From: Microbacterium luteolum
Lineage (GTDB): Bacteria > Actinomycetota > Actinomycetes > Actinomycetales > Microbacteriaceae
Length of the DNA stretch: 64,000 nt
Assembly (NCBI RefSeq): GCF_039533965.1
Contig: NZ_BAAAUN010000001.1
Location: 3,136,950-3,200,949 of the forward strand
Reading direction: 5' to 3'
The stretch's first letter is position 1. The number at the start of each line of letters is the position of its first letter. The notes under the pieces were generated by a model. It ran no database searches. It was not told where the DNA came from and saw only the letters and a program-made list of their open reading frames with translations. A program made the translations under genes and the position numbers. Below are positions 1 to 64,000 of this stretch, in pieces.

Positions 1-513
1 GTGAATGCGCTCGCCGAGTTCCACCCCGCCTGGATCGAGGAGCCGACCAGCCCCGACGACGTGCTCGGTCACGCCGAGATCGCCCGCGGCGTCGCGCCCA
101 TCCGCGTCGCCACAGGTGAGCACGCGCAGAACCGCGTGATCTTCAAGCAGCTGCTCCAGGCCGAGGCGATCTCCGTGATGCAGATCGATGCCGTGCGCGT
201 CGCGGGGGTGAACGAGAACATCGCGAACCTGCTGCTGGCGGCCAAGTTCGGCATCCCGGTCTGCCCGCACGCCGGTGGCGTCGGCCTGTGCGAGGCCGTG
301 CAGCACCTGTCGATGTTCGACTTCGTGGCCGTCACGGGTACCCGCGAGGGCCGGATGATCGAATTCGTCGACCACCTGCACGAGCACTTCGTCGTGCCGA
401 CCGACATCCAGGGCGGCTCGTACATGGCGCCGACCGCGCCCGGCGCCGGCATGGAGATGAAGGCCGACAGCATCGCCACCTACACGTGGACGGGCGCGCA
501 TGTCGGGGTCTGA
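1..513 (+). CDS. fucD: L-fuconate dehydratase, C-terminal part (cut by window start)
   Basis: This is the C-terminal part (about 170 residues) of an enolase-superfamily acid-sugar dehydratase; the usual length is about 430, so the start lies before the window. The family dehydrates L-fuconate to 2-keto-3-deoxy-L-fuconate in the non-phosphorylating fucose pathway. Visible family landmarks are the EEPTSPDD motif (metal-ligand region), the following ATGEHAQN motif carrying another metal-binding Glu, and CPHAGGVGL with the general-acid His. The stop overlaps the next gene, an aldo/keto reductase, by 14 bases, which indicates translational coupling in one operon. The GTG at position 1 is only an internal valine codon. 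L-fuconate is the likeliest substrate by motif resemblance, but other acid sugars cannot be excluded. Confidence 0.85.
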
Positions 514-1474
514 GCGCGCGGCTGCTCTCGAGCTGCCCGCCCTCGGCTACGGGGCCGCGAACGTCGGCAACCTGTTCCGCGCGATGACCGACGACGAGGC
601 CTGGGCCGTCCTGGATGCCGCGTGGGAGAGCGGTATCCGGTACTACGACACCGCCCCGCACTACGGGCTCGGCCTGTCGGAGCGCCGGCTCGGCGCGTTC
701 CTGCAGACCAAGCCCCGTGGTGAGTATGTGCTGTCCACGAAGGTGGGCCGGCTGCTGCGCCCGAACCCGCAGCACGCGGGTGGACTCGACACCGCGAACG
801 ACTTCCACGTGCCCGACGACCTCCAGCGCGTGTGGGACTTCTCGGCCGACGGCATCCGTCGGAGCCTCGACGAGTCGCGCGAACGCCTGGGCATCGAGCG
901 CATCGACCTGCTCTACCTGCACGACCCGGAGCGCCACGATCTGGACCTCGCGCTCGCCGAGGCCTTTCCCGCCATGGAGCAGCTGCGCGCCGAGGGCGAT
1001 GTCACGGCGATCGGCATCGGATCGATGGTGTCGGATGCCCTGGCCGCTGCCGTCCGCTCCGCCGACCTCGACCTCATCATGGTCGCCGGGCGCTACACGC
1101 TGCTCGAGCAGCCCGCCGCCGTCGATGTGCTGCCGGCGTGCCGGGAGCGGGGGACCGGGATCGTCGCGGCATCCGTCTTCAACTCCGGACTGCTCGCCTC
1201 GAACGAGCCGCGCCGTGACGGACGCTACGAGTACGGACAGCTGCCCGACGAGCTGTGGGTGCGGCTGCTGCGGATCGCCGCCGTCTGCGCTGACCACGGC
1301 GTGCCGCTGCCGGCCGCCGCGATCCAGTTTCCGCTGCAGGCTTCGGGAGTGCGCTCGGTCGTGGTGGGCGGGAGTCGTCCTGAGCAGCTGCGCCAGAACG
1401 CCGCCTACGCGGCGCAGGAGATTCCCGAGGAGCTGTGGGAGAACCTCGCCGCCGAGGGGCTCATCGCTGCGTGA
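500..1474 (+). CDS. Aldo/keto reductase, probable L-fucose (D-threo-aldose) 1-dehydrogenase
   Basis: A 324-residue aldo/keto reductase. The catalytic tetrad of the family can be read: Asp and Tyr in [11 protein letters not shown], Lys in LSTKVGR, and His in LLYLHDPE. Members of the D-threo-aldose/L-fucose 1-dehydrogenase group oxidise the sugar to its lactone with NAD(P). The ATG overlaps the end of the fuconate dehydratase gene by 14 bases, so the two are expected to act in one pathway (fucose to fuconolactone, then fuconate, then 2-keto-3-deoxyfuconate). The gene is the last in its operon, followed by a palindromic repeat and the convergent LacI gene. Substrate assignment rests mainly on the neighbour. 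Confidence 0.85.
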
Positions 1475-1498
1475 CGGTGTCGTCGGGCCGGGCTCGAC

Positions 1499-1584
1499 GT
1501 TCACAACTCAGCAAGAACGCACGCAGACCGCCCGAAACCGGGCGGATTCGGACCAGGGTCCGACGATCTTCCTGAACTGTGCAC
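1499..1584. repeat. Family A palindromic repeat, copy 1
   Basis: Imperfect inverted repeat with outer arms 1499-1518 and 1565-1584 (15 of 20 positions pair), enclosing an inner perfect 7-bp hairpin (ccgcccg / cgggcgg). It lies between two convergent genes and may double as a bidirectional terminator. A second, better preserved copy is at 48135-48232. Confidence 0.75.
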
Positions 1585-1609
1585 GCCGTCGACGCGTGAC
1601 GAGAGGTAC

Positions 1610-2611
1610 TCAGCGCCCGATCGTCGACTCGCGCACGATCAGCTCTGCGGGGAACGGGGTCGTGGCGGGCGGTGGAGCCGTCGGGTCGGCCAGCTGCTGC
1701 AGCAGCGCGGCACCGGCGGCGCGCCCGATCTCATAGCCCGGCTGACGCACGCTCGTCAGCGGCACCACGCCCTGGTGCGCCTGGTCGACGTCGTCGAATC
1801 CGACGAGTGCGATCTCCTCGGGAACCCGGATGCCGTGCCGCAGCAGCTGCGTGAGCACGCCGAGCGCCACCATGTCGTTCGCGGCGAAGACAGCATCGGG
1901 GCGCTCACCGGCGGGCAGGACGATGAGCTGTTCGGCGGCGCGCAGCCCGTCCTCGGTCGCGAGATGCGGCACGTTCTGCACCGTGATCGTGGCTGAGGTC
2001 CCGGCGACCGCGTCGCGGAGCCCGGCCAGACGGTCGTTCGACTGGCTGACGGCGGGACTGCCGAGGAACAGGATGCGCGTGCGTCCGAGCGACAGCAGAT
2101 GCTCGCCGGCGAGACGCCCGCCGCCGCGGTCGTCGAACAGCACGGATGCGACCGTGGGCGAGTCGCGGATGGGGCCGACGACCACCGAGCGGATGCCGCG
2201 CTCGGCCAGGAGCTCGAGACGCGGCACCACGTCGCCGAGCGGGTAGATCACGATGCCCTGCACGCGGTGCGCCTCGAACATGTCGATGTTGCGTCGCTCC
2301 TGCGCGTCGTCGCGGTTGCTGTTGCTGAAGAACAGCGACCAGCCGCCCTCGCGCGTCACGTCGTCCACACCGCGGGACAGCTCGTTGAAGTAGGGCAGCC
2401 ACGCGTCGAGCAGGATCAGGGCGAGCGCCTTGCTCGACCCTGCGCGCAGCTGTCGCGCCGACTCGTTCGGCACGAAGCCGAGCTGCTCGATGGCCGCCCG
2501 CACGCGTTCGCGGCTCGACGTGCCGAGCACGTGCGGGTGGTTGAGGTAGTTCGACACGGTCGAGGACGAGACCCCGGCGAGAGCGGCGACGTCTTTGACG
2601 CTCGCGGGCAT
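1610..2611 (-). CDS. LacI-family transcriptional regulator
   Basis: A 333-residue LacI/GalR regulator. The N-terminal helix-turn-helix and hinge are clear (VKDVAALAGVSSSTVSNYLN, residues 5-24), followed by a periplasmic-binding-protein-like sugar-sensing domain ending in the typical SVRQPGYEIG region. It is divergent from the ketose 3-epimerase gene at 2810. The intergenic DNA carries two identical 15-bp copies of ttgcaacgtgccaag around a promoter, which fits binding by this protein. The inducer is unknown; by context it is a sugar handled by the epimerase and the CUT2 transporter downstream. Confidence 0.92.
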   Translation of the reverse strand: MPASVKDVAALAGVSSSTVSNYLNHPHVLGTSSRERVRAAIEQLGFVPNESARQLRAGSSKALALILLDAWLPYFNELSRGVDDVTREGGWSLFFSNSNRDDAQERRNIDMFEAHRVQGIVIYPLGDVVPRLELLAERGIRSVVVGPIRDSPTVASVLFDDRGGGRLAGEHLLSLGRTRILFLGSPAVSQSNDRLAGLRDAVAGTSATITVQNVPHLATEDGLRAAEQLIVLPAGERPDAVFAANDMVALGVLTQLLRHGIRVPEEIALVGFDDVDQAHQGVVPLTSVRQPGYEIGRAAGAALLQQLADPTAPPPATTPFPAELIVRESTIGR

Positions 2612-2686
2612 GGAGGCTCCTCGTCGGGATGGGGCCGCCGGCGGGACGCGCCGGGCGGACGTGGCGACACCAGGCTAGCGGGAGAA

Positions 2687-2767
2687 TTGCAACGTGCCAA
2701 GAAAGTTCTTGACTCCGCACCTCCCGCGGACGTAGCGTGTCTGGCACGCCACTTGCAACGTGCCAAG
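2687..2767 (+). promoter_or_regulatory. Promoter of the epimerase gene flanked by two LacI-type operators
   Basis: Two exact copies of ttgcaacgtgccaag lie at 2687-2701 and 2753-2767, 66 bp apart. Each extends to an imperfect palindrome with central ACGT. Between them is a promoter-like pair: ttgact at 2709-2714 and tagcgt at 2733-2738 (18-bp spacer). One operator abuts the -35 box and the other follows the start region, an arrangement suited to repression by looping by the divergent LacI protein. Confidence 0.7.
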
Positions 2768-2809
2768 TGGCGAGGCGACGGTGCCGAACACCCGCCTGCG
2801 AGAGGCCCC

Positions 2810-3679
2810 ATGAACATCGGCTGCCACGGGCTCGTCTGGACAGGGAACTTCGATGCCGACGGCATCCGCCTCGCTGTGGAGAAGACGAAGGCGGCGGGCT
2901 TCGATCTCATCGAGTTCCCGCTCATGGATCCGTTCTCGTTCGACGTGGCGGCCGCGAAGGACGCCCTCGAGGAGCACGACCTCGCGGTGAGCGCATCGCT
3001 CGGGCTGTCCGAGGCGACCGACGTGACGAGTGCCGATCCTGCGATCGTCGCGGCGGGCGAAGCGCTGTTGCTCCGCGCGGTGGACGTGCTCGCCGAGCTG
3101 GGCGGCGAGCACTTCTGCGGAGTGATCTACAGCGCCATGAAGAAGTACATGGAGCCCGTGACGCCCGGAGGGCTCGCGAGCAGTCGCGCCGCCATCGCGC
3201 GGGTCGCCGACCACGCCGCCGAGCGGGGAGTGTCGGTGTCGCTCGAGGTCGTCAACCGCTACGAGACCAACGTGCTGAACACGGCCAGGCAGGCGCTCGG
3301 CTACCTGGCGGCGGTCGACCGGCCGAACGTCGGGATCCACCTCGACACGTACCACATGAACATCGAGGAGTCGGATATGTTCGCGCCGGTCCTCGACGCC
3401 GCTCCCGCCCTGCGCTACGTGCACATCGGCGAGAGCCACCGGGGCTACCTCGGCACCGGGACGGTCGACTTCGACACGTTCTTCAAGGCGCTCGGCCGTA
3501 TCGGCTACGACGGGCCGATCGTCTTCGAGTCGTTCTCGTCCGCCGTCGTCGCCCCGGACCTCAGTCGGATGCTCGGCATCTGGCGGAACCTCTGGACCGA
3601 CAACGACGAACTCGGCGCGCACGCCAACGCGTACATCCGCGACAAGCTCGTCGCGATCGAGTCGATCCGGTTGCACTGA
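2810..3679 (+). CDS. Ketose 3-epimerase (D-tagatose/D-psicose 3-epimerase family)
   Basis: A 289-residue TIM-barrel sugar-phosphate-isomerase-like epimerase (AP-endonuclease-2 superfamily). The four metal ligands of the tagatose/psicose 3-epimerases can be placed at Glu146 (SLEVVNRYETN), Asp179 (HLDTYHMN), His205 (HIGESHRG) and Glu240 (VFESFS). These enzymes invert C3 of free ketoses such as fructose, tagatose or ribulose. The frame is open far upstream, but the ATG at 2810 gives the family's normal N-terminus and lies just after the operators. It is transcribed away from the LacI gene and towards the CUT2 transporter genes. Substrate is not determined by the sequence. Confidence 0.85.
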   Translation: MNIGCHGLVWTGNFDADGIRLAVEKTKAAGFDLIEFPLMDPFSFDVAAAKDALEEHDLAVSASLGLSEATDVTSADPAIVAAGEALLLRAVDVLAELGGEHFCGVIYSAMKKYMEPVTPGGLASSRAAIARVADHAAERGVSVSLEVVNRYETNVLNTARQALGYLAAVDRPNVGIHLDTYHMNIEESDMFAPVLDAAPALRYVHIGESHRGYLGTGTVDFDTFFKALGRIGYDGPIVFESFSSAVVAPDLSRMLGIWRNLWTDNDELGAHANAYIRDKLVAIESIRLH

Positions 3680-3713
3680 GGCGCGAGCCGAAGTTCCGGT
3701 GCCGGGAAGGTCA

Positions 3714-3729
3714 AGATGTTATTACAGGC
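3714..3729. promoter_or_regulatory. Operator-like site related to the tandem sites at 13283-13323
   Basis: The site reads agatgt-tatt-acaggc; on the other strand gcctgtaataacatct. It matches the acctgt-NNNN-acaggt consensus seen upstream of the minus-strand operon at 13247 (five of six bases in one half, four of six in the other). It is in the leader region of the CUT2 transporter operon, about 140 bp before its first start codon. Confidence 0.4.
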
Positions 3730-3787
3730 CTTCCCCATCCGACCTCCGTTAGATACATTCAGATACAACTTGCGCGAAAGAGGCGCA

Positions 3788-3820
3788 GGCCGCAGAATTG
3801 ATCCGATGTTTACTGCGGCC
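3788..3820. repeat. Inverted repeat in the leader of the CUT2 operon
   Basis: Perfect 8-bp arms ggccgcag (3788-3795) and ctgcggcc (3813-3820) separated by 17 bp. Just upstream, agataca occurs twice in tandem with a 10-bp period (3751-3767). The 3680-3867 interval therefore looks regulatory, and could hold a second promoter for the transporter. No T-tract follows, so a terminator is less likely than a protein-binding site or an mRNA hairpin. Confidence 0.5.
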
Positions 3821-3867
3821 CGCATCGCCGGAACCGCAACATGACCTTCAAGGAAGCAGGTGAGCAC

Positions 3868-5370
3868 ATGAGTGACCCCATTCTCCGAGTGGAGGGGATC
3901 AGCAAGGGATTCCCCGGTGTGCAGGCGCTGAAAGACGTGCACCTGGAGGTGCGTGCCGGCGAGGTGCTGGTGCTGGTGGGAGAGAACGGCGCCGGGAAGT
4001 CGACGCTGATGAAGATCCTGTCCGGGATCTACACCAAGGACGAGGGAACCATCACGTTCGAGGGCCAGGAGGTGGAGCTCACCAGCCCGCTGCAGGCCCA
4101 GGAACTCGGCATCACGATCATCCATCAGGAGCTCAACCTGATGCCCGACCTGACCGTCGCGCAGAACATCTTCGTAGGCCGTGAGCCGACTTCCGGGCCG
4201 TTCCTGTCCGAGCGGAAGCTCAACACGCAGACCGCGGAGCTGCTGAAGCGCCTCGGCATCCGCCTCGACCCGCGTCAGCTCGTCGGCGAGCTGACCGTCG
4301 CCGAGCAGCAGATGGTCGAGATCGCCAAGGCGCTGTCGTTCAACGCCAAGGTCCTCATCATGGACGAGCCGACGTCGGCCCTCACCGACACCGAGGTCGA
4401 GACGCTGTTCGTGCTGATCGAGCAGCTCAAGGCGTCGGGCACCGGCATCGTGTACATCTCGCACCGCATGGACGAGCTCCGCCGTCTCGCCGACCGGGTC
4501 ACCGTTCTCCGCGACGGCACATACATCGGATCACTCGACCGCGCAGAGGTCACGATCCCCACCATCATCGAGATGATGGTGGGCCGCGTGATCGACGAGG
4601 GCACGCGTCCCGAAGCCCGCGAGCACATCAACGATCCGATCGTCCTCGACGTGCAGGGTCTCTCCACGAGGAACCTGCTCAAGGACGTGTCGTTCCAGCT
4701 GCACAAGGGCGAGATCCTCGGCTTCGCCGGTCTCATGGGCGCCGGCCGCACCGAGACGGCGCGGGCCGTCATCGGCGCCGATCACCGCGACGGCGGCACG
4801 ATCTCGATCAGCGGACGCCCGGTGCGCATCGGCCAGCCGGCGGATGCCGTGAAGCACGGCCTCGGCTATCTCTCGGAGGACCGGAAGCTGCTCGGGCTCA
4901 TGCTCGAGCAGGATGTCACGTTCAACACGGTCCTCGCCTCGCTCGGCTCCTATGCCAACGGCATCGGCTGGATGGGCGACAGCAAGGCGAAGAACCGCAC
5001 CAAGGAGTACGTGCAGCAGCTGCGGGTGAAGACGCCATCGGTCAACCAGGTCGTCAAGCTCCTCTCCGGAGGGAACCAGCAGAAGATCGTCATCGCGCGA
5101 TGGCTGATGCGCGACTGCGACATCCTCATCTTCGACGAGCCGACCCGCGGCATCGACGTCGGCGCGAAGGAAGAGATCTACCGCCTGATGCAGCAGCTCG
5201 CTGACCAGGGCAAGTCCATCATCGTCATCTCATCGGAGCTCCCGGAGATCCTCCGCGTCGCGAACCGCATCGCGGTCTTCGCGAACGGCCGCATCACCGG
5301 AACGCTCCGCAACGAGGAAGCCAGCCAGGAGAAGATCATGCAACTCGCAGCCCACGGGGAGGAAGACTGA
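3868..5370 (+). CDS. Sugar ABC transporter ATP-binding protein (CUT2, RbsA type)
   Basis: About 500 residues with two fused ABC domains, typical of RbsA/XylG/MglA ATPases that energise monosaccharide import. Domain 1 has Walker A GENGAGKST (residues 38-46), signature LTVAEQQM, and Walker B LIMDEPTSAL. Domain 2 has a degenerate Walker A (GLMGAGRTE) and a canonical LSGGNQQK signature, as usual for this family. I chose the ATG at 3868 because it is preceded by an AGGT-type ribosome site and gives the family N-terminus; an in-frame ATG at 3841 would add nine residues. Its stop overlaps the permease start by one base. Confidence 0.92.
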   Translation: MSDPILRVEGISKGFPGVQALKDVHLEVRAGEVLVLVGENGAGKSTLMKILSGIYTKDEGTITFEGQEVELTSPLQAQELGITIIHQELNLMPDLTVAQNIFVGREPTSGPFLSERKLNTQTAELLKRLGIRLDPRQLVGELTVAEQQMVEIAKALSFNAKVLIMDEPTSALTDTEVETLFVLIEQLKASGTGIVYISHRMDELRRLADRVTVLRDGTYIGSLDRAEVTIPTIIEMMVGRVIDEGTRPEAREHINDPIVLDVQGLSTRNLLKDVSFQLHKGEILGFAGLMGAGRTETARAVIGADHRDGGTISISGRPVRIGQPADAVKHGLGYLSEDRKLLGLMLEQDVTFNTVLASLGSYANGIGWMGDSKAKNRTKEYVQQLRVKTPSVNQVVKLLSGGNQQKIVIARWLMRDCDILIFDEPTRGIDVGAKEEIYRLMQQLADQGKSIIVISSELPEILRVANRIAVFANGRITGTLRNEEASQEKIMQLAAHGEED

Positions 5371-6404
5371 TGAGCACCCCACAGCAGCCCGGATCGTCGA
5401 CGACGACGATCATCCAGACGGCGGTGAACGAGGACACCGACAAGCGCGACGTCGGCGCGTTCCTCAAGCGCCAGCTCCAGCAGTCGCTGGCGTTCGGCAC
5501 CCTCATCGTCCTGGTGATCTTCTTCACGATCGCCAGCCCGAACTTCTTCACCTTCAGCAACATCGCCACGGTCCTCCTCTCGACCGCGGTCATCGGCATC
5601 CTGGCCCTCGGCACCACCTTCGTCATCATCACCGGAGGCATCGACCTCTCGATCGGCACCGGCATGGCGCTCTGCGCCGTGATGACGGGTGTGTTCGTGA
5701 CCAACATGGGCCTCCCGGTCTGGGTCGGCGTGATCGGCGGCGTGCTGACCGGTGTGCTGATGGGTCTGGTGAACGGCGTGAACATCACGTTCCTGCGCCT
5801 GCCTCCGTTCATCGCCACGCTCGCGATGATGATGATCGCCGGCGGTCTCGCACTCGTCATCTCGAACGTCTCGCCGATCTACTTCTCCACCTCGGCACCG
5901 GACTTCAAGAAGATCGCGCTCGGCGTGATCATCCCCGGCATCCCGAACGCCGTGCTGATCACCGCGGTGGTCGCGATCATCGCGTGGCTGGTGCTGTCGA
6001 AGACGCTCCTCGGCCGCTACACCTTCGCGATCGGCTCCAACGAAGAGGCCACGCGCCTGTCCGGCGTCAACACCCGCCGCTGGACGATCCTCATCTACAT
6101 GTTCGCCGGAGCCTTCACCGGCATCGCGGGCATCGTGATCGCCGCCCGCCTCGACTCGGCCCAGCCCCAGATCGGCATGGGGTACGAGCTGCAGGCGATC
6201 GCCGCGGTCATCATCGGCGGCACCTCGCTGCTCGGCGGACGCGGATCCATCCTCGGCACCGTGATCGGCGCGCTGATCATGAGCGTGCTCGTCAACGGCC
6301 TGCGCATCCTGTCGATCCAGCCCGAATGGCAGAACATCGTCGTCGGCGTCGTCGTGCTGCTGGCCGTGTTCCTCGACTCGCTGCGCAACCGCCAGCGGAC
6401 CTGA
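5370..6404 (+). CDS. Sugar ABC transporter permease (CUT2, RbsC type)
   Basis: A 344-residue polytopic membrane protein. After a hydrophilic N-terminus of about 35 residues there are some eight to ten hydrophobic segments, with the family motif GGIDLSIGTGMAL and, near the end, IIGGTSLLGGRGSILGTVIGALIM. It forms the membrane channel with the ATPase encoded immediately before; the genes overlap at TGATG. An 85-base gap containing a short GC-rich hairpin (about 6449-6464) separates it from the binding-protein gene, which may help give the binding protein higher expression. Confidence 0.92.
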   Translation: MSTPQQPGSSTTTIIQTAVNEDTDKRDVGAFLKRQLQQSLAFGTLIVLVIFFTIASPNFFTFSNIATVLLSTAVIGILALGTTFVIITGGIDLSIGTGMALCAVMTGVFVTNMGLPVWVGVIGGVLTGVLMGLVNGVNITFLRLPPFIATLAMMMIAGGLALVISNVSPIYFSTSAPDFKKIALGVIIPGIPNAVLITAVVAIIAWLVLSKTLLGRYTFAIGSNEEATRLSGVNTRRWTILIYMFAGAFTGIAGIVIAARLDSAQPQIGMGYELQAIAAVIIGGTSLLGGRGSILGTVIGALIMSVLVNGLRILSIQPEWQNIVVGVVVLLAVFLDSLRNRQRT

Positions 6405-6489
6405 GCCCGTTCGACCCGACTCAACTGAATAGCACCACGCAGTCCACCGTCGGCCCTGGCCGGCAATCACAGAGAACAATGGAGTTTCC

Positions 6490-7491
6490 ATGAAATTCGG
6501 CAAGAAGACCGCATTCGCGGCACTCGTGGCAGCATCCGCGCTGGTGTTCGCCGGCTGCGCCGGCGGCGGAGACGTGATCGAAGAAGGCAGCGGCGGAGGC
6601 AGCGGCAGCGGCGACGGCGAGATGTACATCGCCCTCGTCTCGAAGGGCTTCCAGCACCAGTTCTGGCAGGCCGTGAAGAAGGGCGCGGAGCAGAAGGCGG
6701 AAGAGCTCGGCGTCAAGATCACGTTCGAAGGCCCTGCGGCCGAGACCGAGATCGCCGGCCAGCTCGAGATGCTGACGGCCGCCATCGACAAGAACCCGGA
6801 TGCCATCGCCTACGCGGCGCTGGACCCCGAGGCCTGTGTCGCCCCGCTCGAGCAGGCGAAGTCGAAGGACATCCCTGTCGTCTACTTCGACGCTCCCTGC
6901 AACGGCGACGTCGGGCTCAGCCTCTCCGCGACCGACAGCAAGGTCGCCGGTGCGCTCGCCGCAGAGCACATGGCCGACCTGATCGGCGGCAAGGGCGAGG
7001 TCGCGATCGTCGGCCACTCGCAGATCAACTCGACCGGTGTCGAGCGTCGCGACGGCTTCGTCGAGAAGATGGAAGCCGACTACCCCGACGTCAAGATCGT
7101 CGACATCCAGTACGGCGACGGCGACCACCTGAAGTCGGCCGACATCGCGAAGACGCTGATCGCGGCGCACCCCGACCTCAAGGGCATCTACGGCACGAAC
7201 GAGGGTTCGGCCATCGGCGTCGTGAACGCCGTGAACGAGCTCGGCCTGGAGAAGGGCAAGATCACGATCGTCGGCTTCGACTCCGGCGCAGCGCAGATCA
7301 ACGCCATCAAGGACGGCACCATGGCCGGCGCCATCACGCAGGACCCGATCGGCATCGGCGAGCAGGTCGTGCAGGCCGCATACGACGCGGCCAACGGCAA
7401 GAAGGTCGACGAGTTCTACGACACCGGCTCCTACTGGTACGACAAGACCAACATCGAAGACCCGAAGATCGCCGCAGTCCTCTACGAGTGA
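6490..7491 (+). CDS. Sugar-binding lipoprotein of the CUT2 transporter
   Basis: A 333-residue periplasmic-binding-protein-like lipoprotein. The signal peptide ends in the lipobox FAGC with Cys23, followed by a Gly/Ser-rich linker and a ribose-type substrate-binding domain (VSKGFQHQFWQAVKKGAEQKA at the start of the domain). It captures the substrate outside the membrane and delivers it to the permease encoded upstream. The operon ends with the terminator at 7511-7534. The ligand is not defined by the sequence; by context it is a sugar or cyclitol handled by the ketose 3-epimerase or by the minus-strand operon at 8273-13247. Confidence 0.9.
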   Translation: MKFGKKTAFAALVAASALVFAGCAGGGDVIEEGSGGGSGSGDGEMYIALVSKGFQHQFWQAVKKGAEQKAEELGVKITFEGPAAETEIAGQLEMLTAAIDKNPDAIAYAALDPEACVAPLEQAKSKDIPVVYFDAPCNGDVGLSLSATDSKVAGALAAEHMADLIGGKGEVAIVGHSQINSTGVERRDGFVEKMEADYPDVKIVDIQYGDGDHLKSADIAKTLIAAHPDLKGIYGTNEGSAIGVVNAVNELGLEKGKITIVGFDSGAAQINAIKDGTMAGAITQDPIGIGEQVVQAAYDAANGKKVDEFYDTGSYWYDKTNIEDPKIAAVLYE

Positions 7492-7510
7492 CCTGACGTG
7501 ATCGATGGGA

Positions 7511-7534
7511 GCCCCTCACCTTCGGGTGGGGGGC
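7511..7534 (+). terminator. Intrinsic terminator after the CUT2 operon
   Basis: A 10-bp GC-rich stem (7511-7520 with 7525-7534, one G-U pair) closed by a TTCG tetraloop and followed by ttcttc. It lies 19 bases after the binding-protein stop codon. Confidence 0.85.
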
Positions 7535-7613
7535 TTCTTCCGTGTCAGAGGACGGATGAGGACAGGATCTGTCCGCGGTGGATGTCACGCTGTCGTCGAC
7601 GAAAAGATGCACC

Positions 7614-8162
7614 ATGACCCCCATCCCCGCACGACCTGACGGCTCCAACACCGTCAACCCCTTCCTCATGACCGACGACGCCGCACGGATCATCGACTTC
7701 CTCACGCGCGTCTTCGGGGCGATCGACGTGCCCGAGGCGCGGACGCTCGACACCGACGGACTGATCCTGCACTCGGAGCTGCGTATCGGGGACTCCGTGA
7801 TCACCGTGGCGGATCGCAAGCCGGACTGGCCGTTCACGCCCGGCTTCCTCCAGGTCTACGTCGACGACGTCGAGGCGACACTGGAACGCGCGGTCGCGCT
7901 GGGTGCGCGCATCGTGACCCGCCCGACGGACTTCTTCGGCGACACGTTCTCGCGCTTCACCGACCCGTCCGGCAACCTGTGGTGGGTGTATCGGCACGTG
8001 CCGCAGGAAGCGGCCTGGGATGCTGCGACCCCTGAGGACGCCGAAACGACGGATGCCGACGCCGAGGACTGGTCCAGCTTCACCTCTCCGGAGCTCGAGT
8101 ACATCCACGAGAGCCTGGTCGACGCGATGACATCGTTGCAGGATCCGCGGCTCGCGAACTAA
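7614..8162 (+). CDS. VOC (glyoxalase/bleomycin-resistance fold) protein
   Basis: A 182-residue protein with a PhnB-like VOC fold: VNPFLMTDDAARIIDFLTRVFGA at the start and the family end motif DTFSRFTDPSGNLWWVYRH. Proteins of this fold bind a metal or small ligands; no specific reaction can be inferred. The C-terminal 45 residues form an acidic tail (AETTDADAEDW) beyond the fold. The start is taken at the ATG at 7614, where the fold alignment begins; a GTG-region start at 7578 would add 12 residues. The gene stands alone, after the CUT2 terminator and convergent to the minus-strand operon. Confidence 0.75.
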   Translation: MTPIPARPDGSNTVNPFLMTDDAARIIDFLTRVFGAIDVPEARTLDTDGLILHSELRIGDSVITVADRKPDWPFTPGFLQVYVDDVEATLERAVALGARIVTRPTDFFGDTFSRFTDPSGNLWWVYRHVPQEAAWDAATPEDAETTDADAEDWSSFTSPELEYIHESLVDAMTSLQDPRLAN

Positions 8163-8171
8163 AGCGCCTGG

Positions 8172-8243
8172 TCGGGCGGAGATCTCGCGTTCCGGAGGAG
8201 GATCTGAGCCTCAGACTCCTCCCGTCGCGGGAACTCCGCCCGA
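8172..8243. terminator. Long imperfect palindrome between convergent genes
   Basis: Perfect outer arms tcgggcggag (8172-8181) and ctccgcccga (8234-8243) enclose further paired stretches, including ggagga with tcctcc. It lies exactly between the convergent genes ending at 8162 and 8273, so a bidirectional terminator is the simplest reading. Confidence 0.6.
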
Positions 8244-8272
8244 ACAGCAGTCAGATGACGCGGCGCCGCGAC

Positions 8273-9241
8273 TCACGCCGAGAGCGTGAGCAGGCGCGCG
8301 GGGTTGGCGACCAGCATCCGGTCGACGGCATCGTCGCCGATCAGCGCGCGGAGACGCGGGACGTAGCGCTCGCCGAGGTAGCCGAGGCCGGGCATGCCGC
8401 CGTAGGCGAGGTAGCGGGTGCGCCGGGCGACGTCTCCGCCGAGCACCACGCGATCGCCCGCTCCGCGCTCGACGACGGATGCGGTCAGCGCCAGCAGCTC
8501 GGCATCGGACCGCGTGCGCGGCCGCGCGAAGCCGTCGTACCCGAGGTAGGCGCCTCGTTCGGCGAGGGAGACGTGCAGCCCCGGATCCGGATCGCGATCG
8601 GCGTGCGCGAGAACCACACGATCGGATGCCACGCCTTCGGCCGCGAGCAGGTCGAGGACCTCGTGGGCCGCGGTGCAGAACTCCAGGTGCACCATCACCG
8701 GCGCGCCCGTGCGGCGATGCGCGACGGCCACGGCCAGGAGGGTGGCCTGCTCGAAGGGGCTGATGCGCCAGTAGTCGACGCCGCCCTTCAGCAGTCCCGC
8801 CCGGACGGGGGCACCGCCCGGCCCCGCCGCGCGAGGCGCGTCCGCCGTCTCGAGCACGTCCTCGTCGGCAGCCGGCATCCCGTGCGAGATGTCGGCGACG
8901 AACAGGGCTCCCAGACGGTCGACGTCCCAGACCTGCATCGGGTGATCGGCGCCGTAGTGCGCCTCGCGATGCCGGCCGGTGGTCGCGACGATGTGCAGGC
9001 CGGACGCCGCGCTGATCCGGGCGACCGCCGCGGGGTCGCGCGCGAGGCCGAACGGCGTGGCATCCACCATCGACTCGAAGCCGCTCGCCCTCAGCAGGCT
9101 CGCCTCCGCACCGGACGCGGTCTCGTCGTCGAGCTCGTCGCGGGGGAGCAGGGGCGAGACCTGGAACAGGTGCTCGTGGTAGTCCACCCGCCCGAGCGCG
9201 GCCGGCTCGATGTCGCCGAGCACCGTCCGCACGACCGGCAT
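8273..9241 (-). CDS. Phosphotriesterase-family metal-dependent hydrolase, probable lactonase
   Basis: A 322-residue amidohydrolase-fold protein of the phosphotriesterase family. All expected metal ligands are visible: HEH (His22, His24), a Lys in AGLLKGG that would be carboxylated, His in VMVHLEF, His in VVLAHADRD, and Asp in VLGGDVAR. Characterised relatives are often sugar-lactone or phospho-furanose lactonases, so lactone hydrolysis is the best guess. The ATG shares one base with the stop of the upstream shikimate-dehydrogenase-like gene (TGATG). The frame stays open further upstream, but that part is a shadow of the neighbouring gene. It is the last gene of the five-gene operon. Confidence 0.85.
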   Translation of the reverse strand: MPVVRTVLGDIEPAALGRVDYHEHLFQVSPLLPRDELDDETASGAEASLLRASGFESMVDATPFGLARDPAAVARISAASGLHIVATTGRHREAHYGADHPMQVWDVDRLGALFVADISHGMPAADEDVLETADAPRAAGPGGAPVRAGLLKGGVDYWRISPFEQATLLAVAVAHRRTGAPVMVHLEFCTAAHEVLDLLAAEGVASDRVVLAHADRDPDPGLHVSLAERGAYLGYDGFARPRTRSDAELLALTASVVERGAGDRVVLGGDVARRTRYLAYGGMPGLGYLGERYVPRLRALIGDDAVDRMLVANPARLLTLSA

Positions 9242-10200
9242 CAGCGCACCGACTCCGCCGCCTCGGCGAGCCGCTCGACAGTGTCGGGGGTGAGATCGAG
9301 CTCGAACACGTCGGCCACGACCTGCGACCAGCCGTGGATGAAGTACCGCCAGCCGTCGACGACGTGCAGCGACCGGGCGGCCTCCTGCGCCCGGGCCTGG
9401 TGCAGGAACTCGAGCGACCCGCGGTAGTTGAACTCCCAGGCGTAGGCATCCTCGGGGAACACGACGGCATCGGTCAGGGGCGAGCCGGGCCGGTCCTTGC
9501 CGAGTCCCGTGGCGTTCGCGATGACCGATCCCGGGGGAGCGGCGGCCACGACCGCGTCTGCCTCCGAGGGTGTCGCCGTGACGACGTAGTCGATCAATCC
9601 TTCGCGCGAGCCGTGCTGGCGGTGCACCTCGCGCAGGTGATCGAGCTTCTCCTGCGACCGGGCGGTCACCGTGATGCGGGCGGGAGCGTCGACGCGCTCC
9701 GCAAGGGCCCAGCTGAGCGCCGTGCCCGACCCGCCCGCGCCGAGGATGACGATCTCGGCACCCGTGCGGGCGAAATGGTCGCCCGGGAGGAAATCGTTCA
9801 GCGCGAGATCGACCGTGATCGGATCCTTTGCGCGCCCCGACAGCAGCGGCCCGCGCTTCGAGATGCTCGAGATCTCGGCGCACGACACCGCGAACGGATC
9901 GAGCTCGTCGAACAGCTCGGATGCCGCGGCGTACACGTTCATCTTGTGCGTGGTCACCAGGGCGCCGCGATGGTGCGGGTCGTCGCGGATCTGCTCGACC
10001 ATCGCGCGGTACTGCGCCGGCGTCGCATCCATCGGCAGGTCATGGCCGATCAGCGTGCGGGTCGGCAGGCCGAGGATATCGGCCCACAGCGGGAACACCT
10101 TCATGATCGACGACGACGCCGTCGTCACGCCGACGAAGCCCATGTAGTCGGCCTGCGTCGTCGGGTCGGCGAGCGGATCGGTGGTGAGGGACGCGGTCAT
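9241..10200 (-). CDS. Shikimate/quinate-dehydrogenase-like oxidoreductase
   Basis: A 319-residue protein with the AroE layout: N-terminal substrate domain, then a Rossmann NAD(P) domain with GAGGSG at about 154-159. The catalytic Lys-Asp pair of AroE appears conserved as Lys86 (LVTTHK) and Asp126 (SGRAKD). The Ser-containing carboxylate-binding loop of AroE has a counterpart in TTASSS. The rest of the pocket is unlike AroE: the usual GxNTDxxG motif reads GRAKDPITV. A cyclic or lactone-like polyol acid other than shikimate is therefore likely, matching its place in a sugar-type operon. An aggaga ribosome site overlaps the stop of the preceding dehydrogenase gene. Confidence 0.8.
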   Translation of the reverse strand: MTASLTTDPLADPTTQADYMGFVGVTTASSSIMKVFPLWADILGLPTRTLIGHDLPMDATPAQYRAMVEQIRDDPHHRGALVTTHKMNVYAAASELFDELDPFAVSCAEISSISKRGPLLSGRAKDPITVDLALNDFLPGDHFARTGAEIVILGAGGSGTALSWALAERVDAPARITVTARSQEKLDHLREVHRQHGSREGLIDYVVTATPSEADAVVAAAPPGSVIANATGLGKDRPGSPLTDAVVFPEDAYAWEFNYRGSLEFLHQARAQEAARSLHVVDGWRYFIHGWSQVVADVFELDLTPDTVERLAEAAESVR

Positions 10201-10210
10201 CGGGAGTCTC

Positions 10211-11164
10211 CTAGCGGGCGGTCACGGGATGGGCGGGCTCTTCGCCCCGGAGAACGGCGAGCGCGTCGGCGAGCGAGATCGAACCCATGTTGTCGACGGC
10301 CTGCGTGGTCTGTGCGCCGAGATGCGGTGTCACGATCACGCGGTCCGCGAGGGCCGGGTCCAGCAGTGGGCTGCCCTGCGCCGCGGTGTCGCCGTCGAGG
10401 GTGTCGGCCGCGTAGCCGGCGAGGATGCCGTCACGCAGGGCCTCCGCGATCGCGGCCTCGTCGACGAGGTCGCCGCGGGCGGTGTTCACCAGCACGGTGC
10501 CTCGACGCATGTGGGCGAGCCGTCCGGCGTCGACGAGCAACTGACCGCCCGGAGCGTGCAGCGTGATCACGTCCGCGACGCGGAACAGCTCGTCGAGGTC
10601 GATCGGCTCGGCGCCGTTCGATCGGATCACGTCGGCCGAGAGGTACGGGTCGGCGGCGACGACGCGCGGACCGAATCCGCTCAGGCGCTTCGCCACGCCC
10701 TGACCGATGCGGCCGAAGCCGACGATCCCGACGACGGCGGCGCCCAGCTCGCGTCCGCGCCGCACGCTCCAGTCACCGACGCGCACCCGGCGGTCGCCGT
10801 CCGGCACGAAACGGAGCGCGGCCAGCATCAGGCCGACCGCGTGGTCGGCGACGGCATCCGCATTGGCGCCGGGGGTGTTGGTGACCGGGATGCCGCGGCG
10901 ACGGGCCGCCTCCAGATCGACGGCCTCGGTGCCGACGCCGTAGCGGGCGACGATCCGGAGCTTCGGCGCCGCCTCGAGGTGCTCGTCGGTGATCGCTCCG
11001 GTGCCCGCGATCCAGGCGTCGGCGCCATGCAGCAGCGGTCGGAGCTCGGCGAAGTCGTGGTGAGCGGGACCGCGCAGGATCCGGTGTCCGGCCTGTGCCG
11101 CGCGGCCGACGAGGTCGAGGTCGCCGTCCGAGAAGGAGCGGCTGGTGACGAGGATCACGCCCAT
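10211..11164 (-). CDS. D-isomer-specific 2-hydroxyacid dehydrogenase
   Basis: A 317-residue NAD-dependent D-2-hydroxyacid dehydrogenase (phosphoglycerate-dehydrogenase-like). The nucleotide motif GFGRIG is at 149-154, the catalytic Arg at 230 (NTARGDLVD) and the catalytic His at 281 (TPHLGAQTT). The third catalytic residue, normally Glu in DVFxxEP, aligns with an Asp (DTLDGDT, about residue 259), a conservative but unusual change. It would interconvert a 2-keto acid and a D-2-hydroxy acid; the substrate is unknown. The start shares a base with the stop of the kinase gene, so it is translationally coupled in the operon. Confidence 0.85.
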   Translation of the reverse strand: MGVILVTSRSFSDGDLDLVGRAAQAGHRILRGPAHHDFAELRPLLHGADAWIAGTGAITDEHLEAAPKLRIVARYGVGTEAVDLEAARRRGIPVTNTPGANADAVADHAVGLMLAALRFVPDGDRRVRVGDWSVRRGRELGAAVVGIVGFGRIGQGVAKRLSGFGPRVVAADPYLSADVIRSNGAEPIDLDELFRVADVITLHAPGGQLLVDAGRLAHMRRGTVLVNTARGDLVDEAAIAEALRDGILAGYAADTLDGDTAAQGSPLLDPALADRVIVTPHLGAQTTQAVDNMGSISLADALAVLRGEEPAHPVTAR

Positions 11165-12654
11165 CAGCTCGGCCGTCCTGCGAACCAGGGGGCGAGTGCG
11201 GTGTAGGCGTCGGTGAACCGGGCGTGGCGCTCGGCGTACACCGCGTGGCGCCCGGCATCCGGGGTGAATTCGGCCGTCACCTCGCTGAGGGCGCGGGCTG
11301 CCGAGAAGTCGGCGAGGCCCAGGCCCACCGCACCCGTGACTGCGGCGCCGAGGCTGTTGGCCTCTTCCACGATCGTGCGCCGCCGCACCGGGACACCCCA
11401 CACGTCGGCGAGGACCGAGAGGTAGACGTCGCTCTGCGCGCCGCCGCCGACCGCGTCGATGCGGTCGATCGCGGCGCCCGATTCCCGGAACGCCTGGATG
11501 CAGGTGAGCAGGTTGAACGCGGTGCCCTCGAGCACCGCGCGCATCAGGTGCGCCCTGGTGTGGTGGCGTGCGAGGCCGACGAAGGCGCCGCGGGCGTCGG
11601 GGTCCCAGAGCGGGGAGCGCTCGCCGAGCAGGTACGGCAGGAAGTAGAGGTCGTCGGTGTCGATGTCGTCCGCCGCCTCGGCGATGAGCCGTCCGGTCTC
11701 GGGGTGCGCGGGGTCGGGGGAGAGGGCCTCGGCGATCCACTGCACGGATGCTCCGCCGGCCTGCATCGTGGCGGTCGGGACGAACGATCCCGGCACGACG
11801 TTGTCGAACGTGAAGGTGCGCATCGCGGGGTCGTGCAGTGGCGCATCGGCCGCGAACGAGATCCACGACGAGGTGCCGAGGCAGACGTACGCGCCGTCCT
11901 CGGGCGCGACCACGCCCGAGCCCACGGCGGCGAGCGGGCCGTCGCCGCCGCCCATCACCACGGGAACGCCTGCGGGCAGGCCGAGCGCGTCGGCGGCAGC
12001 ATCCATCAATCCGCCCGCGATGTCGGTCGACTCGAGGATCTCGGGGAAGAGGGCCGGGTCGAGGCGCGCGGCCTGCAGCACTTCGTCCGACCAGGTGCCG
12101 GAGCGCTGGTCGTAGGCGTTCGTGCCGGAGGCGTCGGAGCGATCGGTCGCCAGGCGTCCGGTGAGCCGCAGCACGATGAAGTCCTTCGCCACGCAGACGC
12201 GGCGCACGCGCGACCAGGTGTCGGGCTCGTTGTCGCGCACCCACATGACCTTCTCGAGGGAGTAGGTCGGGTTGAGGCGGTGTCCGAGGATCTCGTAGGC
12301 GTGCTCCGCGCCGAGGGCCGCCTCGAGTTCGCGCTGCTGGGCGCCCGCTCGTGTGTCGGCCCAGATGATCGCCGGGCGCGTGGGTTCGCCATCGGCGTCG
12401 AGCAGCACGGCGCCCATCATCTGCCCGCTCACGACGAGGCCGGCGATGTCGGCCGGGGCCGTCTCGGTGCGCGCGAGCAGGTCGCGGGTCGCGGCGACGA
12501 CCGCGTTCCACCAGTCGGCCGGATCCTGCTCGGCGATCCCGCCCGCGGCGAAGTGCGCCGGGTACGGCACGGTGACAGCCGCGACCAATCGTCCGTCGTC
12601 GTGGTGGAGCGACGCCTTGTCGCCGGTGGTCCCCAGATCGTGCGCGATGAGCAT
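11164..12654 (-). CDS. FGGY-family carbohydrate kinase (xylulokinase-like)
   Basis: A 496-residue FGGY kinase with both actin-like domains. Phosphate-binding loop 1 is DLGTTGDKAS (residues 6-15) and the C-terminal domain includes GGGAQSDVYLSVLADVWG and a final ATP-site stretch. EQDPADWWNAV and the substrate-loop [12 protein letters not shown] are typical of the xylulokinase branch. It is expected to phosphorylate a ketose, polyol or keto-acid intermediate. It is distinct from the xylB at 53298 and araB at 49049, so a dedicated substrate is likely. It lies between the cupin isomerase gene and the 2-hydroxyacid dehydrogenase gene in the same operon. Confidence 0.85.
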   Translation of the reverse strand: MLIAHDLGTTGDKASLHHDDGRLVAAVTVPYPAHFAAGGIAEQDPADWWNAVVAATRDLLARTETAPADIAGLVVSGQMMGAVLLDADGEPTRPAIIWADTRAGAQQRELEAALGAEHAYEILGHRLNPTYSLEKVMWVRDNEPDTWSRVRRVCVAKDFIVLRLTGRLATDRSDASGTNAYDQRSGTWSDEVLQAARLDPALFPEILESTDIAGGLMDAAADALGLPAGVPVVMGGGDGPLAAVGSGVVAPEDGAYVCLGTSSWISFAADAPLHDPAMRTFTFDNVVPGSFVPTATMQAGGASVQWIAEALSPDPAHPETGRLIAEAADDIDTDDLYFLPYLLGERSPLWDPDARGAFVGLARHHTRAHLMRAVLEGTAFNLLTCIQAFRESGAAIDRIDAVGGGAQSDVYLSVLADVWGVPVRRRTIVEEANSLGAAVTGAVGLGLADFSAARALSEVTAEFTPDAGRHAVYAERHARFTDAYTALAPWFAGRPS

Positions 12655-12662
12655 GGCGGACC

Positions 12663-13247
12663 CTATCCGGCGTACGGGCGCAGGTCGACGCCGTCGGTGC
12701 CGGCAGCCGCCCGGTAGGCGCGCGAGCCCATACCGTGCTCGAGCACCCAGCCGTAGTCGTGGCCGGCGCCGCCCGGGTAGACCGCGAGGAACGCGTAGGG
12801 CTCGTCGCCCGTGTTGACCGAGCGGTGTGCCCAGCCCGGTGGGATGTAGCCGATCGTGCCCGGGAGCATGTCGAGCCATTCGGTGCGCTCGCCGTCGAAC
12901 ATGAGCAGTCCGCCGCGGCCCTTCAGCGCGAGGTAGATCTCGCCCTGGTGGTTCGGATGCTGGTGCCCCTTGGTCATCCACAGCTCGCCCGACGTGTCGC
13001 CCGGCATGATCGTGGTGATCGACTGGGGGAGCTCGCGGTCGACCTCGGGGACGGGGGAGCTCACGACGGTGTAGACGACGGGGTTGTCTCCCGCGGATGC
13101 TGCGGCCCAGGCGTCGGCGTCGAGGAAGAGCCCTTCGAGGTCCGACATCCGCCGGGTGAGGGTCGGCCCTTCGGGGGAGAGGGTCAGCTTCTCGGCATCG
13201 AAGGCGATCGCCATCGGAGAGAGCGGCGGGGTGTGGAACTCGGGCAT
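12663..13247 (-). CDS. Cupin-type glucose-6-phosphate isomerase family protein
   Basis: A 194-residue cupin closely resembling the archaeal-type phosphoglucose isomerases. The metal motif of that family is intact: MTKGHQHPNHQGEIY gives His95, His97 and Glu103, and IPPGWAHRSVNTG gives His141, followed by the diagnostic YPGGAGHDYG. It would interconvert an aldose and a ketose, either as 6-phosphates or as a related sugar. A second PGI dedicated to an operon suggests a non-glycolytic substrate. The start at 13247 follows a gaggag ribosome site. It is the first gene of the minus-strand operon and is preceded by tandem operator palindromes at 13283-13323. Confidence 0.85.
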   Translation of the reverse strand: MPEFHTPPLSPMAIAFDAEKLTLSPEGPTLTRRMSDLEGLFLDADAWAAASAGDNPVVYTVVSSPVPEVDRELPQSITTIMPGDTSGELWMTKGHQHPNHQGEIYLALKGRGGLLMFDGERTEWLDMLPGTIGYIPPGWAHRSVNTGDEPYAFLAVYPGGAGHDYGWVLEHGMGSRAYRAAAGTDGVDLRPYAG

Positions 13248-13282
13248 CGGTGCTCCTCGTAACGGATGCTGCGGCGCTGCGC

Positions 13283-13323
13283 AACCTGTAATGACAAGTT
13301 GAGTGTACCTGTGATGACAGGTT
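13283..13323 (-). promoter_or_regulatory. Tandem palindromic operators upstream of the cupin-kinase operon
   Basis: Two sites 23 bp apart centre-to-centre. The downstream one, acctgtgatgacaggt (13307-13322), is a perfect 6-bp inverted repeat with a 4-bp spacer. The other, 13283-13300, reads aacctgt-aatg-acaagtt with one mismatch. They lie 36-76 bp before the first start codon of the operon. A dimeric regulator, perhaps of GntR type, is expected, but none is encoded directly beside them. Confidence 0.7.
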
Positions 13324-13380
13324 CGCGTCCAGGGCATGCTGCGCATCCGCGCGGCGAGCGGTGCTCGCGAGTGCGGCCTC

Positions 13381-13444
13381 GGTCGTTGAGCGAGCGCAGC
13401 GAGCGTTGTACTGAGCGAGCGGAGCGAGTCGAAGTGACGAAACG
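13381..13444. repeat. Family C repeat, copy 1 (64 bp)
   Basis: A 64-bp element beginning ggtcgttgagcgagcgcag and containing several inverted gcgagcg/cgctcgc units. It is 63 of 64 bases identical to the reverse complement of 18072-18135. It sits in the interval between the minus-strand operon leader and the CGNR gene. Confidence 0.85.
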
Positions 13445-13480
13445 CAGCGAGGAGCTCGGTGAGGTGGAGCGGCGGCCGCG

Positions 13481-14017
13481 TCAGGCGTCGGCGCGGCGGG
13501 CGCGGTACGCGGCGACCGCGTTGCGGTTGGCGCACGTGGCCGAGCAGTAGCGCTTCGAGCGGTTGCGGGAGAGGTCGAGCGCGAGGGCCTCGCACGTGTC
13601 GTCATCGCAGATCGTGATGCGCGAGCCCTCGTCGGCGCGGATGACGTCGATCAGAGCCATCGCCGTCTCGATGAGCACGCGCTCGGCGAGCGGACGCTCG
13701 TCGGCGACGGCATGCAGGTGCCAGTCGGTGCCGTCGTGGCGCACGAGGTGCGGTGTGAGCGTGCTCTCGTCGAGGGCGCGGTTCACCCGATCGACCATCT
13801 CGTCGCGCGGGGCCAGCAGCATCGCCCGCAAGCGGGGGCGCAGTTCCTGGAGTGCTGTGAGCTCGGCCTCGTCGCGGTCGAGTCGACCCGTGTAGGGGAA
13901 CTCCACCAGGAATGCCGCGTAGTCGTGGAGGTCGGCGAGTGTCTCCGGGTCCTCCGCGGAGTTCACGAGCCAGACCGCCGAGCGGAGCGCCTCGGCCGTG
14001 TCATCGGTGAAGATCAT
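13481..14017 (-). CDS. CGNR zinc-finger (ABATE-domain) regulator
   Basis: A 178-residue protein with an N-terminal stress-type ABATE domain and a C-terminal CGNR-like zinc finger. The finger region shows CDDDTCEAL then RYCSATCANRNAVAAYRAR, giving four cysteines; the signature CGNR reads CANR here. Such proteins are presumed DNA-binding regulators. The gene is divergent from the EamA transporter with only 39 bases between start codons, so it probably controls that gene and itself. The codon before the interval suggests its own transcript is nearly leaderless. Confidence 0.8.
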   Translation of the reverse strand: MIFTDDTAEALRSAVWLVNSAEDPETLADLHDYAAFLVEFPYTGRLDRDEAELTALQELRPRLRAMLLAPRDEMVDRVNRALDESTLTPHLVRHDGTDWHLHAVADERPLAERVLIETAMALIDVIRADEGSRITICDDDTCEALALDLSRNRSKRYCSATCANRNAVAAYRARRADA

Positions 14018-14018
14018 G

Positions 14019-14048
14019 TTGACATCTTACATCCGAGACGCGTAACGT
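14019..14048 (+). promoter_or_regulatory. Promoter of the EamA gene (leaderless transcript)
   Basis: A consensus -35 ttgaca (14019-14024) and a -10 taacgt (14043-14048) are separated by 18 bp. The predicted start of transcription is within a few bases of the ATG at 14057, so the mRNA would have almost no leader. The -35 box nearly abuts the divergent CGNR start codon. Confidence 0.65.
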
Positions 14049-14056
14049 CACATCCC

Positions 14057-15067
14057 ATGAGCACTATGGCAAATGACACCGTCGCCACGGCCGCGTCCGG
14101 CGTGCGTCTCGGGCTGCCGCTGGCGATCGGGGCCGCGTTCGCCTTCGGCATGTCCGGCGGCTGGGCGCGGGGTCTCATGGATGCCGGGTGGACGCCCGGT
14201 GCTGCGGTGACGGCGCGCATCTCCGTCGCCGCGCTGGTGCTGCTCATCCCGACGATCCTGTCCCTGCGGGGACGGTGGGGGCTGCTCCGACGCAATATCG
14301 GCCTGATCGCGGCCTACGGCCTGCTCGCGGTGGCGGCCACGCAGTTCTTCTACTTCCAGGCCGTGGCCGTGATGGATGTCGGCATCGCGCTGCTCATCGA
14401 GTACACGGCGCCGATCGCCGTGATCCTCTGGCTCTGGCTCCGCCGTGGCGAGCGGCCGAGTCGACGCAGCATCCTCGGCGCGGTGATCGCGTTCGTCGGC
14501 CTCGTGCTCATGCTCGACATCGTGACCGGTGCCGAGGTGAACGCCGCCGGCATCCTGTGGGCCCTCGGCGCCATGGTCGGCGCCGCGACGTACTTCCTGC
14601 TCTCGGCCAAGGCCGACACGGGGCTGCCGCCGGTCGCGCTCGCCGGGAGCGGCCTGCTGCTCGGAGCGTTCGGTCTGATCGTTGCCGGCGCCGTCGGCGT
14701 CCTGCCCATCGCGTGGAGCACCGACGGCATCGCCTACCGCTTCGGCACCGTGCCGTGGTTCGTGCCGGTCCTGGCGATGGGTGTGCTCGCGACGGCGCTG
14801 GCCTATCTTCTCGGCATCGCCTCGACGCGGATGCTGGGGTCGAGACTCGCCTCGTTCGTCGCGCTCGCCGAGGTCGTGGCCGCGCTGCTCTTCGGGTGGC
14901 TGCTCCTCGGTCAGCTGCCGGACCTGCTCCAGGCCCTCGGCGGTGTGCTCGTGCTGGCGGGCGTCGTGGTCGTGAAGCTCGGGGAGCCGGTGCCGGCGAC
15001 AGCGGCGGAGTTCGTCGAGCCCCTGCCGGAGGCGCCACCTGTGGTGAAGCCGCAGCGCTCCCTCTAG
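14057..15067 (+). CDS. EamA/DMT-family transporter
   Basis: A 336-residue membrane protein with about ten hydrophobic helices arranged as two EamA repeats (LPLAIGAAFAFGMSGGWARG in the first; GILWALGAMVGAATYFLLSAK in the second). Such transporters export metabolites or amino acids; the substrate is unknown. The C-terminus is a short Pro-rich cytoplasmic tail. It has no normal ribosome site and lies immediately after a strong promoter, consistent with leaderless expression. The adjacent CGNR protein is the likely regulator. A second ATG nine bases downstream is possible. Confidence 0.85.
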   Translation: MSTMANDTVATAASGVRLGLPLAIGAAFAFGMSGGWARGLMDAGWTPGAAVTARISVAALVLLIPTILSLRGRWGLLRRNIGLIAAYGLLAVAATQFFYFQAVAVMDVGIALLIEYTAPIAVILWLWLRRGERPSRRSILGAVIAFVGLVLMLDIVTGAEVNAAGILWALGAMVGAATYFLLSAKADTGLPPVALAGSGLLLGAFGLIVAGAVGVLPIAWSTDGIAYRFGTVPWFVPVLAMGVLATALAYLLGIASTRMLGSRLASFVALAEVVAALLFGWLLLGQLPDLLQALGGVLVLAGVVVVKLGEPVPATAAEFVEPLPEAPPVVKPQRSL

Positions 15068-15140
15068 ATTTGAAGCCTCATCCTCGGGAGGCAGACGTGC
15101 GCGCACCGCAGCAGATGGAGTTCCCTGCCGGAGGCACGGC

Positions 15141-16097
15141 ATGACGCCCGCCTCGTCGCGCCGAGTGCCGATCGAACCGCAGACGGTCGATGCGCCGCTC
15201 AGCGACTGCGCGGTGTTCCTCGTGCTCACGATCCGCGACGGAGAAGCGTCGCTGGACACGGTGCGGAGCGTGCTCGGCGACCTCGGCGGACTCGTCGCGA
15301 ACGTGGGCTTCCGCGACCTGGATGCCTCGCTGTCCTGCATCGCCGGGGTCGGCGCACGCGTGTGGACTCCTCTCACCGGGCAGCCCCTCCCGAAGGAGCT
15401 GCACCCGTTCCGCCCGGTCGTCGGCGCCCAACACACGGCGGTGTCCACGCCAGGCGACCTCCTGCTGCACATCCGCGCGTCACGCCGGGATCTGGTCTTC
15501 GAACTGGAGCGCCAGCTCCTCGACCTGCTCGCAGGCGCGGTCGACGTCGTCGACGAGACGGTCGGCTTCCGCTACTTCGACGCGCGCGACCTGCTCGGGT
15601 TCGTCGACGGGACGGCCAATCCCGTGGGTGCGGCACTGCCCGAGGCGACCCTCGTCGGTGATGAGGACCCGGCGCATGCGGGCGGGAGCTACGTGGTCGT
15701 GCAGAAGTACACGCATCCGCTGCAGTCCTGGAGAACGGTGACGGCCGAACAGCAGGAGGCCATCATCGGCCGCACCAAGGCCGACAACATCGAGCTCGAC
15801 GACGCGGCCGACGGCCAGAAGTCGCACAAGACTCTGTCGACGATCGTCGTCGACGGCGTCGAGCACGACATCCTCCGCGACAACATGCCGTTCGGCAGCC
15901 CCGGTTCGGGAGAGTTCGGGACCTACTTCATCGGCTACTCACGCCGGCTGTGGGTGATCGAGAAGATGCTCGAGCGCATGTTCATCGGAGATCCACCCGG
16001 CCTGCACGATCGCCTGCTCGACTTCTCCGTGCCGCAGACGGGCTCGACGTTCTTCGCGCCGTCGGCCACCGCCCTCGAGGCGCTCGGCGATGGGTGA
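15141..16097 (+). CDS. Dye-decolorizing-type (DyP) heme peroxidase
   Basis: A 318-residue peroxidase of the YfeX-like DyP class. The distal motif GFVDGT is at 153-158 with catalytic Asp156, the proximal heme ligand is His229 in GQKSHKT, and the distal Arg is near residue 246 (EHDILRDNMPFG). There is no signal peptide or Tat motif, so it acts in the cytoplasm unless loaded into an encapsulin; no encapsulin gene is nearby. It oxidises organic substrates with hydrogen peroxide, and some family members act on porphyrins. The downstream MFS gene overlaps its end by eight bases, so the two are co-translated. Confidence 0.9.
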   Translation: MTPASSRRVPIEPQTVDAPLSDCAVFLVLTIRDGEASLDTVRSVLGDLGGLVANVGFRDLDASLSCIAGVGARVWTPLTGQPLPKELHPFRPVVGAQHTAVSTPGDLLLHIRASRRDLVFELERQLLDLLAGAVDVVDETVGFRYFDARDLLGFVDGTANPVGAALPEATLVGDEDPAHAGGSYVVVQKYTHPLQSWRTVTAEQQEAIIGRTKADNIELDDAADGQKSHKTLSTIVVDGVEHDILRDNMPFGSPGSGEFGTYFIGYSRRLWVIEKMLERMFIGDPPGLHDRLLDFSVPQTGSTFFAPSATALEALGDG

Positions 16098-17319
16098 CGC
16101 CGCGCGCTCGTCTGCTGCCCGCCCCCGGCGGGTCTCGCACGGCACGGGTTTCTGGATCGTCGCCGCCGGCTTCCTGGTCGTCATGGCCTACTCCACGGTC
16201 CCCACTCCCCTCTATCCGCTTTATGAGGAGCGCGACGGGTTCCCGGTCTGGATGATCACGGTCATCTTCGCCGCCTACGCGGTCGGTGTCGTCGTCAGCC
16301 TCTTCTTCCTCGGGCACATCAGCGACTGGGCGGGCAGGCGGCGGATGCTGCTGATCGCGATCCTCGTGTCCGTGGTCTCAGCGGTGCTCTTCCTGTCCTG
16401 GTCGTCGCCCGCCGGACTCATCGTCGCCCGGCTCGTGAACGGGATCAGCATCGGTGTGCTGACCGCGACGGCGACCGCACACCTGAGCGAGCTGCGCGCA
16501 CGATCGCGTCCCGGCGAGAGCGCCATCGTCGCGGCATCCGTCGCGGGTGCGGCGAATCTCGGCGGCCTCGCCCTCGGCCCGCTGATCGGGGGGCTCTTCG
16601 CGGAGTTCGTGCCCGCCCCGCTGATCGTGCCCCACGCGGTGTTCCTCATCGCGCTCGTGCTGGCGGGTATCGCCGTCGCCTCGGTACCCGAGACCGTCGA
16701 CGCGCCGGAGACCCCCGTGCACTATCGGCCGCAGCGGCTCTCCGCGCCGTCCGGGTCCCGTTCGACGTTCGTCGCCGCCGGGTTCGGTGCCTTCGCGTCG
16801 TTCGCACTGCTCGGCCTGTTCACGTCGCTCGCCCCGTCGATCCTCGTCGGCACGTTCGCGCAGCACGACCACCTGGTGGCTGGTGCCACGACCTTCGCGG
16901 TCTTCGGAGCGGCGGCGGTCGGCCAGCTTCTGCTCGCGAGGATCGCGCTGCGCATCCAGCTCCTGATCGCGACGATCAGCTGCGGGGTGGGACTGGCGGC
17001 GGTCGCGATCGGAGCGCTGGCGCCGCAGTTCGCCGTGTTCCTCCTGGGCGGCATCGTCGCCGGGCTGGGCGTGGGCGTTCTCTTCAAGTCGTCGATCGCG
17101 ACCGCCGCGTCGCTCGCATCGCCCACACGCCGCGGGGAGACGCTCGCGTTCATCTTCCTCATCGCGTACTGCGGGCTCGCTCTTCCCGTGCTCGCCGCCG
17201 GGGTCGCCCTGGTCTTCGTTCCGGAGAGCATCGTCGTGGTGGTGTTCGTCACCCTCGTGCTCGTCGCCACCGTCGCCGCCGGAATCGCCATGACCCGGAA
17301 GGCGCGCTCCGATGCGTGA
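16090..17319 (+). CDS. MFS transporter
   Basis: A 409-residue major facilitator protein with twelve predicted helices. The motif after helix 2 reads LGHISDWAGRRRML, the standard MFS signature, and helices 1-6 and 7-12 are joined by a charged loop (VPETVDAPETPVHYRPQRL). It resembles drug or metabolite exporters rather than sugar symporters, but the substrate cannot be stated. The start lies inside the end of the DyP peroxidase gene, so a shared role, for example disposal of an oxidised or toxic compound, is an inference from context. Confidence 0.85.
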   Translation: MGDAARSSAARPRRVSHGTGFWIVAAGFLVVMAYSTVPTPLYPLYEERDGFPVWMITVIFAAYAVGVVVSLFFLGHISDWAGRRRMLLIAILVSVVSAVLFLSWSSPAGLIVARLVNGISIGVLTATATAHLSELRARSRPGESAIVAASVAGAANLGGLALGPLIGGLFAEFVPAPLIVPHAVFLIALVLAGIAVASVPETVDAPETPVHYRPQRLSAPSGSRSTFVAAGFGAFASFALLGLFTSLAPSILVGTFAQHDHLVAGATTFAVFGAAAVGQLLLARIALRIQLLIATISCGVGLAAVAIGALAPQFAVFLLGGIVAGLGVGVLFKSSIATAASLASPTRRGETLAFIFLIAYCGLALPVLAAGVALVFVPESIVVVVFVTLVLVATVAAGIAMTRKARSDA

Positions 17320-17353
17320 CGCCTGCCGAGCGTGATGCCCGGCAGGTGATCAA

Positions 17354-17414
17354 TGTATACGTGAGGCGTCTTCAGGTCGCTTCCGCGCCCTGGAAGGCGA
17401 CTTTGTGTATACAC
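17354..17414 (+). promoter_or_regulatory. Operators and promoter of the GntR-prp operon
   Basis: Two GTATAC palindromes, at 17354-17360 within aatgtatacgt and at 17405-17414 as the perfect gtgtatacac, lie 52 bp apart. The second overlaps a tatac-type -10 box, and the GntR start codon at 17422 follows eight bases later, implying a leaderless, autorepressed transcript. A hairpin (about 17374-17401) lies between the two sites. Confidence 0.65.
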
Positions 17415-17421
17415 TGAGGCC

Positions 17422-18150
17422 ATGACCCTCTCCGTCGAGCGCACCTCCGCGAGTGATCGCGCGTACGCGGCGCTGCTCGACGGCATCCAGTCCGGAGACC
17501 TCGCGGCCGGCGTCGTCCTGGGCGAGGTCGAGCAGGCGGATCGCCTCGGGGTGAGCCGCACCCCGATGCGCGAGGCACTGCGCCGCCTGATCGCCGACGG
17601 CCTCGTCGTGCAGCAGTCGCCCCGGGTCACCGTCGTGGCGGATCTGGATGCCGACGACATCCGCTCGCTCTTCGAGATCCGCCGTGCGCTGGAAGAGACG
17701 TCCGCCCGCCTCGCCGCCGCCAGAGGAGACGCGCGCCTCTTCGCCGCCCTCGCCGACGAGTTCGCCCACGTCGATCTCGACGCCGCCGAAGGGCGGGACG
17801 CCTACTACGCCCTGATCGGCCGCTTCGACGCCGCACTCGATGCGGCCGTCGCCAACGACTACATCGCCTCCGCCCTCCGCACCGTGCGCACCCATCTCGT
17901 GCGCGTGCGGCGGATGGCGCGGGACAAGCCTGCCCGGCTCGCGGCGTCCGCCGCCGAGCATCGCACGATCGCGCAGGCGCTCGCCGCGCGCGATGGCGAC
18001 CTCGCCGCGCACGCCACGCACGTGCACCTGCATAACGCTCTCACCGGCATCCTCGAATCCCTGAACGAACACGTTTCGTCACTTCGACTCGCTCCGCTCG
18101 CTCAGTACAACGCTCGCTCCGCTCGCTCAACGACCGAAAGAGTCTCATGA
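17422..18150 (+). CDS. GntR-family (FadR/FCD) regulator of the methylcitrate operon
   Basis: A 242-residue GntR regulator with an N-terminal winged helix ([35 protein letters not shown]) and a C-terminal FCD ligand domain, which usually binds a metal and an organic acid. It is the first gene of the prpDBC operon and overlaps prpD by four bases (ATGA), so it is the presumed propionate-pathway regulator. Odd feature: the last 25 residues, from Val218, are encoded by a copy of the family C repeat (18072-18135), so the native C-terminus has been replaced or extended by repeat DNA. Confidence 0.9.
18072..18135. repeat. Family C repeat, copy 2, inside the GntR gene end
   Basis: Reverse complement of the element at 13381-13444 with a single base difference in 64. 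It encodes most of the last 25 codons of the GntR gene and ends 11 bases before the prpD start codon. Confidence 0.85.
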
Positions 18151-19673
18151 CCGTCACCCACCACGTCCGCGTGCACCGCAGCGACGAGAACCTCGAACGT
18201 TCCGACCAGCTCGCCTGGAAGATCGCGGAGGTCGCCGCCGACCAGGTCGAGGTCGAGCAGGACGTCGTCGACATGATCATCAACCGCATCATCGACAACG
18301 CCTCGGTCGCCGCGGCATCCCTCACGCGCGGTCCGATCAACGCGGCCCGCGCGCAGGCGTTCAGCCACCCGGTCTCGACCGGCGGCGTCGGGGCGAACCT
18401 CTTCGGCGCCGCGCTCGACCACCGCACGAGCCCCGAGTGGGCGGCCTGGGCGAACGGCGTCGCCGTGCGCGAGCTCGACTACCACGACACGTTCCTCGCG
18501 GCGGAGTACTCGCACCCGGGCGACAACATCCCGCCGATCCTCGCGGTCGCGCAGCACACCGGCAAGGACGGCCGTGCTCTCGTGCGCGGGATCGCGACCG
18601 GCTACGAGATCCAGATGGACCTCGTGCGCGCGATCTGCCTGCACAAGCACAAGATCGACCACGTCGCACACCTCGGCCCCTCGGCCGCGGCCGGCATCGG
18701 CACCCTCCTCGGGCTCGACGTCGAGACGATCTACCAGGCCGTCGGCCAGGGGTTGCACACCACGACCGCCACGCGCCAGAGCCGCAAGGGCGAGATCTCG
18801 ACCTGGAAGGCGCACGCCCCGGCCTTCGCGGGCAAGATGGCCGTCGAGGCGGTCGACCGGGCGATGCGCGGACAGACCAGCCCCGCGCCGATCTACGAAG
18901 GCGAAGACGGCGTGATCGCCTGGATGCTCGACGGCAAGGATGCCGCCTACGAGGTGCCGCTGCCCGCCGCGGGCGAGCCGAAGCGCGCGATCCTCGACTC
19001 GTACACGAAGGAGCACTCGGCCGAGTACCAGGCGCAGGCCTGGATCGACCTGGCCCGCAAGCTCGGCACCGAGAACCCGGCGCTCCGCGACCCCGCGAAC
19101 ATCGCACAGGTCGTGCTGCACACGAGCCACCACACGCACTACGTGATCGGCTCCGGGGCGAACGACCCGCAGAAGTACGACCCGACGGCATCGCGCGAGA
19201 CGCTCGACCACTCGATCCCGTACATCTTCGCGGTGGCACTGCAGGACGGCGGCTGGCACCACGTCGACTCCTACGCCCCGTCGCGCGCGGCGCGCCCCGA
19301 TACCGTCGAGCTGTGGCACAAGATCACCACGGCCGAGGATGCCGAGTGGACGCGCCGCTACCACTCCGAGGACCCCGACGTGAAGGCGTTCGGTGGCCGC
19401 GTCGAGTTCCTGCTCACCGACGGCACGACCGTGGTCGACGAGATCGCCGTCGCCGACGCGCATCCGCTCGGTGCTCGGCCGTTCGCCCGCGAGAACTACA
19501 TCGCGAAGTTCCGCCTGCTCGCGGAGCCCGTGCTCGAGCCGGCCGAGATCGAGCGCTTCCTCGAGCTGGTGCAGCGCCTGCCCGAGCTGACGGCCGCCGA
19601 GGTCGGCGAGCTGTCGATCGTCGCGAAGCCCGGCCTGCTCGAGGGTGCCGACGCGCCGAAGGGGCTGTTCTGA
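18147..19673 (+). CDS. prpD: 2-methylcitrate dehydratase
   Basis: A 508-residue MmgE/PrpD family protein. Typical stretches include [15 protein letters not shown] near the start, [21 protein letters not shown] and [19 protein letters not shown]. It dehydrates 2-methylcitrate to 2-methylaconitate in propionyl-CoA disposal. The ATG overlaps the GntR stop, and its own stop overlaps the prpB start by one base. Co-localisation with prpB and prpC makes the assignment secure. No aconitase-type partner is seen here, so PrpD itself or a housekeeping aconitase must complete the isomerisation to 2-methylisocitrate. Confidence 0.93.
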
Positions 19674-20575
19674 TGCTGTACTCCACGACGACGCCCGCCG
19701 AGAAGCGGCGTCTGTTCCGGGAGCGGCTCGCGAGCGGTGAGCTGCTGCGCTTCCCCGGGGCGTTCAATCCGCTCAGCGCTCGCCTGATCGAGCAGAAGGG
19801 CTTCGACGGGGTCTACATCTCCGGCGCGGTCCTCGCCGCGGACCTCGGGCTCCCCGACATCGGCCTCACCACCCTCACCGAGGTCGCCGGCCGTGCGAAG
19901 CAGATCGCCCGGATGACCGACCTGCCGGCGATCGTCGACGCCGACACCGGTTTCGGCGAGCCGATGAACGTGGCCCGCACGATCCAGGAGCTCGAGGATG
20001 CCGGGCTCGCCGGCACGCACATCGAGGACCAGATCAATCCGAAGCGCTGCGGTCACCTCGACGGCAAGAGCGTGGTCGACGAGAACACCGCGATCAAGCG
20101 CATCCGTGCGGCCGCCGACGCCCGTCGCGATCCGAACTTCCTCATCATGGCCCGCACCGACATCCGCGCGGTCGAGGGCCTGGATGCCGCGATCGACCGC
20201 GCCAAGGCGCTGGTGGATGCCGGAGCGGATGCCGTCTTCCCCGAGGCGATGCGGACCCTCGCCGAGTTCGAGGCGATGGCGGACGCGTTGGACGTGCCGA
20301 TCCTCGCCAACATGACCGAGTTCGGCAAGAGCGAGCTGTTCTCGGTCGACCAGCTGCGGGACGCCGGAGTGAACCTCGTGATCTGGCCGGTGTCCCTGCT
20401 GCGTATCTCGATGGGGGCATCCGGCCGTGCACTGGATACTCTGAACGACGAGGGGCACCTGACCTCGAAGCTCGGCGAGATGCAGCACCGCGCCGATCTC
20501 TATGACCTGATCGACTACGAGTCGTACAACCACTTCGACTCGGGCGTCTTCAACTTCACCATCGAGAAGGAGTGA
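19673..20575 (+). CDS. prpB: 2-methylisocitrate lyase
   Basis: A 300-residue member of the isocitrate lyase/PEP mutase family. The catalytic loop KRCGH is at 124-128, and the Mg-binding IVDADTGFGEP stretch is at 87-97; the KRCGH motif distinguishes methylisocitrate lyase and isocitrate lyase from PEP mutases. The length fits PrpB, not the longer AceA. It cleaves 2-methylisocitrate to pyruvate and succinate. The start shares its first base with the prpD stop, and the end overlaps prpC by four bases. Confidence 0.93.
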   Translation: MLYSTTTPAEKRRLFRERLASGELLRFPGAFNPLSARLIEQKGFDGVYISGAVLAADLGLPDIGLTTLTEVAGRAKQIARMTDLPAIVDADTGFGEPMNVARTIQELEDAGLAGTHIEDQINPKRCGHLDGKSVVDENTAIKRIRAAADARRDPNFLIMARTDIRAVEGLDAAIDRAKALVDAGADAVFPEAMRTLAEFEAMADALDVPILANMTEFGKSELFSVDQLRDAGVNLVIWPVSLLRISMGASGRALDTLNDEGHLTSKLGEMQHRADLYDLIDYESYNHFDSGVFNFTIEKE

Positions 20576-21768
20576 CCGTGACCGAGCCGGACATCAAGAA
20601 GGGCCTCGCGGGCGTCGTCGTCGACACGACCGCGATCTCGAAGGTCAATCCCGAGACGAACAGCCTGCTGTACCGGGGATACCCGGTGCAGGAGCTGGCC
20701 GCGACGCAGCCCTTCGAGGCGGTCGCCTACCTGCTCTGGAACGGAGAGCTGCCCACGGCGGAGGAACTCGCGGCGTTCCGCCTCACCGAGCGCCGGCACC
20801 GCGCCCTCTCGCCGGTCGTCAAGGACGCGATCGACCGGCTGCCGCTGGACTCGCACCCGATGGACGAGGTGCGCACCGCCGTGAGCGTGATCGGCGCGAT
20901 CGAGACCGCCGGCATCGCCAACGTTCTCGATGCCGTCGGCACGCCGGAGGAGAACCTCGAGCGCAGCCTGACCCTGTTCGCCGCGCTTCCCGCGATCGTC
21001 TCGTACGGTCAGCGTCGTCGCCGGGGGCTGGAGCCCGTCGAGCCGCGCGACGACCTCGACTACGCCGCGAACTTCCTCTGGCTCACGTTCGGCGAAGAGC
21101 CGGAGCCTGCGGTGGTCGACGCGTTCAACCGCTCGATGATCCTCTACGCGGAGCACTCGTTCAACGCCTCGACGTTCACGGCCCGTGTGATCACCTCCAC
21201 GCTGAGCGACCTGTACTCGGCCGTGGTCGGGGCTATCGGCGCGCTCAAGGGTCCGCTGCACGGTGGTGCGAACGAGGCCGTCATGCACATCTTCGACGAG
21301 ATCGGCACGGCGGACCAGGTCGAGGCCTGGCTCGAGAAAGCGCTCGCCGAGAAGCGCAAGATCATGGGATTCGGGCACCGCGTGTACAAGCGCGGCGACT
21401 CCCGGGTGCCGACGATGAAGGCCGCGCTCGACTCGCTCGTCGCGCACTACGACAAGCCGGCCGTGGCCGAGCTGTACGAGACGCTCGAGCGCGAGTTCGT
21501 GGCGCGCAAGGGCATCTACCCGAACCTCGACTACCCCTCGGGGCCGGCGTACAACCTGATCGGTTTCGACACGCTCACGTTCACGCCGCTCTTCGTCGCC
21601 GCACGCATCACGGGGTGGACCGCCCACATCATCGAGCAGCAGTCCTCGAATGCGTTGATCCGTCCGCTGTCGGCCTACGACGGCCCGGACGAGCGGCACA
21701 TCGACGAGTACGAGCCCGACACCGCCGCGATCGACGTGCTCGAACGCCCGGAGGAGGCCGCCGGCTGA
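20572..21768 (+). CDS. prpC: 2-methylcitrate synthase
   Basis: A 398-residue citrate-synthase-family enzyme, the right length for PrpC. Catalytic residues are recognisable: His in LHGGANEAVM, His in GFGHRVYK and Asp in NLDYPSGPAYN. It condenses propionyl-CoA with oxaloacetate. The GTG start overlaps the prpB stop (GTGA); another GTG two codons later is possible. Gene order prpD-prpB-prpC under a GntR regulator is common in actinobacteria. The operon ends at a hairpin shared with the convergent lipoprotein gene. Confidence 0.92.
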   Translation: MTVTEPDIKKGLAGVVVDTTAISKVNPETNSLLYRGYPVQELAATQPFEAVAYLLWNGELPTAEELAAFRLTERRHRALSPVVKDAIDRLPLDSHPMDEVRTAVSVIGAIETAGIANVLDAVGTPEENLERSLTLFAALPAIVSYGQRRRRGLEPVEPRDDLDYAANFLWLTFGEEPEPAVVDAFNRSMILYAEHSFNASTFTARVITSTLSDLYSAVVGAIGALKGPLHGGANEAVMHIFDEIGTADQVEAWLEKALAEKRKIMGFGHRVYKRGDSRVPTMKAALDSLVAHYDKPAVAELYETLEREFVARKGIYPNLDYPSGPAYNLIGFDTLTFTPLFVAARITGWTAHIIEQQSSNALIRPLSAYDGPDERHIDEYEPDTAAIDVLERPEEAAG

Positions 21769-21782
21769 GTCGACGTGCGCCC

Positions 21783-21825
21783 GCCCGCTGATCGGCCCCT
21801 CGGCGTCCGATCAGTGGGAGCGGGC
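21783..21825. terminator. Hairpin between prpC and the META lipoprotein gene
   Basis: The perfect 8-bp stem ctgatcgg (21788-21795) with ccgatcag (21807-21814) is extended by gcccg/cgggc after a bulge. It includes the stop codon of the minus-strand gene and probably terminates both genes. Confidence 0.6.
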
Positions 21826-22233
21826 GAGTTCGCCGAGTCGTGCGCCGGAGGAATCCAGCGCGACGAGCACGTCGCCGTCGATCTCGACGGCGCGGACGCC
21901 GCGCAGCCAGTCATCCACGCCGACGCACGCCTTGAGCGTCGATGCGAAAGGCGCCAGTTCGAAGCGGCCGTCCGCGGCGACGTAGGTGGTGCTGATGCCG
22001 TTGCATCCGTCGCTGCCGTTCACCGTGCCGTCTTCGGTGAACTCGAGGTGGGGTTTGCCGGTGGCATCGTCGCCCCAGTGGCCGACGACGTCGGCGGCGT
22101 TCGCTGCGCCGCCGTTCGTGGGCGTCGATGTGGGTGCCGCGTCTCCCGCCGATGACGCGCAGGCGGTGCCGACCAGGGCGAGAGCGCCGAGCATCGCGAC
22201 GCCGATCAGGGTTCGTGCGATAGTTCGGCTCAT
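21811..22233 (-). CDS. META/HslJ-domain lipoprotein
   Basis: A 140-residue secreted protein. The N-terminus is a signal peptide (SRTIARTLIGVAMLGALALVG) ending at a likely lipobox Cys (GTACASS). The mature part has the META/HslJ pattern: VVGHWGDDATGKPHLEFTEDGTVNGSDGCNGISTTY, with a second Cys in TLKAC that could pair with it. Related HslJ proteins are linked to heat or novobiocin resistance, but the role here is unknown. I chose the ATG at 22233; a GTG at 22242 would add three residues. It is convergent to prpC. Confidence 0.75.
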   Translation of the reverse strand: MSRTIARTLIGVAMLGALALVGTACASSAGDAAPTSTPTNGGAANAADVVGHWGDDATGKPHLEFTEDGTVNGSDGCNGISTTYVAADGRFELAPFASTLKACVGVDDWLRGVRAVEIDGDVLVALDSSGARLGELARSH

Positions 22234-22242
22234 GCACGCCAC

Positions 22243-22526
22243 TGTAGTCGGATGAGTCGCGACGCCGAGGGTTCATCGAGTCGATGGAACAACGCGCGCA
22301 GACTTTCGTCCATCTTATGAATTCCTCGTGAATGGACGCGCTTTCCTGTGTGTTCGCTGAGTAGGGTTGGGGCGATCCCTCGCTGTGACGGCGGGGGACT
22401 CTGCTGCTCGGGGGACCAGCGTCGCACTTCGCGCCCCGACCGGGACGCAGACGGGCCGTGTGCATCAGCACGAGGCCGCAGTCCACAAGTGAATGACGAT
22501 CCGCGACCAGCAAGGACATACATCAC
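22243..22526. other. Long leader/intergenic region before the wall-anchored protease
   Basis: These 284 bases separate the divergent META lipoprotein and protease genes. They contain AT-richer DNA near 22290-22350, a GC-rich segment with possible hairpins (22370-22470), and an aagga ribosome site ahead of the protease ATG. I compared it by eye with the c-di-AMP riboswitch often found before actinobacterial cell-wall genes and could not match the conserved core. No coding sequence is supported. Confidence 0.4.
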
Positions 22527-24710
22527 ATGAAGCACAGAGGGACAGGACGGCGCCCACTGGCGTTGACCGCCGCAGCGACGATCGCCCTTTCGGGGCTCTT
22601 CATCAGCGCACCGGCCTTCGCCGAAGACGGGGCTGACCTGCCCGCCGACCCGTCGGTGACGACGTCGGAGACCGCTGCACCGGAAGCGCCTGCGGAGACC
22701 GCAGCTCCGACGGCACCGGTGGAGACCGAGGCGCCCGCCGCCCCGGCCCCCGAGGTCCTCAAGGCTGTGGCCGAGGCAGCGGAGAGCGGCGTCGAGGTTC
22801 TCGCCGTCGGCTCGAACGCGGCCGGCCAGGACGTCGTGGTCGTGACCGAGGCGAGTGCCGGCGAGGAAGCCGCGATCGAGGAGTTCGCGGTCGAGGCCGA
22901 GCTCGAGGACCCGAAGATCGTCACGGCCGCCGCCACCCTGGAGAAGTTCGCCGAGGGCGACCTCGTCGGCGGACAGGGCTACCTCAGCGTGCGTGAGTCC
23001 GACGGCGCGGCATGGGCCTGCTCGATCGGCTTCTCCGCCTTCGCTCCCGACGGCTCGGCCGCGCTGCTGAGCGCCGGCCACTGCGCGTTCGACGACGCCG
23101 ACGACAAGCTCTCGGCCACGACGCTGAGCATCCCCAACCAGGAGCCGGCCGTCGGCGGAACGGGCGGCCTCCCGGCCGACCCCGAGCTGCTGGGCCGCTT
23201 CGGCTTCGCCCAGTTCGGCAGCACGAACAACGCCGCCGGTTCGAACGGCGACACCAACGCGACCGACATCTCGGTCATCGACCTCGAGGCCGGCTTCAAC
23301 CCGCTTCCCGCCGTGACCGACTGGACGACCGCGGGCGCTTCGCTCGACTCGCTCGCCGCCAGCACCATCCCGGTGACGGCGGTCGGTGCTCCGACGGCCG
23401 GCGCCGTCTCCAAGAGCGGCCGCACGACCGGCTACACGACCGGCGCGATCGACGGGAACGACGTCCTCGACGGCTGGGCGAACATCAGCGGACAGTGGGT
23501 CCGGGGCTTCTCCAGCAACACGCTGGCGGCTCCCGGTGACTCCGGCGGATCGGTCATCCAGGGCAACACGGCCGTCGGCGTGATCAGCGGCGGCAGCGCG
23601 GCAGATCCCGCGACCGGCGCCGAGCAGTTCACCTGGGCGACGTCGCTCGTGCACGCGCTTCCGAAGACCGGCGGATACGAGGTCGCACTCGACCTCGCCG
23701 CACCGGTCATCACGAGCCCGGTCGCCGGCGCCGACGTCACTCCCGGCCAGACCGTCAGCGGCACCGCCCCCGGCGCGACCTCCGTCATCGTGAACGTGGG
23801 AGCCGGCGACCAGACGGTCCCCGTCTCCAACGGCGCGTTCTCCTTCGCGGGCCCCGTCGCACTGGGCGCCGGATCGATCTCGGTCACGTCCGCGAACGGC
23901 TTCAGCCGCTCGGACACGACCACCATCGCCGTCACCGTGAAGGCGGCTCCGCTCGCTGCGCCGATCATCACCTCGCCGACCAGCGGCACGACCATCACGC
24001 CGCCGGTCACGGCGATCACCGGCACGGGTCTCCCGACTGCCGACATCACGGTCGTCGACGGTGCGGGCGCCACGCTCGGCACGGCAGTGGTCGACGGGAC
24101 CGGCAACTGGACCGTCGACGGGCTGACCCTCGGATACGGCTCGCACACGGTCGTCGTCACGCAGTCGCGCGCCGGCGAGGTCTCCCCGGAGGCCACGGCC
24201 AGCTTCACGGTCGTGCCGGTCGCTCCGGGCGTGACGTCGATCGCGGGCGGCTCGGCCTTCCCGCATGACGCCGGCCCCTCGTCCCTCTCCGGCACGGGTA
24301 TCGACGGCGCCACGGTGACCGTGGTGCTCACCGGTGTCGACGCGCCCGTGGCGAAGGCGGATGCCGGTGCCCTCGCGGCGCTGAGCGGTGTCTACACCAC
24401 GACCGTCGCCGGCGGCACGTGGAGCGTGACGTTCCCCGAGGTCCTCATGACCGGTTCGTACACGGTCTCCGCGCGGCAGAGCGTCTCCGGCTTCGTCTCC
24501 TCGGCGACGCTGGTCTCGTTCTCCGTGCTCGGCGTGCCGGCACCGGGTGGCGGCGTCGTCGCTCCCGGCGGCACCGGCACCGGCAACGGCAACCTCGCCC
24601 AGACGGGTGCCGATGCTCTGGTCCCGATGGGTGCCGCGGCCGTCGCGCTCGCGCTGCTCTCGGGCGGACTGCTGCTGATGGCACGTCGTCGTCGGACGAT
24701 CGAGGCCTGA
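22527..24710 (+). CDS. Secreted trypsin-like serine protease with Ig-like repeats and sortase anchor
   Basis: A 727-residue surface protein. Order: signal peptide (residues 1-32, ending APAFA), a Pro/Ala/Glu-rich linker with a possible propeptide (about 33-140), an S1-type protease domain with triad His185 (SAGHC), Asp247 (NATDISV) and Ser339 (APGDSGGS), then three Ig-like repeats (about 395-660), a Gly/Pro linker, the sorting motif LAQTG at 690-694, a hydrophobic helix and an Arg-rich tail. LAxTG is the class E sortase motif of high-GC actinobacteria, so the protein should be linked to peptidoglycan. The natural substrate is unknown. It ends before a strong bidirectional terminator. Confidence 0.88.
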   Translation: MKHRGTGRRPLALTAAATIALSGLFISAPAFAEDGADLPADPSVTTSETAAPEAPAETAAPTAPVETEAPAAPAPEVLKAVAEAAESGVEVLAVGSNAAGQDVVVVTEASAGEEAAIEEFAVEAELEDPKIVTAAATLEKFAEGDLVGGQGYLSVRESDGAAWACSIGFSAFAPDGSAALLSAGHCAFDDADDKLSATTLSIPNQEPAVGGTGGLPADPELLGRFGFAQFGSTNNAAGSNGDTNATDISVIDLEAGFNPLPAVTDWTTAGASLDSLAASTIPVTAVGAPTAGAVSKSGRTTGYTTGAIDGNDVLDGWANISGQWVRGFSSNTLAAPGDSGGSVIQGNTAVGVISGGSAADPATGAEQFTWATSLVHALPKTGGYEVALDLAAPVITSPVAGADVTPGQTVSGTAPGATSVIVNVGAGDQTVPVSNGAFSFAGPVALGAGSISVTSANGFSRSDTTTIAVTVKAAPLAAPIITSPTSGTTITPPVTAITGTGLPTADITVVDGAGATLGTAVVDGTGNWTVDGLTLGYGSHTVVVTQSRAGEVSPEATASFTVVPVAPGVTSIAGGSAFPHDAGPSSLSGTGIDGATVTVVLTGVDAPVAKADAGALAALSGVYTTTVAGGTWSVTFPEVLMTGSYTVSARQSVSGFVSSATLVSFSVLGVPAPGGGVVAPGGTGTGNGNLAQTGADALVPMGAAAVALALLSGGLLLMARRRRTIEA

Positions 24711-24760
24711 CCGCACTGATCGGAACCTGATTCGACACGACCTCGGTCGTACTCGGACGA

Positions 24761-24798
24761 CGAAGAAGCCCGGTATCGGAGGATACCGGGCTTCTTCG
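24761..24798. terminator. Strong bidirectional terminator
   Basis: A perfect 17-bp stem (24761-24777 with 24782-24798) with a GGAG loop. The right arm ends ttcttcg and the left begins cgaagaa, giving U-rich ends in both directions. It separates the convergent protease and GH51 genes. Confidence 0.9.
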
Positions 24799-24812
24799 TT
24801 CTCGACGCGGGG

Positions 24813-26348
24813 TCAGGCGCGGGTCACGTCCAGCTCGATGACCGACCACGACAGCGGCGGGAGCGTCGAGCGCACGGCGCCGTCGACGACCTCGGCACGC
24901 GCGAGCGGCACCATGTGCACGGAATCGGGAGCCGTCTCGAGGTTCGCCGTGTGGCGGTCGCCGCCCTCGGGGATGGTCAGCGTCTCGGCGTTCACGACGC
25001 GCAGGTCGCCGAGCCCGTGCAGGTCGATCGTGAGGTCGCTCTCCTCGTCGAGCGAGCGGTTGGCGACGAACACCACGACACGTCCGGTGGCCTCGTCCCA
25101 GGTCGCCGCCGCATCGACCGCGTCGACGCCGCCGTAGCGCTTCGTCTCGATCTGCGGGGCGGCGACCGCGAGCCGCAGGATCCGACCCTTCGCCAGGCGC
25201 GCCATCCGCTCGAACGGCCAGAAGCTCGTCTGGCGCCACGCGGCCCCGCCCTCCTCCGAGCGGATCGGCGCGATCACGTTCACGAGCTGCGCCTGGTTGG
25301 CGATCTTCACTCGGTCGCCGTGGCGCAGCAGGCTGTTGAGCAGAGTGCCGACGACGACGGCATCCGTCACCGAATAGGTGTCCTCGATGAGGCGAGGATG
25401 CTGTCGCCAGCCGGCCTTCTCGATCTCGCCCGCCTCGACGTCGTTGTACTTGACCTGGTCCCACACGTTCCACTCGTCGAACGAGATGTCGACCTGCTTG
25501 GTGTGCTTGCCCGCTGCCTTGACCGCGTCGACCGTCGCGATGACGCCCTCGATGAAGGCATCCATGTCGACCGACTCCGCGAGGAACGACTCCGCGTCGC
25601 CGTCGTGCTCCTGGTAGTACGCGTGCATCGAGACGAAGTCGACCTCGTCGTAGGCGTGGCTGAGCACGGTGTGCTCCCAGGTGCCGAAGGTCGGCATCGA
25701 GCGGCCGGAGGAACCCACGGCGACCAGCTCGATCGACGGGTCGACGAGCTTCATGGCCTTGGCGGACTCCTGCGCGAGACGGCCGTACTCTGTCGCCGTC
25801 TTGCCGCCGATCTGCCACGGCCCGTCGAGCTCGTTGCCGAGGCACCAGAGCTTGATGTCGAAGGGCTGCTCTGCGCCGTTCTTGCGGCGAAGGTCCGACC
25901 AGTACGTACCGCCGGGGTGGTTCGCGTACTCCACGAGCGCGCGGGCCTCCTCGACGCCCCGGGTGCCGAGGTTGACCGCCTCCATGACCTCGACGTCGGC
26001 CTCCTTCGCCCAGTCCATGAACTCGTGCAGGCCGAACGCGTTGGTCTCGATCGTGTGCCACGCGCCGTCGATGCGCACGGGCCGATCCTCGGCGGGCCCG
26101 ACGCCGTCCTCCCAGCGGTAGCCGGAGACGAAGTTGCCGCCGGGGTAGCGGACCACGGTCGGGCCCATCTCCTTCACCAGTGCGAGCACGTCCTGACGGA
26201 ATCCACGCGCATCGGCCTGCGGGTGGCCGGGTTCGTAGATGCCGGTGTAGACGCAGCGGCCCATGTGCTCGACGAACGAGCCGAAGAGCCTCCGGGGGAC
26301 GTCGGCGATCGTGAAGTCGCGGTCGATGGTGATGCGGGCCTGAGACAT
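24813..26348 (-). CDS. abfA: Alpha-L-arabinofuranosidase, GH51
   Basis: A 511-residue GH51 enzyme. The acid/base is Glu173 in CLGNELDGPW and the nucleophile is Glu292 in SFDEWNVW; SVLSHAYDEVDFVSMHAYY is also characteristic. There is no signal peptide, so it acts in the cytoplasm, removing alpha-L-arabinofuranosyl units from imported arabino-oligosaccharides. It is the last gene of an operon with two CUT1 permeases and a binding lipoprotein, 54 bases after the second permease gene, with a ribosome site before the ATG. The product L-arabinose would feed araA-araB-araD at 48333-52221. Confidence 0.93.
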   Translation of the reverse strand: MSQARITIDRDFTIADVPRRLFGSFVEHMGRCVYTGIYEPGHPQADARGFRQDVLALVKEMGPTVVRYPGGNFVSGYRWEDGVGPAEDRPVRIDGAWHTIETNAFGLHEFMDWAKEADVEVMEAVNLGTRGVEEARALVEYANHPGGTYWSDLRRKNGAEQPFDIKLWCLGNELDGPWQIGGKTATEYGRLAQESAKAMKLVDPSIELVAVGSSGRSMPTFGTWEHTVLSHAYDEVDFVSMHAYYQEHDGDAESFLAESVDMDAFIEGVIATVDAVKAAGKHTKQVDISFDEWNVWDQVKYNDVEAGEIEKAGWRQHPRLIEDTYSVTDAVVVGTLLNSLLRHGDRVKIANQAQLVNVIAPIRSEEGGAAWRQTSFWPFERMARLAKGRILRLAVAAPQIETKRYGGVDAVDAAATWDEATGRVVVFVANRSLDEESDLTIDLHGLGDLRVVNAETLTIPEGGDRHTANLETAPDSVHMVPLARAEVVDGAVRSTLPPLSWSVIELDVTRA

Positions 26349-26402
26349 TGCTCTCCTAGTGAGTGGGCCGTGGGTGTGGGAACGGATGCCGCGAGGGCAG
26401 GG

Positions 26403-27320
26403 CTACTGACCGCCGAAGCCGCTCGTCGCGACTCCCTTGACGATCTGCTTCTGGAAGATGAGGAACACGACGATGAGCGGAAGTGCGGCGAGCACGGCCT
26501 GCGCCATGACCTGCGCGTACTGCACGCCGTACGCGCTGATCACCGTCTGGAGTCCGACCGGCAGCGTCATCAGCGTGGTGTCGTTGATGACGAGGAACGG
26601 CCAGAGGAAGTTGTTCCAGGCGGCGATGAACACGAAGATGCCGACGGATGCCATGATCGGGCGGGACAGCGGCAGCACGATCGACCAGAAGATGCGCAGA
26701 CGACCGGCGCCGTCGACGCGGGCCGCGTCTTCGAGCTCGATCGGGATCGCGTCGAAGAACCGCTTCAGGATGAACACCATCGCGGGTGCGACGACCTGCG
26801 GCAGGATCAGGCCCCAATAGGTGTCGATCAGGTTGAACGCGAGCATCTCGTAGAACAGCGGGATGATCAGCACCTGCGGCGGCACCACGATCGAGGCGAT
26901 GATGACGACGAACAGCCACTTGCGTCCGGTGAAATCCAGTCGCGAGAAGGCGTACGCGGCCAGCGCCGAGATCGTCAGCGTGATCAGGGTGATCGCGACC
27001 GAGGTCCAGAGGCTGTTGAAGGCCCACGTGTACACGTTGCCCTGCGACAGGATCGCGGTGAACGCGTCGATCGTGGGGCCGGCGGCGCCGATCCAGCCGG
27101 GGTCGCCTGATGCGGCATCCGTCTCGGTCTTGAACGCGGTGGCGACGGCCCAGAGGAAGGGCAGCAGCCAGCCGATCGCGAGCAGCAGCAGGACGACGAA
27201 GGCCGTGATGCGCAGCGGCCCGAACGGCTTCTGGCCGGGCAGGTGCCCGCGGCGGGGCTTGCGCGTGTCGGGGGTGGTGATCGCCTCGGTGCGGGTGGCG
27301 GTGACGGTGGCGGTGGACAT
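26403..27320 (-). CDS. CUT1 sugar ABC transporter permease (MalG type)
   Basis: A 305-residue permease with six hydrophobic segments. The EAA-like loop that contacts the ATPase reads IELEDAARVDGAGRLRIFWSIVLPLSRP. The N-terminal 35 residues are hydrophilic. The ATG at 27320 shares a base with the stop of the MalF-type gene. It pairs with that gene for import of an oligosaccharide, probably an arabino-oligosaccharide given the GH51 gene behind it. The longer frame upstream of this ATG is a shadow of the neighbouring permease. Confidence 0.9.
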   Translation of the reverse strand: MSTATVTATRTEAITTPDTRKPRRGHLPGQKPFGPLRITAFVVLLLLAIGWLLPFLWAVATAFKTETDAASGDPGWIGAAGPTIDAFTAILSQGNVYTWAFNSLWTSVAITLITLTISALAAYAFSRLDFTGRKWLFVVIIASIVVPPQVLIIPLFYEMLAFNLIDTYWGLILPQVVAPAMVFILKRFFDAIPIELEDAARVDGAGRLRIFWSIVLPLSRPIMASVGIFVFIAAWNNFLWPFLVINDTTLMTLPVGLQTVISAYGVQYAQVMAQAVLAALPLIVVFLIFQKQIVKGVATSGFGGQ

Positions 27321-28285
27321 CAGAACTGCTCCTTCCGGCGGCGCGTGATGAGAGCCTGCACGACGCCGAGGATGACGATGAGAGCGAAGAAGACGTAGGA
27401 GATGGCGGCCGAGTAGCCGAACCGGTAGCTGACGAAACCGGCCTCGTAGATGTACTGGACGATCGAGCGGGTGGTGTCGCTCGCGACGCCACCGAGCATC
27501 TGGTACGCCTGGTCGAAGAGCTTCAGCGAGGCGAGGATCTGCAGGATCAGGATCAGGACGGTCGCCGGTCCCAGCTGCGGGAGCGTGATCGACCAGAACT
27601 GGCGCCAGGCGCCCGCGCCGTCGAGCGACGCCGCCTCGTACTGCTGCGGCGGGATGTTCTGCATCGCTGCCAGGTACAGCAGGAAGTTGAACCCGACGGT
27701 CCACCACACCGTGGCGATCACGATCGACAGCATGTTCGTGTCGGGGTTCTGCAGCCAGGCGAGCGGTTCGAGGCCGAAGAACTTCAGGATGTTGTTGGCC
27801 GCGCCGACCTGCGGGTTGAAGATCCAGACCCAGATCTGCGAGATCACGGTCGAGGCGAGAAGGAACGGCATGAAGAACGACAGCCGCCAGAGCCACTGGC
27901 CGGGGATGCCGCGGTCGACGAGGGCGGCCATCACGAGGGCGATCACGACGAGCGGCACCGTGGAGAGCAGCGTGAACCACACGGTGTTCCCCATCGACTG
28001 CCACATCTTCGGATCGCCGAGCGCCTCGACGTAGTTGGCGAAGCCGACGAACGCGCCGCCGGCGCCGGTCAGCGACTGATCCGTGAAGCTGAGGATGATG
28101 CCGTGCACGATCGGCCAGGCCAGGAACAGGATGAAGGCCACGAGGAACGGGGCGAGGAAGGCCCAGCTGATCAGCTGCTCGCGGTTGCGGGAGCCGGGGC
28201 GGCGGGCGGGAGCCGCGGTCTTCGATCCGGTGACGATGGTGCGCGTGGAATCGGTGGAGCCGATGGCGGAGGTCGAGGTGGTCAT
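27320..28285 (-). CDS. CUT1 sugar ABC transporter permease (MalF type)
   Basis: A 321-residue inner-membrane permease with six main helices and the EAA-like loop YEAASLDGAGAWRQFWSITLPQLGP. The start codon overlaps the end of the binding-protein gene (ATGA) and the stop overlaps the MalG-type gene by one base, so all three are translationally coupled. No ATPase gene lies in the operon; actinobacterial CUT1 systems commonly share one MsiK-type ATPase encoded elsewhere. Confidence 0.9.
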   Translation of the reverse strand: MTTSTSAIGSTDSTRTIVTGSKTAAPARRPGSRNREQLISWAFLAPFLVAFILFLAWPIVHGIILSFTDQSLTGAGGAFVGFANYVEALGDPKMWQSMGNTVWFTLLSTVPLVVIALVMAALVDRGIPGQWLWRLSFFMPFLLASTVISQIWVWIFNPQVGAANNILKFFGLEPLAWLQNPDTNMLSIVIATVWWTVGFNFLLYLAAMQNIPPQQYEAASLDGAGAWRQFWSITLPQLGPATVLILILQILASLKLFDQAYQMLGGVASDTTRSIVQYIYEAGFVSYRFGYSAAISYVFFALIVILGVVQALITRRRKEQF

Positions 28286-29625
28286 GATCCGAACGTCCCT
28301 TCGGGGTCAGCCGGGTTGGGCTGTCGGAGCAGAGTGTTGACGCGTGCCTCGAAGCGGTCGATCGCGGCAGCGGGGTCGTCGCCCGAGAGCAGCACGCCCT
28401 GCACGGCGGCGCCGAACTCGGACTGGAAGTTCGATCCCGATCCGGTGAACCACGCGGTCGGGTCGTAGACGACGTGCTGCGCGGCATCGGCGTAGTGCGC
28501 CTGCGGGATGAGGTCGTCGTATTCGGGGGACTCCGTGACCGGGAGGAAGGCGGGGATGTGCCCGGCCTCGGCCCACCCGAAGGATCCCTTCAGCATGTCG
28601 GCGACGAACTGGTAGGTCAGGTCGCGACGGACGGGGTCGGCGTTCGTCTGGTGCGGGAGCACGAAGGAGTGCGAGTCGGCGTAGACGGCCGGGGTCCCGA
28701 ACAGGGTGGGGATCATGGTCGCGTCGAAGGGGAGTTCCGCCGCCTGCATCGTGCGCAGCTCCCAGACGCCGGTGAAGAGCATGCCGCTCTTGCCGGTCGC
28801 GAACTCGGCGACAGCGCTGCCGTAGTCGGCCTGCGCGAGCGCGATCTCGCCGTCGAGGAGCGTGCGCATCAGCGACAGCGACTCGACGGCGACGTCCTTG
28901 TCGATCTCGGCGGGGCCGCCCGGCGGAAGCTCGATGGCGCCGCCGTGCTGCGAATAGAAGGTGTAGAACAGGCGCCACATCTGGGCGCCGTCGCCGAGGT
29001 AGCCGTAGGACAGCGCGTGCCCCTCGGCCTTGCCGCCCACTTCGCGCAGCTGGTCGAGGAACTCCTCGGGGGACGAGGTCTCGGTGAGCCGGCCGTCGCT
29101 GTCGAGGACCCCGGCCGCGTCGCAGATGTCGGTGTTGAACATCATCACGAACGGGTGGGCGTCGAGCGCGATGCTGTACATGCCCTCGCCGACGAAGCCC
29201 TTCTCCCAGATCGGCTTCGGGAACGTCGAGCTGTCGATGCCGAGCGAGGCGAGCTTGTCGACGTCCCAGCGGTCGAGCAGGCCGCCCGGTGCCCAGCCGA
29301 CGGTGCGGGTGGCGTGCATGATCGCGACGTCGGGTGCGCGGCCGCCGGCGCCCGCCATCGCGAGCTTCGTGTAGTACGGCGTACCCCAGGCGAGCACGGT
29401 GGGACGGATGCGGAACGCGCTCTGCGCGCCGTTCACGTCGTCGAGCAGCTGCGACATGGTGACACCGTCGCCTCCGGAGAGCAGGTGCCAGAACTGCAGC
29501 GTCTGGGGTCCCGAGCCGGGGACCGCACCGGGTGCGCAGCCGGCGAGCAGGGCTGTGCCGGCGGCCACCGAGGCGGCGGTCAGGAACTGCCTACGGGACA
29601 GATCGAGTGGGGGCGTCATCGTCAC
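28282..29625 (-). CDS. Sugar-binding lipoprotein (CUT1), twin-arginine type signal
   Basis: A 447-residue extracellular solute-binding protein (family 1). The N-terminus DLSRRQFLTAASVAAGTALLAGC combines a twin-arginine motif (Arg11-Arg12) with a lipobox Cys30, suggesting Tat export followed by lipidation. The mature protein has the usual two-lobed form (LQFWHLLSGGDGVTMSQLL at its start). It delivers sugar to the permeases encoded immediately downstream. The promoter region holds the perfect palindrome at 29658-29673, so the operon is probably under the LacI protein encoded just upstream at 29715. Confidence 0.9.
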   Translation of the reverse strand: MTMTPPLDLSRRQFLTAASVAAGTALLAGCAPGAVPGSGPQTLQFWHLLSGGDGVTMSQLLDDVNGAQSAFRIRPTVLAWGTPYYTKLAMAGAGGRAPDVAIMHATRTVGWAPGGLLDRWDVDKLASLGIDSSTFPKPIWEKGFVGEGMYSIALDAHPFVMMFNTDICDAAGVLDSDGRLTETSSPEEFLDQLREVGGKAEGHALSYGYLGDGAQMWRLFYTFYSQHGGAIELPPGGPAEIDKDVAVESLSLMRTLLDGEIALAQADYGSAVAEFATGKSGMLFTGVWELRTMQAAELPFDATMIPTLFGTPAVYADSHSFVLPHQTNADPVRRDLTYQFVADMLKGSFGWAEAGHIPAFLPVTESPEYDDLIPQAHYADAAQHVVYDPTAWFTGSGSNFQSEFGAAVQGVLLSGDDPAAAIDRFEARVNTLLRQPNPADPEGTFGS

Positions 29626-29657
29626 TCCTTCGTGACCGGTGGGTGGACGACCTCATC

Positions 29658-29673
29658 ATTACATCGATGTAAT
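29658..29673 (-). promoter_or_regulatory. LacI-type operator of the GH51 operon
   Basis: Perfect 16-bp palindrome attacatcgatgtaat, 33 bases before the binding-protein start codon. A related imperfect site, tacaacgatgta (30799-30810), lies upstream of the LacI gene at 29715-30761, suggesting that regulator controls both the operon and itself. Confidence 0.8.
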
Positions 29674-29714
29674 CGGCGCGCAAGAAGCAGAACCGGATTA
29701 GGTCGAATGGCGTT

Positions 29715-30761
29715 TCAGGGGCGGTAGCCCGCGGGGCGCCCTGCGGTGCTCGCGCGCTCGAGGAGATGGTGTGACAGCGTGAGGGAGCGCGGCGGGGTGC
29801 TGCGATCGTCCATTCGCGATTCGAGCAGACCGAGCGCGGCCTCGGCGAACGCGCGACGGTCGAAGGCCACCGAGGTGAGCGCGGGGGAGGTGTACTTCGA
29901 GAACTCCACGTCGTCGAAGCCCGTGACGATCACGTCGTCGGGAACGCGGATGCCGTGATCGTGCAGCGTGTGCAGGGCTCCGAGCGCCAGCGAGTCGGTG
30001 AAGGCCACGATCGCGTCGAACGCGACTCCGCGGGCGAGCAGGGTGCGCGCGGCATCCGCTCCTCCCGACATCGACCAGGGCAGGCGGTTCACCTCGAGCG
30101 CCGGGTCCCGCGGGATGCCGGCTTCACGCAGGGCGTCGTGCACGCCTTCGAGTCGGAGCCGGCTGGTCGCCGTCGCGACGGACGGGTCGTCATCGGCGCC
30201 GACGACCGCGATCCTCGTGGCGCCGCGCGAGAGCACATGTCGGGTGGCATCCGCGGCGGCCACGCGACTGTCGATGCGCACGTGGTCGGCCCTGTTCTGC
30301 TCGACCTCGCCGATCACGACCAGGGGCGGGAGGCGGTCGGCGTACTTGATCACGCTGTCCTCGAGGCGGATGGGGTTGAGGATCAGCCCGTCGACGAGGT
30401 GCGCCCTGGCACGCGAGACGAGCTCCTTCTCGCGCTCGGGCTCCGACGCGGTCTCCTCGATCTGCACGGCCAGGCCCCGCTCGTGCGCGGCCTCCACGAT
30501 GCGGTGCATGAGCTCGGCGGAGAAGGCGGTGGCGAGATCGGGAAGAGCCACCGCGATGATGCCGGACCGACCCTTGCGGAGTCCGCGCGCGCTCAGATTC
30601 GGGACGAAGTCGAGCTGCGTCATCGCGGACTCGACCCTGGCGCGCGTCTCCTCGCGCACGGCCACGGTTCCGGTGACGACGTTCGAGACCGTCTTGATCG
30701 ACACCCCGGCGAGGGCGGCGACGTCTTTCATCGTCGCGCGTGGCGGGGGCGTCGCTGTCAT
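29715..30761 (-). CDS. LacI-family regulator of the GH51 arabinoside operon
   Basis: A 348-residue LacI/GalR protein: helix-turn-helix MKDVAALAGVSIKTVSNVVTG (first 20 residues of the domain at about 11-30), hinge around LSARGLRKGRSG, and a sugar-binding core ending TSVAFDRRAFAEAAL. It is encoded directly upstream of the binding-protein gene on the same strand. Palindromes of the type (t)tacatcgatgta(a) lie both before its own start and before the transporter operon. The inducer is probably arabinose or an arabino-oligosaccharide, inferred from the GH51 gene. Confidence 0.92.
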   Translation of the reverse strand: MTATPPPRATMKDVAALAGVSIKTVSNVVTGTVAVREETRARVESAMTQLDFVPNLSARGLRKGRSGIIAVALPDLATAFSAELMHRIVEAAHERGLAVQIEETASEPEREKELVSRARAHLVDGLILNPIRLEDSVIKYADRLPPLVVIGEVEQNRADHVRIDSRVAAADATRHVLSRGATRIAVVGADDDPSVATATSRLRLEGVHDALREAGIPRDPALEVNRLPWSMSGGADAARTLLARGVAFDAIVAFTDSLALGALHTLHDHGIRVPDDVIVTGFDDVEFSKYTSPALTSVAFDRRAFAEAALGLLESRMDDRSTPPRSLTLSHHLLERASTAGRPAGYRP

Positions 30762-30839
30762 CCGGTCAGCCTAGTGGGGACCGTCTCCGGCGGGGGAGTA
30801 CAACGATGTAGCCGGATGGCTCGCGGCTATCATGGCGCC

Positions 30840-32099
30840 ATGGGCAACGAACGCAACTGGGCGGGCAACCTCACGTATCGCGCATCCCGTGTGGAGCATC
30901 CTTCGTCGACGGAGGAGCTGGCCGCGCTGCTCGCACAGGGCGGCGCCCTTCGGATGCTGGGATCACGGCACAGCTTCAACGACCTCGCCGACACCGACGG
31001 TCTGCTCGTGGCCCTCGACGCCCTGCCCGCGGTGTTCGAGGTGAACGAGGCGCGCGATGCCGTCCGCGTCTCGGGGGGTCTCCGCTACGGCGACATCGCG
31101 CCGCTGCTCCAGGCGGAGGGGCTCGCGCTGGCGAACCTCGCCTCGCTCCCGCACATCTCGGTGGCCGGCGCGATCATCACCGGCACGCACGGCTCCGGAG
31201 ACGCGATCGGCTCGCTGTCGAGCGCGGTGCGGGCGCTCACGATCATCACGCCGGCAGGCGAGACCCGCACGCTGCGCCGAGGTGACGACGACTTCGACGG
31301 TGCGGTGGTGAGTCTCGGCGCGCTCGGAGCCGTCGTCGACCTGACCCTCGACGTCGAGCCCACCTACGAGGTCGCGCAGCACGTGTTCGAGCATCCGGAC
31401 TGGGACGCGATCCTCCGCGACTTCGACGATGCGACCGCGGCCGGCACGAGCGTGAGCATCTTCTCCACCTGGCAGCGCACCGACATCGCCGACCAGATCT
31501 GGGTCAAGCAGCGCCTCCCCGAGGCGCACGAGGCCGCGCGGGAGTCGCTGTTCGACCGCCTCGGCGCGGCGGCCGCCGTGAGCAAGCGGCATCCGATCCT
31601 CGGTGTCGATCCGGTGGCCTGCACGGATCAGCTGGGCGTGCCGGGACCCTGGTCCGAACGGCTGGCCCACTTCAAGCTCGAGTTCACGCCCTCGGCCGGT
31701 GCCGAGATCCAGAGTGAGTACCTCGTCCCTCGCGCCGACGCGGTCGCCGCGATCCAGGCCGTGCGCACGCTCGCCGGCCAGATCGCTCCGCTGCTGCTGG
31801 TCAACGAGATCCGCACCGTGCGGGCCGACAGCCTCTGGCTGAGCTCATCGTTCGAGACGGATGCCGTCGGCATCCACTTCACGTGGAAGCCCGAGGAGGC
31901 CGCGGTCCGGGCGCTCCTCCCGGCGATCGAGGCGGCCCTGCCGCCGACGGCCCGCCCGCACTGGGGCAAGGTGTTCACGCTCGACGGCGCCGAGGTGCGC
32001 TCGCGCTACCCGCGGTTCGACGACTTCGCCGCCCTCGCCGCCCGCTTCGATCCCGAGAGCCGCCTGGTGAACCCGTACCTGGAGCGCCTCGGGCTGTAG
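30840..32099 (+). CDS. aldO: FAD-dependent alditol (xylitol) oxidase
   Basis: A 419-residue vanillyl-alcohol-oxidase-family flavoprotein. It closely follows the known AldO/xylitol oxidase pattern: NWAGNLTYRASR at the start, LGSRHSFND with His44 as the expected covalent FAD anchor, and LPHISVAGAIITGTHGSG in the FAD domain. These enzymes oxidise the terminal hydroxyl of xylitol, sorbitol or related alditols with oxygen, yielding hydrogen peroxide. The ATG at 30840 gives the family N-terminus; the frame is open much further upstream but not coding there. It is divergent from the LacI gene at 29715 and followed by a family B repeat. Confidence 0.88.
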   Translation: MGNERNWAGNLTYRASRVEHPSSTEELAALLAQGGALRMLGSRHSFNDLADTDGLLVALDALPAVFEVNEARDAVRVSGGLRYGDIAPLLQAEGLALANLASLPHISVAGAIITGTHGSGDAIGSLSSAVRALTIITPAGETRTLRRGDDDFDGAVVSLGALGAVVDLTLDVEPTYEVAQHVFEHPDWDAILRDFDDATAAGTSVSIFSTWQRTDIADQIWVKQRLPEAHEAARESLFDRLGAAAAVSKRHPILGVDPVACTDQLGVPGPWSERLAHFKLEFTPSAGAEIQSEYLVPRADAVAAIQAVRTLAGQIAPLLLVNEIRTVRADSLWLSSSFETDAVGIHFTWKPEEAAVRALLPAIEAALPPTARPHWGKVFTLDGAEVRSRYPRFDDFAALAARFDPESRLVNPYLERLGL

Positions 32100-32103
32100 C
32101 GGC

Positions 32104-32156
32104 CCTTCGACAGGCCCAGGGACCCAGGACAACCTGGGTTGCTGAGCTTGTCGAGG
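32104..32156. repeat. Family B palindromic repeat, copy 1
   Basis: Left arm 32104-32128 starts ccttcgacaggcccaggga, the loop is acaa, and right arm 32133-32156 ends ctgagcttgtcgagg. The two arms carry different cores (gggaccc and gcaaccc). It follows the alditol oxidase stop codon by five bases and may act as its terminator. Other copies: 39790-39855 and 46111-46161. Confidence 0.85.
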
Positions 32157-32184
32157 CATCGGATGCCGTTGCACCTGCAGGGTT

Positions 32185-32196
32185 GTTCTCGGTAAC
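32185..32196 (+). promoter_or_regulatory. Operator upstream of the LacI gene at 32225
   Basis: gttctcggtaac fits the LacI-family palindrome GTTnCCGGnAAC. The surrounding 21 bases (32183-32203) differ at one position from 34853-34873, which precedes the binding-protein gene of the same locus. Autoregulation is likely. Confidence 0.75.
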
Positions 32197-32224
32197 ATCG
32201 CCGGAGCAGCCGACGGAGGTGCGC

Positions 32225-33244
32225 ATGGTGAACGTCGGCTCGGACAAGCCCAACATCCGGCAGGTCGCGACGATCGCCGGGGTCTCGCACATGACCGTCT
32301 CCCGGGTGCTCAACGATCACCCGAACATCAAGCCCGACACCCGGCGGCGCGTGCTCGAGGCGATCGAGGAGCTCGACTACCGTCCGAACCTCGTCGCGCG
32401 GGCGCTGGCGACCCAGCGCACGCGTCGCATCGGCGTGATCGTCGAGAGCGCGGTGGCGCACGGCCCGACCAGCATCCTGCGGGCGATCGAGCTGTCCGCC
32501 CGCGCGGCGGGATATTCCGTCACACCCATCGCGCTGCACGAAGGCGATGCCCTCTCGCCCCAGGAGGCGGTCGACAACCTCGTCACGCAGGGTGTCGACG
32601 CGCTCTGCGTGATCGCTCCGCGGTCGTCGTCGGTCGCGGCGCTGCGCAGGATCGCCATCACGGTCCCCATGCTGGTCGTCAAGGCGGATGCGGACCCGAC
32701 GTTTCTCACGGTGTCGATCGATCAGCACGCCGGGACGACCCTCGTGGTCGACCATCTCGTCGCCCTCGGCCACCGCGACATCCTGCACATGTCCGGCCCT
32801 CTGGACTGGCTCGACGCGCGCGCCAGGGAGCGGGCTTTCCACTCGCGGGCGAAGTCGTGGGGCATCCGCGAACGGCCGATCGTGGTGGGGGACTGGACCG
32901 CCGACTTCGCGTACGACTTCGCCAAGGGCCTGCAGCGCCTGCCCGACTACACGGCCATCTTCGCCGCCAACGACGACATGGCGATCGGCCTCATCCACGG
33001 TCTGCACGACAAGGGCTTCGATGTGCCGAACGACCTCAGCGTCGTCGGCTTCGACGACGTGCCGCTGGCCCGGCACTTCCTGCCTCCGCTGACGACCGTG
33101 CGTCAGGACTTCGGCGCGCTGGGAATCGCCGTGGTCGAGATGCTCCGTGCCGCGATCGAAGGCAGGGAGATCCCGCCGCTCACCCGCATCCCCACCGAGC
33201 TGGTCGCCCGTGCGTCGTCCGCCGCTCCGCGGGAGGTGCGGTGA
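32225..33244 (+). CDS. LacI-family regulator of the galactofuranose-type transporter locus
   Basis: A 339-residue LacI/GalR regulator; helix-turn-helix NIRQVATIAGVSHMTVSRVLN (start of the domain near residue 10) and a sugar-binding core with the typical FAANDDMAIGLIHGLHDKG and VVGFDDVPLARHF. The ATG at 32225 follows an agg-rich ribosome site; the longer frame upstream is not coding. Its stop overlaps the GTG of the first ATPase gene, so regulator and ATPase are translated together. Near-identical operators precede this gene and the binding-protein gene at 34967. Confidence 0.92.
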   Translation: MVNVGSDKPNIRQVATIAGVSHMTVSRVLNDHPNIKPDTRRRVLEAIEELDYRPNLVARALATQRTRRIGVIVESAVAHGPTSILRAIELSARAAGYSVTPIALHEGDALSPQEAVDNLVTQGVDALCVIAPRSSSVAALRRIAITVPMLVVKADADPTFLTVSIDQHAGTTLVVDHLVALGHRDILHMSGPLDWLDARARERAFHSRAKSWGIRERPIVVGDWTADFAYDFAKGLQRLPDYTAIFAANDDMAIGLIHGLHDKGFDVPNDLSVVGFDDVPLARHFLPPLTTVRQDFGALGIAVVEMLRAAIEGREIPPLTRIPTELVARASSAAPREVR

Positions 33245-34788
33245 TCGCCGAGTCCGCCCTCGAGCCGCTGATCCGGCTCGAGGGCATCACGGTCGACTAT
33301 CCGGGGGTGCGGGCGCTCGACGGCGTCGACTTCCGGATGTTCCCGGGCGAGGTGCACGCCGTGATGGGGGAGAACGCGGCGGGCAAGTCGACGCTGGTGG
33401 CCGTGCTCACCGGCACGCGGGCACCCGACGCCGGGACCGTCGTCGTCGCCGGGGAGCCCCGCCGGTTCGGCGGCGTCGCGGACAGCCGCGCCGCGGGCAT
33501 CGCCACCGTGTTCCAGGAGACGCAGCTCAGCCCGAACCTCAGCGTCGCCGAGAACGTCATGCTGGGGCGCGAGCGCCGGGGACGTCTCGGCATCGACTGG
33601 AAGAGGACGCGCGCGGCCGCCGCCGAGGCGCTCGGCAGGCTCGGTCTCGACGACCTCGACCCGAAGACGCCGCTGTCGATGCTGACGCCCGCGCAGAAGC
33701 AGCTCGTCGCCCTGGCGCGGGCCGTGGTCGACGACCCGCGGGTCCTGGTGCTCGATGAGCCGACGTCGAGTCTCGACCAGGCGGAGGTCGCGACGCTCAT
33801 GCGCGTCATCCGCGGTCTGCGCGAGCGCGGGGTCGCGATCCTCTTCGTCTCCCACTTCCTCGAGCAGGCGTTCGCGATCAGCGACCGGATGACGGTGCTG
33901 CGCGGCGGGAAGCGCATCGGCGAGTACGCGACGCGGGATCTCGAGCGGGCGGACCTCATCTCCAAGATGCTCGGCAAGGACATCGACGGGCTGAGGGCGC
34001 TGGGCTCCGAGCGCAAGGCCCATCACTACGCCTCGGACGGCGAGCCGGCGATGCGGGCGACGTCCTTCGGGCGACGCGGAGCGATCGAGCGGACGGACAT
34101 CGACGTGCAGCGCGGCGAGATCGTCGGGCTCGCCGGCCTCCGGGGGTCCGGCCGCTCCGAACTCGCCTCGCTGCTGAGCGGATCGGTGCGGGCCGACAGC
34201 GGGGAGCTGTGGGTCGACGGCGAACGCGTGGAGCTGCGGAGTCCCTCGGCCGCCCTCCGCCATCGCATCGCCCTGTCCGCGGAGAGCAGGCGCACGCAGG
34301 GGATCATCGGCGATCTCACCGCCCGGGAGAACATGATCCTCTCGCTGCAGGCGCTGCGCGGCTGGACGCGTCCGCTCTCGACGGCGGAGGAGGCGGCGCT
34401 CGTCGACACCTACGTCGAGGCCCTGCACCTCGCGCCGTCCGATCTGGACCGGCCCGTCAGGATGCTGTCCGGTGGGACGCAGCAGAAGGTGCTGCTCGCC
34501 CGCGCGCTCGCCGTGCGCCCGCACGTGCTGATCCTCGACGAGCCGACGCGGGGGATCGACATCGCGGCGAAGCTGGAGGTGCAGCGCCGCATCAGTCAGC
34601 TCGCGGGCGACGGGGTCGCCGTCGTGTTCATCTCCTCCGAACTCGAAGAGGTCGTGCGCCTGAGCGATCGCATCATCGTGCTCAAGGACCGCGAGAAGAT
34701 CGGCGAACTCAGCAACGGACCCGGTGTGACGGTGGACACCGTGGTCGAGATGATCGCCGCGGATCCCGGTCCTGACGCGGGACTGTGA
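33241..34788 (+). CDS. Sugar ABC transporter ATP-binding protein (CUT2), first of two
   Basis: A 515-residue two-domain ATPase of the RbsA/YtfR type. Domain 1 has Walker A GENAAGKST (43-51), a degenerate signature SMLTPAQKQL in place of LSGGQ, and Walker B VLVLDEPTSSLDQ. Domain 2 has the family's degenerate Walker A (GLRGSGRSE) and signature LSGGTQQK. It starts with GTG inside the LacI stop. It has no permease or binding-protein gene of its own before the next operator, and a second ATPase of the same type occurs at 36070, so it may be a duplicate, or serve the same permeases under different conditions. Confidence 0.88.
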   Translation: MIAESALEPLIRLEGITVDYPGVRALDGVDFRMFPGEVHAVMGENAAGKSTLVAVLTGTRAPDAGTVVVAGEPRRFGGVADSRAAGIATVFQETQLSPNLSVAENVMLGRERRGRLGIDWKRTRAAAAEALGRLGLDDLDPKTPLSMLTPAQKQLVALARAVVDDPRVLVLDEPTSSLDQAEVATLMRVIRGLRERGVAILFVSHFLEQAFAISDRMTVLRGGKRIGEYATRDLERADLISKMLGKDIDGLRALGSERKAHHYASDGEPAMRATSFGRRGAIERTDIDVQRGEIVGLAGLRGSGRSELASLLSGSVRADSGELWVDGERVELRSPSAALRHRIALSAESRRTQGIIGDLTARENMILSLQALRGWTRPLSTAEEAALVDTYVEALHLAPSDLDRPVRMLSGGTQQKVLLARALAVRPHVLILDEPTRGIDIAAKLEVQRRISQLAGDGVAVVFISSELEEVVRLSDRIIVLKDREKIGELSNGPGVTVDTVVEMIAADPGPDAGL

Positions 34789-34866
34789 GCGGTAACAAAG
34801 ATCCCGGCGTGGAACATTCCTGATTTTTGGAACATTGCTTGTGTTCCAGATTTTGTTCCCGGTAAC
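34785..34866 (+). promoter_or_regulatory. Regulatory region of the binding-protein/transporter operon
   Basis: AT-rich promoter region. It holds the operator gttcccggtaac (34855-34866), a weaker relative gtgagcggtaac (34785-34796) overlapping the ATPase stop, and two copies of ggaacatt (34811, 34829). The main operator and flank match the one at 32183-32203 in 20 of 21 bases. Confidence 0.75.
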
Positions 34867-34966
34867 ATCGCCGCAGGTCACGACGACAGTGACCTGCAAT
34901 CACGCAAGGGACCACGTCTGGTCCACCCATTGCCGGGCTGACGGCCGGCGTCTCAAGGAGGAGAAC

Positions 34967-35971
34967 ATGTCCGCGAAGAAGCGCATCCGCGTCGCGCTCG
35001 GTCTGGCAGCAGCCGGCGCACTCACCATCGGCCTTGCGGCCTGCTCGGCCGGCGGCTCCGGTGGCTCCGGCGGTGACGCCGGTGGTTCCGACGAACTCAC
35101 CACCGTCGGCTTCGTCGCCGTCGGCCCCGAGGGCGCCTGGCGAGAGGCCAACGAGCAGAACATCCAGGACACCTTCACGGAGGATGCCGGATACGACCTC
35201 AAGTACGCACCGGCCACCAACCTCGACCAGAAGTCGCAGATCGACGCGTTCACGTCGTTCGTCGACGAAGGCGTCGACGTGATCCTGCTGTCGGCCACCG
35301 AGGCCTCCGGCTGGGAGGACTCCCTCAAGCGGGCACAGGAAGCCGAGATCCCGGTCATCCTGCTCGACCGCGGCATCGAGCCCGACGACGACAGCCTGTA
35401 CGTCACCCGCATCGCGCCCGACAACGTCGAGGTCGCGAAAGAGGTCGGCACGTGGGCTGCGGCCACCTTCCCGGACGGCGGCAACTACGTCGTCCTCGAG
35501 GGTCCCGCCGGCGTCGGCGTCGTGAACGAGCGCAACGAGGGCTTCGACGAGGGCCTTGGCGGCTCGTCGCTCACCAAGCTCGACGCGCAGACCGCGAACT
35601 GGTCGGCGGAGGAGGGCAAGAGCGTCTTCGAGACGATGCTCAAGTCGGCGAACAACGACATCCAGCTCGTGTTCGCCCAGAACGACGAGATGGGACTCGG
35701 AGCCGCCCAGGCAGCGGAAGAGGCCGGCCTCGTCGTGGGCACGGACGTGAAGATCGCCACGATCGACGGCACCAAGAACGCCATGCAGGCGCTCGCCGAC
35801 GGTCAGCTCAGCTACGTCCACGAGTACAACCCGCTGTTCGGTGAGACCGCCATGGAGGTCGTCGAGAAGACGCTCGCCGGGGAGAAGGTCGAGTCGTACA
35901 TCGTCGTGCCGAGCGAGGCCTTCGACTCCGCGGAGGCGGCCAAGGCCGTGCTCGCAGACCGCAAGTACTGA
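34967..35971 (+). CDS. Sugar-binding lipoprotein (YtfQ-type, galactofuranose-like)
   Basis: A 334-residue lipoprotein: signal peptide with lipobox LAAC (Cys26), Gly/Ser linker, then a ribose-type binding domain. VGFVAVGPEGAWREANEQNIQDTF and the order of genes (binding protein, ATPase, two permeases) match the YtfQ-YtfR-YtfT-YjfF galactofuranose importer. Galactofuranose or another furanose such as L-arabinofuranose would fit. The start at 34967 follows a strong aaggaggag ribosome site. A stable hairpin after the stop (36015-36046) probably limits read-through and favours high expression of this component. Confidence 0.9.
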   Translation: MSAKKRIRVALGLAAAGALTIGLAACSAGGSGGSGGDAGGSDELTTVGFVAVGPEGAWREANEQNIQDTFTEDAGYDLKYAPATNLDQKSQIDAFTSFVDEGVDVILLSATEASGWEDSLKRAQEAEIPVILLDRGIEPDDDSLYVTRIAPDNVEVAKEVGTWAAATFPDGGNYVVLEGPAGVGVVNERNEGFDEGLGGSSLTKLDAQTANWSAEEGKSVFETMLKSANNDIQLVFAQNDEMGLGAAQAAEEAGLVVGTDVKIATIDGTKNAMQALADGQLSYVHEYNPLFGETAMEVVEKTLAGEKVESYIVVPSEAFDSAEAAKAVLADRKY

Positions 35972-36014
35972 GCCAGGCGTACGGAACCAGGCGCCGGAGC
36001 GATCCGGCGACGAA

Positions 36015-36046
36015 CCCGGGTGGCGCGGAACACCGCGTCACCCGGG
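36015..36046 (+). terminator. Intra-operon hairpin after the binding-protein gene
   Basis: A 14-bp stem (36015-36028 with 36033-36046, one G-U pair) and an aaca loop, without a following T-run. It lies between the binding-protein and ATPase genes of one operon, suggesting partial termination or mRNA end protection that raises binding-protein yield. Confidence 0.65.
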
Positions 36047-36069
36047 TCGCCCAGACGGGAAAGACAGCG

Positions 36070-37677
36070 ATGAACGAAGAACTCCCCCTCGTCGAGATGC
36101 GTGGGATCACGATCGAGTTCCCCGGGGTGAAGGCCCTCGACGGAGTCGGCTTCCGCCTGTTCCCCGGTGAGGTGCACGCGCTCATGGGCGAGAACGGCGC
36201 CGGGAAATCGACCCTGATCAAGGCTCTGACCGGCGTCTACCGGATCGACTCCGGATCGATCGTCGTCACCGGCCAGGAGCGCAGCTTCGCGGGTGCCGGC
36301 GATGCGCAGGATGCCGGGATCTCGACGGTGTACCAGGAGGTCAACCTCGCGCCGAACCTCTCCATCGGGGAGAACGTGATGCTCGGGCACGAGGTCCGCG
36401 GCGCGTTCGGCATCAACTGGGCGGCGACGCACCGCGCGGCGACTCATGCCCTCACCCGCCTCGGACTCGGCCACCTCGACACCCGCAAGCCGCTCTCCAC
36501 CCTCTCGATCGCCCTGCAGCAGCTCGTCGCGATCAGCCGGGCGATGGCCATCAAGGCCAAGGTGCTGATCCTCGACGAGCCGACGTCGAGCCTCGACGCC
36601 GCCGAAGTCGACGGACTGTTCACGGTGATCCGCTCCCTCCGCGACGAGGGCATCGCGATCCTCTTCGTCTCGCACTTCCTCGATCAGGTCTACGCGATCA
36701 GCGACCGGCTCACGGTGCTCCGCAACGGACAGTACGTCGGCGAATACCTCACCCGCGACCTCGACCGCCACGCCCTGATCTCGAAGATGATCGGCAAGGA
36801 CCTCGACGCCCTGAAGTCGCTCGGCGGCAACCGTCGGCGCGCGCCGCGTGCGGCCGACGAGGAGCCGCTGCTGTCGGCATCCGGCATCGCCCGCCGCGGC
36901 GCCGTCGAGGCGACCGACCTCGACATCCGCCCCGGTGAGATCGTCGGGTTCGCGGGGCTCCTCGGCTCCGGCCGCACCGAGCTCGCCCGTCTGCTCTACG
37001 GCGCCGACCGCGCCGACGAGGGCGCGATCGAGCTCCACGGCCGCCGTGTCGACCTGCGCTCGCCGGCGGATGCCCTCCCGCGGCGCATCGCGTTCTCGAC
37101 CGAGAACCGGCGTGACGAGGGGATCATCGGCGACCTCACCGTCCGCGAGAACATCATCCTCGCCGTCCAGGCGGAACGCGGATGGGCCAGACCCATGTCG
37201 CGCAAGGAGCAGGACGCGATCGTGGAGAAATACATCGCCCAGTTCAACGTCCGACCGGCCGATCCGGAGCGGATGATCAAGAACCTCTCCGGCGGGAACC
37301 AGCAGAAGGTGCTCCTCGGGCGCTGGCTGGCCACCAAGCCCGAACTTCTCATCCTCGACGAGCCCACGCGCGGCATCGACGTCGGCGCCAAGGCCGAGAT
37401 CCAGGAGGCCGTCGCCGAACTCGCCGAGGAAGGCGTCGCCGTCGTCTTCATCTCGTCCGAGCTCGAGGAGGTGGTGCGACTCTCCGAGCGCATCGTCGTC
37501 CTCAAGGACCACCGCAAGATCGGCGAGCTCCAGAACGGACCGGATGTCACGGCGCAGGCGATCGTCGACGTGATCGCCGCGCACGGCGTGGAGGCCGCGG
37601 CCGAGACCCTCGACGACGCCGACGGCGCCCTGCCGGATAGCATCGCCCTCACGACCGACAAGGAGGCAGCGCGATGA
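36070..37677 (+). CDS. Sugar ABC transporter ATP-binding protein (CUT2, YtfR-type), second of two
   Basis: A 535-residue two-domain ATPase. Domain 1: Walker A GENGAGKST, signature STLSIALQQL, Walker B LILDEPTSSLDAAE. Domain 2: degenerate Walker A (GLLGSGRTE), signature LSGGNQQK, then LDEPTRGIDVGAK. It is clearly related to the ATPase at 33241 along its whole length, with a longer C-terminal tail. Its stop overlaps the first permease (ATGA). It is the ATPase most directly tied to the permeases that follow. Confidence 0.92.
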   Translation: MNEELPLVEMRGITIEFPGVKALDGVGFRLFPGEVHALMGENGAGKSTLIKALTGVYRIDSGSIVVTGQERSFAGAGDAQDAGISTVYQEVNLAPNLSIGENVMLGHEVRGAFGINWAATHRAATHALTRLGLGHLDTRKPLSTLSIALQQLVAISRAMAIKAKVLILDEPTSSLDAAEVDGLFTVIRSLRDEGIAILFVSHFLDQVYAISDRLTVLRNGQYVGEYLTRDLDRHALISKMIGKDLDALKSLGGNRRRAPRAADEEPLLSASGIARRGAVEATDLDIRPGEIVGFAGLLGSGRTELARLLYGADRADEGAIELHGRRVDLRSPADALPRRIAFSTENRRDEGIIGDLTVRENIILAVQAERGWARPMSRKEQDAIVEKYIAQFNVRPADPERMIKNLSGGNQQKVLLGRWLATKPELLILDEPTRGIDVGAKAEIQEAVAELAEEGVAVVFISSELEEVVRLSERIVVLKDHRKIGELQNGPDVTAQAIVDVIAAHGVEAAAETLDDADGALPDSIALTTDKEAAR

Positions 37678-38747
37678 CCGCCGCAGCCGGCACCAGCTTC
37701 TGGCGCGATCTGATCCACAAGCCCTTCTTCTGGGGGATCGTGGCGATCGTCGCACTCCTCGCGCTGAACGTGCTGAAGGACCCGACGTACCTGGCCCTCA
37801 CGATCAACCCGAACAACGGCAACCTCGTCGGCAACCTCATCGACATCCTGCGCCAGGCGGCGCCGGTGATGATGATCGCGATCGGCATGTCCCTCGTGAT
37901 CGCGACCGGTGGCATCGACCTCTCGGTCGGATCGCTGATGGCGGTCTCGGGCGCGGTGGCGATGGAGTTCCTCAGCGCCGCCGGGGACTCGGGAAGCGTC
38001 GGTGCGGCGCTCGGCGCGATCGGGCTCGCGCTCGTCATCACCGGCATCCTCGGGGCGGTCAACGGCATCCTCGTCGCCTATGTCGGCCTGCAGCCCTTCA
38101 TCGCGACCCTCGTGCTGATGCTGGCAGGGCGCGGCATCGCCAAGGTGATCACCGGGGGACAGAACACGACCGCGTCGAACGACCCGTTCCGGTGGATCGC
38201 GAACGGCTTCGTGATCGGCATCCCGGTGGTGTTCATCCTCGCGGTGCTGCTCGTGCTCATCGTCGGCTGGGTCGTGCGCAAGAGCGCTCTCGGCCTCATG
38301 ATCGAGGCGATCGGCATCAACCCGCGGGCCAGCCGGATGGCGGGCATCAAGCCCAAGGGGCTGCTGCTGACCACGTACATCCTCAGCGGCATCCTGGCCG
38401 GGATCGCCGGCATCATGTCGGTCGGCACCGTCATGACGGTCGACATCTCGCGTACCGGATACCAGCTGGAGCTCGACGCGATCCTCGCGGTCGTCATCGG
38501 CGGGGCGTCTCTCGCGGGCGGCAAGTTCTCCCTCAGCGGGGCGTTCGTCGGAGCGCTGCTGATCGCGACGCTCGACAAGACCGTGCTCTATCTCGGCATC
38601 TCGTCGTCGGCGACACCCGCGTTCAAGGCCATCGTGATCGTCGCGCTGTGCCTGCTGCAGTCCGAGCGCGTGCGGAGCTGGTTCCGCCGTCGACGCCAGG
38701 CGCCGCCTGTCGAACAGCTCACCGCGAAAGAGGAGGTGACGGCATGA
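37674..38747 (+). CDS. Sugar ABC transporter permease (CUT2, YtfT-type)
   Basis: A 357-residue permease with eight to ten hydrophobic helices and the motif ATGGIDLSVGSLMAVSGA. The short N-terminal part before helix 1 contains LIHKPFFWG. It overlaps the ATPase gene by four bases and the next permease gene by four bases (ATGA), so both permeases are made together, probably forming a heterodimeric channel as in the galactofuranose system. A basic C-terminal tail (RSWFRRRRQ) lies in the cytoplasm. Confidence 0.9.
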   Translation: MTAAAGTSFWRDLIHKPFFWGIVAIVALLALNVLKDPTYLALTINPNNGNLVGNLIDILRQAAPVMMIAIGMSLVIATGGIDLSVGSLMAVSGAVAMEFLSAAGDSGSVGAALGAIGLALVITGILGAVNGILVAYVGLQPFIATLVLMLAGRGIAKVITGGQNTTASNDPFRWIANGFVIGIPVVFILAVLLVLIVGWVVRKSALGLMIEAIGINPRASRMAGIKPKGLLLTTYILSGILAGIAGIMSVGTVMTVDISRTGYQLELDAILAVVIGGASLAGGKFSLSGAFVGALLIATLDKTVLYLGISSSATPAFKAIVIVALCLLQSERVRSWFRRRRQAPPVEQLTAKEEVTA

Positions 38748-39781
38748 GCGTCGTGACAGAGGCGCGAGCGCCGCAGATCCAGGAGACCGTGCTCGATCGC
38801 GTGCGCCGCATGATCGGAGCGAATCCCTCCGTGCTGCCGACCATCGCGTCTGTGGTCATCTTCGTGGGCATGATCGTGTTCGGCGAGGTCGCGTACGGCC
38901 GCATCGTGCAGGCCAACACGCTCTCGAACCTGCTGATCAACAACGCGCACCTGATCGTGCTCGCCGTGGCGCTGACCTTCGTGATCCTCACCGGCGGCAT
39001 CGACCTGTCGGTCGGCTCGATCATCGCGCTGTCGTCGGTGGCCGGCGTGATGCTGTCCAACGCCGGATGGAACGCGATCGCGGTGATCGTCGCGATGATC
39101 GGCATCGGATCGCTGTTCGGCGTGATCTCCGGAGTGCTGATCCGCTACTTCGGCGTGCAGCCGTTCATCGCGACGCTGGCGATGATGTTCCTCGGACGCG
39201 GTCTCGCCTCTCTGCTCAGCACCAAGCCGGAGCGCCTGGGTGAGGACTCGCCCATCCGCTGGATCGGGGTGCAGCTCAAGATCGTCGACGGGCCGAAGGT
39301 CAACGACCTCGTGATCACGCCGGCCGTGGTGATCGCGGTGATCGTGGTCGCGGTGGCCTTCTTCGTCCTGCACCGCACGCGCACCGGCCGCACGGTCTAT
39401 GCGATCGGCGGCTCGGAGAGCTCGGCGCTGCTGATGGGGCTTCCGGTGCACCGCACGAAGGTGCTCGTGTACGTGATCAGCGGTTCGCTCGCCGGTCTCG
39501 CGGCCGTGCTCTACACGGCTCGGCTCGGCACGGCGCAGAACATCACCGGTATCGGGTGGGAGCTCGACGCGATCGCCGCGGCGGTCATCGGCGGGACGGT
39601 GCTCACCGGCGCCTACGGCTACGTGCTCGGCTCGGTGATCGGCGCCCTCGTGCTGGGGCTGATGAACGTCCTGATCACGCGCGACGGCGGCATCCCGCCC
39701 GAGATGACCACGATCATCACCGGCGGCATCCTGCTCGTGTTCGTGCTGCTGCAGCGGGCGGTGACCCGGAAGCGGGAGTAG
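38744..39781 (+). CDS. Sugar ABC transporter permease (CUT2, YjfF-type)
   Basis: A 345-residue permease with the motif LTGGIDLSVGSIIALSSVAGV and GVQPFIATLAMMFLGRGLASLL, typical of YjfF. The real start is the ATG at 38744 after an aggaggtgac ribosome site; the frame is open further upstream only as a shadow of the first permease. It ends the operon and is followed immediately by a family B palindrome that also separates it from the convergent GH127 gene. Confidence 0.9.
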   Translation: MSVVTEARAPQIQETVLDRVRRMIGANPSVLPTIASVVIFVGMIVFGEVAYGRIVQANTLSNLLINNAHLIVLAVALTFVILTGGIDLSVGSIIALSSVAGVMLSNAGWNAIAVIVAMIGIGSLFGVISGVLIRYFGVQPFIATLAMMFLGRGLASLLSTKPERLGEDSPIRWIGVQLKIVDGPKVNDLVITPAVVIAVIVVAVAFFVLHRTRTGRTVYAIGGSESSALLMGLPVHRTKVLVYVISGSLAGLAAVLYTARLGTAQNITGIGWELDAIAAAVIGGTVLTGAYGYVLGSVIGALVLGLMNVLITRDGGIPPEMTTIITGGILLVFVLLQRAVTRKRE

Positions 39782-39789
39782 CCGGGGGT

Positions 39790-39855
39790 CCTTCGACAGG
39801 TCCAGGGACCCAGCAGCCGAGGGCCCAGGAACCTGGGTTGCTGAGCCTGTCGAAG
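39790..39855. repeat. Family B palindromic repeat, copy 2
   Basis: Left arm 39790-39813 (ccttcgacaggtccaggga...) and right arm 39832-39855 (cctgggttgctgagcctgtc...). It lies between the convergent permease and GH127 genes, in the same orientation as copy 1, and is a likely terminator for both. Confidence 0.85.
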
Positions 39856-39869
39856 CACCCCGACGCGGC

Positions 39870-41738
39870 TCAGCTCGTCGGGATCCAGACGCGCATCGTC
39901 GACGGACCGCGGTGGGCCCAGTCGTGGTACGGCACCAGCACGGCGTCCGTGACCTGGCCGGACGTGCGGTTGCGCACCGGGAGCCGCACGCTGCCGTCGT
40001 GCTCGACCGGGGCTCCGGCGACCACCGCGTCGACGACATCCGCTCCGAAGTCGATCGACTCCAGCGCGAGCACCTCGGGGCCGCGTTCGACGACGACCGT
40101 TCCGCGCACGGCATCCACGCGAGGATCGGCGCTGCTCACCCGGGCGACCAGCGGCAGGGTCAGCTCGACGACGTCGCCGGCGCGGAACGCCCGGCGGATT
40201 TCGATCGTGCCGGGCTCGGCCGGATGCTGCGCGCTCTCGCCACCGGCATCCACGCGCACCGTCGCCCCCTCGGCCCACGACGGCACGCGAAGGGTCAGCG
40301 TGAACTCCGCATCCTCGGCGATCGTCACGCGGATGCCGCCATCGACCGGGTATCCGGTCACGACGTCGAAGGACACCGCGCGGTCGTCGGGGAGCGTCGT
40401 GCGAACGGATGCCGGCGCGTACTGGTGCACCTGCACGCCGTCGTCGTCGGCGGTCGCGACGTAGGCGGCGAGGCTCGCGAAGGTGCGTGCCACGTTCGGC
40501 GGGCAGCACGAGACCTCGAACCAGGGGGCGCGCAGCGACGACGAGGCGCGCGGGGACGTGCCCTCGGGATCGGCCTCGACCCCCGGCACGCGCTGATGCA
40601 GCGTGTTGGCGTAGTAGAACGCTCGTCCGTCTGGCGCGGGTGATGTCGCCACCACGTTGAACAGCGTCCGCTCGATGAGGTCTGCGTGCCGGGTGTCGCC
40701 GGTCGCGAGCAGCAGGCGCCACGAGAACATGATCGAGCCCACGCCGGCGCAGGTCTCGGAGTAGGCGCGGTCGCTCGGCAGCTCCCAGTCGGCGCCGAAC
40801 GCCTCGTCCTGGTGATGCGAGCCCTGTCCGCCGGTCACATACGTGCGACGCTCGACCGTGCGGTCCCACTGACCGCGCAGCGCGTCGAGCAGGCCGTCGT
40901 CGGAGAGCTCGATCGCGACGTCCGTCGCCCCGGACGCGAGGTAGTTGGCGCGCACGGAATGCCCGCGCAGTGCCACGGCGTCGCGCACGGGAACGTCGTC
41001 CTGGAAGTACTCCTGGCCCCACTCGATCTCGGCGAGCGACCCGTGCCCGTGCCGCTCGACGAACAGGGCGGCCTGATCGATGTAGCGCTGCTCGCCGAGT
41101 GCGCGTCCGAGTTCCGCGAGGCCGACCTCGACCTCGGCGTGGCCGCAGATCGCATCGCGCCCGTCGGGGCCGAACACGCGGCAGACGAGGTCCGCGGCGC
41201 GTCGGGCGATCGTGACGAGCCCGTCGTCGGCATCCGGTCGCGTGCGGTGCCTGGCGACCGCCGCCTGGAACAGATGCCCGAGGCAGTACAGCTCGTGCCC
41301 CCACTCCAGATCCGACCAGCGGTCGCCCTGGCCCGGGCGGCCGAACATCGTGTTCACGTAGCCGTCGGCCTCCTGCGCGGCAGCGACGCGCGCCACGACC
41401 GACCGGAACCGCTGCTCGAGCGCGGCGTCTGCCGCGGCATCCGTCCGTCCGATCTCCCAGGCGAGCGCCTCGAGGTACTTGTAGACCTCGGAGTCGGCGA
41501 ACTCCCGGCCGCGGCGCCCGGCGGGAAGCGTGCCGGCGGCAGCGAGATCGAAGTTCGGCAGCCAGCCCTCCGACTCGAGGCGCGATTCGATGTGATCGAG
41601 CGTCGCCGTGCCGTTGACGGCCTGGCGATCGCCCCAGAAGCCTCCGGTGATGCGCACCTCGGAGACGCCGAGCGGGCGCAGGCGACCGCGCGTGGGGACC
41701 ACCGGCGCCGCCGGTGCAGTGAAGTCGTACATCGTCAT
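39870..41738 (-). CDS. Beta-L-arabinofuranosidase, GH127
   Basis: A 622-residue GH127 enzyme. The zinc and catalytic residues known from Bifidobacterium HypBA1 have exact counterparts: Glu328 and Cys330 in YSETCAGVG, and Cys411 (nucleophile) and Cys412 in VSCCPPN. It hydrolyses beta-L-arabinofuranosyl linkages such as those on hydroxyproline-rich plant glycoproteins. There is no signal peptide, so it works on imported oligosaccharides. The ATG overlaps the stop of the MalG-type permease gene (ATGA), so it belongs to that transporter operon. Start two codons later at 41732 is possible. Confidence 0.92.
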   Translation of the reverse strand: MTMYDFTAPAAPVVPTRGRLRPLGVSEVRITGGFWGDRQAVNGTATLDHIESRLESEGWLPNFDLAAAGTLPAGRRGREFADSEVYKYLEALAWEIGRTDAAADAALEQRFRSVVARVAAAQEADGYVNTMFGRPGQGDRWSDLEWGHELYCLGHLFQAAVARHRTRPDADDGLVTIARRAADLVCRVFGPDGRDAICGHAEVEVGLAELGRALGEQRYIDQAALFVERHGHGSLAEIEWGQEYFQDDVPVRDAVALRGHSVRANYLASGATDVAIELSDDGLLDALRGQWDRTVERRTYVTGGQGSHHQDEAFGADWELPSDRAYSETCAGVGSIMFSWRLLLATGDTRHADLIERTLFNVVATSPAPDGRAFYYANTLHQRVPGVEADPEGTSPRASSSLRAPWFEVSCCPPNVARTFASLAAYVATADDDGVQVHQYAPASVRTTLPDDRAVSFDVVTGYPVDGGIRVTIAEDAEFTLTLRVPSWAEGATVRVDAGGESAQHPAEPGTIEIRRAFRAGDVVELTLPLVARVSSADPRVDAVRGTVVVERGPEVLALESIDFGADVVDAVVAGAPVEHDGSVRLPVRNRTSGQVTDAVLVPYHDWAHRGPSTMRVWIPTS

Positions 41739-42625
41739 CCCTTGAAGGCGCCGGACATGAAGCCGCGCACGTAGTGTCGTTGGAGGATCAGGAAGAGCAC
41801 GATGCAGGGGAGTGCCAGCACGACCACCCCGGCCTCGGTCGCGCCGTAGTCGACCACGCCCTGCACCTGCCCGCGGAGGTTCGCGACCGCGAGCGGCAGC
41901 GTCATCCGGTTGGAGTCGTTGATGAGGATCAGCGGGGCCATGAAGTCGTTCCACGCTGTGAGGAACGCGAACAGCCCGACCGTCACGAGGCCCGGCTTGA
42001 CCGCCGGCAGCAGCACCCGCCACAGGGCGCCCCAGCTGGAGCATCCGTCGACCATCGCGGCCTCGTCCATCTCCTTCGGGATCGACTCGAACGAGATGCG
42101 CATCATGAACATCGAGAACGGCAGCTGGAACATCGTGATCACCAGTGCCACGCCCACCAGCGAGTTCTGCAGGCCGACCGCGTTGAGGATCACGTAGAGC
42201 GGGATCAGCAGCGTCGCGTACGGCACCATGAGGATCGCGAGGGTGAGCAGGAACAGCGCGTTCTTGCCGGGGAACGAGAACCGGGCGAACGCGTAGCCGC
42301 CGAGCAGCGAGATGAACAGGGTGAGAGCGACCGTGAGCACCGAGACGAAGAGCGAGTTGCCCAGGTACACCCAGATGCCCGCCTGGTAGTCGGCGAGGGC
42401 GATGTAGTTGCCGAAGCCCCAGCCGTCGGTCTGGCTCGTGCCCGCCACCGGGCTGAGCGACGAGACCCCGGTCCAGATGAGCGGGTAGAGGAAGATCACC
42501 GCGAGGGCGGTCGTGAACACCCAGTACGGGATGCCGAAGACGATGCGCGCCGCCTTCGAGCGGTATCGCGGGGTCGTGGGCTGGTGGTCCGGGGCGACGA
42601 TCGTGCGCGTCAGTGTCTGGGACAT
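41735..42625 (-). CDS. CUT1 sugar ABC transporter permease (MalG type)
   Basis: A permease of about 296 residues with six helices and the EAA-like loop PKEMDEAAMVDGCSSWGALWRVLLPAVKP. It forms a pair with the MalF-type permease encoded just before it. I use the ATG at 42625, four bases after the previous stop; another ATG at 42640 would add five residues and overlap the previous gene by 11 bases. Gene order binding protein, MalF, MalG, GH127 points to beta-arabinofuranosyl oligosaccharide uptake. Confidence 0.88.
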   Translation of the reverse strand: MSQTLTRTIVAPDHQPTTPRYRSKAARIVFGIPYWVFTTALAVIFLYPLIWTGVSSLSPVAGTSQTDGWGFGNYIALADYQAGIWVYLGNSLFVSVLTVALTLFISLLGGYAFARFSFPGKNALFLLTLAILMVPYATLLIPLYVILNAVGLQNSLVGVALVITMFQLPFSMFMMRISFESIPKEMDEAAMVDGCSSWGALWRVLLPAVKPGLVTVGLFAFLTAWNDFMAPLILINDSNRMTLPLAVANLRGQVQGVVDYGATEAGVVVLALPCIVLFLILQRHYVRGFMSGAFKG

Positions 42626-42629
42626 GGCT

Positions 42630-43535
42630 TCAGCTCTCATCCGGACGCCGGAAGGCGCGCAACTGGAAGACGTTGATGACGATGAGCGCGAGCAGCACGA
42701 TCACCGAGAGGGCACCGGCGATGCCGAGGCTGTTCTGACCTTGGAAGGCCACGTTGTAGATGAGCTGCACGACGGTCATGGTGCTGTTGTCGGGGCCGCC
42801 CTTGGTGAGGATGTAGAACTGCTCGAACGCGAGCAGCGACCCGGTCACGCACATCACGGTCGTGAGGGCGAAGGTCGGCTTGAGGAGGGGCACCGTGATG
42901 TAGCGGAACGTCTGCCAGCGGCTCGAGCCATCGATGCGCGCTGCTTCGTAGATGTCGTCCGGGATGCCCTGCAGGCCCACGAGCATGAGCAGCATGTAGA
43001 AGCCGGCGAAGCGCCACACGATGAGGAAGATCGTCGACCAGAGTGCGCCTTCGGGGGTGCCGAGGAACGTGATGCCCCACGACTTCATCAGGCCCGCGAA
43101 GGGGCCGGCGATGGGGGAGTACAGCACGTAGAACAGCAGCGAGGCGGATGCCAGCCCCAGCGCGCTCGGGATCAGGAAGGCCGTGCGCAGGAGGCCCTTC
43201 CAGCGGGTCGACTCCTGCACGAGGAGGGCGAGGCCGAGGCCCAGGCCGATGAGGATCACGGTCGTGATGACGGTGTACAGCAGGGTGAAGCGGATGCTGT
43301 CCCAGAAGAGCCGATGGCTGACGGCATCCACGTAGTTCTCGGGGAAGTTCGGGCCGCGGTTGCCGCTGAGCAGCGGCCAGTCGGAGCCCGACATCTGCAG
43401 CACGAGCACCAGCGGCACCACGAACAGCAGGGCCACGAAGATCGCGGTCGGGGCGGCGTAGAGCCAGCCCTGCACGGGGCCGCCGAATCCGGTGCGCGCG
43501 CGGCGGCGGCGCAGCGGGGGTGCGGTCGAGGTCAT
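42630..43535 (-). CDS. CUT1 sugar ABC transporter permease (MalF type)
   Basis: A 301-residue permease. After a basic N-terminus (PLRRRRART) there are six helices; the EAA-like loop reads DDIYEAARIDGSSRWQTFRYITVPLLKP. It lies 67 bases after the binding-protein gene and directly before the MalG-type gene. As in the GH51 operon, no ATPase is encoded here, so a shared ATPase is inferred. Confidence 0.9.
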   Translation of the reverse strand: MTSTAPPLRRRRARTGFGGPVQGWLYAAPTAIFVALLFVVPLVLVLQMSGSDWPLLSGNRGPNFPENYVDAVSHRLFWDSIRFTLLYTVITTVILIGLGLGLALLVQESTRWKGLLRTAFLIPSALGLASASLLFYVLYSPIAGPFAGLMKSWGITFLGTPEGALWSTIFLIVWRFAGFYMLLMLVGLQGIPDDIYEAARIDGSSRWQTFRYITVPLLKPTFALTTVMCVTGSLLAFEQFYILTKGGPDNSTMTVVQLIYNVAFQGQNSLGIAGALSVIVLLALIVINVFQLRAFRRPDES

Positions 43536-43602
43536 CTCAGTCTCTTTCGATCGGGGGCGAGCGGGCGGTGGGGCGGCGCGACGTGCGCCGCCCCACCGGA
43601 GG

Positions 43603-44901
43603 TCACTGCGAGAGGATCGCGGTGATCTCCTCGTTGTCGGCCTCGACGGCGTCCTCGCCGTTCAGCACCCTGTTGCGCACCAGCGTGAGCCACGGGCTGC
43701 CCGGTGCGTTGAACGCCTGCTGGAAGTTCAGGGCGACGGGCGTGCTGCCCTGCGCTGCGACCTCGTTGATCGTGACCAGGCGCGGGTCGGCGGCGGCGTA
43801 CTCGTTGTCGGCGAGATCGCCGCGTGAGACCGCGTTGCCGTCCTTCGCGAGCACCTCGACCTGCGCCTCTTCGGACATCATCCAGTTGAGGAAGTTCCAG
43901 GCCTGCGCCGACTGCTTCGAGTCCTTCGAGATGCCGATGCCGTCGCCGCCGACGAACGTGGAGACGCCGCCGTCGACACCGGGGATGCCGGCAACGCCCG
44001 CGTCGAACTCGAGGGACGGCAGCAGCGTCGCCGGGAACGGCATGACGCCGACCTTGCCCTCGCTGAACGCCGCGGTCCAGGTGGGACCGGCCTCATCCGT
44101 GGAGCTGGGCAGCACGGCGCCGGCCTTCTCGAGCTCCGCCCAGGTGTCGTACACGGCCTGCGCGGCGTCGCCGTCGAGCAGCGCCTCGGAGCCGTCATTG
44201 GTCATGACCTCTTCGCCGGATGCCCAGACCGAGGGGAACCACGTGAAGACGAGGCATCCGCCGCAGTTCAGACCGGTGGCGGTGCCGTAGGTGTCGGGCT
44301 TGTTCAGGGCCTGCACGGCCTGCGCTGCTTCGGAGAACTCCTCGAGCGTGGCCGGCGCCTTCTCGGGGTCGAGCCCGGCCTCGGCGAACAGCTCCTTGTT
44401 CCAGAACAGCATCGAGAGGTCGAGGGCGAAGGGCAGCACGTACTCCTTGTCGTCGACGGTTCCGGCGGAGAGGTGGCCCTGGTTGATGTCGTCCTTGAAG
44501 TCGAGGCCGTCGATCTGCTCGGAGATGTCGGCGAAGAGACCCTGCTGCGCCCAGTTGGGCACGTAGACGATGTCGGCGGCGAAGAGGTCGGGGAGTCCGC
44601 CGGAGCCTGCGGCGGCGCCGACCTTGGCGACGTAGTCGTCGTTGGGGACCACGGTGAGCTCGACCTGGTTCTCGTGCGAGTCGTTGTATGCGTCGACGAG
44701 CAGCTTCGCCTGGCGCTCGATGGGTGCGCGGGTCCAGAGCGTCAGGGTCGAACCGTCGTCGACACCCTCCGCGGTGATGGGCTCGTCGGAGCCGGTGTCC
44801 GTCCCGCCGGCGGCGCAGGCCGCGAGCGGGCCGAGCAGCAGGCCGGTGACGGCGAGGGCGGTGACGGTGCGTCGGAGCGCACGGCGTCGGGTGGTGTGCA
44901 T
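43603..44901 (-). CDS. Sugar-binding lipoprotein (CUT1)
   Basis: A 432-residue family 1 solute-binding lipoprotein. The signal peptide has a basic start (TTRRRALRRTV) and lipobox LAAC with Cys29. The mature chain begins with the family pattern GSTLTLWTRAPIERQAKLLVDAYN. A ggagg ribosome site precedes the ATG. It is the first gene of the GH127 operon and is divergent from the LacI gene at 45076; the region between carries a TTTCGAAA operator. Confidence 0.9.
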   Translation of the reverse strand: MHTTRRRALRRTVTALAVTGLLLGPLAACAAGGTDTGSDEPITAEGVDDGSTLTLWTRAPIERQAKLLVDAYNDSHENQVELTVVPNDDYVAKVGAAAGSGGLPDLFAADIVYVPNWAQQGLFADISEQIDGLDFKDDINQGHLSAGTVDDKEYVLPFALDLSMLFWNKELFAEAGLDPEKAPATLEEFSEAAQAVQALNKPDTYGTATGLNCGGCLVFTWFPSVWASGEEVMTNDGSEALLDGDAAQAVYDTWAELEKAGAVLPSSTDEAGPTWTAAFSEGKVGVMPFPATLLPSLEFDAGVAGIPGVDGGVSTFVGGDGIGISKDSKQSAQAWNFLNWMMSEEAQVEVLAKDGNAVSRGDLADNEYAAADPRLVTINEVAAQGSTPVALNFQQAFNAPGSPWLTLVRNRVLNGEDAVEADNEEITAILSQ

Positions 44902-44993
44902 GGAATGCCTCCAGGACTCTTCGGTGAGCGGATGCTGTCGTCGGGCGACGGCGCTGTCTAGCGAGGATGGACGGTTCCGAAAACTCCGAAACC

Positions 44994-45006
44994 CCTTTCG
45001 AAAAGG
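44994..45006. promoter_or_regulatory. LacI-type operator between the GH127 operon and its regulator
   Basis: A tttcgaaa palindrome (44996-45003) inside cctttcgaaaagg, with two further ccgaaa half-sites just upstream (44976-44991). It lies in the 174-base divergent region and could control both directions. Confidence 0.65.
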
Positions 45007-45075
45007 TATATCGTGAATGTTGCGCAGCGGTCAAGGACTGCTCCGATAACCTTTCAGCAACGTTCAGGGGGCGAG

Positions 45076-46101
45076 ATGGCAAACGGCGAGCCAGCGGGCA
45101 AGGCGGCGACGCTCAGTGATGTGGCCCGTCTCGCGGGCGTCTCGATCGCGACGGCATCCAAGGCGCTCAACGATCGAGGGGACGTCGCCGCGGCGACGCG
45201 GGCCCGTGTCCTCGCGATCGCCGACGAGCTCTCCTTCACGCCGAACGCGATGGCGCGGGGGCTGCTGGCCGGACGCACGGGCACGGTGGGTCTGCTCACG
45301 AGCGACCTCGAGGGCCGCTTCATGATCCCGATCCTGATGGGAGCCGAGGATGCCTTCGGGGCCGGCCGCATCAACGTGTTCCTGTGCGATGCCCGGGGCG
45401 ACGCCATCCGCGAGCAGCACCACCTGAAGGAGCTGCTGAGTCGGCGGGTCGACGGCATCATCGTGGTGGGGCGGCAGACCGATCCGCGCCCCTCGCTCGG
45501 GCAGGACCTGCCCGTGCCGGTCGTCTACGCGTACGCGCCGTCGGACGACCCGCGCGACCTCTCGCTCACCCCCGACAACTACGCCGGAGGGCGTCTCGCG
45601 ATAGAGCACCTGCTGGCCTGCGGCCGGCGACGCATCGCGCACGTCTCAGGCGAGCCGTCATACGCTGCGGCCCAGGATCGTCTCGCCGGCGCACGCGCCG
45701 CCCTCGGCGAGGCCGGACTCGAGCTCGTCGGCGAGCCGATGTTCTCGGAGTGGACCGAGCACTGGGGCAGGGACGCCGGCGCGCTGCTGCTGCAGCGGCA
45801 TCCCGACATCGACGCGGTGTTCTGCGGCTCCGATCAGATCGCGCGCGGCGTGCTCGACTCGGCGCGCGACCTCGGCCGCTCGGTGCCCGACGACCTCGCC
45901 GTGATCGGCTACGACAACTGGGAGGTGCTCGCGACCAACGCCCGTCCCGAGCTCACCAGCATCGACGCGAACCTGCAGCAGCTCGGGCGCCAGGCCGCCC
46001 AGCGCGTGTTCGACGCGATCGACGGCGTCGACATCGGCGAGGGCTCGCACCACCTGCCCGTGCGGCTGGTCATCCGCGGATCGACGATCGCCCGGCGGTA
46101 G
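45076..46101 (+). CDS. LacI-family regulator of the GH127 operon
   Basis: A 341-residue LacI/GalR regulator: helix-turn-helix TLSDVARLAGVSIATASKALN followed by the hinge PNAMARGLLAGRTG, then a sugar-binding core (AVFCGSDQIARGVLDSARDLG, VIGYDNWEVLATN). The ATG at 45076 follows a caggggg ribosome site; the frame is open 21 codons further upstream. It is divergent from the binding-protein gene with a TTTCGAAA operator between. The likely inducer is arabinose or an arabinofuranoside, inferred from context. Confidence 0.92.
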   Translation: MANGEPAGKAATLSDVARLAGVSIATASKALNDRGDVAAATRARVLAIADELSFTPNAMARGLLAGRTGTVGLLTSDLEGRFMIPILMGAEDAFGAGRINVFLCDARGDAIREQHHLKELLSRRVDGIIVVGRQTDPRPSLGQDLPVPVVYAYAPSDDPRDLSLTPDNYAGGRLAIEHLLACGRRRIAHVSGEPSYAAAQDRLAGARAALGEAGLELVGEPMFSEWTEHWGRDAGALLLQRHPDIDAVFCGSDQIARGVLDSARDLGRSVPDDLAVIGYDNWEVLATNARPELTSIDANLQQLGRQAAQRVFDAIDGVDIGEGSHHLPVRLVIRGSTIARR

Positions 46102-46110
46102 CCCGGGGGT

Positions 46111-46161
46111 GCTTCGACAGGCTCAGCAACCCAAGTACCTGGGTCCCTGAGCTTGTCGAAG
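46111..46161. repeat. Family B palindromic repeat, copy 3 (inverted)
   Basis: Starts gcttcgacaggctcagcaac and ends cctgagcttgtcgaagg. The gcaaccc arm comes first here and the gggaccc arm second, so this copy is inverted relative to copies 1 and 2. It lies between the convergent LacI and epimerase/dehydrogenase genes. Confidence 0.85.
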
Positions 46162-46170
46162 GGCCGCGGG

Positions 46171-47016
46171 TCACACGTGGTCGCGCCAGGAGTGCTGCGG
46201 ATCGAATCCCAGCACGCGTCGGGCCTTGTCGATCGAGAGCAGGGTCTCGTTCGGGCCGAACTCGCCCTTCACCGGGACGTCGGGGAAGACCTCGGCGAGC
46301 AGCTCGGCGTTCGGCCGCGTCATCACCGTGTCGGCGGCGGCGATGATGAACCGATCGAAGCCCGGAGCCGCGTTCTCGAGCGCCCGCTGCACGGCCTGCG
46401 CCCCGTCGCGGGCGTCGATGTAGCCCCAGAGGTTCCACTTGCGCAGCAGTGCGTCGGCGTCGAACGACGGGAAGGCGGCGTAGTCCTCGGGGTCCATGAC
46501 GTTCGAGAAGCGCAGCGCCGTGATCGACAGATCGGGATGCCAGCGCACCAGCTCGGTCGCCAGATGCTCCTCGAGGGTCTTGACCAGCGAATAGACGGAT
46601 TCCGGACGTGCCGGGTAGTCCTCGTCGACGGGCACATAGGGCGGGGGCACGTCGAACGGCAGCCCGAGCACGGTCTCGCTCGACGCGTAGACGATCCGGC
46701 GGATGCCGAGTCGCACGGCGGCCCAGAACACGTTGAACGTCGCCGGCATGTTGTTGTGGAACGTCGCGACATCGCTGCGGATGCCGGGAGCCGGGATCGC
46801 CCCCAGGTGCACCACGGCGTCGATGCCGTCGTGCGTGTCGCCCACCGCGGTGAAGGCGTCGACGACCTGGCCGTAATCGGTGAGGTCGACCTGGACGAAG
46901 TCCGGTCCGCGGACGCCGGCGACGTCCATGCCGATGACGTCGTAGCCGTTCGCGCGCAGTTCGCGAGCGACGACGCGGCCGAGCTTGCCCGATGATCCCG
47001 TGAGAGCGATGCGCAT
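46171..47016 (-). CDS. NAD-dependent epimerase/dehydratase (extended SDR), possibly a sugar or uronate dehydrogenase
   Basis: A 281-residue extended short-chain dehydrogenase. The nucleotide motif is TGSSGKLG (6-13) and the catalytic pair is Tyr142-Lys146 in SVYSLVKT with Ser in YASSETVLG. The length and the VHLGAIPAPG stretch resemble uronate dehydrogenase and related aldose 1-dehydrogenases more than UDP-sugar epimerases, but the substrate cannot be fixed. It is divergent from the LacI gene at 47074, separated by 57 bases, and convergent to the LacI at 45076 across a family B repeat. Membership in the arabinose locus is an inference. Confidence 0.78.
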   Translation of the reverse strand: MRIALTGSSGKLGRVVARELRANGYDVIGMDVAGVRGPDFVQVDLTDYGQVVDAFTAVGDTHDGIDAVVHLGAIPAPGIRSDVATFHNNMPATFNVFWAAVRLGIRRIVYASSETVLGLPFDVPPPYVPVDEDYPARPESVYSLVKTLEEHLATELVRWHPDLSITALRFSNVMDPEDYAAFPSFDADALLRKWNLWGYIDARDGAQAVQRALENAAPGFDRFIIAAADTVMTRPNAELLAEVFPDVPVKGEFGPNETLLSIDKARRVLGFDPQHSWRDHV

Positions 47017-47073
47017 GTCTCCAGAGTGGCACGGCTGCGAGCAAGGAGGGTCGGGCGTCGTACACTCGTCGGC

Positions 47074-48081
47074 GTGACTGAGTCCCCCCGCACATCGAAT
47101 CGCACGGTCGGTGTCCGCGATGTCGCGGCGCTCGCCGGTGTGTCCAGGCAGACCGTCTCGCGGGTGCTCAACGATCACCCCGACGTCGCCGCCGACACGC
47201 AGCTGCGTGTGCAGGCCGCAATGGCAGAGCTCGGGTACCGGATGAACAACGCCGCCCGCGCGCTGGGCACGCGCCGGTCGCGCACGCTCGGCGTGCTGGC
47301 CTCCGACGCGCTGCAGTACGGTCCCTCGCGCAGCATCGCCGCGCTCGAGGCATCCGCTCGCGCCGCGGGCTACTGGGTCAGCGCGGCCTTCGCGGATGCG
47401 GGCGATGCCGACGCGGTCGTGGCGGCGGTGGATCATCTGATCGCCCAGGGCGTGGAGGGGATCGTCGTGGTGGCTCCGCACTCGCAGACCCTCGAGGCGC
47501 TCGCCGCTCTGCGGATCGACGTGCCGGTGGTCACGCTGCACTCCGCGGGACTCGGCGCTGCCGGCCTGTCGGTCGACCAGGCCGCCGGCGCCCGACTGGC
47601 GGTTGCGGCCCTCGCCGACGCCGGACATACCCGCATCGCGCACCTCGCCGGACCGGCGGACTGGCTCGAGGCCGAGTCGCGGGCCGAGGGCTTCGCCGCG
47701 GAGCTCTCCGCACGGGGGCTGACCCCGGGGCCGGTCATCGCGGGGGACTGGTCCGCGGGGTCGGGCTACGCCGCCGTCGATGCCGTGCGGAGTTCCGGCG
47801 CCACCGCGGTGTTCGCGGCGAACGACCAGATGGCACTCGGACTGCTGAGCGCGCTGCACGAGGCGGGTATCGCGGTGCCGGGGGATGTGAGCGTGGTCGG
47901 GTTCGACGACACGCCCGACGCCGCGTACTACTGGCCGGCGCTGACGACGGTCCGCCAGGACTTCGAGGAGCTCGCCCGACGGGCCGTCGCCGTCGTGATC
48001 GGCGGTGACAGTGCGGCCTCCGCCCTCGCGCCGGTCGCCCCCGTGCTGGTCGCGCGCGCGTCGGTCGCGCCGCCGCGCTGA
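47074..48081 (+). CDS. LacI-family regulator, probable arabinose-locus repressor
   Basis: A 335-residue LacI/GalR protein: helix-turn-helix GVRDVAALAGVSRQTVSRVLN, then a sugar-binding core with FAANDQMALGLLSALHEAG and VVGFDDTPDAAYYWP. The GTG start at 47074 lies only seven bases after a tacact -10 box (47061-47066), suggesting a leaderless transcript. It precedes araD-araB-araA-galM on the same strand; the 18-bp palindrome at 48287-48304 before araD is its probable target. Control of the divergent dehydrogenase gene is also possible. Confidence 0.9.
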   Translation: MTESPRTSNRTVGVRDVAALAGVSRQTVSRVLNDHPDVAADTQLRVQAAMAELGYRMNNAARALGTRRSRTLGVLASDALQYGPSRSIAALEASARAAGYWVSAAFADAGDADAVVAAVDHLIAQGVEGIVVVAPHSQTLEALAALRIDVPVVTLHSAGLGAAGLSVDQAAGARLAVAALADAGHTRIAHLAGPADWLEAESRAEGFAAELSARGLTPGPVIAGDWSAGSGYAAVDAVRSSGATAVFAANDQMALGLLSALHEAGIAVPGDVSVVGFDDTPDAAYYWPALTTVRQDFEELARRAVAVVIGGDSAASALAPVAPVLVARASVAPPR

Positions 48082-48134
48082 CCGTCGAGCCGCCCGGTCA
48101 GGGGCGTGCGGGAGGTCGGCCTCACGGATCGGCT

Positions 48135-48232
48135 GTGCACAATTCCGCAAGAACACCGCCTGGCGGGTCGTTGGCCCCCGCGCTTCCGCGAGTCGCGCCC
48201 ACTGCCCCGAGCGTTCTTGCTGAATTGTGCAC
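48135..48232. repeat. Family A palindromic repeat, copy 2
   Basis: Arms gtgcacaattccgcaagaac (48135-48154) and its near-exact inverted copy (48213-48232), 19 of 20 bases paired, around a 58-bp GC-rich centre. It lies after the LacI stop codon and before the araD promoter, and is the counterpart of 1499-1584. Confidence 0.85.
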
Positions 48233-48256
48233 CGCCCGCCGCCGCGCCCGCTCCTC

Positions 48257-48304
48257 TTGACGCCCGCAACCCGACCGTGACACACTGCTGTGACCGGTCA
48301 CAGC
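48257..48304 (+). promoter_or_regulatory. araD promoter with 18-bp palindromic operator
   Basis: A -35 box ttgacg (48257-48262) is followed 18 bases later by a weak -10 cacact (48281-48286). The perfect palindrome gctgtgaccggtcacagc (48287-48304) covers the predicted transcription start, an ideal repressor site for the LacI protein at 47074. Confidence 0.75.
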
Positions 48305-48332
48305 GGCCGGCCGCGAACCATCCGAGGTCCTT

Positions 48333-49052
48333 GTGAGCAACGACGCCCCCGCCTTCGACCCCGCCGTCGAAGCAGCCATCGCCACCGTGCGCGCCGATGT
48401 CGCCCTGCTCCACGGCGAGCTCGTGCGCTACGGGCTGGTCGTCTGGACCGGCGGCAACGTCTCCGGACGGGTTCCCGGTGCCGACCTGTTCGTGATCAAG
48501 CCGTCCGGCGTCTCCTACGACGACCTGACCGCGGAGAACATGATCCTCTGCGATCTCGACGGAAACGTCATCCCCGGCACTCCCGGCAGCGACCGCTCGC
48601 CGTCGAGCGACACGGCCGCGCATGCCTACGTGTACCGGAACATGCCGGCGGTCGGCGGGGTGGTGCACACGCACTCGACCTACGCCGTCGCCTGGGCCGC
48701 GCGCGGCGAGGAGATCCCGTGCGTCATCACCGCCATGGCCGATGAGTTCGGCGGGCCGATCCCGATCGGCCCCTTCGCGATCATCGGCGACGACTCGATC
48801 GGCCGGGGGGTCGTCGAGACCCTCAGCGGCCACCGCTCGCGGGCCGTGCTCATGCAGAACCACGGCCCGTTCACGATCGGCGTCGACGCGAAGGATGCCG
48901 TGAAGGCCGCGGTCATGGTCGAGGACGTCGCCCGCACCGTGCACCTCGCGCGCGAGGCCGGTCCGCTGGTCCCGATCCCGCAGGCGGCGATCGACAGCCT
49001 CTTCGACCGATACCAGAACGTCTACGGCCAGAGTGCGGACGCCCGCCGATGA
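48333..49052 (+). CDS. araD: L-ribulose-5-phosphate 4-epimerase
   Basis: A 239-residue class II aldolase-fold enzyme. Typical motifs are TGGNVSGR near residue 40, KPSGVSY (phosphate and substrate binding), VVHTHSTYAVAW with two zinc-ligand His, and QNHGPFTIG with the third. It converts L-ribulose 5-phosphate to D-xylulose 5-phosphate. The start is GTG at 48333, 28 bases after the operator palindrome. Its stop overlaps the araB ATG (ATGA). It could be confused with a fuculose-phosphate aldolase, but the neighbouring araB and araA settle the role. Confidence 0.92.
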   Translation: MSNDAPAFDPAVEAAIATVRADVALLHGELVRYGLVVWTGGNVSGRVPGADLFVIKPSGVSYDDLTAENMILCDLDGNVIPGTPGSDRSPSSDTAAHAYVYRNMPAVGGVVHTHSTYAVAWAARGEEIPCVITAMADEFGGPIPIGPFAIIGDDSIGRGVVETLSGHRSRAVLMQNHGPFTIGVDAKDAVKAAVMVEDVARTVHLAREAGPLVPIPQAAIDSLFDRYQNVYGQSADARR

Positions 49053-50632
49053 GCGCCGAAGACATCCGCGCGGGCCGGACGAGCCTCGGCATCGAACTGG
49101 GCTCCACGCGCATCAAGGCCTGCCTGATCGGGGCCGACCCCACCGAGGTGCTCGCCACCGGCTCGTTCTCCTGGGAGAACCGCCTCGAGGACGGCCTGTG
49201 GACCTACGCGATCGACGAGGTCTGGGCCGGGCTGCAGGCCGCCTACGCCGCACTGGTCGCCGACGCGGAGCAGCAGCACGGCATCCGCCCCGAGTCCTTC
49301 GGTGCGATCGGCATCTCGGCCATGATGCACGGCTACCTCGCGTTCGACGCGGCGGGCGAGCTGCTCGTGCCGTTCCGCACCTGGCGCAACACGAACACCG
49401 GCGTGGCATCCGCGGAGCTCACCGAGCTTCTCGGCGTCAACATCCCGCTGCGCTGGTCGATCGCGCACCTGCATCAGGCCGTCGTCGACGGCGAGGGGCA
49501 CGTGCCGCGGATCGCGAGCGTGAACACGCTCGCCGGCCACGTGCACGAGAGGCTCACCGGTCGGCGCGTGCTGGGCGTCGGCGACGCCTCGGGCATGTTC
49601 CCGATCGACTCCTCCACCCATGACTACGACGAGCGGATGCTCGGCGCCTACGACGCGCTCGCCGCCGACCGTCTTCCCCGGCCGCTCGCCGAGATTCTGC
49701 CGGCCGTGCTCCCCGCGGGTGCCGACGCCGGCGCTCTCACGGCGGAGGGCGCGGCGCTGCTCGACCCGAGCGGGACCCTGCAGCCCGGCATCCCGCTGTG
49801 CCCGCCCGAGGGCGACGCGGGGACCGGCATGGTCGCCACGAACTCGGTCGCCCCGCGCACCGGCAACGTCTCGGCGGGCACGAGCATCTTCGCGATGGTC
49901 GTGCTGGAGCGTCCGCTGGCCGAGGTGCATCACGAGCTCGATCTCGTGACCACGCCGGCCGGCGATGCCGTCGCGATGGTGCACTGCAACAACGGCGCCA
50001 GCGAGCTCGCGGCCTGGGCCGGGCTGTTCACCCGCTTCTCGGCCGCCGCGGGGCAGCCGCTCGGCGACGACGCCGTGTTCGACGCCCTGTTCCGCGAGGC
50101 ACTCGAGGGCGAAGCGGATGCCGGCGGCCTGATCGCCTACAACCATCTCGCCGGAGAGCCCATCGCCGGGCTCGATGCCGGCCGGCCGCTGTTCGTGCGC
50201 ACGCCCGACAGCGCCTTCACGCTCGCGAACTTCATGCGCTCGCAGCTCTACGGCGTGTTCGGCACGCTCGCGCTCGGAATGCAGGTGCTGACCGACGAGG
50301 GCGTCGAGCTGGATCGGATGTTCGCGCACGGCGGCATGTTCCGCACCGCCGGAGTCGCCCAGCGCTTCCTCGCCGGTGCCCTGGGGGCGCCGGTGGCCGT
50401 CGGCGAGCTGGCCTCCGAGGGGGGAGCCTGGGGCATCGCGGTGCTCGCCTCCTACCTGGCGCATGCCGACTCGCTGTCGTTGGGGGATTACCTCGAGCAG
50501 CAGGTGTTCGCCACGGCATCCCTGTCCACGACCGCACCCGATCCGGCGGACGTCGCCGGCTTCGCGGCCTACCTCGACCGGTACCGGGCGGGACTGGCCG
50601 TCGAGGCCGCCGCCGTCGCATCCCTCCCCTAG
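49049..50632 (+). CDS. araB: L-ribulokinase (FGGY family)
   Basis: A 527-residue FGGY kinase, with phosphate loop LGIELGSTRIKACLIG near residues 13-28 and the C-terminal ATP-site region FAHGGMFRTAGVAQRFLAG. SAMMHGYLAFDAAGELLVPFRTWRNTNT is typical of the actinobacterial ribulokinase type rather than of enterobacterial AraB. It phosphorylates L-ribulose. The ATG overlaps the araD stop, and araA follows after a short gap that holds a family C repeat fragment. Confidence 0.88.
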   Translation: MSAEDIRAGRTSLGIELGSTRIKACLIGADPTEVLATGSFSWENRLEDGLWTYAIDEVWAGLQAAYAALVADAEQQHGIRPESFGAIGISAMMHGYLAFDAAGELLVPFRTWRNTNTGVASAELTELLGVNIPLRWSIAHLHQAVVDGEGHVPRIASVNTLAGHVHERLTGRRVLGVGDASGMFPIDSSTHDYDERMLGAYDALAADRLPRPLAEILPAVLPAGADAGALTAEGAALLDPSGTLQPGIPLCPPEGDAGTGMVATNSVAPRTGNVSAGTSIFAMVVLERPLAEVHHELDLVTTPAGDAVAMVHCNNGASELAAWAGLFTRFSAAAGQPLGDDAVFDALFREALEGEADAGGLIAYNHLAGEPIAGLDAGRPLFVRTPDSAFTLANFMRSQLYGVFGTLALGMQVLTDEGVELDRMFAHGGMFRTAGVAQRFLAGALGAPVAVGELASEGGAWGIAVLASYLAHADSLSLGDYLEQQVFATASLSTTAPDPADVAGFAAYLDRYRAGLAVEAAAVASLP

Positions 50633-50644
50633 CCTCACACCGCT

Positions 50645-50672
50645 CGTTGAGCGAGCGCAGCGAGACGAAACG
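50645..50672. repeat. Family C repeat, short copy between araB and araA
   Basis: A 28-bp piece containing cgttgagcgagcgcagcgag followed by acgaaacg, i.e. the two ends of the 64-bp element joined without its middle. It lies in the 74-base gap between araB and araA. Confidence 0.75.
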
Positions 50673-50706
50673 TCAGCGACCGATCCGCCTCCGAAAGGTA
50701 TAACCC

Positions 50707-52221
50707 ATGGCCCTCACCACCTCCCTCGACGGCTACGAGGTCTGGTTCCTCACCGGCAGCCAGCACCTCTACGGGCCCGAGACGCTCGCGCAGGTCGCCG
50801 ACCAGTCGCAGGAGATCGCGCGTCTGCTCGATTCCGCCGACGAGGTGCCGGTGAAGATCGTCTGGAAGCCCGTGCTGACGGATGCCGCCGCCATCAAGCG
50901 CACCGCCCTCGAGGCGAACGCCGACGACCGCGTGATCGGGCTCGTCGCCTGGATGCACACGTTCAGCCCCGCGAAGATGTGGATCGCCGGTCTCGATGCT
51001 CTGCGCAAGCCCCTCGCGCACCTGCACACGCAGGCCAACGTCGAGCTGCCGTGGGCCGACATCGACTTCGACTTCATGAACCTCAACCAGGCCGCGCACG
51101 GCGACCGGGAGTTCGGGTACATCCAGACGCGCCTCGGTGTGCCGCGCAAGACCATCGTCGGACACGCCTCCGACCCGCGCGTGCGCCGTGAACTCGGCAC
51201 CTGGCAGCGCGCCGCCGCGGGACTCGCCGCGTCACGCGACCTCAAGCTCGCCCGCTTCGGCGACAACATGCGCTTCGTCGCGGTGACCGAGGGCGACAAG
51301 ACCGAGGCCGAGCTGCGGTTCGGCGTGCAGGTGAACACCTGGGGCGTGAACGAGCTGGCGGATGCCGTCGCCGCGGCATCCGACTCCGACATCGACGCGC
51401 TGGTCGCGGAGTACGAGGAGCTGTACGAGGTCGTCCCCGAGCTGCGGAAGGGCGGCGACCGTCACCAGTCGCTGCGCGACGGCGCCGCGATCGAGCTCGG
51501 ACTGCGGTCGTTCCTGGAGGAGGGCGGCTTCGGCGCCTTCACCACCTCGTTCGAGGACCTCGGCGCGCTGAAGCAGCTGCCTGGCCTCGCGGTGCAGCGC
51601 CTGATGGCCGAGGGCTACGGGTTCGGCGCCGAGGGTGACTGGAAGACGGCTATCCTCGTGCGCATCGCGAACGTCATGGGCGCAGGCCTCCCCGGCGGCG
51701 CGAGCCTCATGGAGGACTACACCTACGACATGACGCCGGGCGACGAGCTGATCCTCGGCGCCCACATGCTCGAGGTCTCGCCGTCGCTCACGACCGCGAA
51801 GCCCACGCTCGAGATCCACCCGCTCGGCATCGGCGGCAAGGACGACCCGGTGCGCCTCGTCTTCACCGCCGACCCCGGAACCGCCGTCGTGGTCGCGCTG
51901 AGCGACATGCGCGACCGCTTCCGGCTCACCGCGAACGTGGTCGAGAACGTGCCCCCGCGGGCGTCCCTCCCTAAGCTGCCGGTCGGTCGCGCCGTGTGGA
52001 AGCCGCAGCCGGAGTTCAACACGAGCGCCGCCGCCTGGCTGACCGCCGGCGCCGCGCACCACACCGTCATGTCGACCGCCGTCGGCATCGAGGCGTTCCG
52101 CGACTTCGCCGAGATGGCAGAGGTCGAGCTGCTCGTGATCGACGACAGCACCACGCTGCCGGAGTTCCAGAAGCAGGTGCGCTGGAACCAGGCGTACTAC
52201 CGTCTCGCGCAGGGACTGTGA
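50707..52221 (+). CDS. araA: L-arabinose isomerase
   Basis: A 504-residue isomerase of the usual AraA length. It starts with [20 protein letters not shown], the hallmark AraA N-terminus. Metal-ligand candidates are Glu in [16 protein letters not shown], Glu in [11 protein letters not shown], His in [10 protein letters not shown] and His near the end (AAHHTVMS). It converts L-arabinose to L-ribulose. An aaggtata ribosome site precedes the ATG. Its stop shares a base with the galM start. Confidence 0.95.
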
Positions 52222-53174
52222 TGACGGTCGGACCGCGTTCCGGACACCAGCTGCGCCTCGCCGGCCACGGGTACGAGGCGATCATCGCGAGCGTCGGCGC
52301 CTCGTTGCGCACGCTGACCTTCGACGGCCGCGACCTCGTCGTGCCGTTCGATGCCGACGAGGTGCGGCCCGGGTACCGCGGCGCGACGCTCGCCCCGTGG
52401 CCGAACCGCATCGTCGACGGTCGCTACCGCTTCGGCGGCGCCGTCCACCAGCTCCCGCTGACCGAGCCCGCGCGCGGACAGGCCCTGCACGGTCTGCTCG
52501 CCTGGGCGGAGTTCTCCGACCGCCTCGTGGTCGACGACCGCGTCGTGCTCGCCGCGGTCATCGAACCGCAGTCCGGGTATCCGTTCCGCATCGAGGTCGA
52601 GGTCGAGTACCGCCTCGACGCCGACGGTCTGCGGCAGACGGTCTCCGCGCACAACATCGGAGCGGATGCCGCGCCCTGGGGCACCGGACCGCATCCGTAC
52701 CTCATGGCAGAGTCCCGGTCGTTGAGCGACAAGCGCAGCGACGAGACGAAACGCGTCGACTCCTGGACCCTCACCCTCCCGGCATCCGAGGTTCTGACGG
52801 TCACTCCCGATCGTCTGAGCCCGGTCGCCGTCGAGCCGGTGGCGGAGCATCCCGAGTGGGACTTCCGCACGGCCCGCCCGATCGGCGACGTCTTCATCGA
52901 CCACGCCTTCACGGGTCTCGCCCGCACCGACGGCGTGGCCGAGGTGCGGCTCACGAGCGAGGGCGGAACCGGGGTGGCGATCAGCTTCGACGAGCGCTGC
53001 CCGTGGGTGCAGGTGCACACGGCCGACAACCCGGGACTCGACGGCATCCACCGCATCGGTCTCGCGGTCGAGCCGATGACCTGCCCGCCCGACGCCTTCA
53101 ACTCCGGCACCGACCTCGTGACGCTCGCCCCCGGTCAGTCGCACGCCGCATCCTGGCGCATCCGGGCTCTGTAG
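52221..53174 (+). CDS. galM: Aldose 1-epimerase (mutarotase) with a repeat-derived insertion
   Basis: A 317-residue aldose 1-epimerase family protein; APWPNRIVDGRYRF, HGLLAWAEF and GPHPYL (with the catalytic-region His) are recognisable. It equilibrates sugar anomers for the arabinose enzymes. It is coupled to araA at TGATG; the open frame upstream is not coding. Odd feature: between MAE and DSWTLTLP the protein carries about 14 extra residues (SRSLSDKRSDETKR), encoded by a 37-bp copy of the family C repeat at 52717-52753. The frame is kept, so the gene is probably still functional. Confidence 0.9.
   Translation: MTVGPRSGHQLRLAGHGYEAIIASVGASLRTLTFDGRDLVVPFDADEVRPGYRGATLAPWPNRIVDGRYRFGGAVHQLPLTEPARGQALHGLLAWAEFSDRLVVDDRVVLAAVIEPQSGYPFRIEVEVEYRLDADGLRQTVSAHNIGADAAPWGTGPHPYLMAESRSLSDKRSDETKRVDSWTLTLPASEVLTVTPDRLSPVAVEPVAEHPEWDFRTARPIGDVFIDHAFTGLARTDGVAEVRLTSEGGTGVAISFDERCPWVQVHTADNPGLDGIHRIGLAVEPMTCPPDAFNSGTDLVTLAPGQSHAASWRIRAL
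52717..52753. repeat. Family C repeat copy inside galM
   Basis: ggtcgttgagcgacaagcg at 52717-52735 continues to gacgaaacg at 52753. It matches both ends of the 64-bp family C element but lacks the middle. It is translated as part of GalM. Confidence 0.75.
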
Positions 53175-53187
53175 GTCGCGCACACCT

Positions 53188-53248
53188 GCTCCGGTCGCAT
53201 TTCCAGCCGTCTCCGGCACCGCCAAGCGGCAGCAACTGCGACCGGAGC
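53188..53248. repeat. Palindrome between galM and xylB
   Basis: Perfect 12-bp arms gctccggtcgca (53188-53199) and tgcgaccggagc (53237-53248), followed by related ccgcgaccg and accggagcc pieces up to 53296. It lies between convergent genes and may act as a bidirectional terminator. Confidence 0.65.
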
Positions 53249-53297
53249 CGGGGGAACCGGCAACAACCGCGACCGCAAGCCGAGAGACCGGAGCCGG

Positions 53298-54602
53298 TCA
53301 GACAGTGAGAACGGATGCCGCCTGGCGCGCAGCGCCGAGGGCGACGTACTCCTCGGACGCGGGAACCTCGACCGGGATGCCGAGCACCTCGGGGGCGATG
53401 GCGCGCACCGCCTCCGACTGCGCGCCGCCGCCGATGAGCAGTGCGCGCCGCAGCGGCACACCCTCTTCGCGCAGCGCGTCGAGGCCGGCGCCGAGGCCTG
53501 ACAGCATCCCCTCGACCGCGGCCCGCGCGAGGTTCTCCCGCGTGGTCGAGGCGAGGGTCATGCCGCTGAGCGTCGCGGTCGCATCGGGCAGGTTCGGGGT
53601 GCGCTCCCCCTCGAAGTAGGGGACGAGTGCGAGGCCGGCCGCGCCCGACGGCGCCGCCAGCGCGAGCCGGCTCAGCTCGTCGTGATCCACTCCGAGGAGG
53701 GATGCCGTCACGTCGAGAACCCGCGCCGCATTGAGCGTGCAGACCAACGGGAGGAAATGCCCGTCGGCGGAGGCGAACCCGGCGATGATCCCTGAGGCAT
53801 CGGCCGACGGCGTCTCGCTCACCGCGAAGACCGTGCCGCTGGTGCCGATCGACACGACGACGTCGCCGGGCCCCGCACCGAGACCGAGGGCGGCCGCGGC
53901 GTTGTCGCCGGCTCCTGGCGCGACCAGGCGCCCCGCGGCATCCGTCACCGACTCGTGCGCGCCGAGCACCCGCGGCAGCACCGCGTCGTGTCCGAGCGCG
54001 GCGATGAAGAGCTCGCGGTCGTACTCGCCGGTCGCGGGGTTCCAGTACCCGGTGCCCGAGGCGTCGGAGCGGTCGGTGACCAGCTCGTCGAGCACGGGTC
54101 CGCGCGGCGCCTCGCCTGCCGGACCGAAGCCGCGCAGCCGCCAGGTCAGCCAGTCGTGCGGCAGAGCGATCGCGGCCACTCGCGCCGCGTTGTCGGGTTC
54201 GTGGTCGCGGAGCCAGCGCACCTTCGAGATCGTGAAGGATGCCACGGGCACGAGTCCCGTGCGGTCTGCCAGCTTCTGCGCCCCGAACTCGGCGACGAGC
54301 GCCGTCGCGGCATCCGCCGATCGGGTGTCGTTCCACAGCAGCGCATCGCGGATGACCCGGCCGTCGGCGTCGAGCGCGACCATGCCGTGCTGCTGCCCGC
54401 CGATGGCCCACGCCGCGATGTCGTCGAGTCCGTCCGCACCGGCGATCGCCGTCTGGAGCGCGGTCCACCACGCCTCGGGATCGACCGAGGTCCCGTCGGG
54501 GTGCGATGCCCGACCGGTGCGCACGACGGCACCGATCGAGCTGTCGACGACGACGACCTTGCACGACTGCGTCGAGGAGTCGACGCCGAGGACGAGGGTC
54601 AT
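53298..54602 (-). CDS. xylB: Xylulokinase
   Basis: A 434-residue FGGY kinase, somewhat shorter than E. coli XylB (about 484). Phosphate loop [16 protein letters not shown] is at the N-terminus; [13 protein letters not shown] and ALLWNDTRS are hallmark xylulokinase stretches, and [12 protein letters not shown] lies in the ATP domain. It phosphorylates D-xylulose. The ATG at 54602 follows the xylA stop by eight bases, so they form one operon under the divergent ROK regulator. The very long open frame running on upstream through xylA is a shadow. Confidence 0.93.
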
Positions 54603-54610
54603 CGCCGTGC

Positions 54611-55801
54611 TCAGCGCGCGCCGAGCAGGTGCTCGGTCGCCAGCTGCTGCAGGCGCACGAACCCGAAGCCGTGACCGCCGAGGTACGCGTCGGCGTCGAA
54701 GTCCTCGTAGGCGCTCCGGTCGGCGAGGAAGTCGTCGTAGCTCTCGCCGGGGTTGAGCGTCGGCGTCGAGAGCTCGGCGACCTTGGCGGCGGCCAGCGCC
54801 TCCTGCACCTCGGGGTCGGCGCGGAAGGCCGCGGCGCGCTCCTTCAGCAGCAGGTAGGTGCGCATGTTCGCGGCGGCCGAGTCCCAGACGCCGTTCTCGT
54901 CCTCGGTACGGCTCGGCTTGTAGTCGAAGTGCCGGGGGCCCTCGTACGCCGGGACGCCGTTCGGTCCGCCGTTCTCGAGCAGGTCGACCAGCGAGAAGGC
55001 GTTGTGCAGGTCGCCGTGTCCGAACACGAGGTCCTGGTCGTACTTGATGCCGCGCTGGCCGTTGAGGTCGATGTGGAACAGCTTGCCGTGGTACAGCGCC
55101 TGAGCGATGCCGGCCGTGAAGTTCAGACCCGCCATCTGCTCGTGCCCGACCTCGGGGTTCACGCCGACGAGTTCGGGGCGCTCGAGGGAGTCGATGAACG
55201 CGATCGCGTGCCCGAGCGTCGGCAGCAGGATGTCGCCGCGGGGCTCGTTGGGCTTGGGCTCGATCGCGAAGCGGATGTCGTAACCCTTGTCGGTCACGTA
55301 GTCGCCGAGCAGGTTCACGGCCTCGCGGTAGCGCTCGAGCGCCGCCCGGATGTCCTTGGCGGAGTCGTACTCGGCGCCCTCGCGGCCGCCCCACATGACG
55401 AAGGTCTTGGCGCCCAGCTCTGCGCCGAGGTCGAGCTGACGGAAGACCTTGCGCAGCGCGTAGCGGCGCACGTCGCGGTCGTTCGAGGTGAAGCCGCCGT
55501 CCTTGAAGACCGGTGCGCTGAAGAGGTTGGTGGTGACCATCGGCACGATCAGCCCGGTGTCGGCGAGCGCGCCCTTGAGGCGGTCGATCTGGTTCTGCCG
55601 CTCGGCATCGGTCGATCCGAACGCGAACAGGTCGTCGTCGTGGAAGGTGAGCCCGTAGGCGCCGAGCTCGGCGAGCTTCTCGACCGCGTGCACGACGTCG
55701 AGGGCCGGACGCGTGGGGCCGCCGAACGGATCGGTGCCGTTGTAGCCGATGGTCCAGAGGCCGAACGAGAACTTGTCGTCGCGGGTCGGGGTGAGGCTCA
55801 T
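54611..55801 (-). CDS. xylA: Xylose isomerase
   Basis: A 396-residue xylose isomerase of the actinobacterial class I length. The catalytic His-Asp region LTFHDDDLF, the metal-site stretch [22 protein letters not shown] and [16 protein letters not shown] are all present. It converts D-xylose to D-xylulose (and glucose to fructose). The ATG at 55801 is preceded by an aaggag ribosome site. It is the first gene of the xylAB operon, divergent from the ROK regulator with an operator-like inverted repeat between them. Confidence 0.96.
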
Positions 55802-55842
55802 GATGCTCCTTCGCATGGTGCCGGACAGCGGCGCGGCAGAAA

Positions 55843-55861
55843 ATGTTGTGAGCAACAACAT
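55843..55861. promoter_or_regulatory. Probable XylR (ROK) operator in the xylA-regulator interval
   Basis: Inverted repeat atgttg (55843-55848) and caacat (55856-55861) with a 7-bp spacer, in the short AT-rich part of the divergent region. ROK-family xylose repressors typically bind such ttg/caa-rich palindromes. Confidence 0.7.
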
Positions 55862-55925
55862 ATAACCTGGAGGAGCGGATGTCCAGCCTCCTAGACTGAG
55901 ACGCCGGACCGAATGCGAGGACGAT

Positions 55926-57092
55926 GTGACGGACGCTTCGACGGGGCGCAGCGGAACCGCTGTGCTCAAGGACTCGGGCGACGGCGTGCGTGCGCGCAAC
56001 CTCGCACGGGTCCTGCGGCTCGTCCACCTCGGCGGCGCCCAGTCCCGGGCGCAGCTGACGACGGCGACCGGCTTGAACCGCTCGACGATCGCCGATCTGG
56101 TCGCCGAGCTCGTCGGCGAGGGGTGGGTCGTCGAGCGCGATCCCGATCCCGTCGGACGCGTGGGGCGACCATCGCCCGTCGTCGCGGCCTCGCCGCGCTC
56201 GGTCGTGATCGCGGTGAATCCCGAGATCGACGCGGTCGAGATCGCCGCGATCGACCTCTCGCGGACGATCGCGGTCCGTGAGCGCATCGAGTCCTCGACC
56301 CTGCTCACCGCCGTCGATGTCGCCGACCTCGTCGCGGATGTCGTCGATCGCTGGCGTGCCGGTCCGCTGGAAGATGCGCGGCTCGTCGCCGTCGGCGTGG
56401 CGGTGCCCGGACTCGTGCGCGCGGCCGACGGCCTCGTCCGCAACGCCCCGCACCTCGGATGGACGGATGCCCCGGTGCGGGCGCTGATCGCCGAGGCCAC
56501 GGGCCTCCCGGCCGCCGTCGGGAACGACGCGAGTCTCGGCGCGCTCGCCGAGCACCTGTTCGGCGCGGCGCAGGGAGCCGACGACATCGTGTACCTCAAC
56601 GGCGGGCCGTCCGGCATCGGCGGCGGCATCATCGTTCACGGCTCACCGGTCGGCGGCGTGGGCGGCTACGCCGGCGAGTTCGGTCAGAACCGGGTCGACG
56701 CCGTGCGTGCGACCGTGCTCGAGGACGACGTCAGCCGCGCCCGGCTCCTGGCCGTGCTCGGCCTGGCGGCGGCGGACGACGCGACCCTCGCGGATGCTCT
56801 CGCCGCGGCATCCGACGACGACCCGGTCCGTGAGGAGTGCGCGCGCCAGCGGGGACTGCTGGCGCAGGCGATCGCGGATGCCGTGAACATCCTCAACCCC
56901 TCCGTGGTGGTGCTGGGCGGTTTCCTCGCCCAGTTGGAGGAGCTCGACCCGGAGGGCTTCGCCGCCGCCGTGGCGGAGCGTGCGATGTCGGAGAATGCGG
57001 AGGGTCTCCGCATCCTCCCGGCATCGCTCGCCGCCGACCGGCTGCTGCTCGGCGCTGCGGAACTCGCCTTCACCTCGGTCGGCGTGATCTGA
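55926..57092 (+). CDS. xylR: ROK-family xylose repressor
   Basis: A 388-residue ROK regulator: an N-terminal winged helix ([30 protein letters not shown], roughly residues 30-60) and a C-terminal sugar-kinase-like ROK domain with [20 protein letters not shown]. The usual zinc motif CxCGxxGC of ROK proteins is absent: [16 protein letters not shown] leads straight on without the cysteines. The start is a GTG. It is divergent from xylAB across the 55843-55861 inverted repeat, so xylose-responsive repression is the likely role. Confidence 0.88.
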
Positions 57093-57113
57093 CGAGCCCC
57101 GCCGGTGGGCGGA

Positions 57114-57779
57114 TCAGGCGAGCGCGGCCACGAGCGCCCGCGCTGCCGACTCCGACGACTGCGGGTTCTGCCCCGTGATGAGCAGTCCGTCGACGATCGT
57201 GTGATCGCTCCAGGCCTCGGAGACCTCGACCTCGGCACCCTGTGCGCGCAGCGCGCTCTCGAGCAGGAACGGCGCGCGGTCGGCCAGACCGCCCAGGCGC
57301 TCCTCCTCGTCGGAGAAGCCGGTGATCCGTCGTCCGGAGACGACCGGGTCGCCGGAGGCCGTGCGGGCGGGGAGGAGGGCAGCCAGGCCGTGGCACACCG
57401 CGGCGAGGGGGCGGCCGGCGGCGAGGGTCGCCGTGATGAGCCTCGCCGAGTCGTCGTCTTCGGCGAGGTCCTGCATCGGTCCATGGCCGCCCGGGTAGTA
57501 CACGGCGTCGTAGGCCGCGGGGTCGACATCGGCCAGCACCAGGGGTGTGGTGAGCGCGGAGATCTCCGCGAGCGCTGCGGCGTCGCCGTCGGCCAGGCTC
57601 GCGGCGTCGGCGACCGGGGACGCCCCAGCCGGAGTGGCGAACGCGATGTCGTGACCGGCCGCGGTCAGTAGTCGGTAGGGGGCGAGCAGTTCTTCGGCCC
57701 AGAACCCGGTGGGGTGCGCAGTGCCGTCGGTGAGTGTCCAGGTGCGGGCGGCGGTGACGACGAAGAGGACGGTGGACAT
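57114..57779 (-). CDS. DJ-1/PfpI-family protein
   Basis: A 221-residue class I glutamine-amidotransferase-like protein of the DJ-1/PfpI superfamily. The nucleophile elbow is AAVCHGLAALL with Cys129, and YYPGGHGPMQDL is the typical glycine-rich loop. The longer Hsp31-like form (GHDIAFATPAG, TGFWAEELLAPYRLL) suggests a glyoxalase III or chaperone-like stress protein. It is divergent from the LysR gene at 57872; the longer open frame upstream is a shadow. Confidence 0.85.
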   Translation of the reverse strand: MSTVLFVVTAARTWTLTDGTAHPTGFWAEELLAPYRLLTAAGHDIAFATPAGASPVADAASLADGDAAALAEISALTTPLVLADVDPAAYDAVYYPGGHGPMQDLAEDDDSARLITATLAAGRPLAAVCHGLAALLPARTASGDPVVSGRRITGFSDEEERLGGLADRAPFLLESALRAQGAEVEVSEAWSDHTIVDGLLITGQNPQSSESAARALVAALA

Positions 57780-57871
57780 GGATGCTCCTTCAAGGGACGA
57801 CGTGTGCCGAGCGGATGCCGGTATCGAGGACAACGGTTCACCGTCGCGCACTCTTCCGATAGATTCGCGAT

Positions 57872-58771
57872 ATGAGCGATCGGAATTCCGATGGACTGAG
57901 GGATGTCGCGCTGTGGCGGACGTTCCTCGCGGCGTATCGGTCGGGGTCGGTGTCGGCAGCGGCGCGGATGCTGGGACTGGCGCAGTCGAGCGTGACGGCG
58001 CAGCTGCAGGCGCTGGAGGTGCGCATCGGCGAACCGCTGTTCGACCGTCACGCCCGCGGCATCCGTCCGACGCTCCGGGCTGACGATCTCGCCGAGCGGC
58101 TGGCCGGTCCGCTCGACGCTCTCGCGACCGCGCTCCGTTCACCGCCGCCCGCGGATGCGCCGCCGGTCCGACTCGGCGGCGCGGGTGATCTGCTCGCGGC
58201 GGTCGCTGCTCCCGCACTCGCCCCGGCCGTGGCGGGAGGGCTGCGGATCACGATGATGCCGGGGCTCGCGGCCGACCTGCTCGACAGCATCGCGGCGGGG
58301 AGCCTCGATCTCGTGATCTCGGCGGTGCGGCCACGCGGGCGCGCGCTCCCGACCGCTGCGCTCTTCGACGAGGAGTTCGTCCTCGTCGCGTCGTCCTCGC
58401 TCGGGATCGAGTCGTCCGTCGACCTGCGGCCCGATGCGCTGGCGTCGACGCCGCTTCTTGCCTTCGCCCAGGACGTGCCGATCCTCCGCCGCTACTGGCG
58501 GCACGTGTTCGGGATCCGGCTCGAGCGCACGCCCGCTCTCGTCGCGCCCGACCTGCGCACGCTGGTCGCCGCGGCGGTGGCCGGTGCGGGAGTCACGGTG
58601 CTGCCCACCTACCTGATCGCCGACGAGCTGGCCGACGGGCGTCTGACCGTCCTCCGTGAGACCGACGACCCGCCGATCAACACCCTCTATCTGGTGCGGC
58701 GTCCGGGGCCGCTCGCCGACGGAGTCGCCGTGGTCGAGCGCGCGCTGCGCGACGCCGTCGCGGACCTCTGA
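57872..58771 (+). CDS. LysR-family transcriptional regulator
   Basis: A 299-residue LysR regulator: winged helix WRTFLAAYRSGSVSAAARMLGLAQSSVTAQLQALE (residues about 15-49) and a C-terminal periplasmic-binding-type effector domain. It is divergent from the DJ-1 gene with 92 bases between the start codons, the classical arrangement for LysR control of a neighbouring gene. I found no clear T-N11-A palindrome in that interval. It is convergent, with one base between stops, to the membrane-anchored ABM gene. Confidence 0.9.
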   Translation: MSDRNSDGLRDVALWRTFLAAYRSGSVSAAARMLGLAQSSVTAQLQALEVRIGEPLFDRHARGIRPTLRADDLAERLAGPLDALATALRSPPPADAPPVRLGGAGDLLAAVAAPALAPAVAGGLRITMMPGLAADLLDSIAAGSLDLVISAVRPRGRALPTAALFDEEFVLVASSSLGIESSVDLRPDALASTPLLAFAQDVPILRRYWRHVFGIRLERTPALVAPDLRTLVAAAVAGAGVTVLPTYLIADELADGRLTVLRETDDPPINTLYLVRRPGPLADGVAVVERALRDAVADL

Positions 58772-58772
58772 A

Positions 58773-59357
58773 TCAGCGCGCGAACCAGTTCCGCAGCGAA
58801 CGGGTCACGAAGGGCAGCACCCAGTACGTCATGATCGGCGTGAGCACCAGGGTCGTGGCGAGCACGCGCAGCCAGATCGGCAGAGCGTCCCAGCCGGGGA
58901 CAGGGCCCATGGCGTAGGTGAACGCGACGTTCACGGGGAAGAAGCCGAGCCAGATCGAGACCGCCTGCTTCCAGCGGGGCGGGGCGGGCGCGACGGTGAC
59001 GGTGGTGGTCCCGCCCTCGCTGGTCGGCAGGGTGATCGTCCCGGTGGTCGGCTCGTCGAACCAGCCCTCGATGCCCGTCCGGCGCTTGGAGCGCTCGCTG
59101 CGGATGAAGCCCTCGCCCATCGAGAGCCACCACTCGCGCTCCCCGGACTTCTCCCATGCGACGAGAGACTCCTCGTTCGCGAAGCGGTAGAGCATGTGCC
59201 AGATCTGGGAATCCTCGCCGGCGCGCACCCAGCCGGAGCCGAGGAATCCCGGATACTTCGTCGCGAGGTTGACGCCCGTCTGCACCCAGACGGTCGCCTC
59301 GGTGATGCGACCGGGGTCGACCTCGCGGCGGATGGACACGGTGATGGGTTCGGACAC
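58773..59357 (-). CDS. Antibiotic-biosynthesis-monooxygenase-like protein with C-terminal membrane helices
   Basis: A 194-residue protein. The first 100 residues match the ABM ferredoxin-like fold (ITVSIRREVDPGR; SQIWHMLYRFANEESLVAWEKS). The C-terminal part has two hydrophobic helices (AVSIWLGFFPVNVAFTYAMG and VLATTLVLTPIMTYWVLPFV), so the domain would be held at the membrane. Similar ABM-membrane fusions are common in bacteria but lack a known function. The gene is convergent with the LysR gene and has no obvious operon partner. Confidence 0.75.
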   Translation of the reverse strand: MSEPITVSIRREVDPGRITEATVWVQTGVNLATKYPGFLGSGWVRAGEDSQIWHMLYRFANEESLVAWEKSGEREWWLSMGEGFIRSERSKRRTGIEGWFDEPTTGTITLPTSEGGTTTVTVAPAPPRWKQAVSIWLGFFPVNVAFTYAMGPVPGWDALPIWLRVLATTLVLTPIMTYWVLPFVTRSLRNWFAR

Positions 59358-59460
59358 GGCGAAGTCCTCGTGACGGGGAGCCCGGATCGCGGGCTGCCGG
59401 AGCGGTCGCGCCGGGGTGTGGGCGCACGTCGATTCTATTTCGGCTCGGCGGGCACGCGGA

Positions 59461-59527
59461 ATCAGGCGATCGCGCCGATTCAGGCCGATCGGCTGCGAAA
59501 CGGCCTGAATCCACGCGATCCCCTGAT
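59461..59527. repeat. 67-bp nested palindrome
   Basis: Outer arms atcaggcgatcgcg (59461-59474) and cgcgatcccctgat (59514-59527) pair at 13 of 14 positions. Inner arms gattcaggccg (59477-59487) and cggcctgaatc (59501-59511) are perfect, around a 13-base loop. It is non-coding and could be a structured RNA, a cruciform-forming site or a repeat element. Confidence 0.7.
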
Positions 59528-59562
59528 CTCGCGCGTCCGCGTGAGGCTCCCAGGAAAGAGAG

Positions 59563-59592
59563 GACCCCCGCCGACCCGATTCGGCGGGGGTC
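59563..59592. terminator. Perfect terminator-like hairpin in the mmsA upstream region
   Basis: A 12-bp perfect stem gacccccgccga (59563-59574) with tcggcgggggtc (59581-59592) and a six-base loop. It is not at the end of any annotated gene. Confidence 0.65.
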
Positions 59593-59760
59593 TCGCGGCG
59601 TGGGCACCGCGACGGGAGCGAGAGTGCTCACCGAGTGCGCGGATGATGTGACTACCCGATCCGGTCTGAGTCTCCTTGCCCGCGCATCTGCAGTTGTAAT
59701 CGACCGAGGTGGCCGGATGGTGAACGCGGCGCGAACATCCGCTCGCAGGCGCCGTTCATC

Positions 59761-59784
59761 ATTTACAAGGATGTCCTAGTAAAT
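59761..59784 (+). promoter_or_regulatory. 24-bp palindromic operator upstream of mmsA
   Basis: Outer arms atttac (59761-59766) and gtaaat (59779-59784) around an inner aggatgtcct core; 20 of 24 positions are symmetric. It lies 60 bases before the mmsA start codon and is the likely binding site of an unlinked regulator of valine degradation. Confidence 0.7.
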
Positions 59785-59843
59785 GGTCGGATGCCGGAGT
59801 AAACTCCCAATGTGCCAATGATGGCTCGGAGGGATGTCACACA

Positions 59844-61343
59844 ATGACTCGTACTATCCCGCACTTCGTGGGCGGATCGCTTCTCACCCCGGACACCGGT
59901 CGCTTCGCCGACGTGTTCGATCCGAGCTCGGGCGCCGTGCAGGCGCGAGTGCCCCTGGCGTCGGCCGACGAGGTGCGCGAGGTGATCGCGAACGCCGAGG
60001 CGGCGCAGGTCGCCTGGGCCGCGACGAACCCGCAGAAGCGCGCCCGCGTGCTCCTGCGCTTCCTCGATCTCGTGCAGCGCGAGATGCAGTCGCTCGCCGA
60101 GCTCCTCGCCAGCGAGCACGGCAAGACCGTCGACGACGCGAAGGGCGACATCCAGCGCGGCCTCGAGGTCATCGAGTTCTCGGCCGGTGCCCCGCACCTC
60201 CTCAAGGGCGAGTACTCGACGGGCGCCGGCGCCGGCATCGACGTCTACTCGATGCGGCAGCCGCTCGGCGTGGTCGCCGCGATCACCCCGTTCAACTTCC
60301 CCGCCATGATCCCGCTGTGGAAGGCGGGGCCGGCGCTCGCCGCGGGCAACGCCGTGGTGCTCAAGCCCAGCGAGCGCGACCCCTCCGTGCCGGTGCGCAT
60401 CGCCGAGCTGTTCCTCGAAGCGGGTCTCCCCGCCGGTGTGCTCAACGTCGTGCACGGCGACAAGGAAGCCGTCGACGCGCTGCTCACCGACGACCGCATC
60501 CGCGCGGTCGGCTTCGTCGGCTCCACGCCGATCGCCGAGTACATCTACTCGACCGCCGCGGCGCACGGCAAGCGTGCCCAGTGCTTCGGCGGCGCCAAGA
60601 ACCACATGATCGTGATGCCGGATGCCGACCTCGATCAGACCGTCGACGCTCTCATCGGCTCGGGGTACGGCTCGGCGGGGGAGCGCTGCATGGCCATCTC
60701 CGTGGCCGTCCCGGTCGGGCAGGAGACCGCCGACGCGCTGGCGGCGAAGCTCCTCGAGCGCGTCGCACAGCTCCGCATCGGTCCGTCGCTCGCGAAGGAT
60801 GTCGACTACGGGCCTCTCGTGACCCGCGCCGCGGTCGAGCGCGTCGAGGGATACATCCAGCAGGGCATCGACGAGGGAGCCACGCTTCTCGCCGACGGCC
60901 GCGGATTCACCGTCGACGGCTACGAGGAGGGCTTCTACCTCGGCCCGACGCTGTTCGACCATGTCACGACCGACATGGCGATCTACCGCGAGGAGATCTT
61001 CGGGCCGGTGCTCGTGATCGCGCGGGCCGCCGACTACGAAGAGGCGCTGCGGATGGCGTCGGAGCACGAGTACGGCAACGGCGTCGCGATCTTCACCCGT
61101 GACGGCGATGCGGCCCGCGACTTCGCCGCCCGGGTGCAGGTCGGGATGGTCGGCGTTAACGTGCCGATCCCGGTGCCGATCGCGTACTACACGTTCGGCG
61201 GCTGGAAGCGCAGCGGCTTCGGCGACCTGAACCAGCACGGCGCCGACGCGTTCCGCTTCTACACGAAGACCAAGACCGTGACGAGCCGCTGGCCTTCGGG
61301 CATCAAGGACGGCGCCAGCTTCGTCATCCCCACCATGCACTGA
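59844..61343 (+). CDS. mmsA: CoA-acylating methylmalonate-semialdehyde dehydrogenase
   Basis: A 499-residue aldehyde dehydrogenase of the MmsA/IolA type. Visible are the NAD-site region ITPFNFPAMIPLWKAGPALAAGNAVVLKPSE, the CoA-type sequence FGGAKNHMIVMPDAD and the active-site Cys in GSAGERCMAI. It oxidises (methyl)malonate semialdehyde to propionyl-CoA or acetyl-CoA with CO2 release. A ggaggga ribosome site lies about ten bases before the ATG. It begins a valine-degradation operon; an inositol role (IolA) is less likely given the neighbours. Propionyl-CoA produced here would feed the prp operon at 18147. Confidence 0.93.
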   Translation: MTRTIPHFVGGSLLTPDTGRFADVFDPSSGAVQARVPLASADEVREVIANAEAAQVAWAATNPQKRARVLLRFLDLVQREMQSLAELLASEHGKTVDDAKGDIQRGLEVIEFSAGAPHLLKGEYSTGAGAGIDVYSMRQPLGVVAAITPFNFPAMIPLWKAGPALAAGNAVVLKPSERDPSVPVRIAELFLEAGLPAGVLNVVHGDKEAVDALLTDDRIRAVGFVGSTPIAEYIYSTAAAHGKRAQCFGGAKNHMIVMPDADLDQTVDALIGSGYGSAGERCMAISVAVPVGQETADALAAKLLERVAQLRIGPSLAKDVDYGPLVTRAAVERVEGYIQQGIDEGATLLADGRGFTVDGYEEGFYLGPTLFDHVTTDMAIYREEIFGPVLVIARAADYEEALRMASEHEYGNGVAIFTRDGDAARDFAARVQVGMVGVNVPIPVPIAYYTFGGWKRSGFGDLNQHGADAFRFYTKTKTVTSRWPSGIKDGASFVIPTMH

Positions 61344-61367
61344 CCCACCCTTCGACAAGGAACTCTG

Positions 61368-62549
61368 ATGACAATGACCACCGTCACCACCACCGCCGAA
61401 GAGCGCGAAGCCATTCTCGACGCGGTCCGCGAGTTCGCGGAGACCGAGCTCGCACCGTTCGCCGCAGAGCGCGACGAGAAGCACATCTTCCCGCGGGAGT
61501 CGCTGAACCGGGCCGGCGAGCTCGGGCTCGGCGGCATCTACGTCGACGAGGAGTTCGGGGGAAGCGGTCTGAGCCGCACCGACACCGTCGCGATCTTCGA
61601 GGAGCTCGCGAAGGGCGATCCCGCGGTCGCCGCCTACATCTCGATCCACAACATGGTCGTGTGGATGATCGACACCTACGGCGACGACGCGCAGCGGAGC
61701 GCATGGCTGCCGCAACTCACCGCGATGCAGGAGTTCGGCGGCTACTGCCTCACCGAACCCGGAGCAGGATCGGATGCCGCGAACATCGCCGCGAGTGCGG
61801 TCCGCGACGGCGATGACTACGTGCTCACCGGCGTGAAGCAGTTCATCTCCGGCGCGGGAGAGGCGGCGGTGTACGTCGTGATGGCGCGCACCGGGGAGCC
61901 GGGCGCCCGTGGCATCAGCGCGTTCCTGGTCGCCGGTGACGCGGACGGTCTCAGCTTCGGAGCGCCGGAGAAGAAGATGGGCTGGCATGCCCAGCCCACG
62001 CGGCAGGTGATCCTCGACGGCGTGCGCGTTCCGGCATCCGCTCTTCTGGGCGAGGAGGGTCGCGGCTTCGCGATCGCGATGTCGGCCCTCAACGGCGGCC
62101 GGCTCAACATCGCCGCGTGCTCGCTCGGCGGTGCGCAGTGGGCGCTAGACAGGGCGGTGCAGTACGTGCACGAGCGGGTCGCCTTCGGAGAGCCCCTCGC
62201 CGAGAAGCAGTCGATCATGTTCGCGATCGCCGACATGCGCACCGACCTGCAGGCCGCCCGCCTGATGGTGCGCGACGGCGCGGAGGCCGTCGACCAGCAC
62301 GCACCCGACGCGACCATGCGCTGCGCGATGGCCAAGCGCTTCGCCACCGACGCCGGCTTCGACGTCGCGAACCGTGCGCTCCAGCTGCACGGCGGATACG
62401 GCTACCTGCAGGACTACGGGATCGAGAAGGTCGTGCGCGATCTGCGCGTGCACCAGATCCTCGAGGGGACGAATGAGATCATGCGCCTGATCGTCGGCCG
62501 CGAGATGCTGCGACCCGCGGGGTCGTCGTCGATGCGGAGCGCATCATGA
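61368..62549 (+). CDS. Acyl-CoA dehydrogenase, probable isobutyryl-CoA dehydrogenase
   Basis: A 393-residue acyl-CoA dehydrogenase. CLTEPGAGSDAANIAA is the FAD/substrate signature and QLHGGYGYLQDYGIEKVVRDLRVHQILEGTNEIMRLIVGREML is the conserved C-terminal region. Isobutyryl-CoA as substrate is inferred from its place between mmsA and mmsB; it would form methacrylyl-CoA. Start at the ATG 61368 is favoured by a short gap of 24 bases after mmsA; an ATG two codons later is possible. Its stop overlaps mmsB (ATGA). Confidence 0.9.
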   Translation: MTMTTVTTTAEEREAILDAVREFAETELAPFAAERDEKHIFPRESLNRAGELGLGGIYVDEEFGGSGLSRTDTVAIFEELAKGDPAVAAYISIHNMVVWMIDTYGDDAQRSAWLPQLTAMQEFGGYCLTEPGAGSDAANIAASAVRDGDDYVLTGVKQFISGAGEAAVYVVMARTGEPGARGISAFLVAGDADGLSFGAPEKKMGWHAQPTRQVILDGVRVPASALLGEEGRGFAIAMSALNGGRLNIAACSLGGAQWALDRAVQYVHERVAFGEPLAEKQSIMFAIADMRTDLQAARLMVRDGAEAVDQHAPDATMRCAMAKRFATDAGFDVANRALQLHGGYGYLQDYGIEKVVRDLRVHQILEGTNEIMRLIVGREMLRPAGSSSMRSAS

Positions 62550-63445
62550 CCACGGCGCCGGCCGTCGTCGCCTTCCTCGGTCTCGGCCACATGGGCCTTC
62601 CGATGGCGAAGAACCTCGTCGCCGCGGGCCATGAGGTGCGCGGCTTCGACCTGGTTCCGGCGGCGATCGAGGCGGCACAGGCAGCCGGGATCACGGTGGC
62701 TTCGAGCGGGGCGGATGCCGTGGTCGACGCGGATGTCGTCATCACGATGTTCCCCGCGGGGAAGCACGTGATCGAGGCGTACCGCACCGAGCTGCTCGCC
62801 GCCGCGCGCCCTGGCACCCTCTTCATCGAGTCGTCGACGATCGCGGTCGACGAAGCCCGTGCCGCACACGCGCTGGCGCTCGCCGCCGGCCACCGCAACG
62901 TCGACGCCCCCGTCTCGGGCGGCGTCGTCGGGGCCGAGAACGGCACTCTGGCCTTCATGGTCGGCGGCTCCGACGAGGACTTCGCCGCCGCCCTTCCGCT
63001 GCTCGAGGTGATGGGCAAGCGGATCGTGCACTGCGGCGGTCCGGGCCTCGGTCAGGCGGCGAAGGTGTGCAACAACATGGTGCTCGCGGTGTCGCAGATC
63101 GCCGTCGCCGAGGCGTTCGTGCTGGGGGAGCGCCTGGGCCTGGAACATCAGGCGCTGTTCGACGTCGTGTCGCAGGCCTCCGGCCAGTGCTGGTCGATCA
63201 CGACCAACTGCCCGGTGCCCGGTCCGGTGCCGACCAGTCCCGCGAACCGGGACTACCAGCCGGGGTTCGCCGGAGCCCTGATGGCGAAGGACCTGGGGCT
63301 CGCGCTGCAGGCGATCGAGCAGACGTCGACGGATGCCCAGATGGGCAGGCTCGCGCAGCAGATCTACGCCGCGTTCGCCGCGGGAGACGGTGCCGGCCGT
63401 GACTTCTCCGGCATCATCACCGACATCCGTGAGGCGGGCTCCTGA
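62546..63445 (+). CDS. mmsB: 3-hydroxyisobutyrate dehydrogenase
   Basis: A 299-residue beta-hydroxyacid dehydrogenase. The NAD motif is [22 protein letters not shown] near residue 10, substrate motif [16 protein letters not shown], and the catalytic Lys lies in [12 protein letters not shown]. It oxidises 3-hydroxyisobutyrate to methylmalonate semialdehyde, the substrate of MmsA. It is translationally coupled to the acyl-CoA dehydrogenase gene by a four-base overlap. Confidence 0.93.
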
Positions 63446-63479
63446 CCGGTGTCGGACGCCTGCAGGCCGGAAACACATG

Positions 63480-63529
63480 TGCAGGTCGTATCCGCGCATC
63501 CGGACCTGCAACTGTCTTCTCGACCTGCA
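63480..63529. repeat. Small inverted-repeat cluster between mmsB and the enoyl-CoA hydratase gene
   Basis: tgcaggtcg at 63480-63488 is inverted at 63521-63529 (cgacctgca), with a further half copy ggacctgca at 63502-63510. It occupies the 157-base gap after mmsB and may attenuate transcription into the next gene. Confidence 0.55.
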
Positions 63530-63602
63530 AGCGGCGGGTCGGGGGAACGCGACGAGACGACACGCAGGGCGATACTGGGATGACCACGACGGAGAGGGCG
63601 AC

Positions 63603-64000
63603 ATGACGGAGTACGAGACGATCCTGGTCGAGCAGCGCGGACGCGTCGGATGGATCACGCTGAACCGGCCGCAGGCGCTCAACGCCCTCAACAGCCGGCT
63701 CGCGGAAGAGGTCACCGCGGCCGCTGTCGCCTTCGACGAGGATGACGGCGTCGGCGCGATCGTGGTGACCGGGTCCGAGAAGGCGTTCGCCGCGGGTGCC
63801 GACATCAAGGAGATGGAGGGCATGTCCGCCGCGGAGATGCTCGAGACCGACCACTTCGGTGTGTGGCACGAGTTCGCGGCCGTGCGCACACCGGTGATCG
63901 CCGCCGTCTCCGGCTTCGCCCTGGGCGGCGGATGCGAGCTGGCGATGATGTGCGACATCATCCTCGCCGCCGACACCGCGAAGTTCGGGCAGCCGGAGAT
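63603..64000 (+). CDS. Enoyl-CoA hydratase, N-terminal part (cut by window end)
   Basis: The first 132 residues of an enoyl-CoA hydratase/crotonase family protein. [16 protein letters not shown], the oxyanion-hole stretch [10 protein letters not shown] and [29 protein letters not shown] are typical of short-chain enoyl-CoA hydratases. In this context it would hydrate methacrylyl-CoA in valine breakdown, or crotonyl-type substrates generally. The catalytic Glu in [11 protein letters not shown] is visible; the rest lies beyond the window. The ATG follows ggagagggcgac, a reasonable ribosome site. Confidence 0.88.

Follow-up and report, generated by a model that had tools for sequence, protein, structure and literature searches.

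The Entner–Doudoroff pathway (kinase, Pgi, Zwf, Pgl, Edd, Eda) combines phosphorylation, isomerisation, oxidation at C1 and lactone hydrolysis with a final KDPG-type aldolase, which is preceded by the dehydratase Edd. Canonical KDPG aldolases require a 3-deoxy substrate. The L-fucose-type oxidative pathway acts on free sugar acids and also involves a dehydratase. PMC7954740 outlines two classes of enzymes that reduce 5-ketofructose, one resembling shikimate dehydrogenase and the other 2,5-diketogluconate reductase.

We analysed a 64,000-nucleotide stretch of the Microbacterium luteolum genome (the window) containing an operon whose proposed steps would follow the logic of the Entner–Doudoroff pathway, whereas the enzymes of its middle steps come from other families and a 2-hydroxyacid dehydrogenase is encoded where that pathway has Edd. 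At window positions 500–1474 and in L117, adjoining genes of the amidohydrolase, SDR, FAH-type and enolase-type families presumably represent an L-fucose-type oxidative pathway. Such a pathway shares a dehydrogenase and a lactonase with the operon but, unlike it, uses free sugar acids and a dehydratase and has neither an FGGY kinase nor a cupin isomerase.

The operon and its conservation

The sequence-only reading of this stretch described a coupled five-gene operon, and the window sequence bears this out: the five open reading frames are genuine genes, all on the minus strand and closely coupled. They encode a cPGI-like cupin isomerase (12663–13247), an XylB-like FGGY sugar kinase (11164–12654), a D-isomer 2-hydroxyacid dehydrogenase (HADH; 10211–11164), an AroE-like dehydrogenase of a separate family (9241–10200), for which we propose a role as sugar-phosphate 1-dehydrogenase, and a PTE-like hydrolase (8273–9241). 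The plus strand carries a ketose 3-epimerase-like TIM barrel gene (PF01261; 2801–3679), of uncertain role in the pathway, upstream of a sugar ABC transporter made up of an ATPase of the RbsA/MglA type (3841–5370), a permease (5370–6404) and a sugar-binding protein (6490–7491). The best PDB match of the binding protein is 4kqc (165.1 bits), and its PDB matches are uninformative.

Fourteen aligned AroE-like proteins served as the query for a scan of named genomes, which gave at least 563 confirmed relatives; of these we kept the best 80 loci, which, as the top scorers of a longer list, lean towards close relatives. They span Microbacterium and other Actinobacteria, as well as Alphaproteobacteria, Chloroflexi, Planctomycetota, a Spartobacteria MAG and further groups. 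Counting any match at E 1e-8 within a flank of at most 10 kb, so that some matches are paralogues, we found cPGI at 68, FGGY at 73, HADH at 68 and PTE-like proteins at 57 of the best 80 loci. All five families are present together at 49, and the isomerase, kinase and dehydrogenase with a lactonase of either of two folds (see below) at 59; a lactonase of either fold is found at 70. The window's gene order, on one strand and within 8 kb, recurs at 25. Among the 57 of these loci that lie outside the close Microbacterium set, the counts are 46 for cPGI, 51 for FGGY, 46 for HADH, 47 for a lactonase of either kind and 27 for all five families. Twenty control stretches of 20 kb, of which the same genus supplied 17, yielded a single HADH match and none to cPGI, FGGY or PTE. 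Co-occurrence of the five families, which had been set beforehand as a test of the operon, is thus upheld (49 of the best 80 loci, with near-empty controls). The variation in gene order between phyla argues that selection, and not mere descent, holds the genes together.

There are exceptions. Of the 23 close Microbacterium loci, 10 owe their cupin match to another gene, a divergent one (34–36% identity). The AroE-like gene has no partner at three of the best 80 loci (L068, L072 and L076), one of which, L072, is a 6.7-kb contig, and neither a lactonase nor a HADH match was found at L104 (a 3.1-kb contig) or L106. Clustering of open reading frames with Pfam typing of one member per cluster, which on mechanical gene calls gives approximate counts, also detected, at some loci, an aldolase of the DeoC/LacD type and an FGGY kinase of a different kind.

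The sequence-only reading further saw here a catabolic operon of the sugar type that belongs to no named pathway. The co-occurrence of the families supports this view, and a non-exhaustive literature search found no published pathway with these enzymes.

Enzyme families and a proposed lactone-opening slot

The cupin scores well above the PF06560 cut-off (69.6 against 20.7 bits). In the PDB it is closest to glucose-6-phosphate isomerases (E 3.2e-41), those of archaeal type being matched across 146 residues, and in alignment with solved isomerases it retains the HxH, Glu, His metal motif. The kinase exceeds the TIGR01312 xylulokinase cut-off (395.2 against 380.25 bits) but departs from the XylB motif, with QMMG and GGGDG where E. 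coli XylB has QMHG and GGGDN. In the HADH alignment Arg and His are retained in all 41 rows, and Asp replaces Glu in the window protein.

The AroE-like protein has the shikimate dehydrogenase fold and scores 29.7 bits with TIGR00507, for which the cut-off is 200.2. Two other genes of the same genome score 142.5 and 139.4 bits, likewise below this cut-off, which is passed in 9 of 14 control genomes; since both match AroE better than the operon gene does, we rejected the latter as the housekeeping shikimate dehydrogenase. At the positions of N59 and N86 of E. coli AroE, which we take to be substrate residues, all 66 aligned family members have Leu and Ser, which sets the family apart from typical shikimate dehydrogenases. 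The catalytic Asp is conserved in all 66, as is a Lys; Lys86 is invariant, although in the automatic alignment E. coli K65 falls four residues beyond it. The top PDB profile match of the family is the 5-ketofructose reductase 7cok (E 1.2e-11). The likeness to this enzyme (7cok/7col) lies in a shikimate dehydrogenase fold that works on a sugar, but identity is about 18% and the protein is structurally no nearer to it than to shikimate dehydrogenases. The family is large (7,874 of 7,994 scored candidates at E ≤1e-10), and among the 120 matches listed many carry the name shikimate dehydrogenase in their sources. We know of no precedent for an AroE-fold enzyme that oxidises C1.

The solved protein nearest to the PTE-like hydrolase is 3pnz (139.5 bits), presumably the phospho-furanose lactonase Lmo2620. 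Alignment to 3pnz and E. coli php shows that the metal ligands and the C-terminal motif are present, and the stretch GDxARxTxYxxYGxxPGLxY, which follows the catalytic Asp, is common to the window protein and 3pnz. In spite of these shared features, the protein falls far below the cut-off of the phospho-furanose lactonase family NF045706 (99.8 against 630 bits). A metallo-beta-lactamase-fold hydrolase (one representative typed by Pfam), unrelated to the PTE-like protein, is encoded at 14 of the best 80 loci, 13 of which have no PTE-like match. It occurs at 11 of the 14 alphaproteobacterial loci, mostly directly after HADH, and none of these 14 has a PTE-like match. UlaG, an ascorbate-6-phosphate lactonase, is among the weak PDB matches of a paralogue of this hydrolase in the M. 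luteolum genome (23.9 bits, a remote relationship). The presence in one slot of two unrelated hydrolases, each with lactonase relatives, argues for a lactone-opening step, and we propose that the PTE-like protein is a putative phospho-sugar lactonase.

A KDPG/KHG aldolase was detected by clustering of open reading frames at 27 of the best 80 loci, often between the HADH and AroE-like genes. Eleven aldolases from the loci and two from the M. luteolum genome were aligned, and K131, E42 and T71 are invariant in all 13. The locus aldolases form two groups, with 51–64% and 29–34% identity to the M. luteolum KDPG aldolase, which is itself 63% identical to the aldolase of an Arthrobacter cluster and exceeds the TIGR01182 cut-off (183.1 against 156.05 bits). 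Its gene lies about 33 kb from the operon, outside the window, and is linked to it by a common operator-like site. We rejected Edd (6-phosphogluconate dehydratase) as the partner of this aldolase; it was not found in the genome, where both PF00920 hits, scanned as stretches of 323 and 327 amino acids, score far higher as IlvD-type.

A candidate GntR-UTRA regulon

The most solid new result is the regulon. The palindrome CYTGTNNNNACARG has five sites in the 4.14-Mb genome, two of them before the operon: CTTGTCATTACAGG at 13285–13298 (minus strand), 37 bp before the cPGI start, and CCTGTCATCACAGG at 13308–13321 (minus strand), also upstream of the cupin gene. A third site lies 45 bp ahead of the KDPG aldolase start (C1:3112475). 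Another occupies the divergent promoter of ribokinase-like and transaldolase-family genes (C1:3131622), where the ribokinase-like gene is followed by genes for a D-ribose pyranase and a GntR-UTRA protein, and the last is on contig C2, 15 bp ahead of the gene for a DkgA-like aldo/keto reductase; the GntR-UTRA and DkgA-like genes are both outside the window. A reversed control pattern occurs seven times in the same genome and this loose palindrome five, so that the positions of the sites are informative and their number is not unusual. A degenerate copy with two mismatches (3715–3728), between the epimerase and ABC ATPase genes, weakly ties the window's transporter to the putative regulon.

The same linkage recurs in relatives. 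A GntR-UTRA gene lies just upstream of cPGI at many of the best 80 loci, and 23 of 25 cluster GntR proteins are 46–61% identical to the M. luteolum GntR-UTRA protein (the other two 40% and 37%). Where a GntR gene immediately precedes cPGI (11 loci), an operator-like site lies between the two in 6 cases. Sites precede the DkgA-like gene in six genomes of relatives and the aldolase gene in five, and one is present in the ribokinase/transaldolase promoter in the single stretch taken there. One Microbacterium and one Cryobacterium genome have a site between the epimerase and ABC ATPase genes, the interval in which the window has its degenerate copy and relative G001 a full site. A known regulon gene is present in 15 of 19 stretches around sites in relatives, which were picked by hand with an AT-rich core favoured and so do not give an unbiased rate. 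In the other four (L151, where an SDR gene follows, L161, L165 and L166) no known regulon gene was found.

With the tighter pattern CYTGTNATNACARG we compared 58 genomes. All 7 genomes that encode a close AroE-like protein (at least 81% identity) have two or more sites. None of the other 51 has as many, two of them showing a single site; the 7 of 7 includes the operon's own sites, and in one genome (G021) the two sites are only these. The chance that all seven would be among the nine positive genomes is about 1e-7 by a hand calculation that assumes independent genomes, which these are not. The operon appears to be the core of a wider GntR-UTRA regulon with linkage conserved in relatives, and the pathway probably includes more genes than the five. 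The GntR-UTRA protein is predicted to bind the palindrome.

Proposed pathway and rival readings

We propose an Entner–Doudoroff-like, GntR-UTRA-controlled regulon for a sugar imported by a ribose-type ABC transporter, a reading to which we give a probability of about 0.5. It rests on protein families, gene linkage, shared operator-like sites and regulator homology, from which we infer every reaction, the order of reactions and the substrate. The FGGY kinase would phosphorylate a ketose, and the cPGI-like cupin would convert the ketose phosphate to an aldose phosphate. The AroE-like enzyme would oxidise the ring form of this product at C1 to a lactone phosphate, to be opened by the PTE-like enzyme or, in other bacteria, by the metallo-beta-lactamase-fold hydrolase. 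HADH would then oxidise C2, giving a 2-keto acid phosphate that would be cleaved by the KDPG-type aldolase with the same operator.

If the aldolase acts in the KDPG manner, the 2-keto acid must lack a C3 hydroxyl, and because we found no enzyme for its removal, this hydroxyl would have to be missing from the sugar at import. The dehydrogenase in the place of Edd, and the failure to find Edd in the genome, make a 3-deoxy ketose the boldest guess at the substrate. 3-Deoxyglucosone, a 2-oxoaldehyde, arises when sugars react with amines, and reductases of the DkgA family act on 2-oxoaldehydes. The DkgA-like reductase might reduce 3-deoxyglucosone to 3-deoxyfructose, which the kinase and cupin would turn into 3-deoxyglucose 6-phosphate. 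The AroE-like enzyme would make the lactone, the PTE-like enzyme would release 3-deoxygluconate 6-phosphate, HADH would oxidise C2 to give KDPG directly, and the aldolase would yield pyruvate and glyceraldehyde 3-phosphate. This series uses each of the seven enzymes once and needs no dehydratase. That the regulon salvages a 3-deoxy sugar, for example by this route, is nevertheless a speculation that we regard as doubtful.

Several observations run against the proposed scheme. To the lack of precedent for C1 oxidation by an AroE fold, the low lactonase score and the loci with a divergent cupin or a lone AroE-like gene must be added the location of the Microbacterium aldolase gene outside the operon. 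The scheme also leaves unexplained why the shared operator precedes genes for a ribokinase, a pyranase and a transaldolase, and their presence speaks against a 3-deoxy substrate as well. The epimerase gene beside the transporter suggests a substrate with a C3 hydroxyl, which would be odd for a KDPG aldolase; the cluster of this epimerase is present at 32 of the best 80 loci, including 10 that do not belong to the close Microbacterium set. The gene favours a tentative alternative in which the same order of enzymes serves some rare but otherwise ordinary ketose or hexitol that has a C3 hydroxyl, such as D-psicose, D-tagatose or D-altritol. The alphaproteobacterial loci point the same way and away from a 3-deoxy substrate, since there the kinase gene has neighbours of the polyol dehydrogenase type (SDR and Fe-ADH). 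The binding protein of one such locus resembles 4ry9 (E 3.8e-118; 60% identity over 97 aligned residues), which we take to be a D-talitol complex. Single-sequence structure prediction of an alphaproteobacterial binding protein was poor (pLDDT 47.4). Such a substrate would call for an unusual KDPG-family aldolase that splits a 2-keto-aldonate phosphate into hydroxypyruvate and glyceraldehyde 3-phosphate, or for reduction to the C2 epimer and entry into the pentose phosphate pathway. Against it stand the 3-deoxy requirement of canonical KDPG aldolases and the failure to find glycerate kinase or hydroxypyruvate isomerase among 20 scanned representatives of recurrent clusters.

The AroE-like and DkgA-like proteins both resemble known classes of 5-ketofructose reductase, as these are outlined in PMC7954740, so that both classes would be represented in the regulon. 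A diketo-sugar pathway (for example for 5-keto-D-fructose), in which both enzymes would reduce the 5-keto group and the product would be phosphorylated and isomerised, is therefore a rival; the top profile match to 7cok favours it, and we consider it improbable. The sequence-only reading had a different order, with the PTE-like enzyme opening a lactone, sugar acid or cyclitol, the AroE-like enzyme oxidising the product, and phosphorylation and isomerisation following. The AroE fold does act on carbocycles (shikimate, quinate), and some relatives have a zinc alcohol dehydrogenase with a sub-threshold match to IolM (scyllo-inosose dehydrogenase; 210.5 against 450 bits). That order nevertheless fails to find support: the kinship of the PTE-like protein with 3pnz, including the shared motif, and the phosphoglucose isomerase pattern retained by the cupin suggest that phosphorylation probably precedes the other steps, and a ring-opened acid would be ill-suited to successive steps by a ketose kinase and a phospho-sugar isomerase. 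We consider this order improbable too.

If the proposed Entner–Doudoroff-like scheme is true, it would constitute an Entner–Doudoroff-type route with a dehydrogenase replacing the dehydratase, would give the large AroE-like family a function, and may reveal bacterial use of a sugar-damage product. A gene set found in several phyla now has a definite reaction scheme and a candidate operator and regulator, which makes the question of its substrate testable.

AroE-like genes within and beyond the genome

The genome that carries the operon also encodes an AroE-like paralogue (48%) at a second locus, L116 (G000:C1:3441500-3461000; parts at 892-3505, 3548-5047 and 9469-11243). The paralogue gene overlaps a gene for an MBL-fold hydrolase, and the locus further contains a cupin gene (PF06560), a regulator gene of the RpiR type, and genes for a glycerol kinase and a zinc alcohol dehydrogenase, a gene set that perhaps specifies a sister pathway for a different sugar.

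At several loci in relatives (L079, L083, L100, L103, L104, L106 and L109), the AroE-like gene is accompanied by a different FGGY kinase subtype with a QSLG or HSLG motif, and in several of these a DeoC/LacD-type aldolase gene adjoins the kinase gene. The kinase and AroE-like genes, with the aldolase where present, could form a module for a related substrate. Spongiactinospora and Kibdelosporangium have AroE-like genes with 53-59% identity (L068, L072 and L076), and no partner gene was found within the sequence examined around them.

Operator copy and promoter surroundings

An exact copy of the operator occurs at position 1249 of locus L151 (G028:C3), around 100 bp upstream of an SDR-family gene otherwise absent from the regulon genes. 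The window is rich in GC at 13380-13460, where GAGCGAGCG-like words are repeated; the operon promoter lies on one side of this stretch and a CGNR-type regulator gene on the other.

Genes adjoining the transporter

Adjoining the sugar ABC transporter genes are genes (window 500-1474 and L117:13163-17463) for an aldo/keto reductase, an amidohydrolase, an SDR, an FAH-type protein and an enolase-type dehydratase, which probably belong to an L-fucose-type oxidative pathway. In other genera, homologues of several of these genes turn up again close to the AroE-like cluster.
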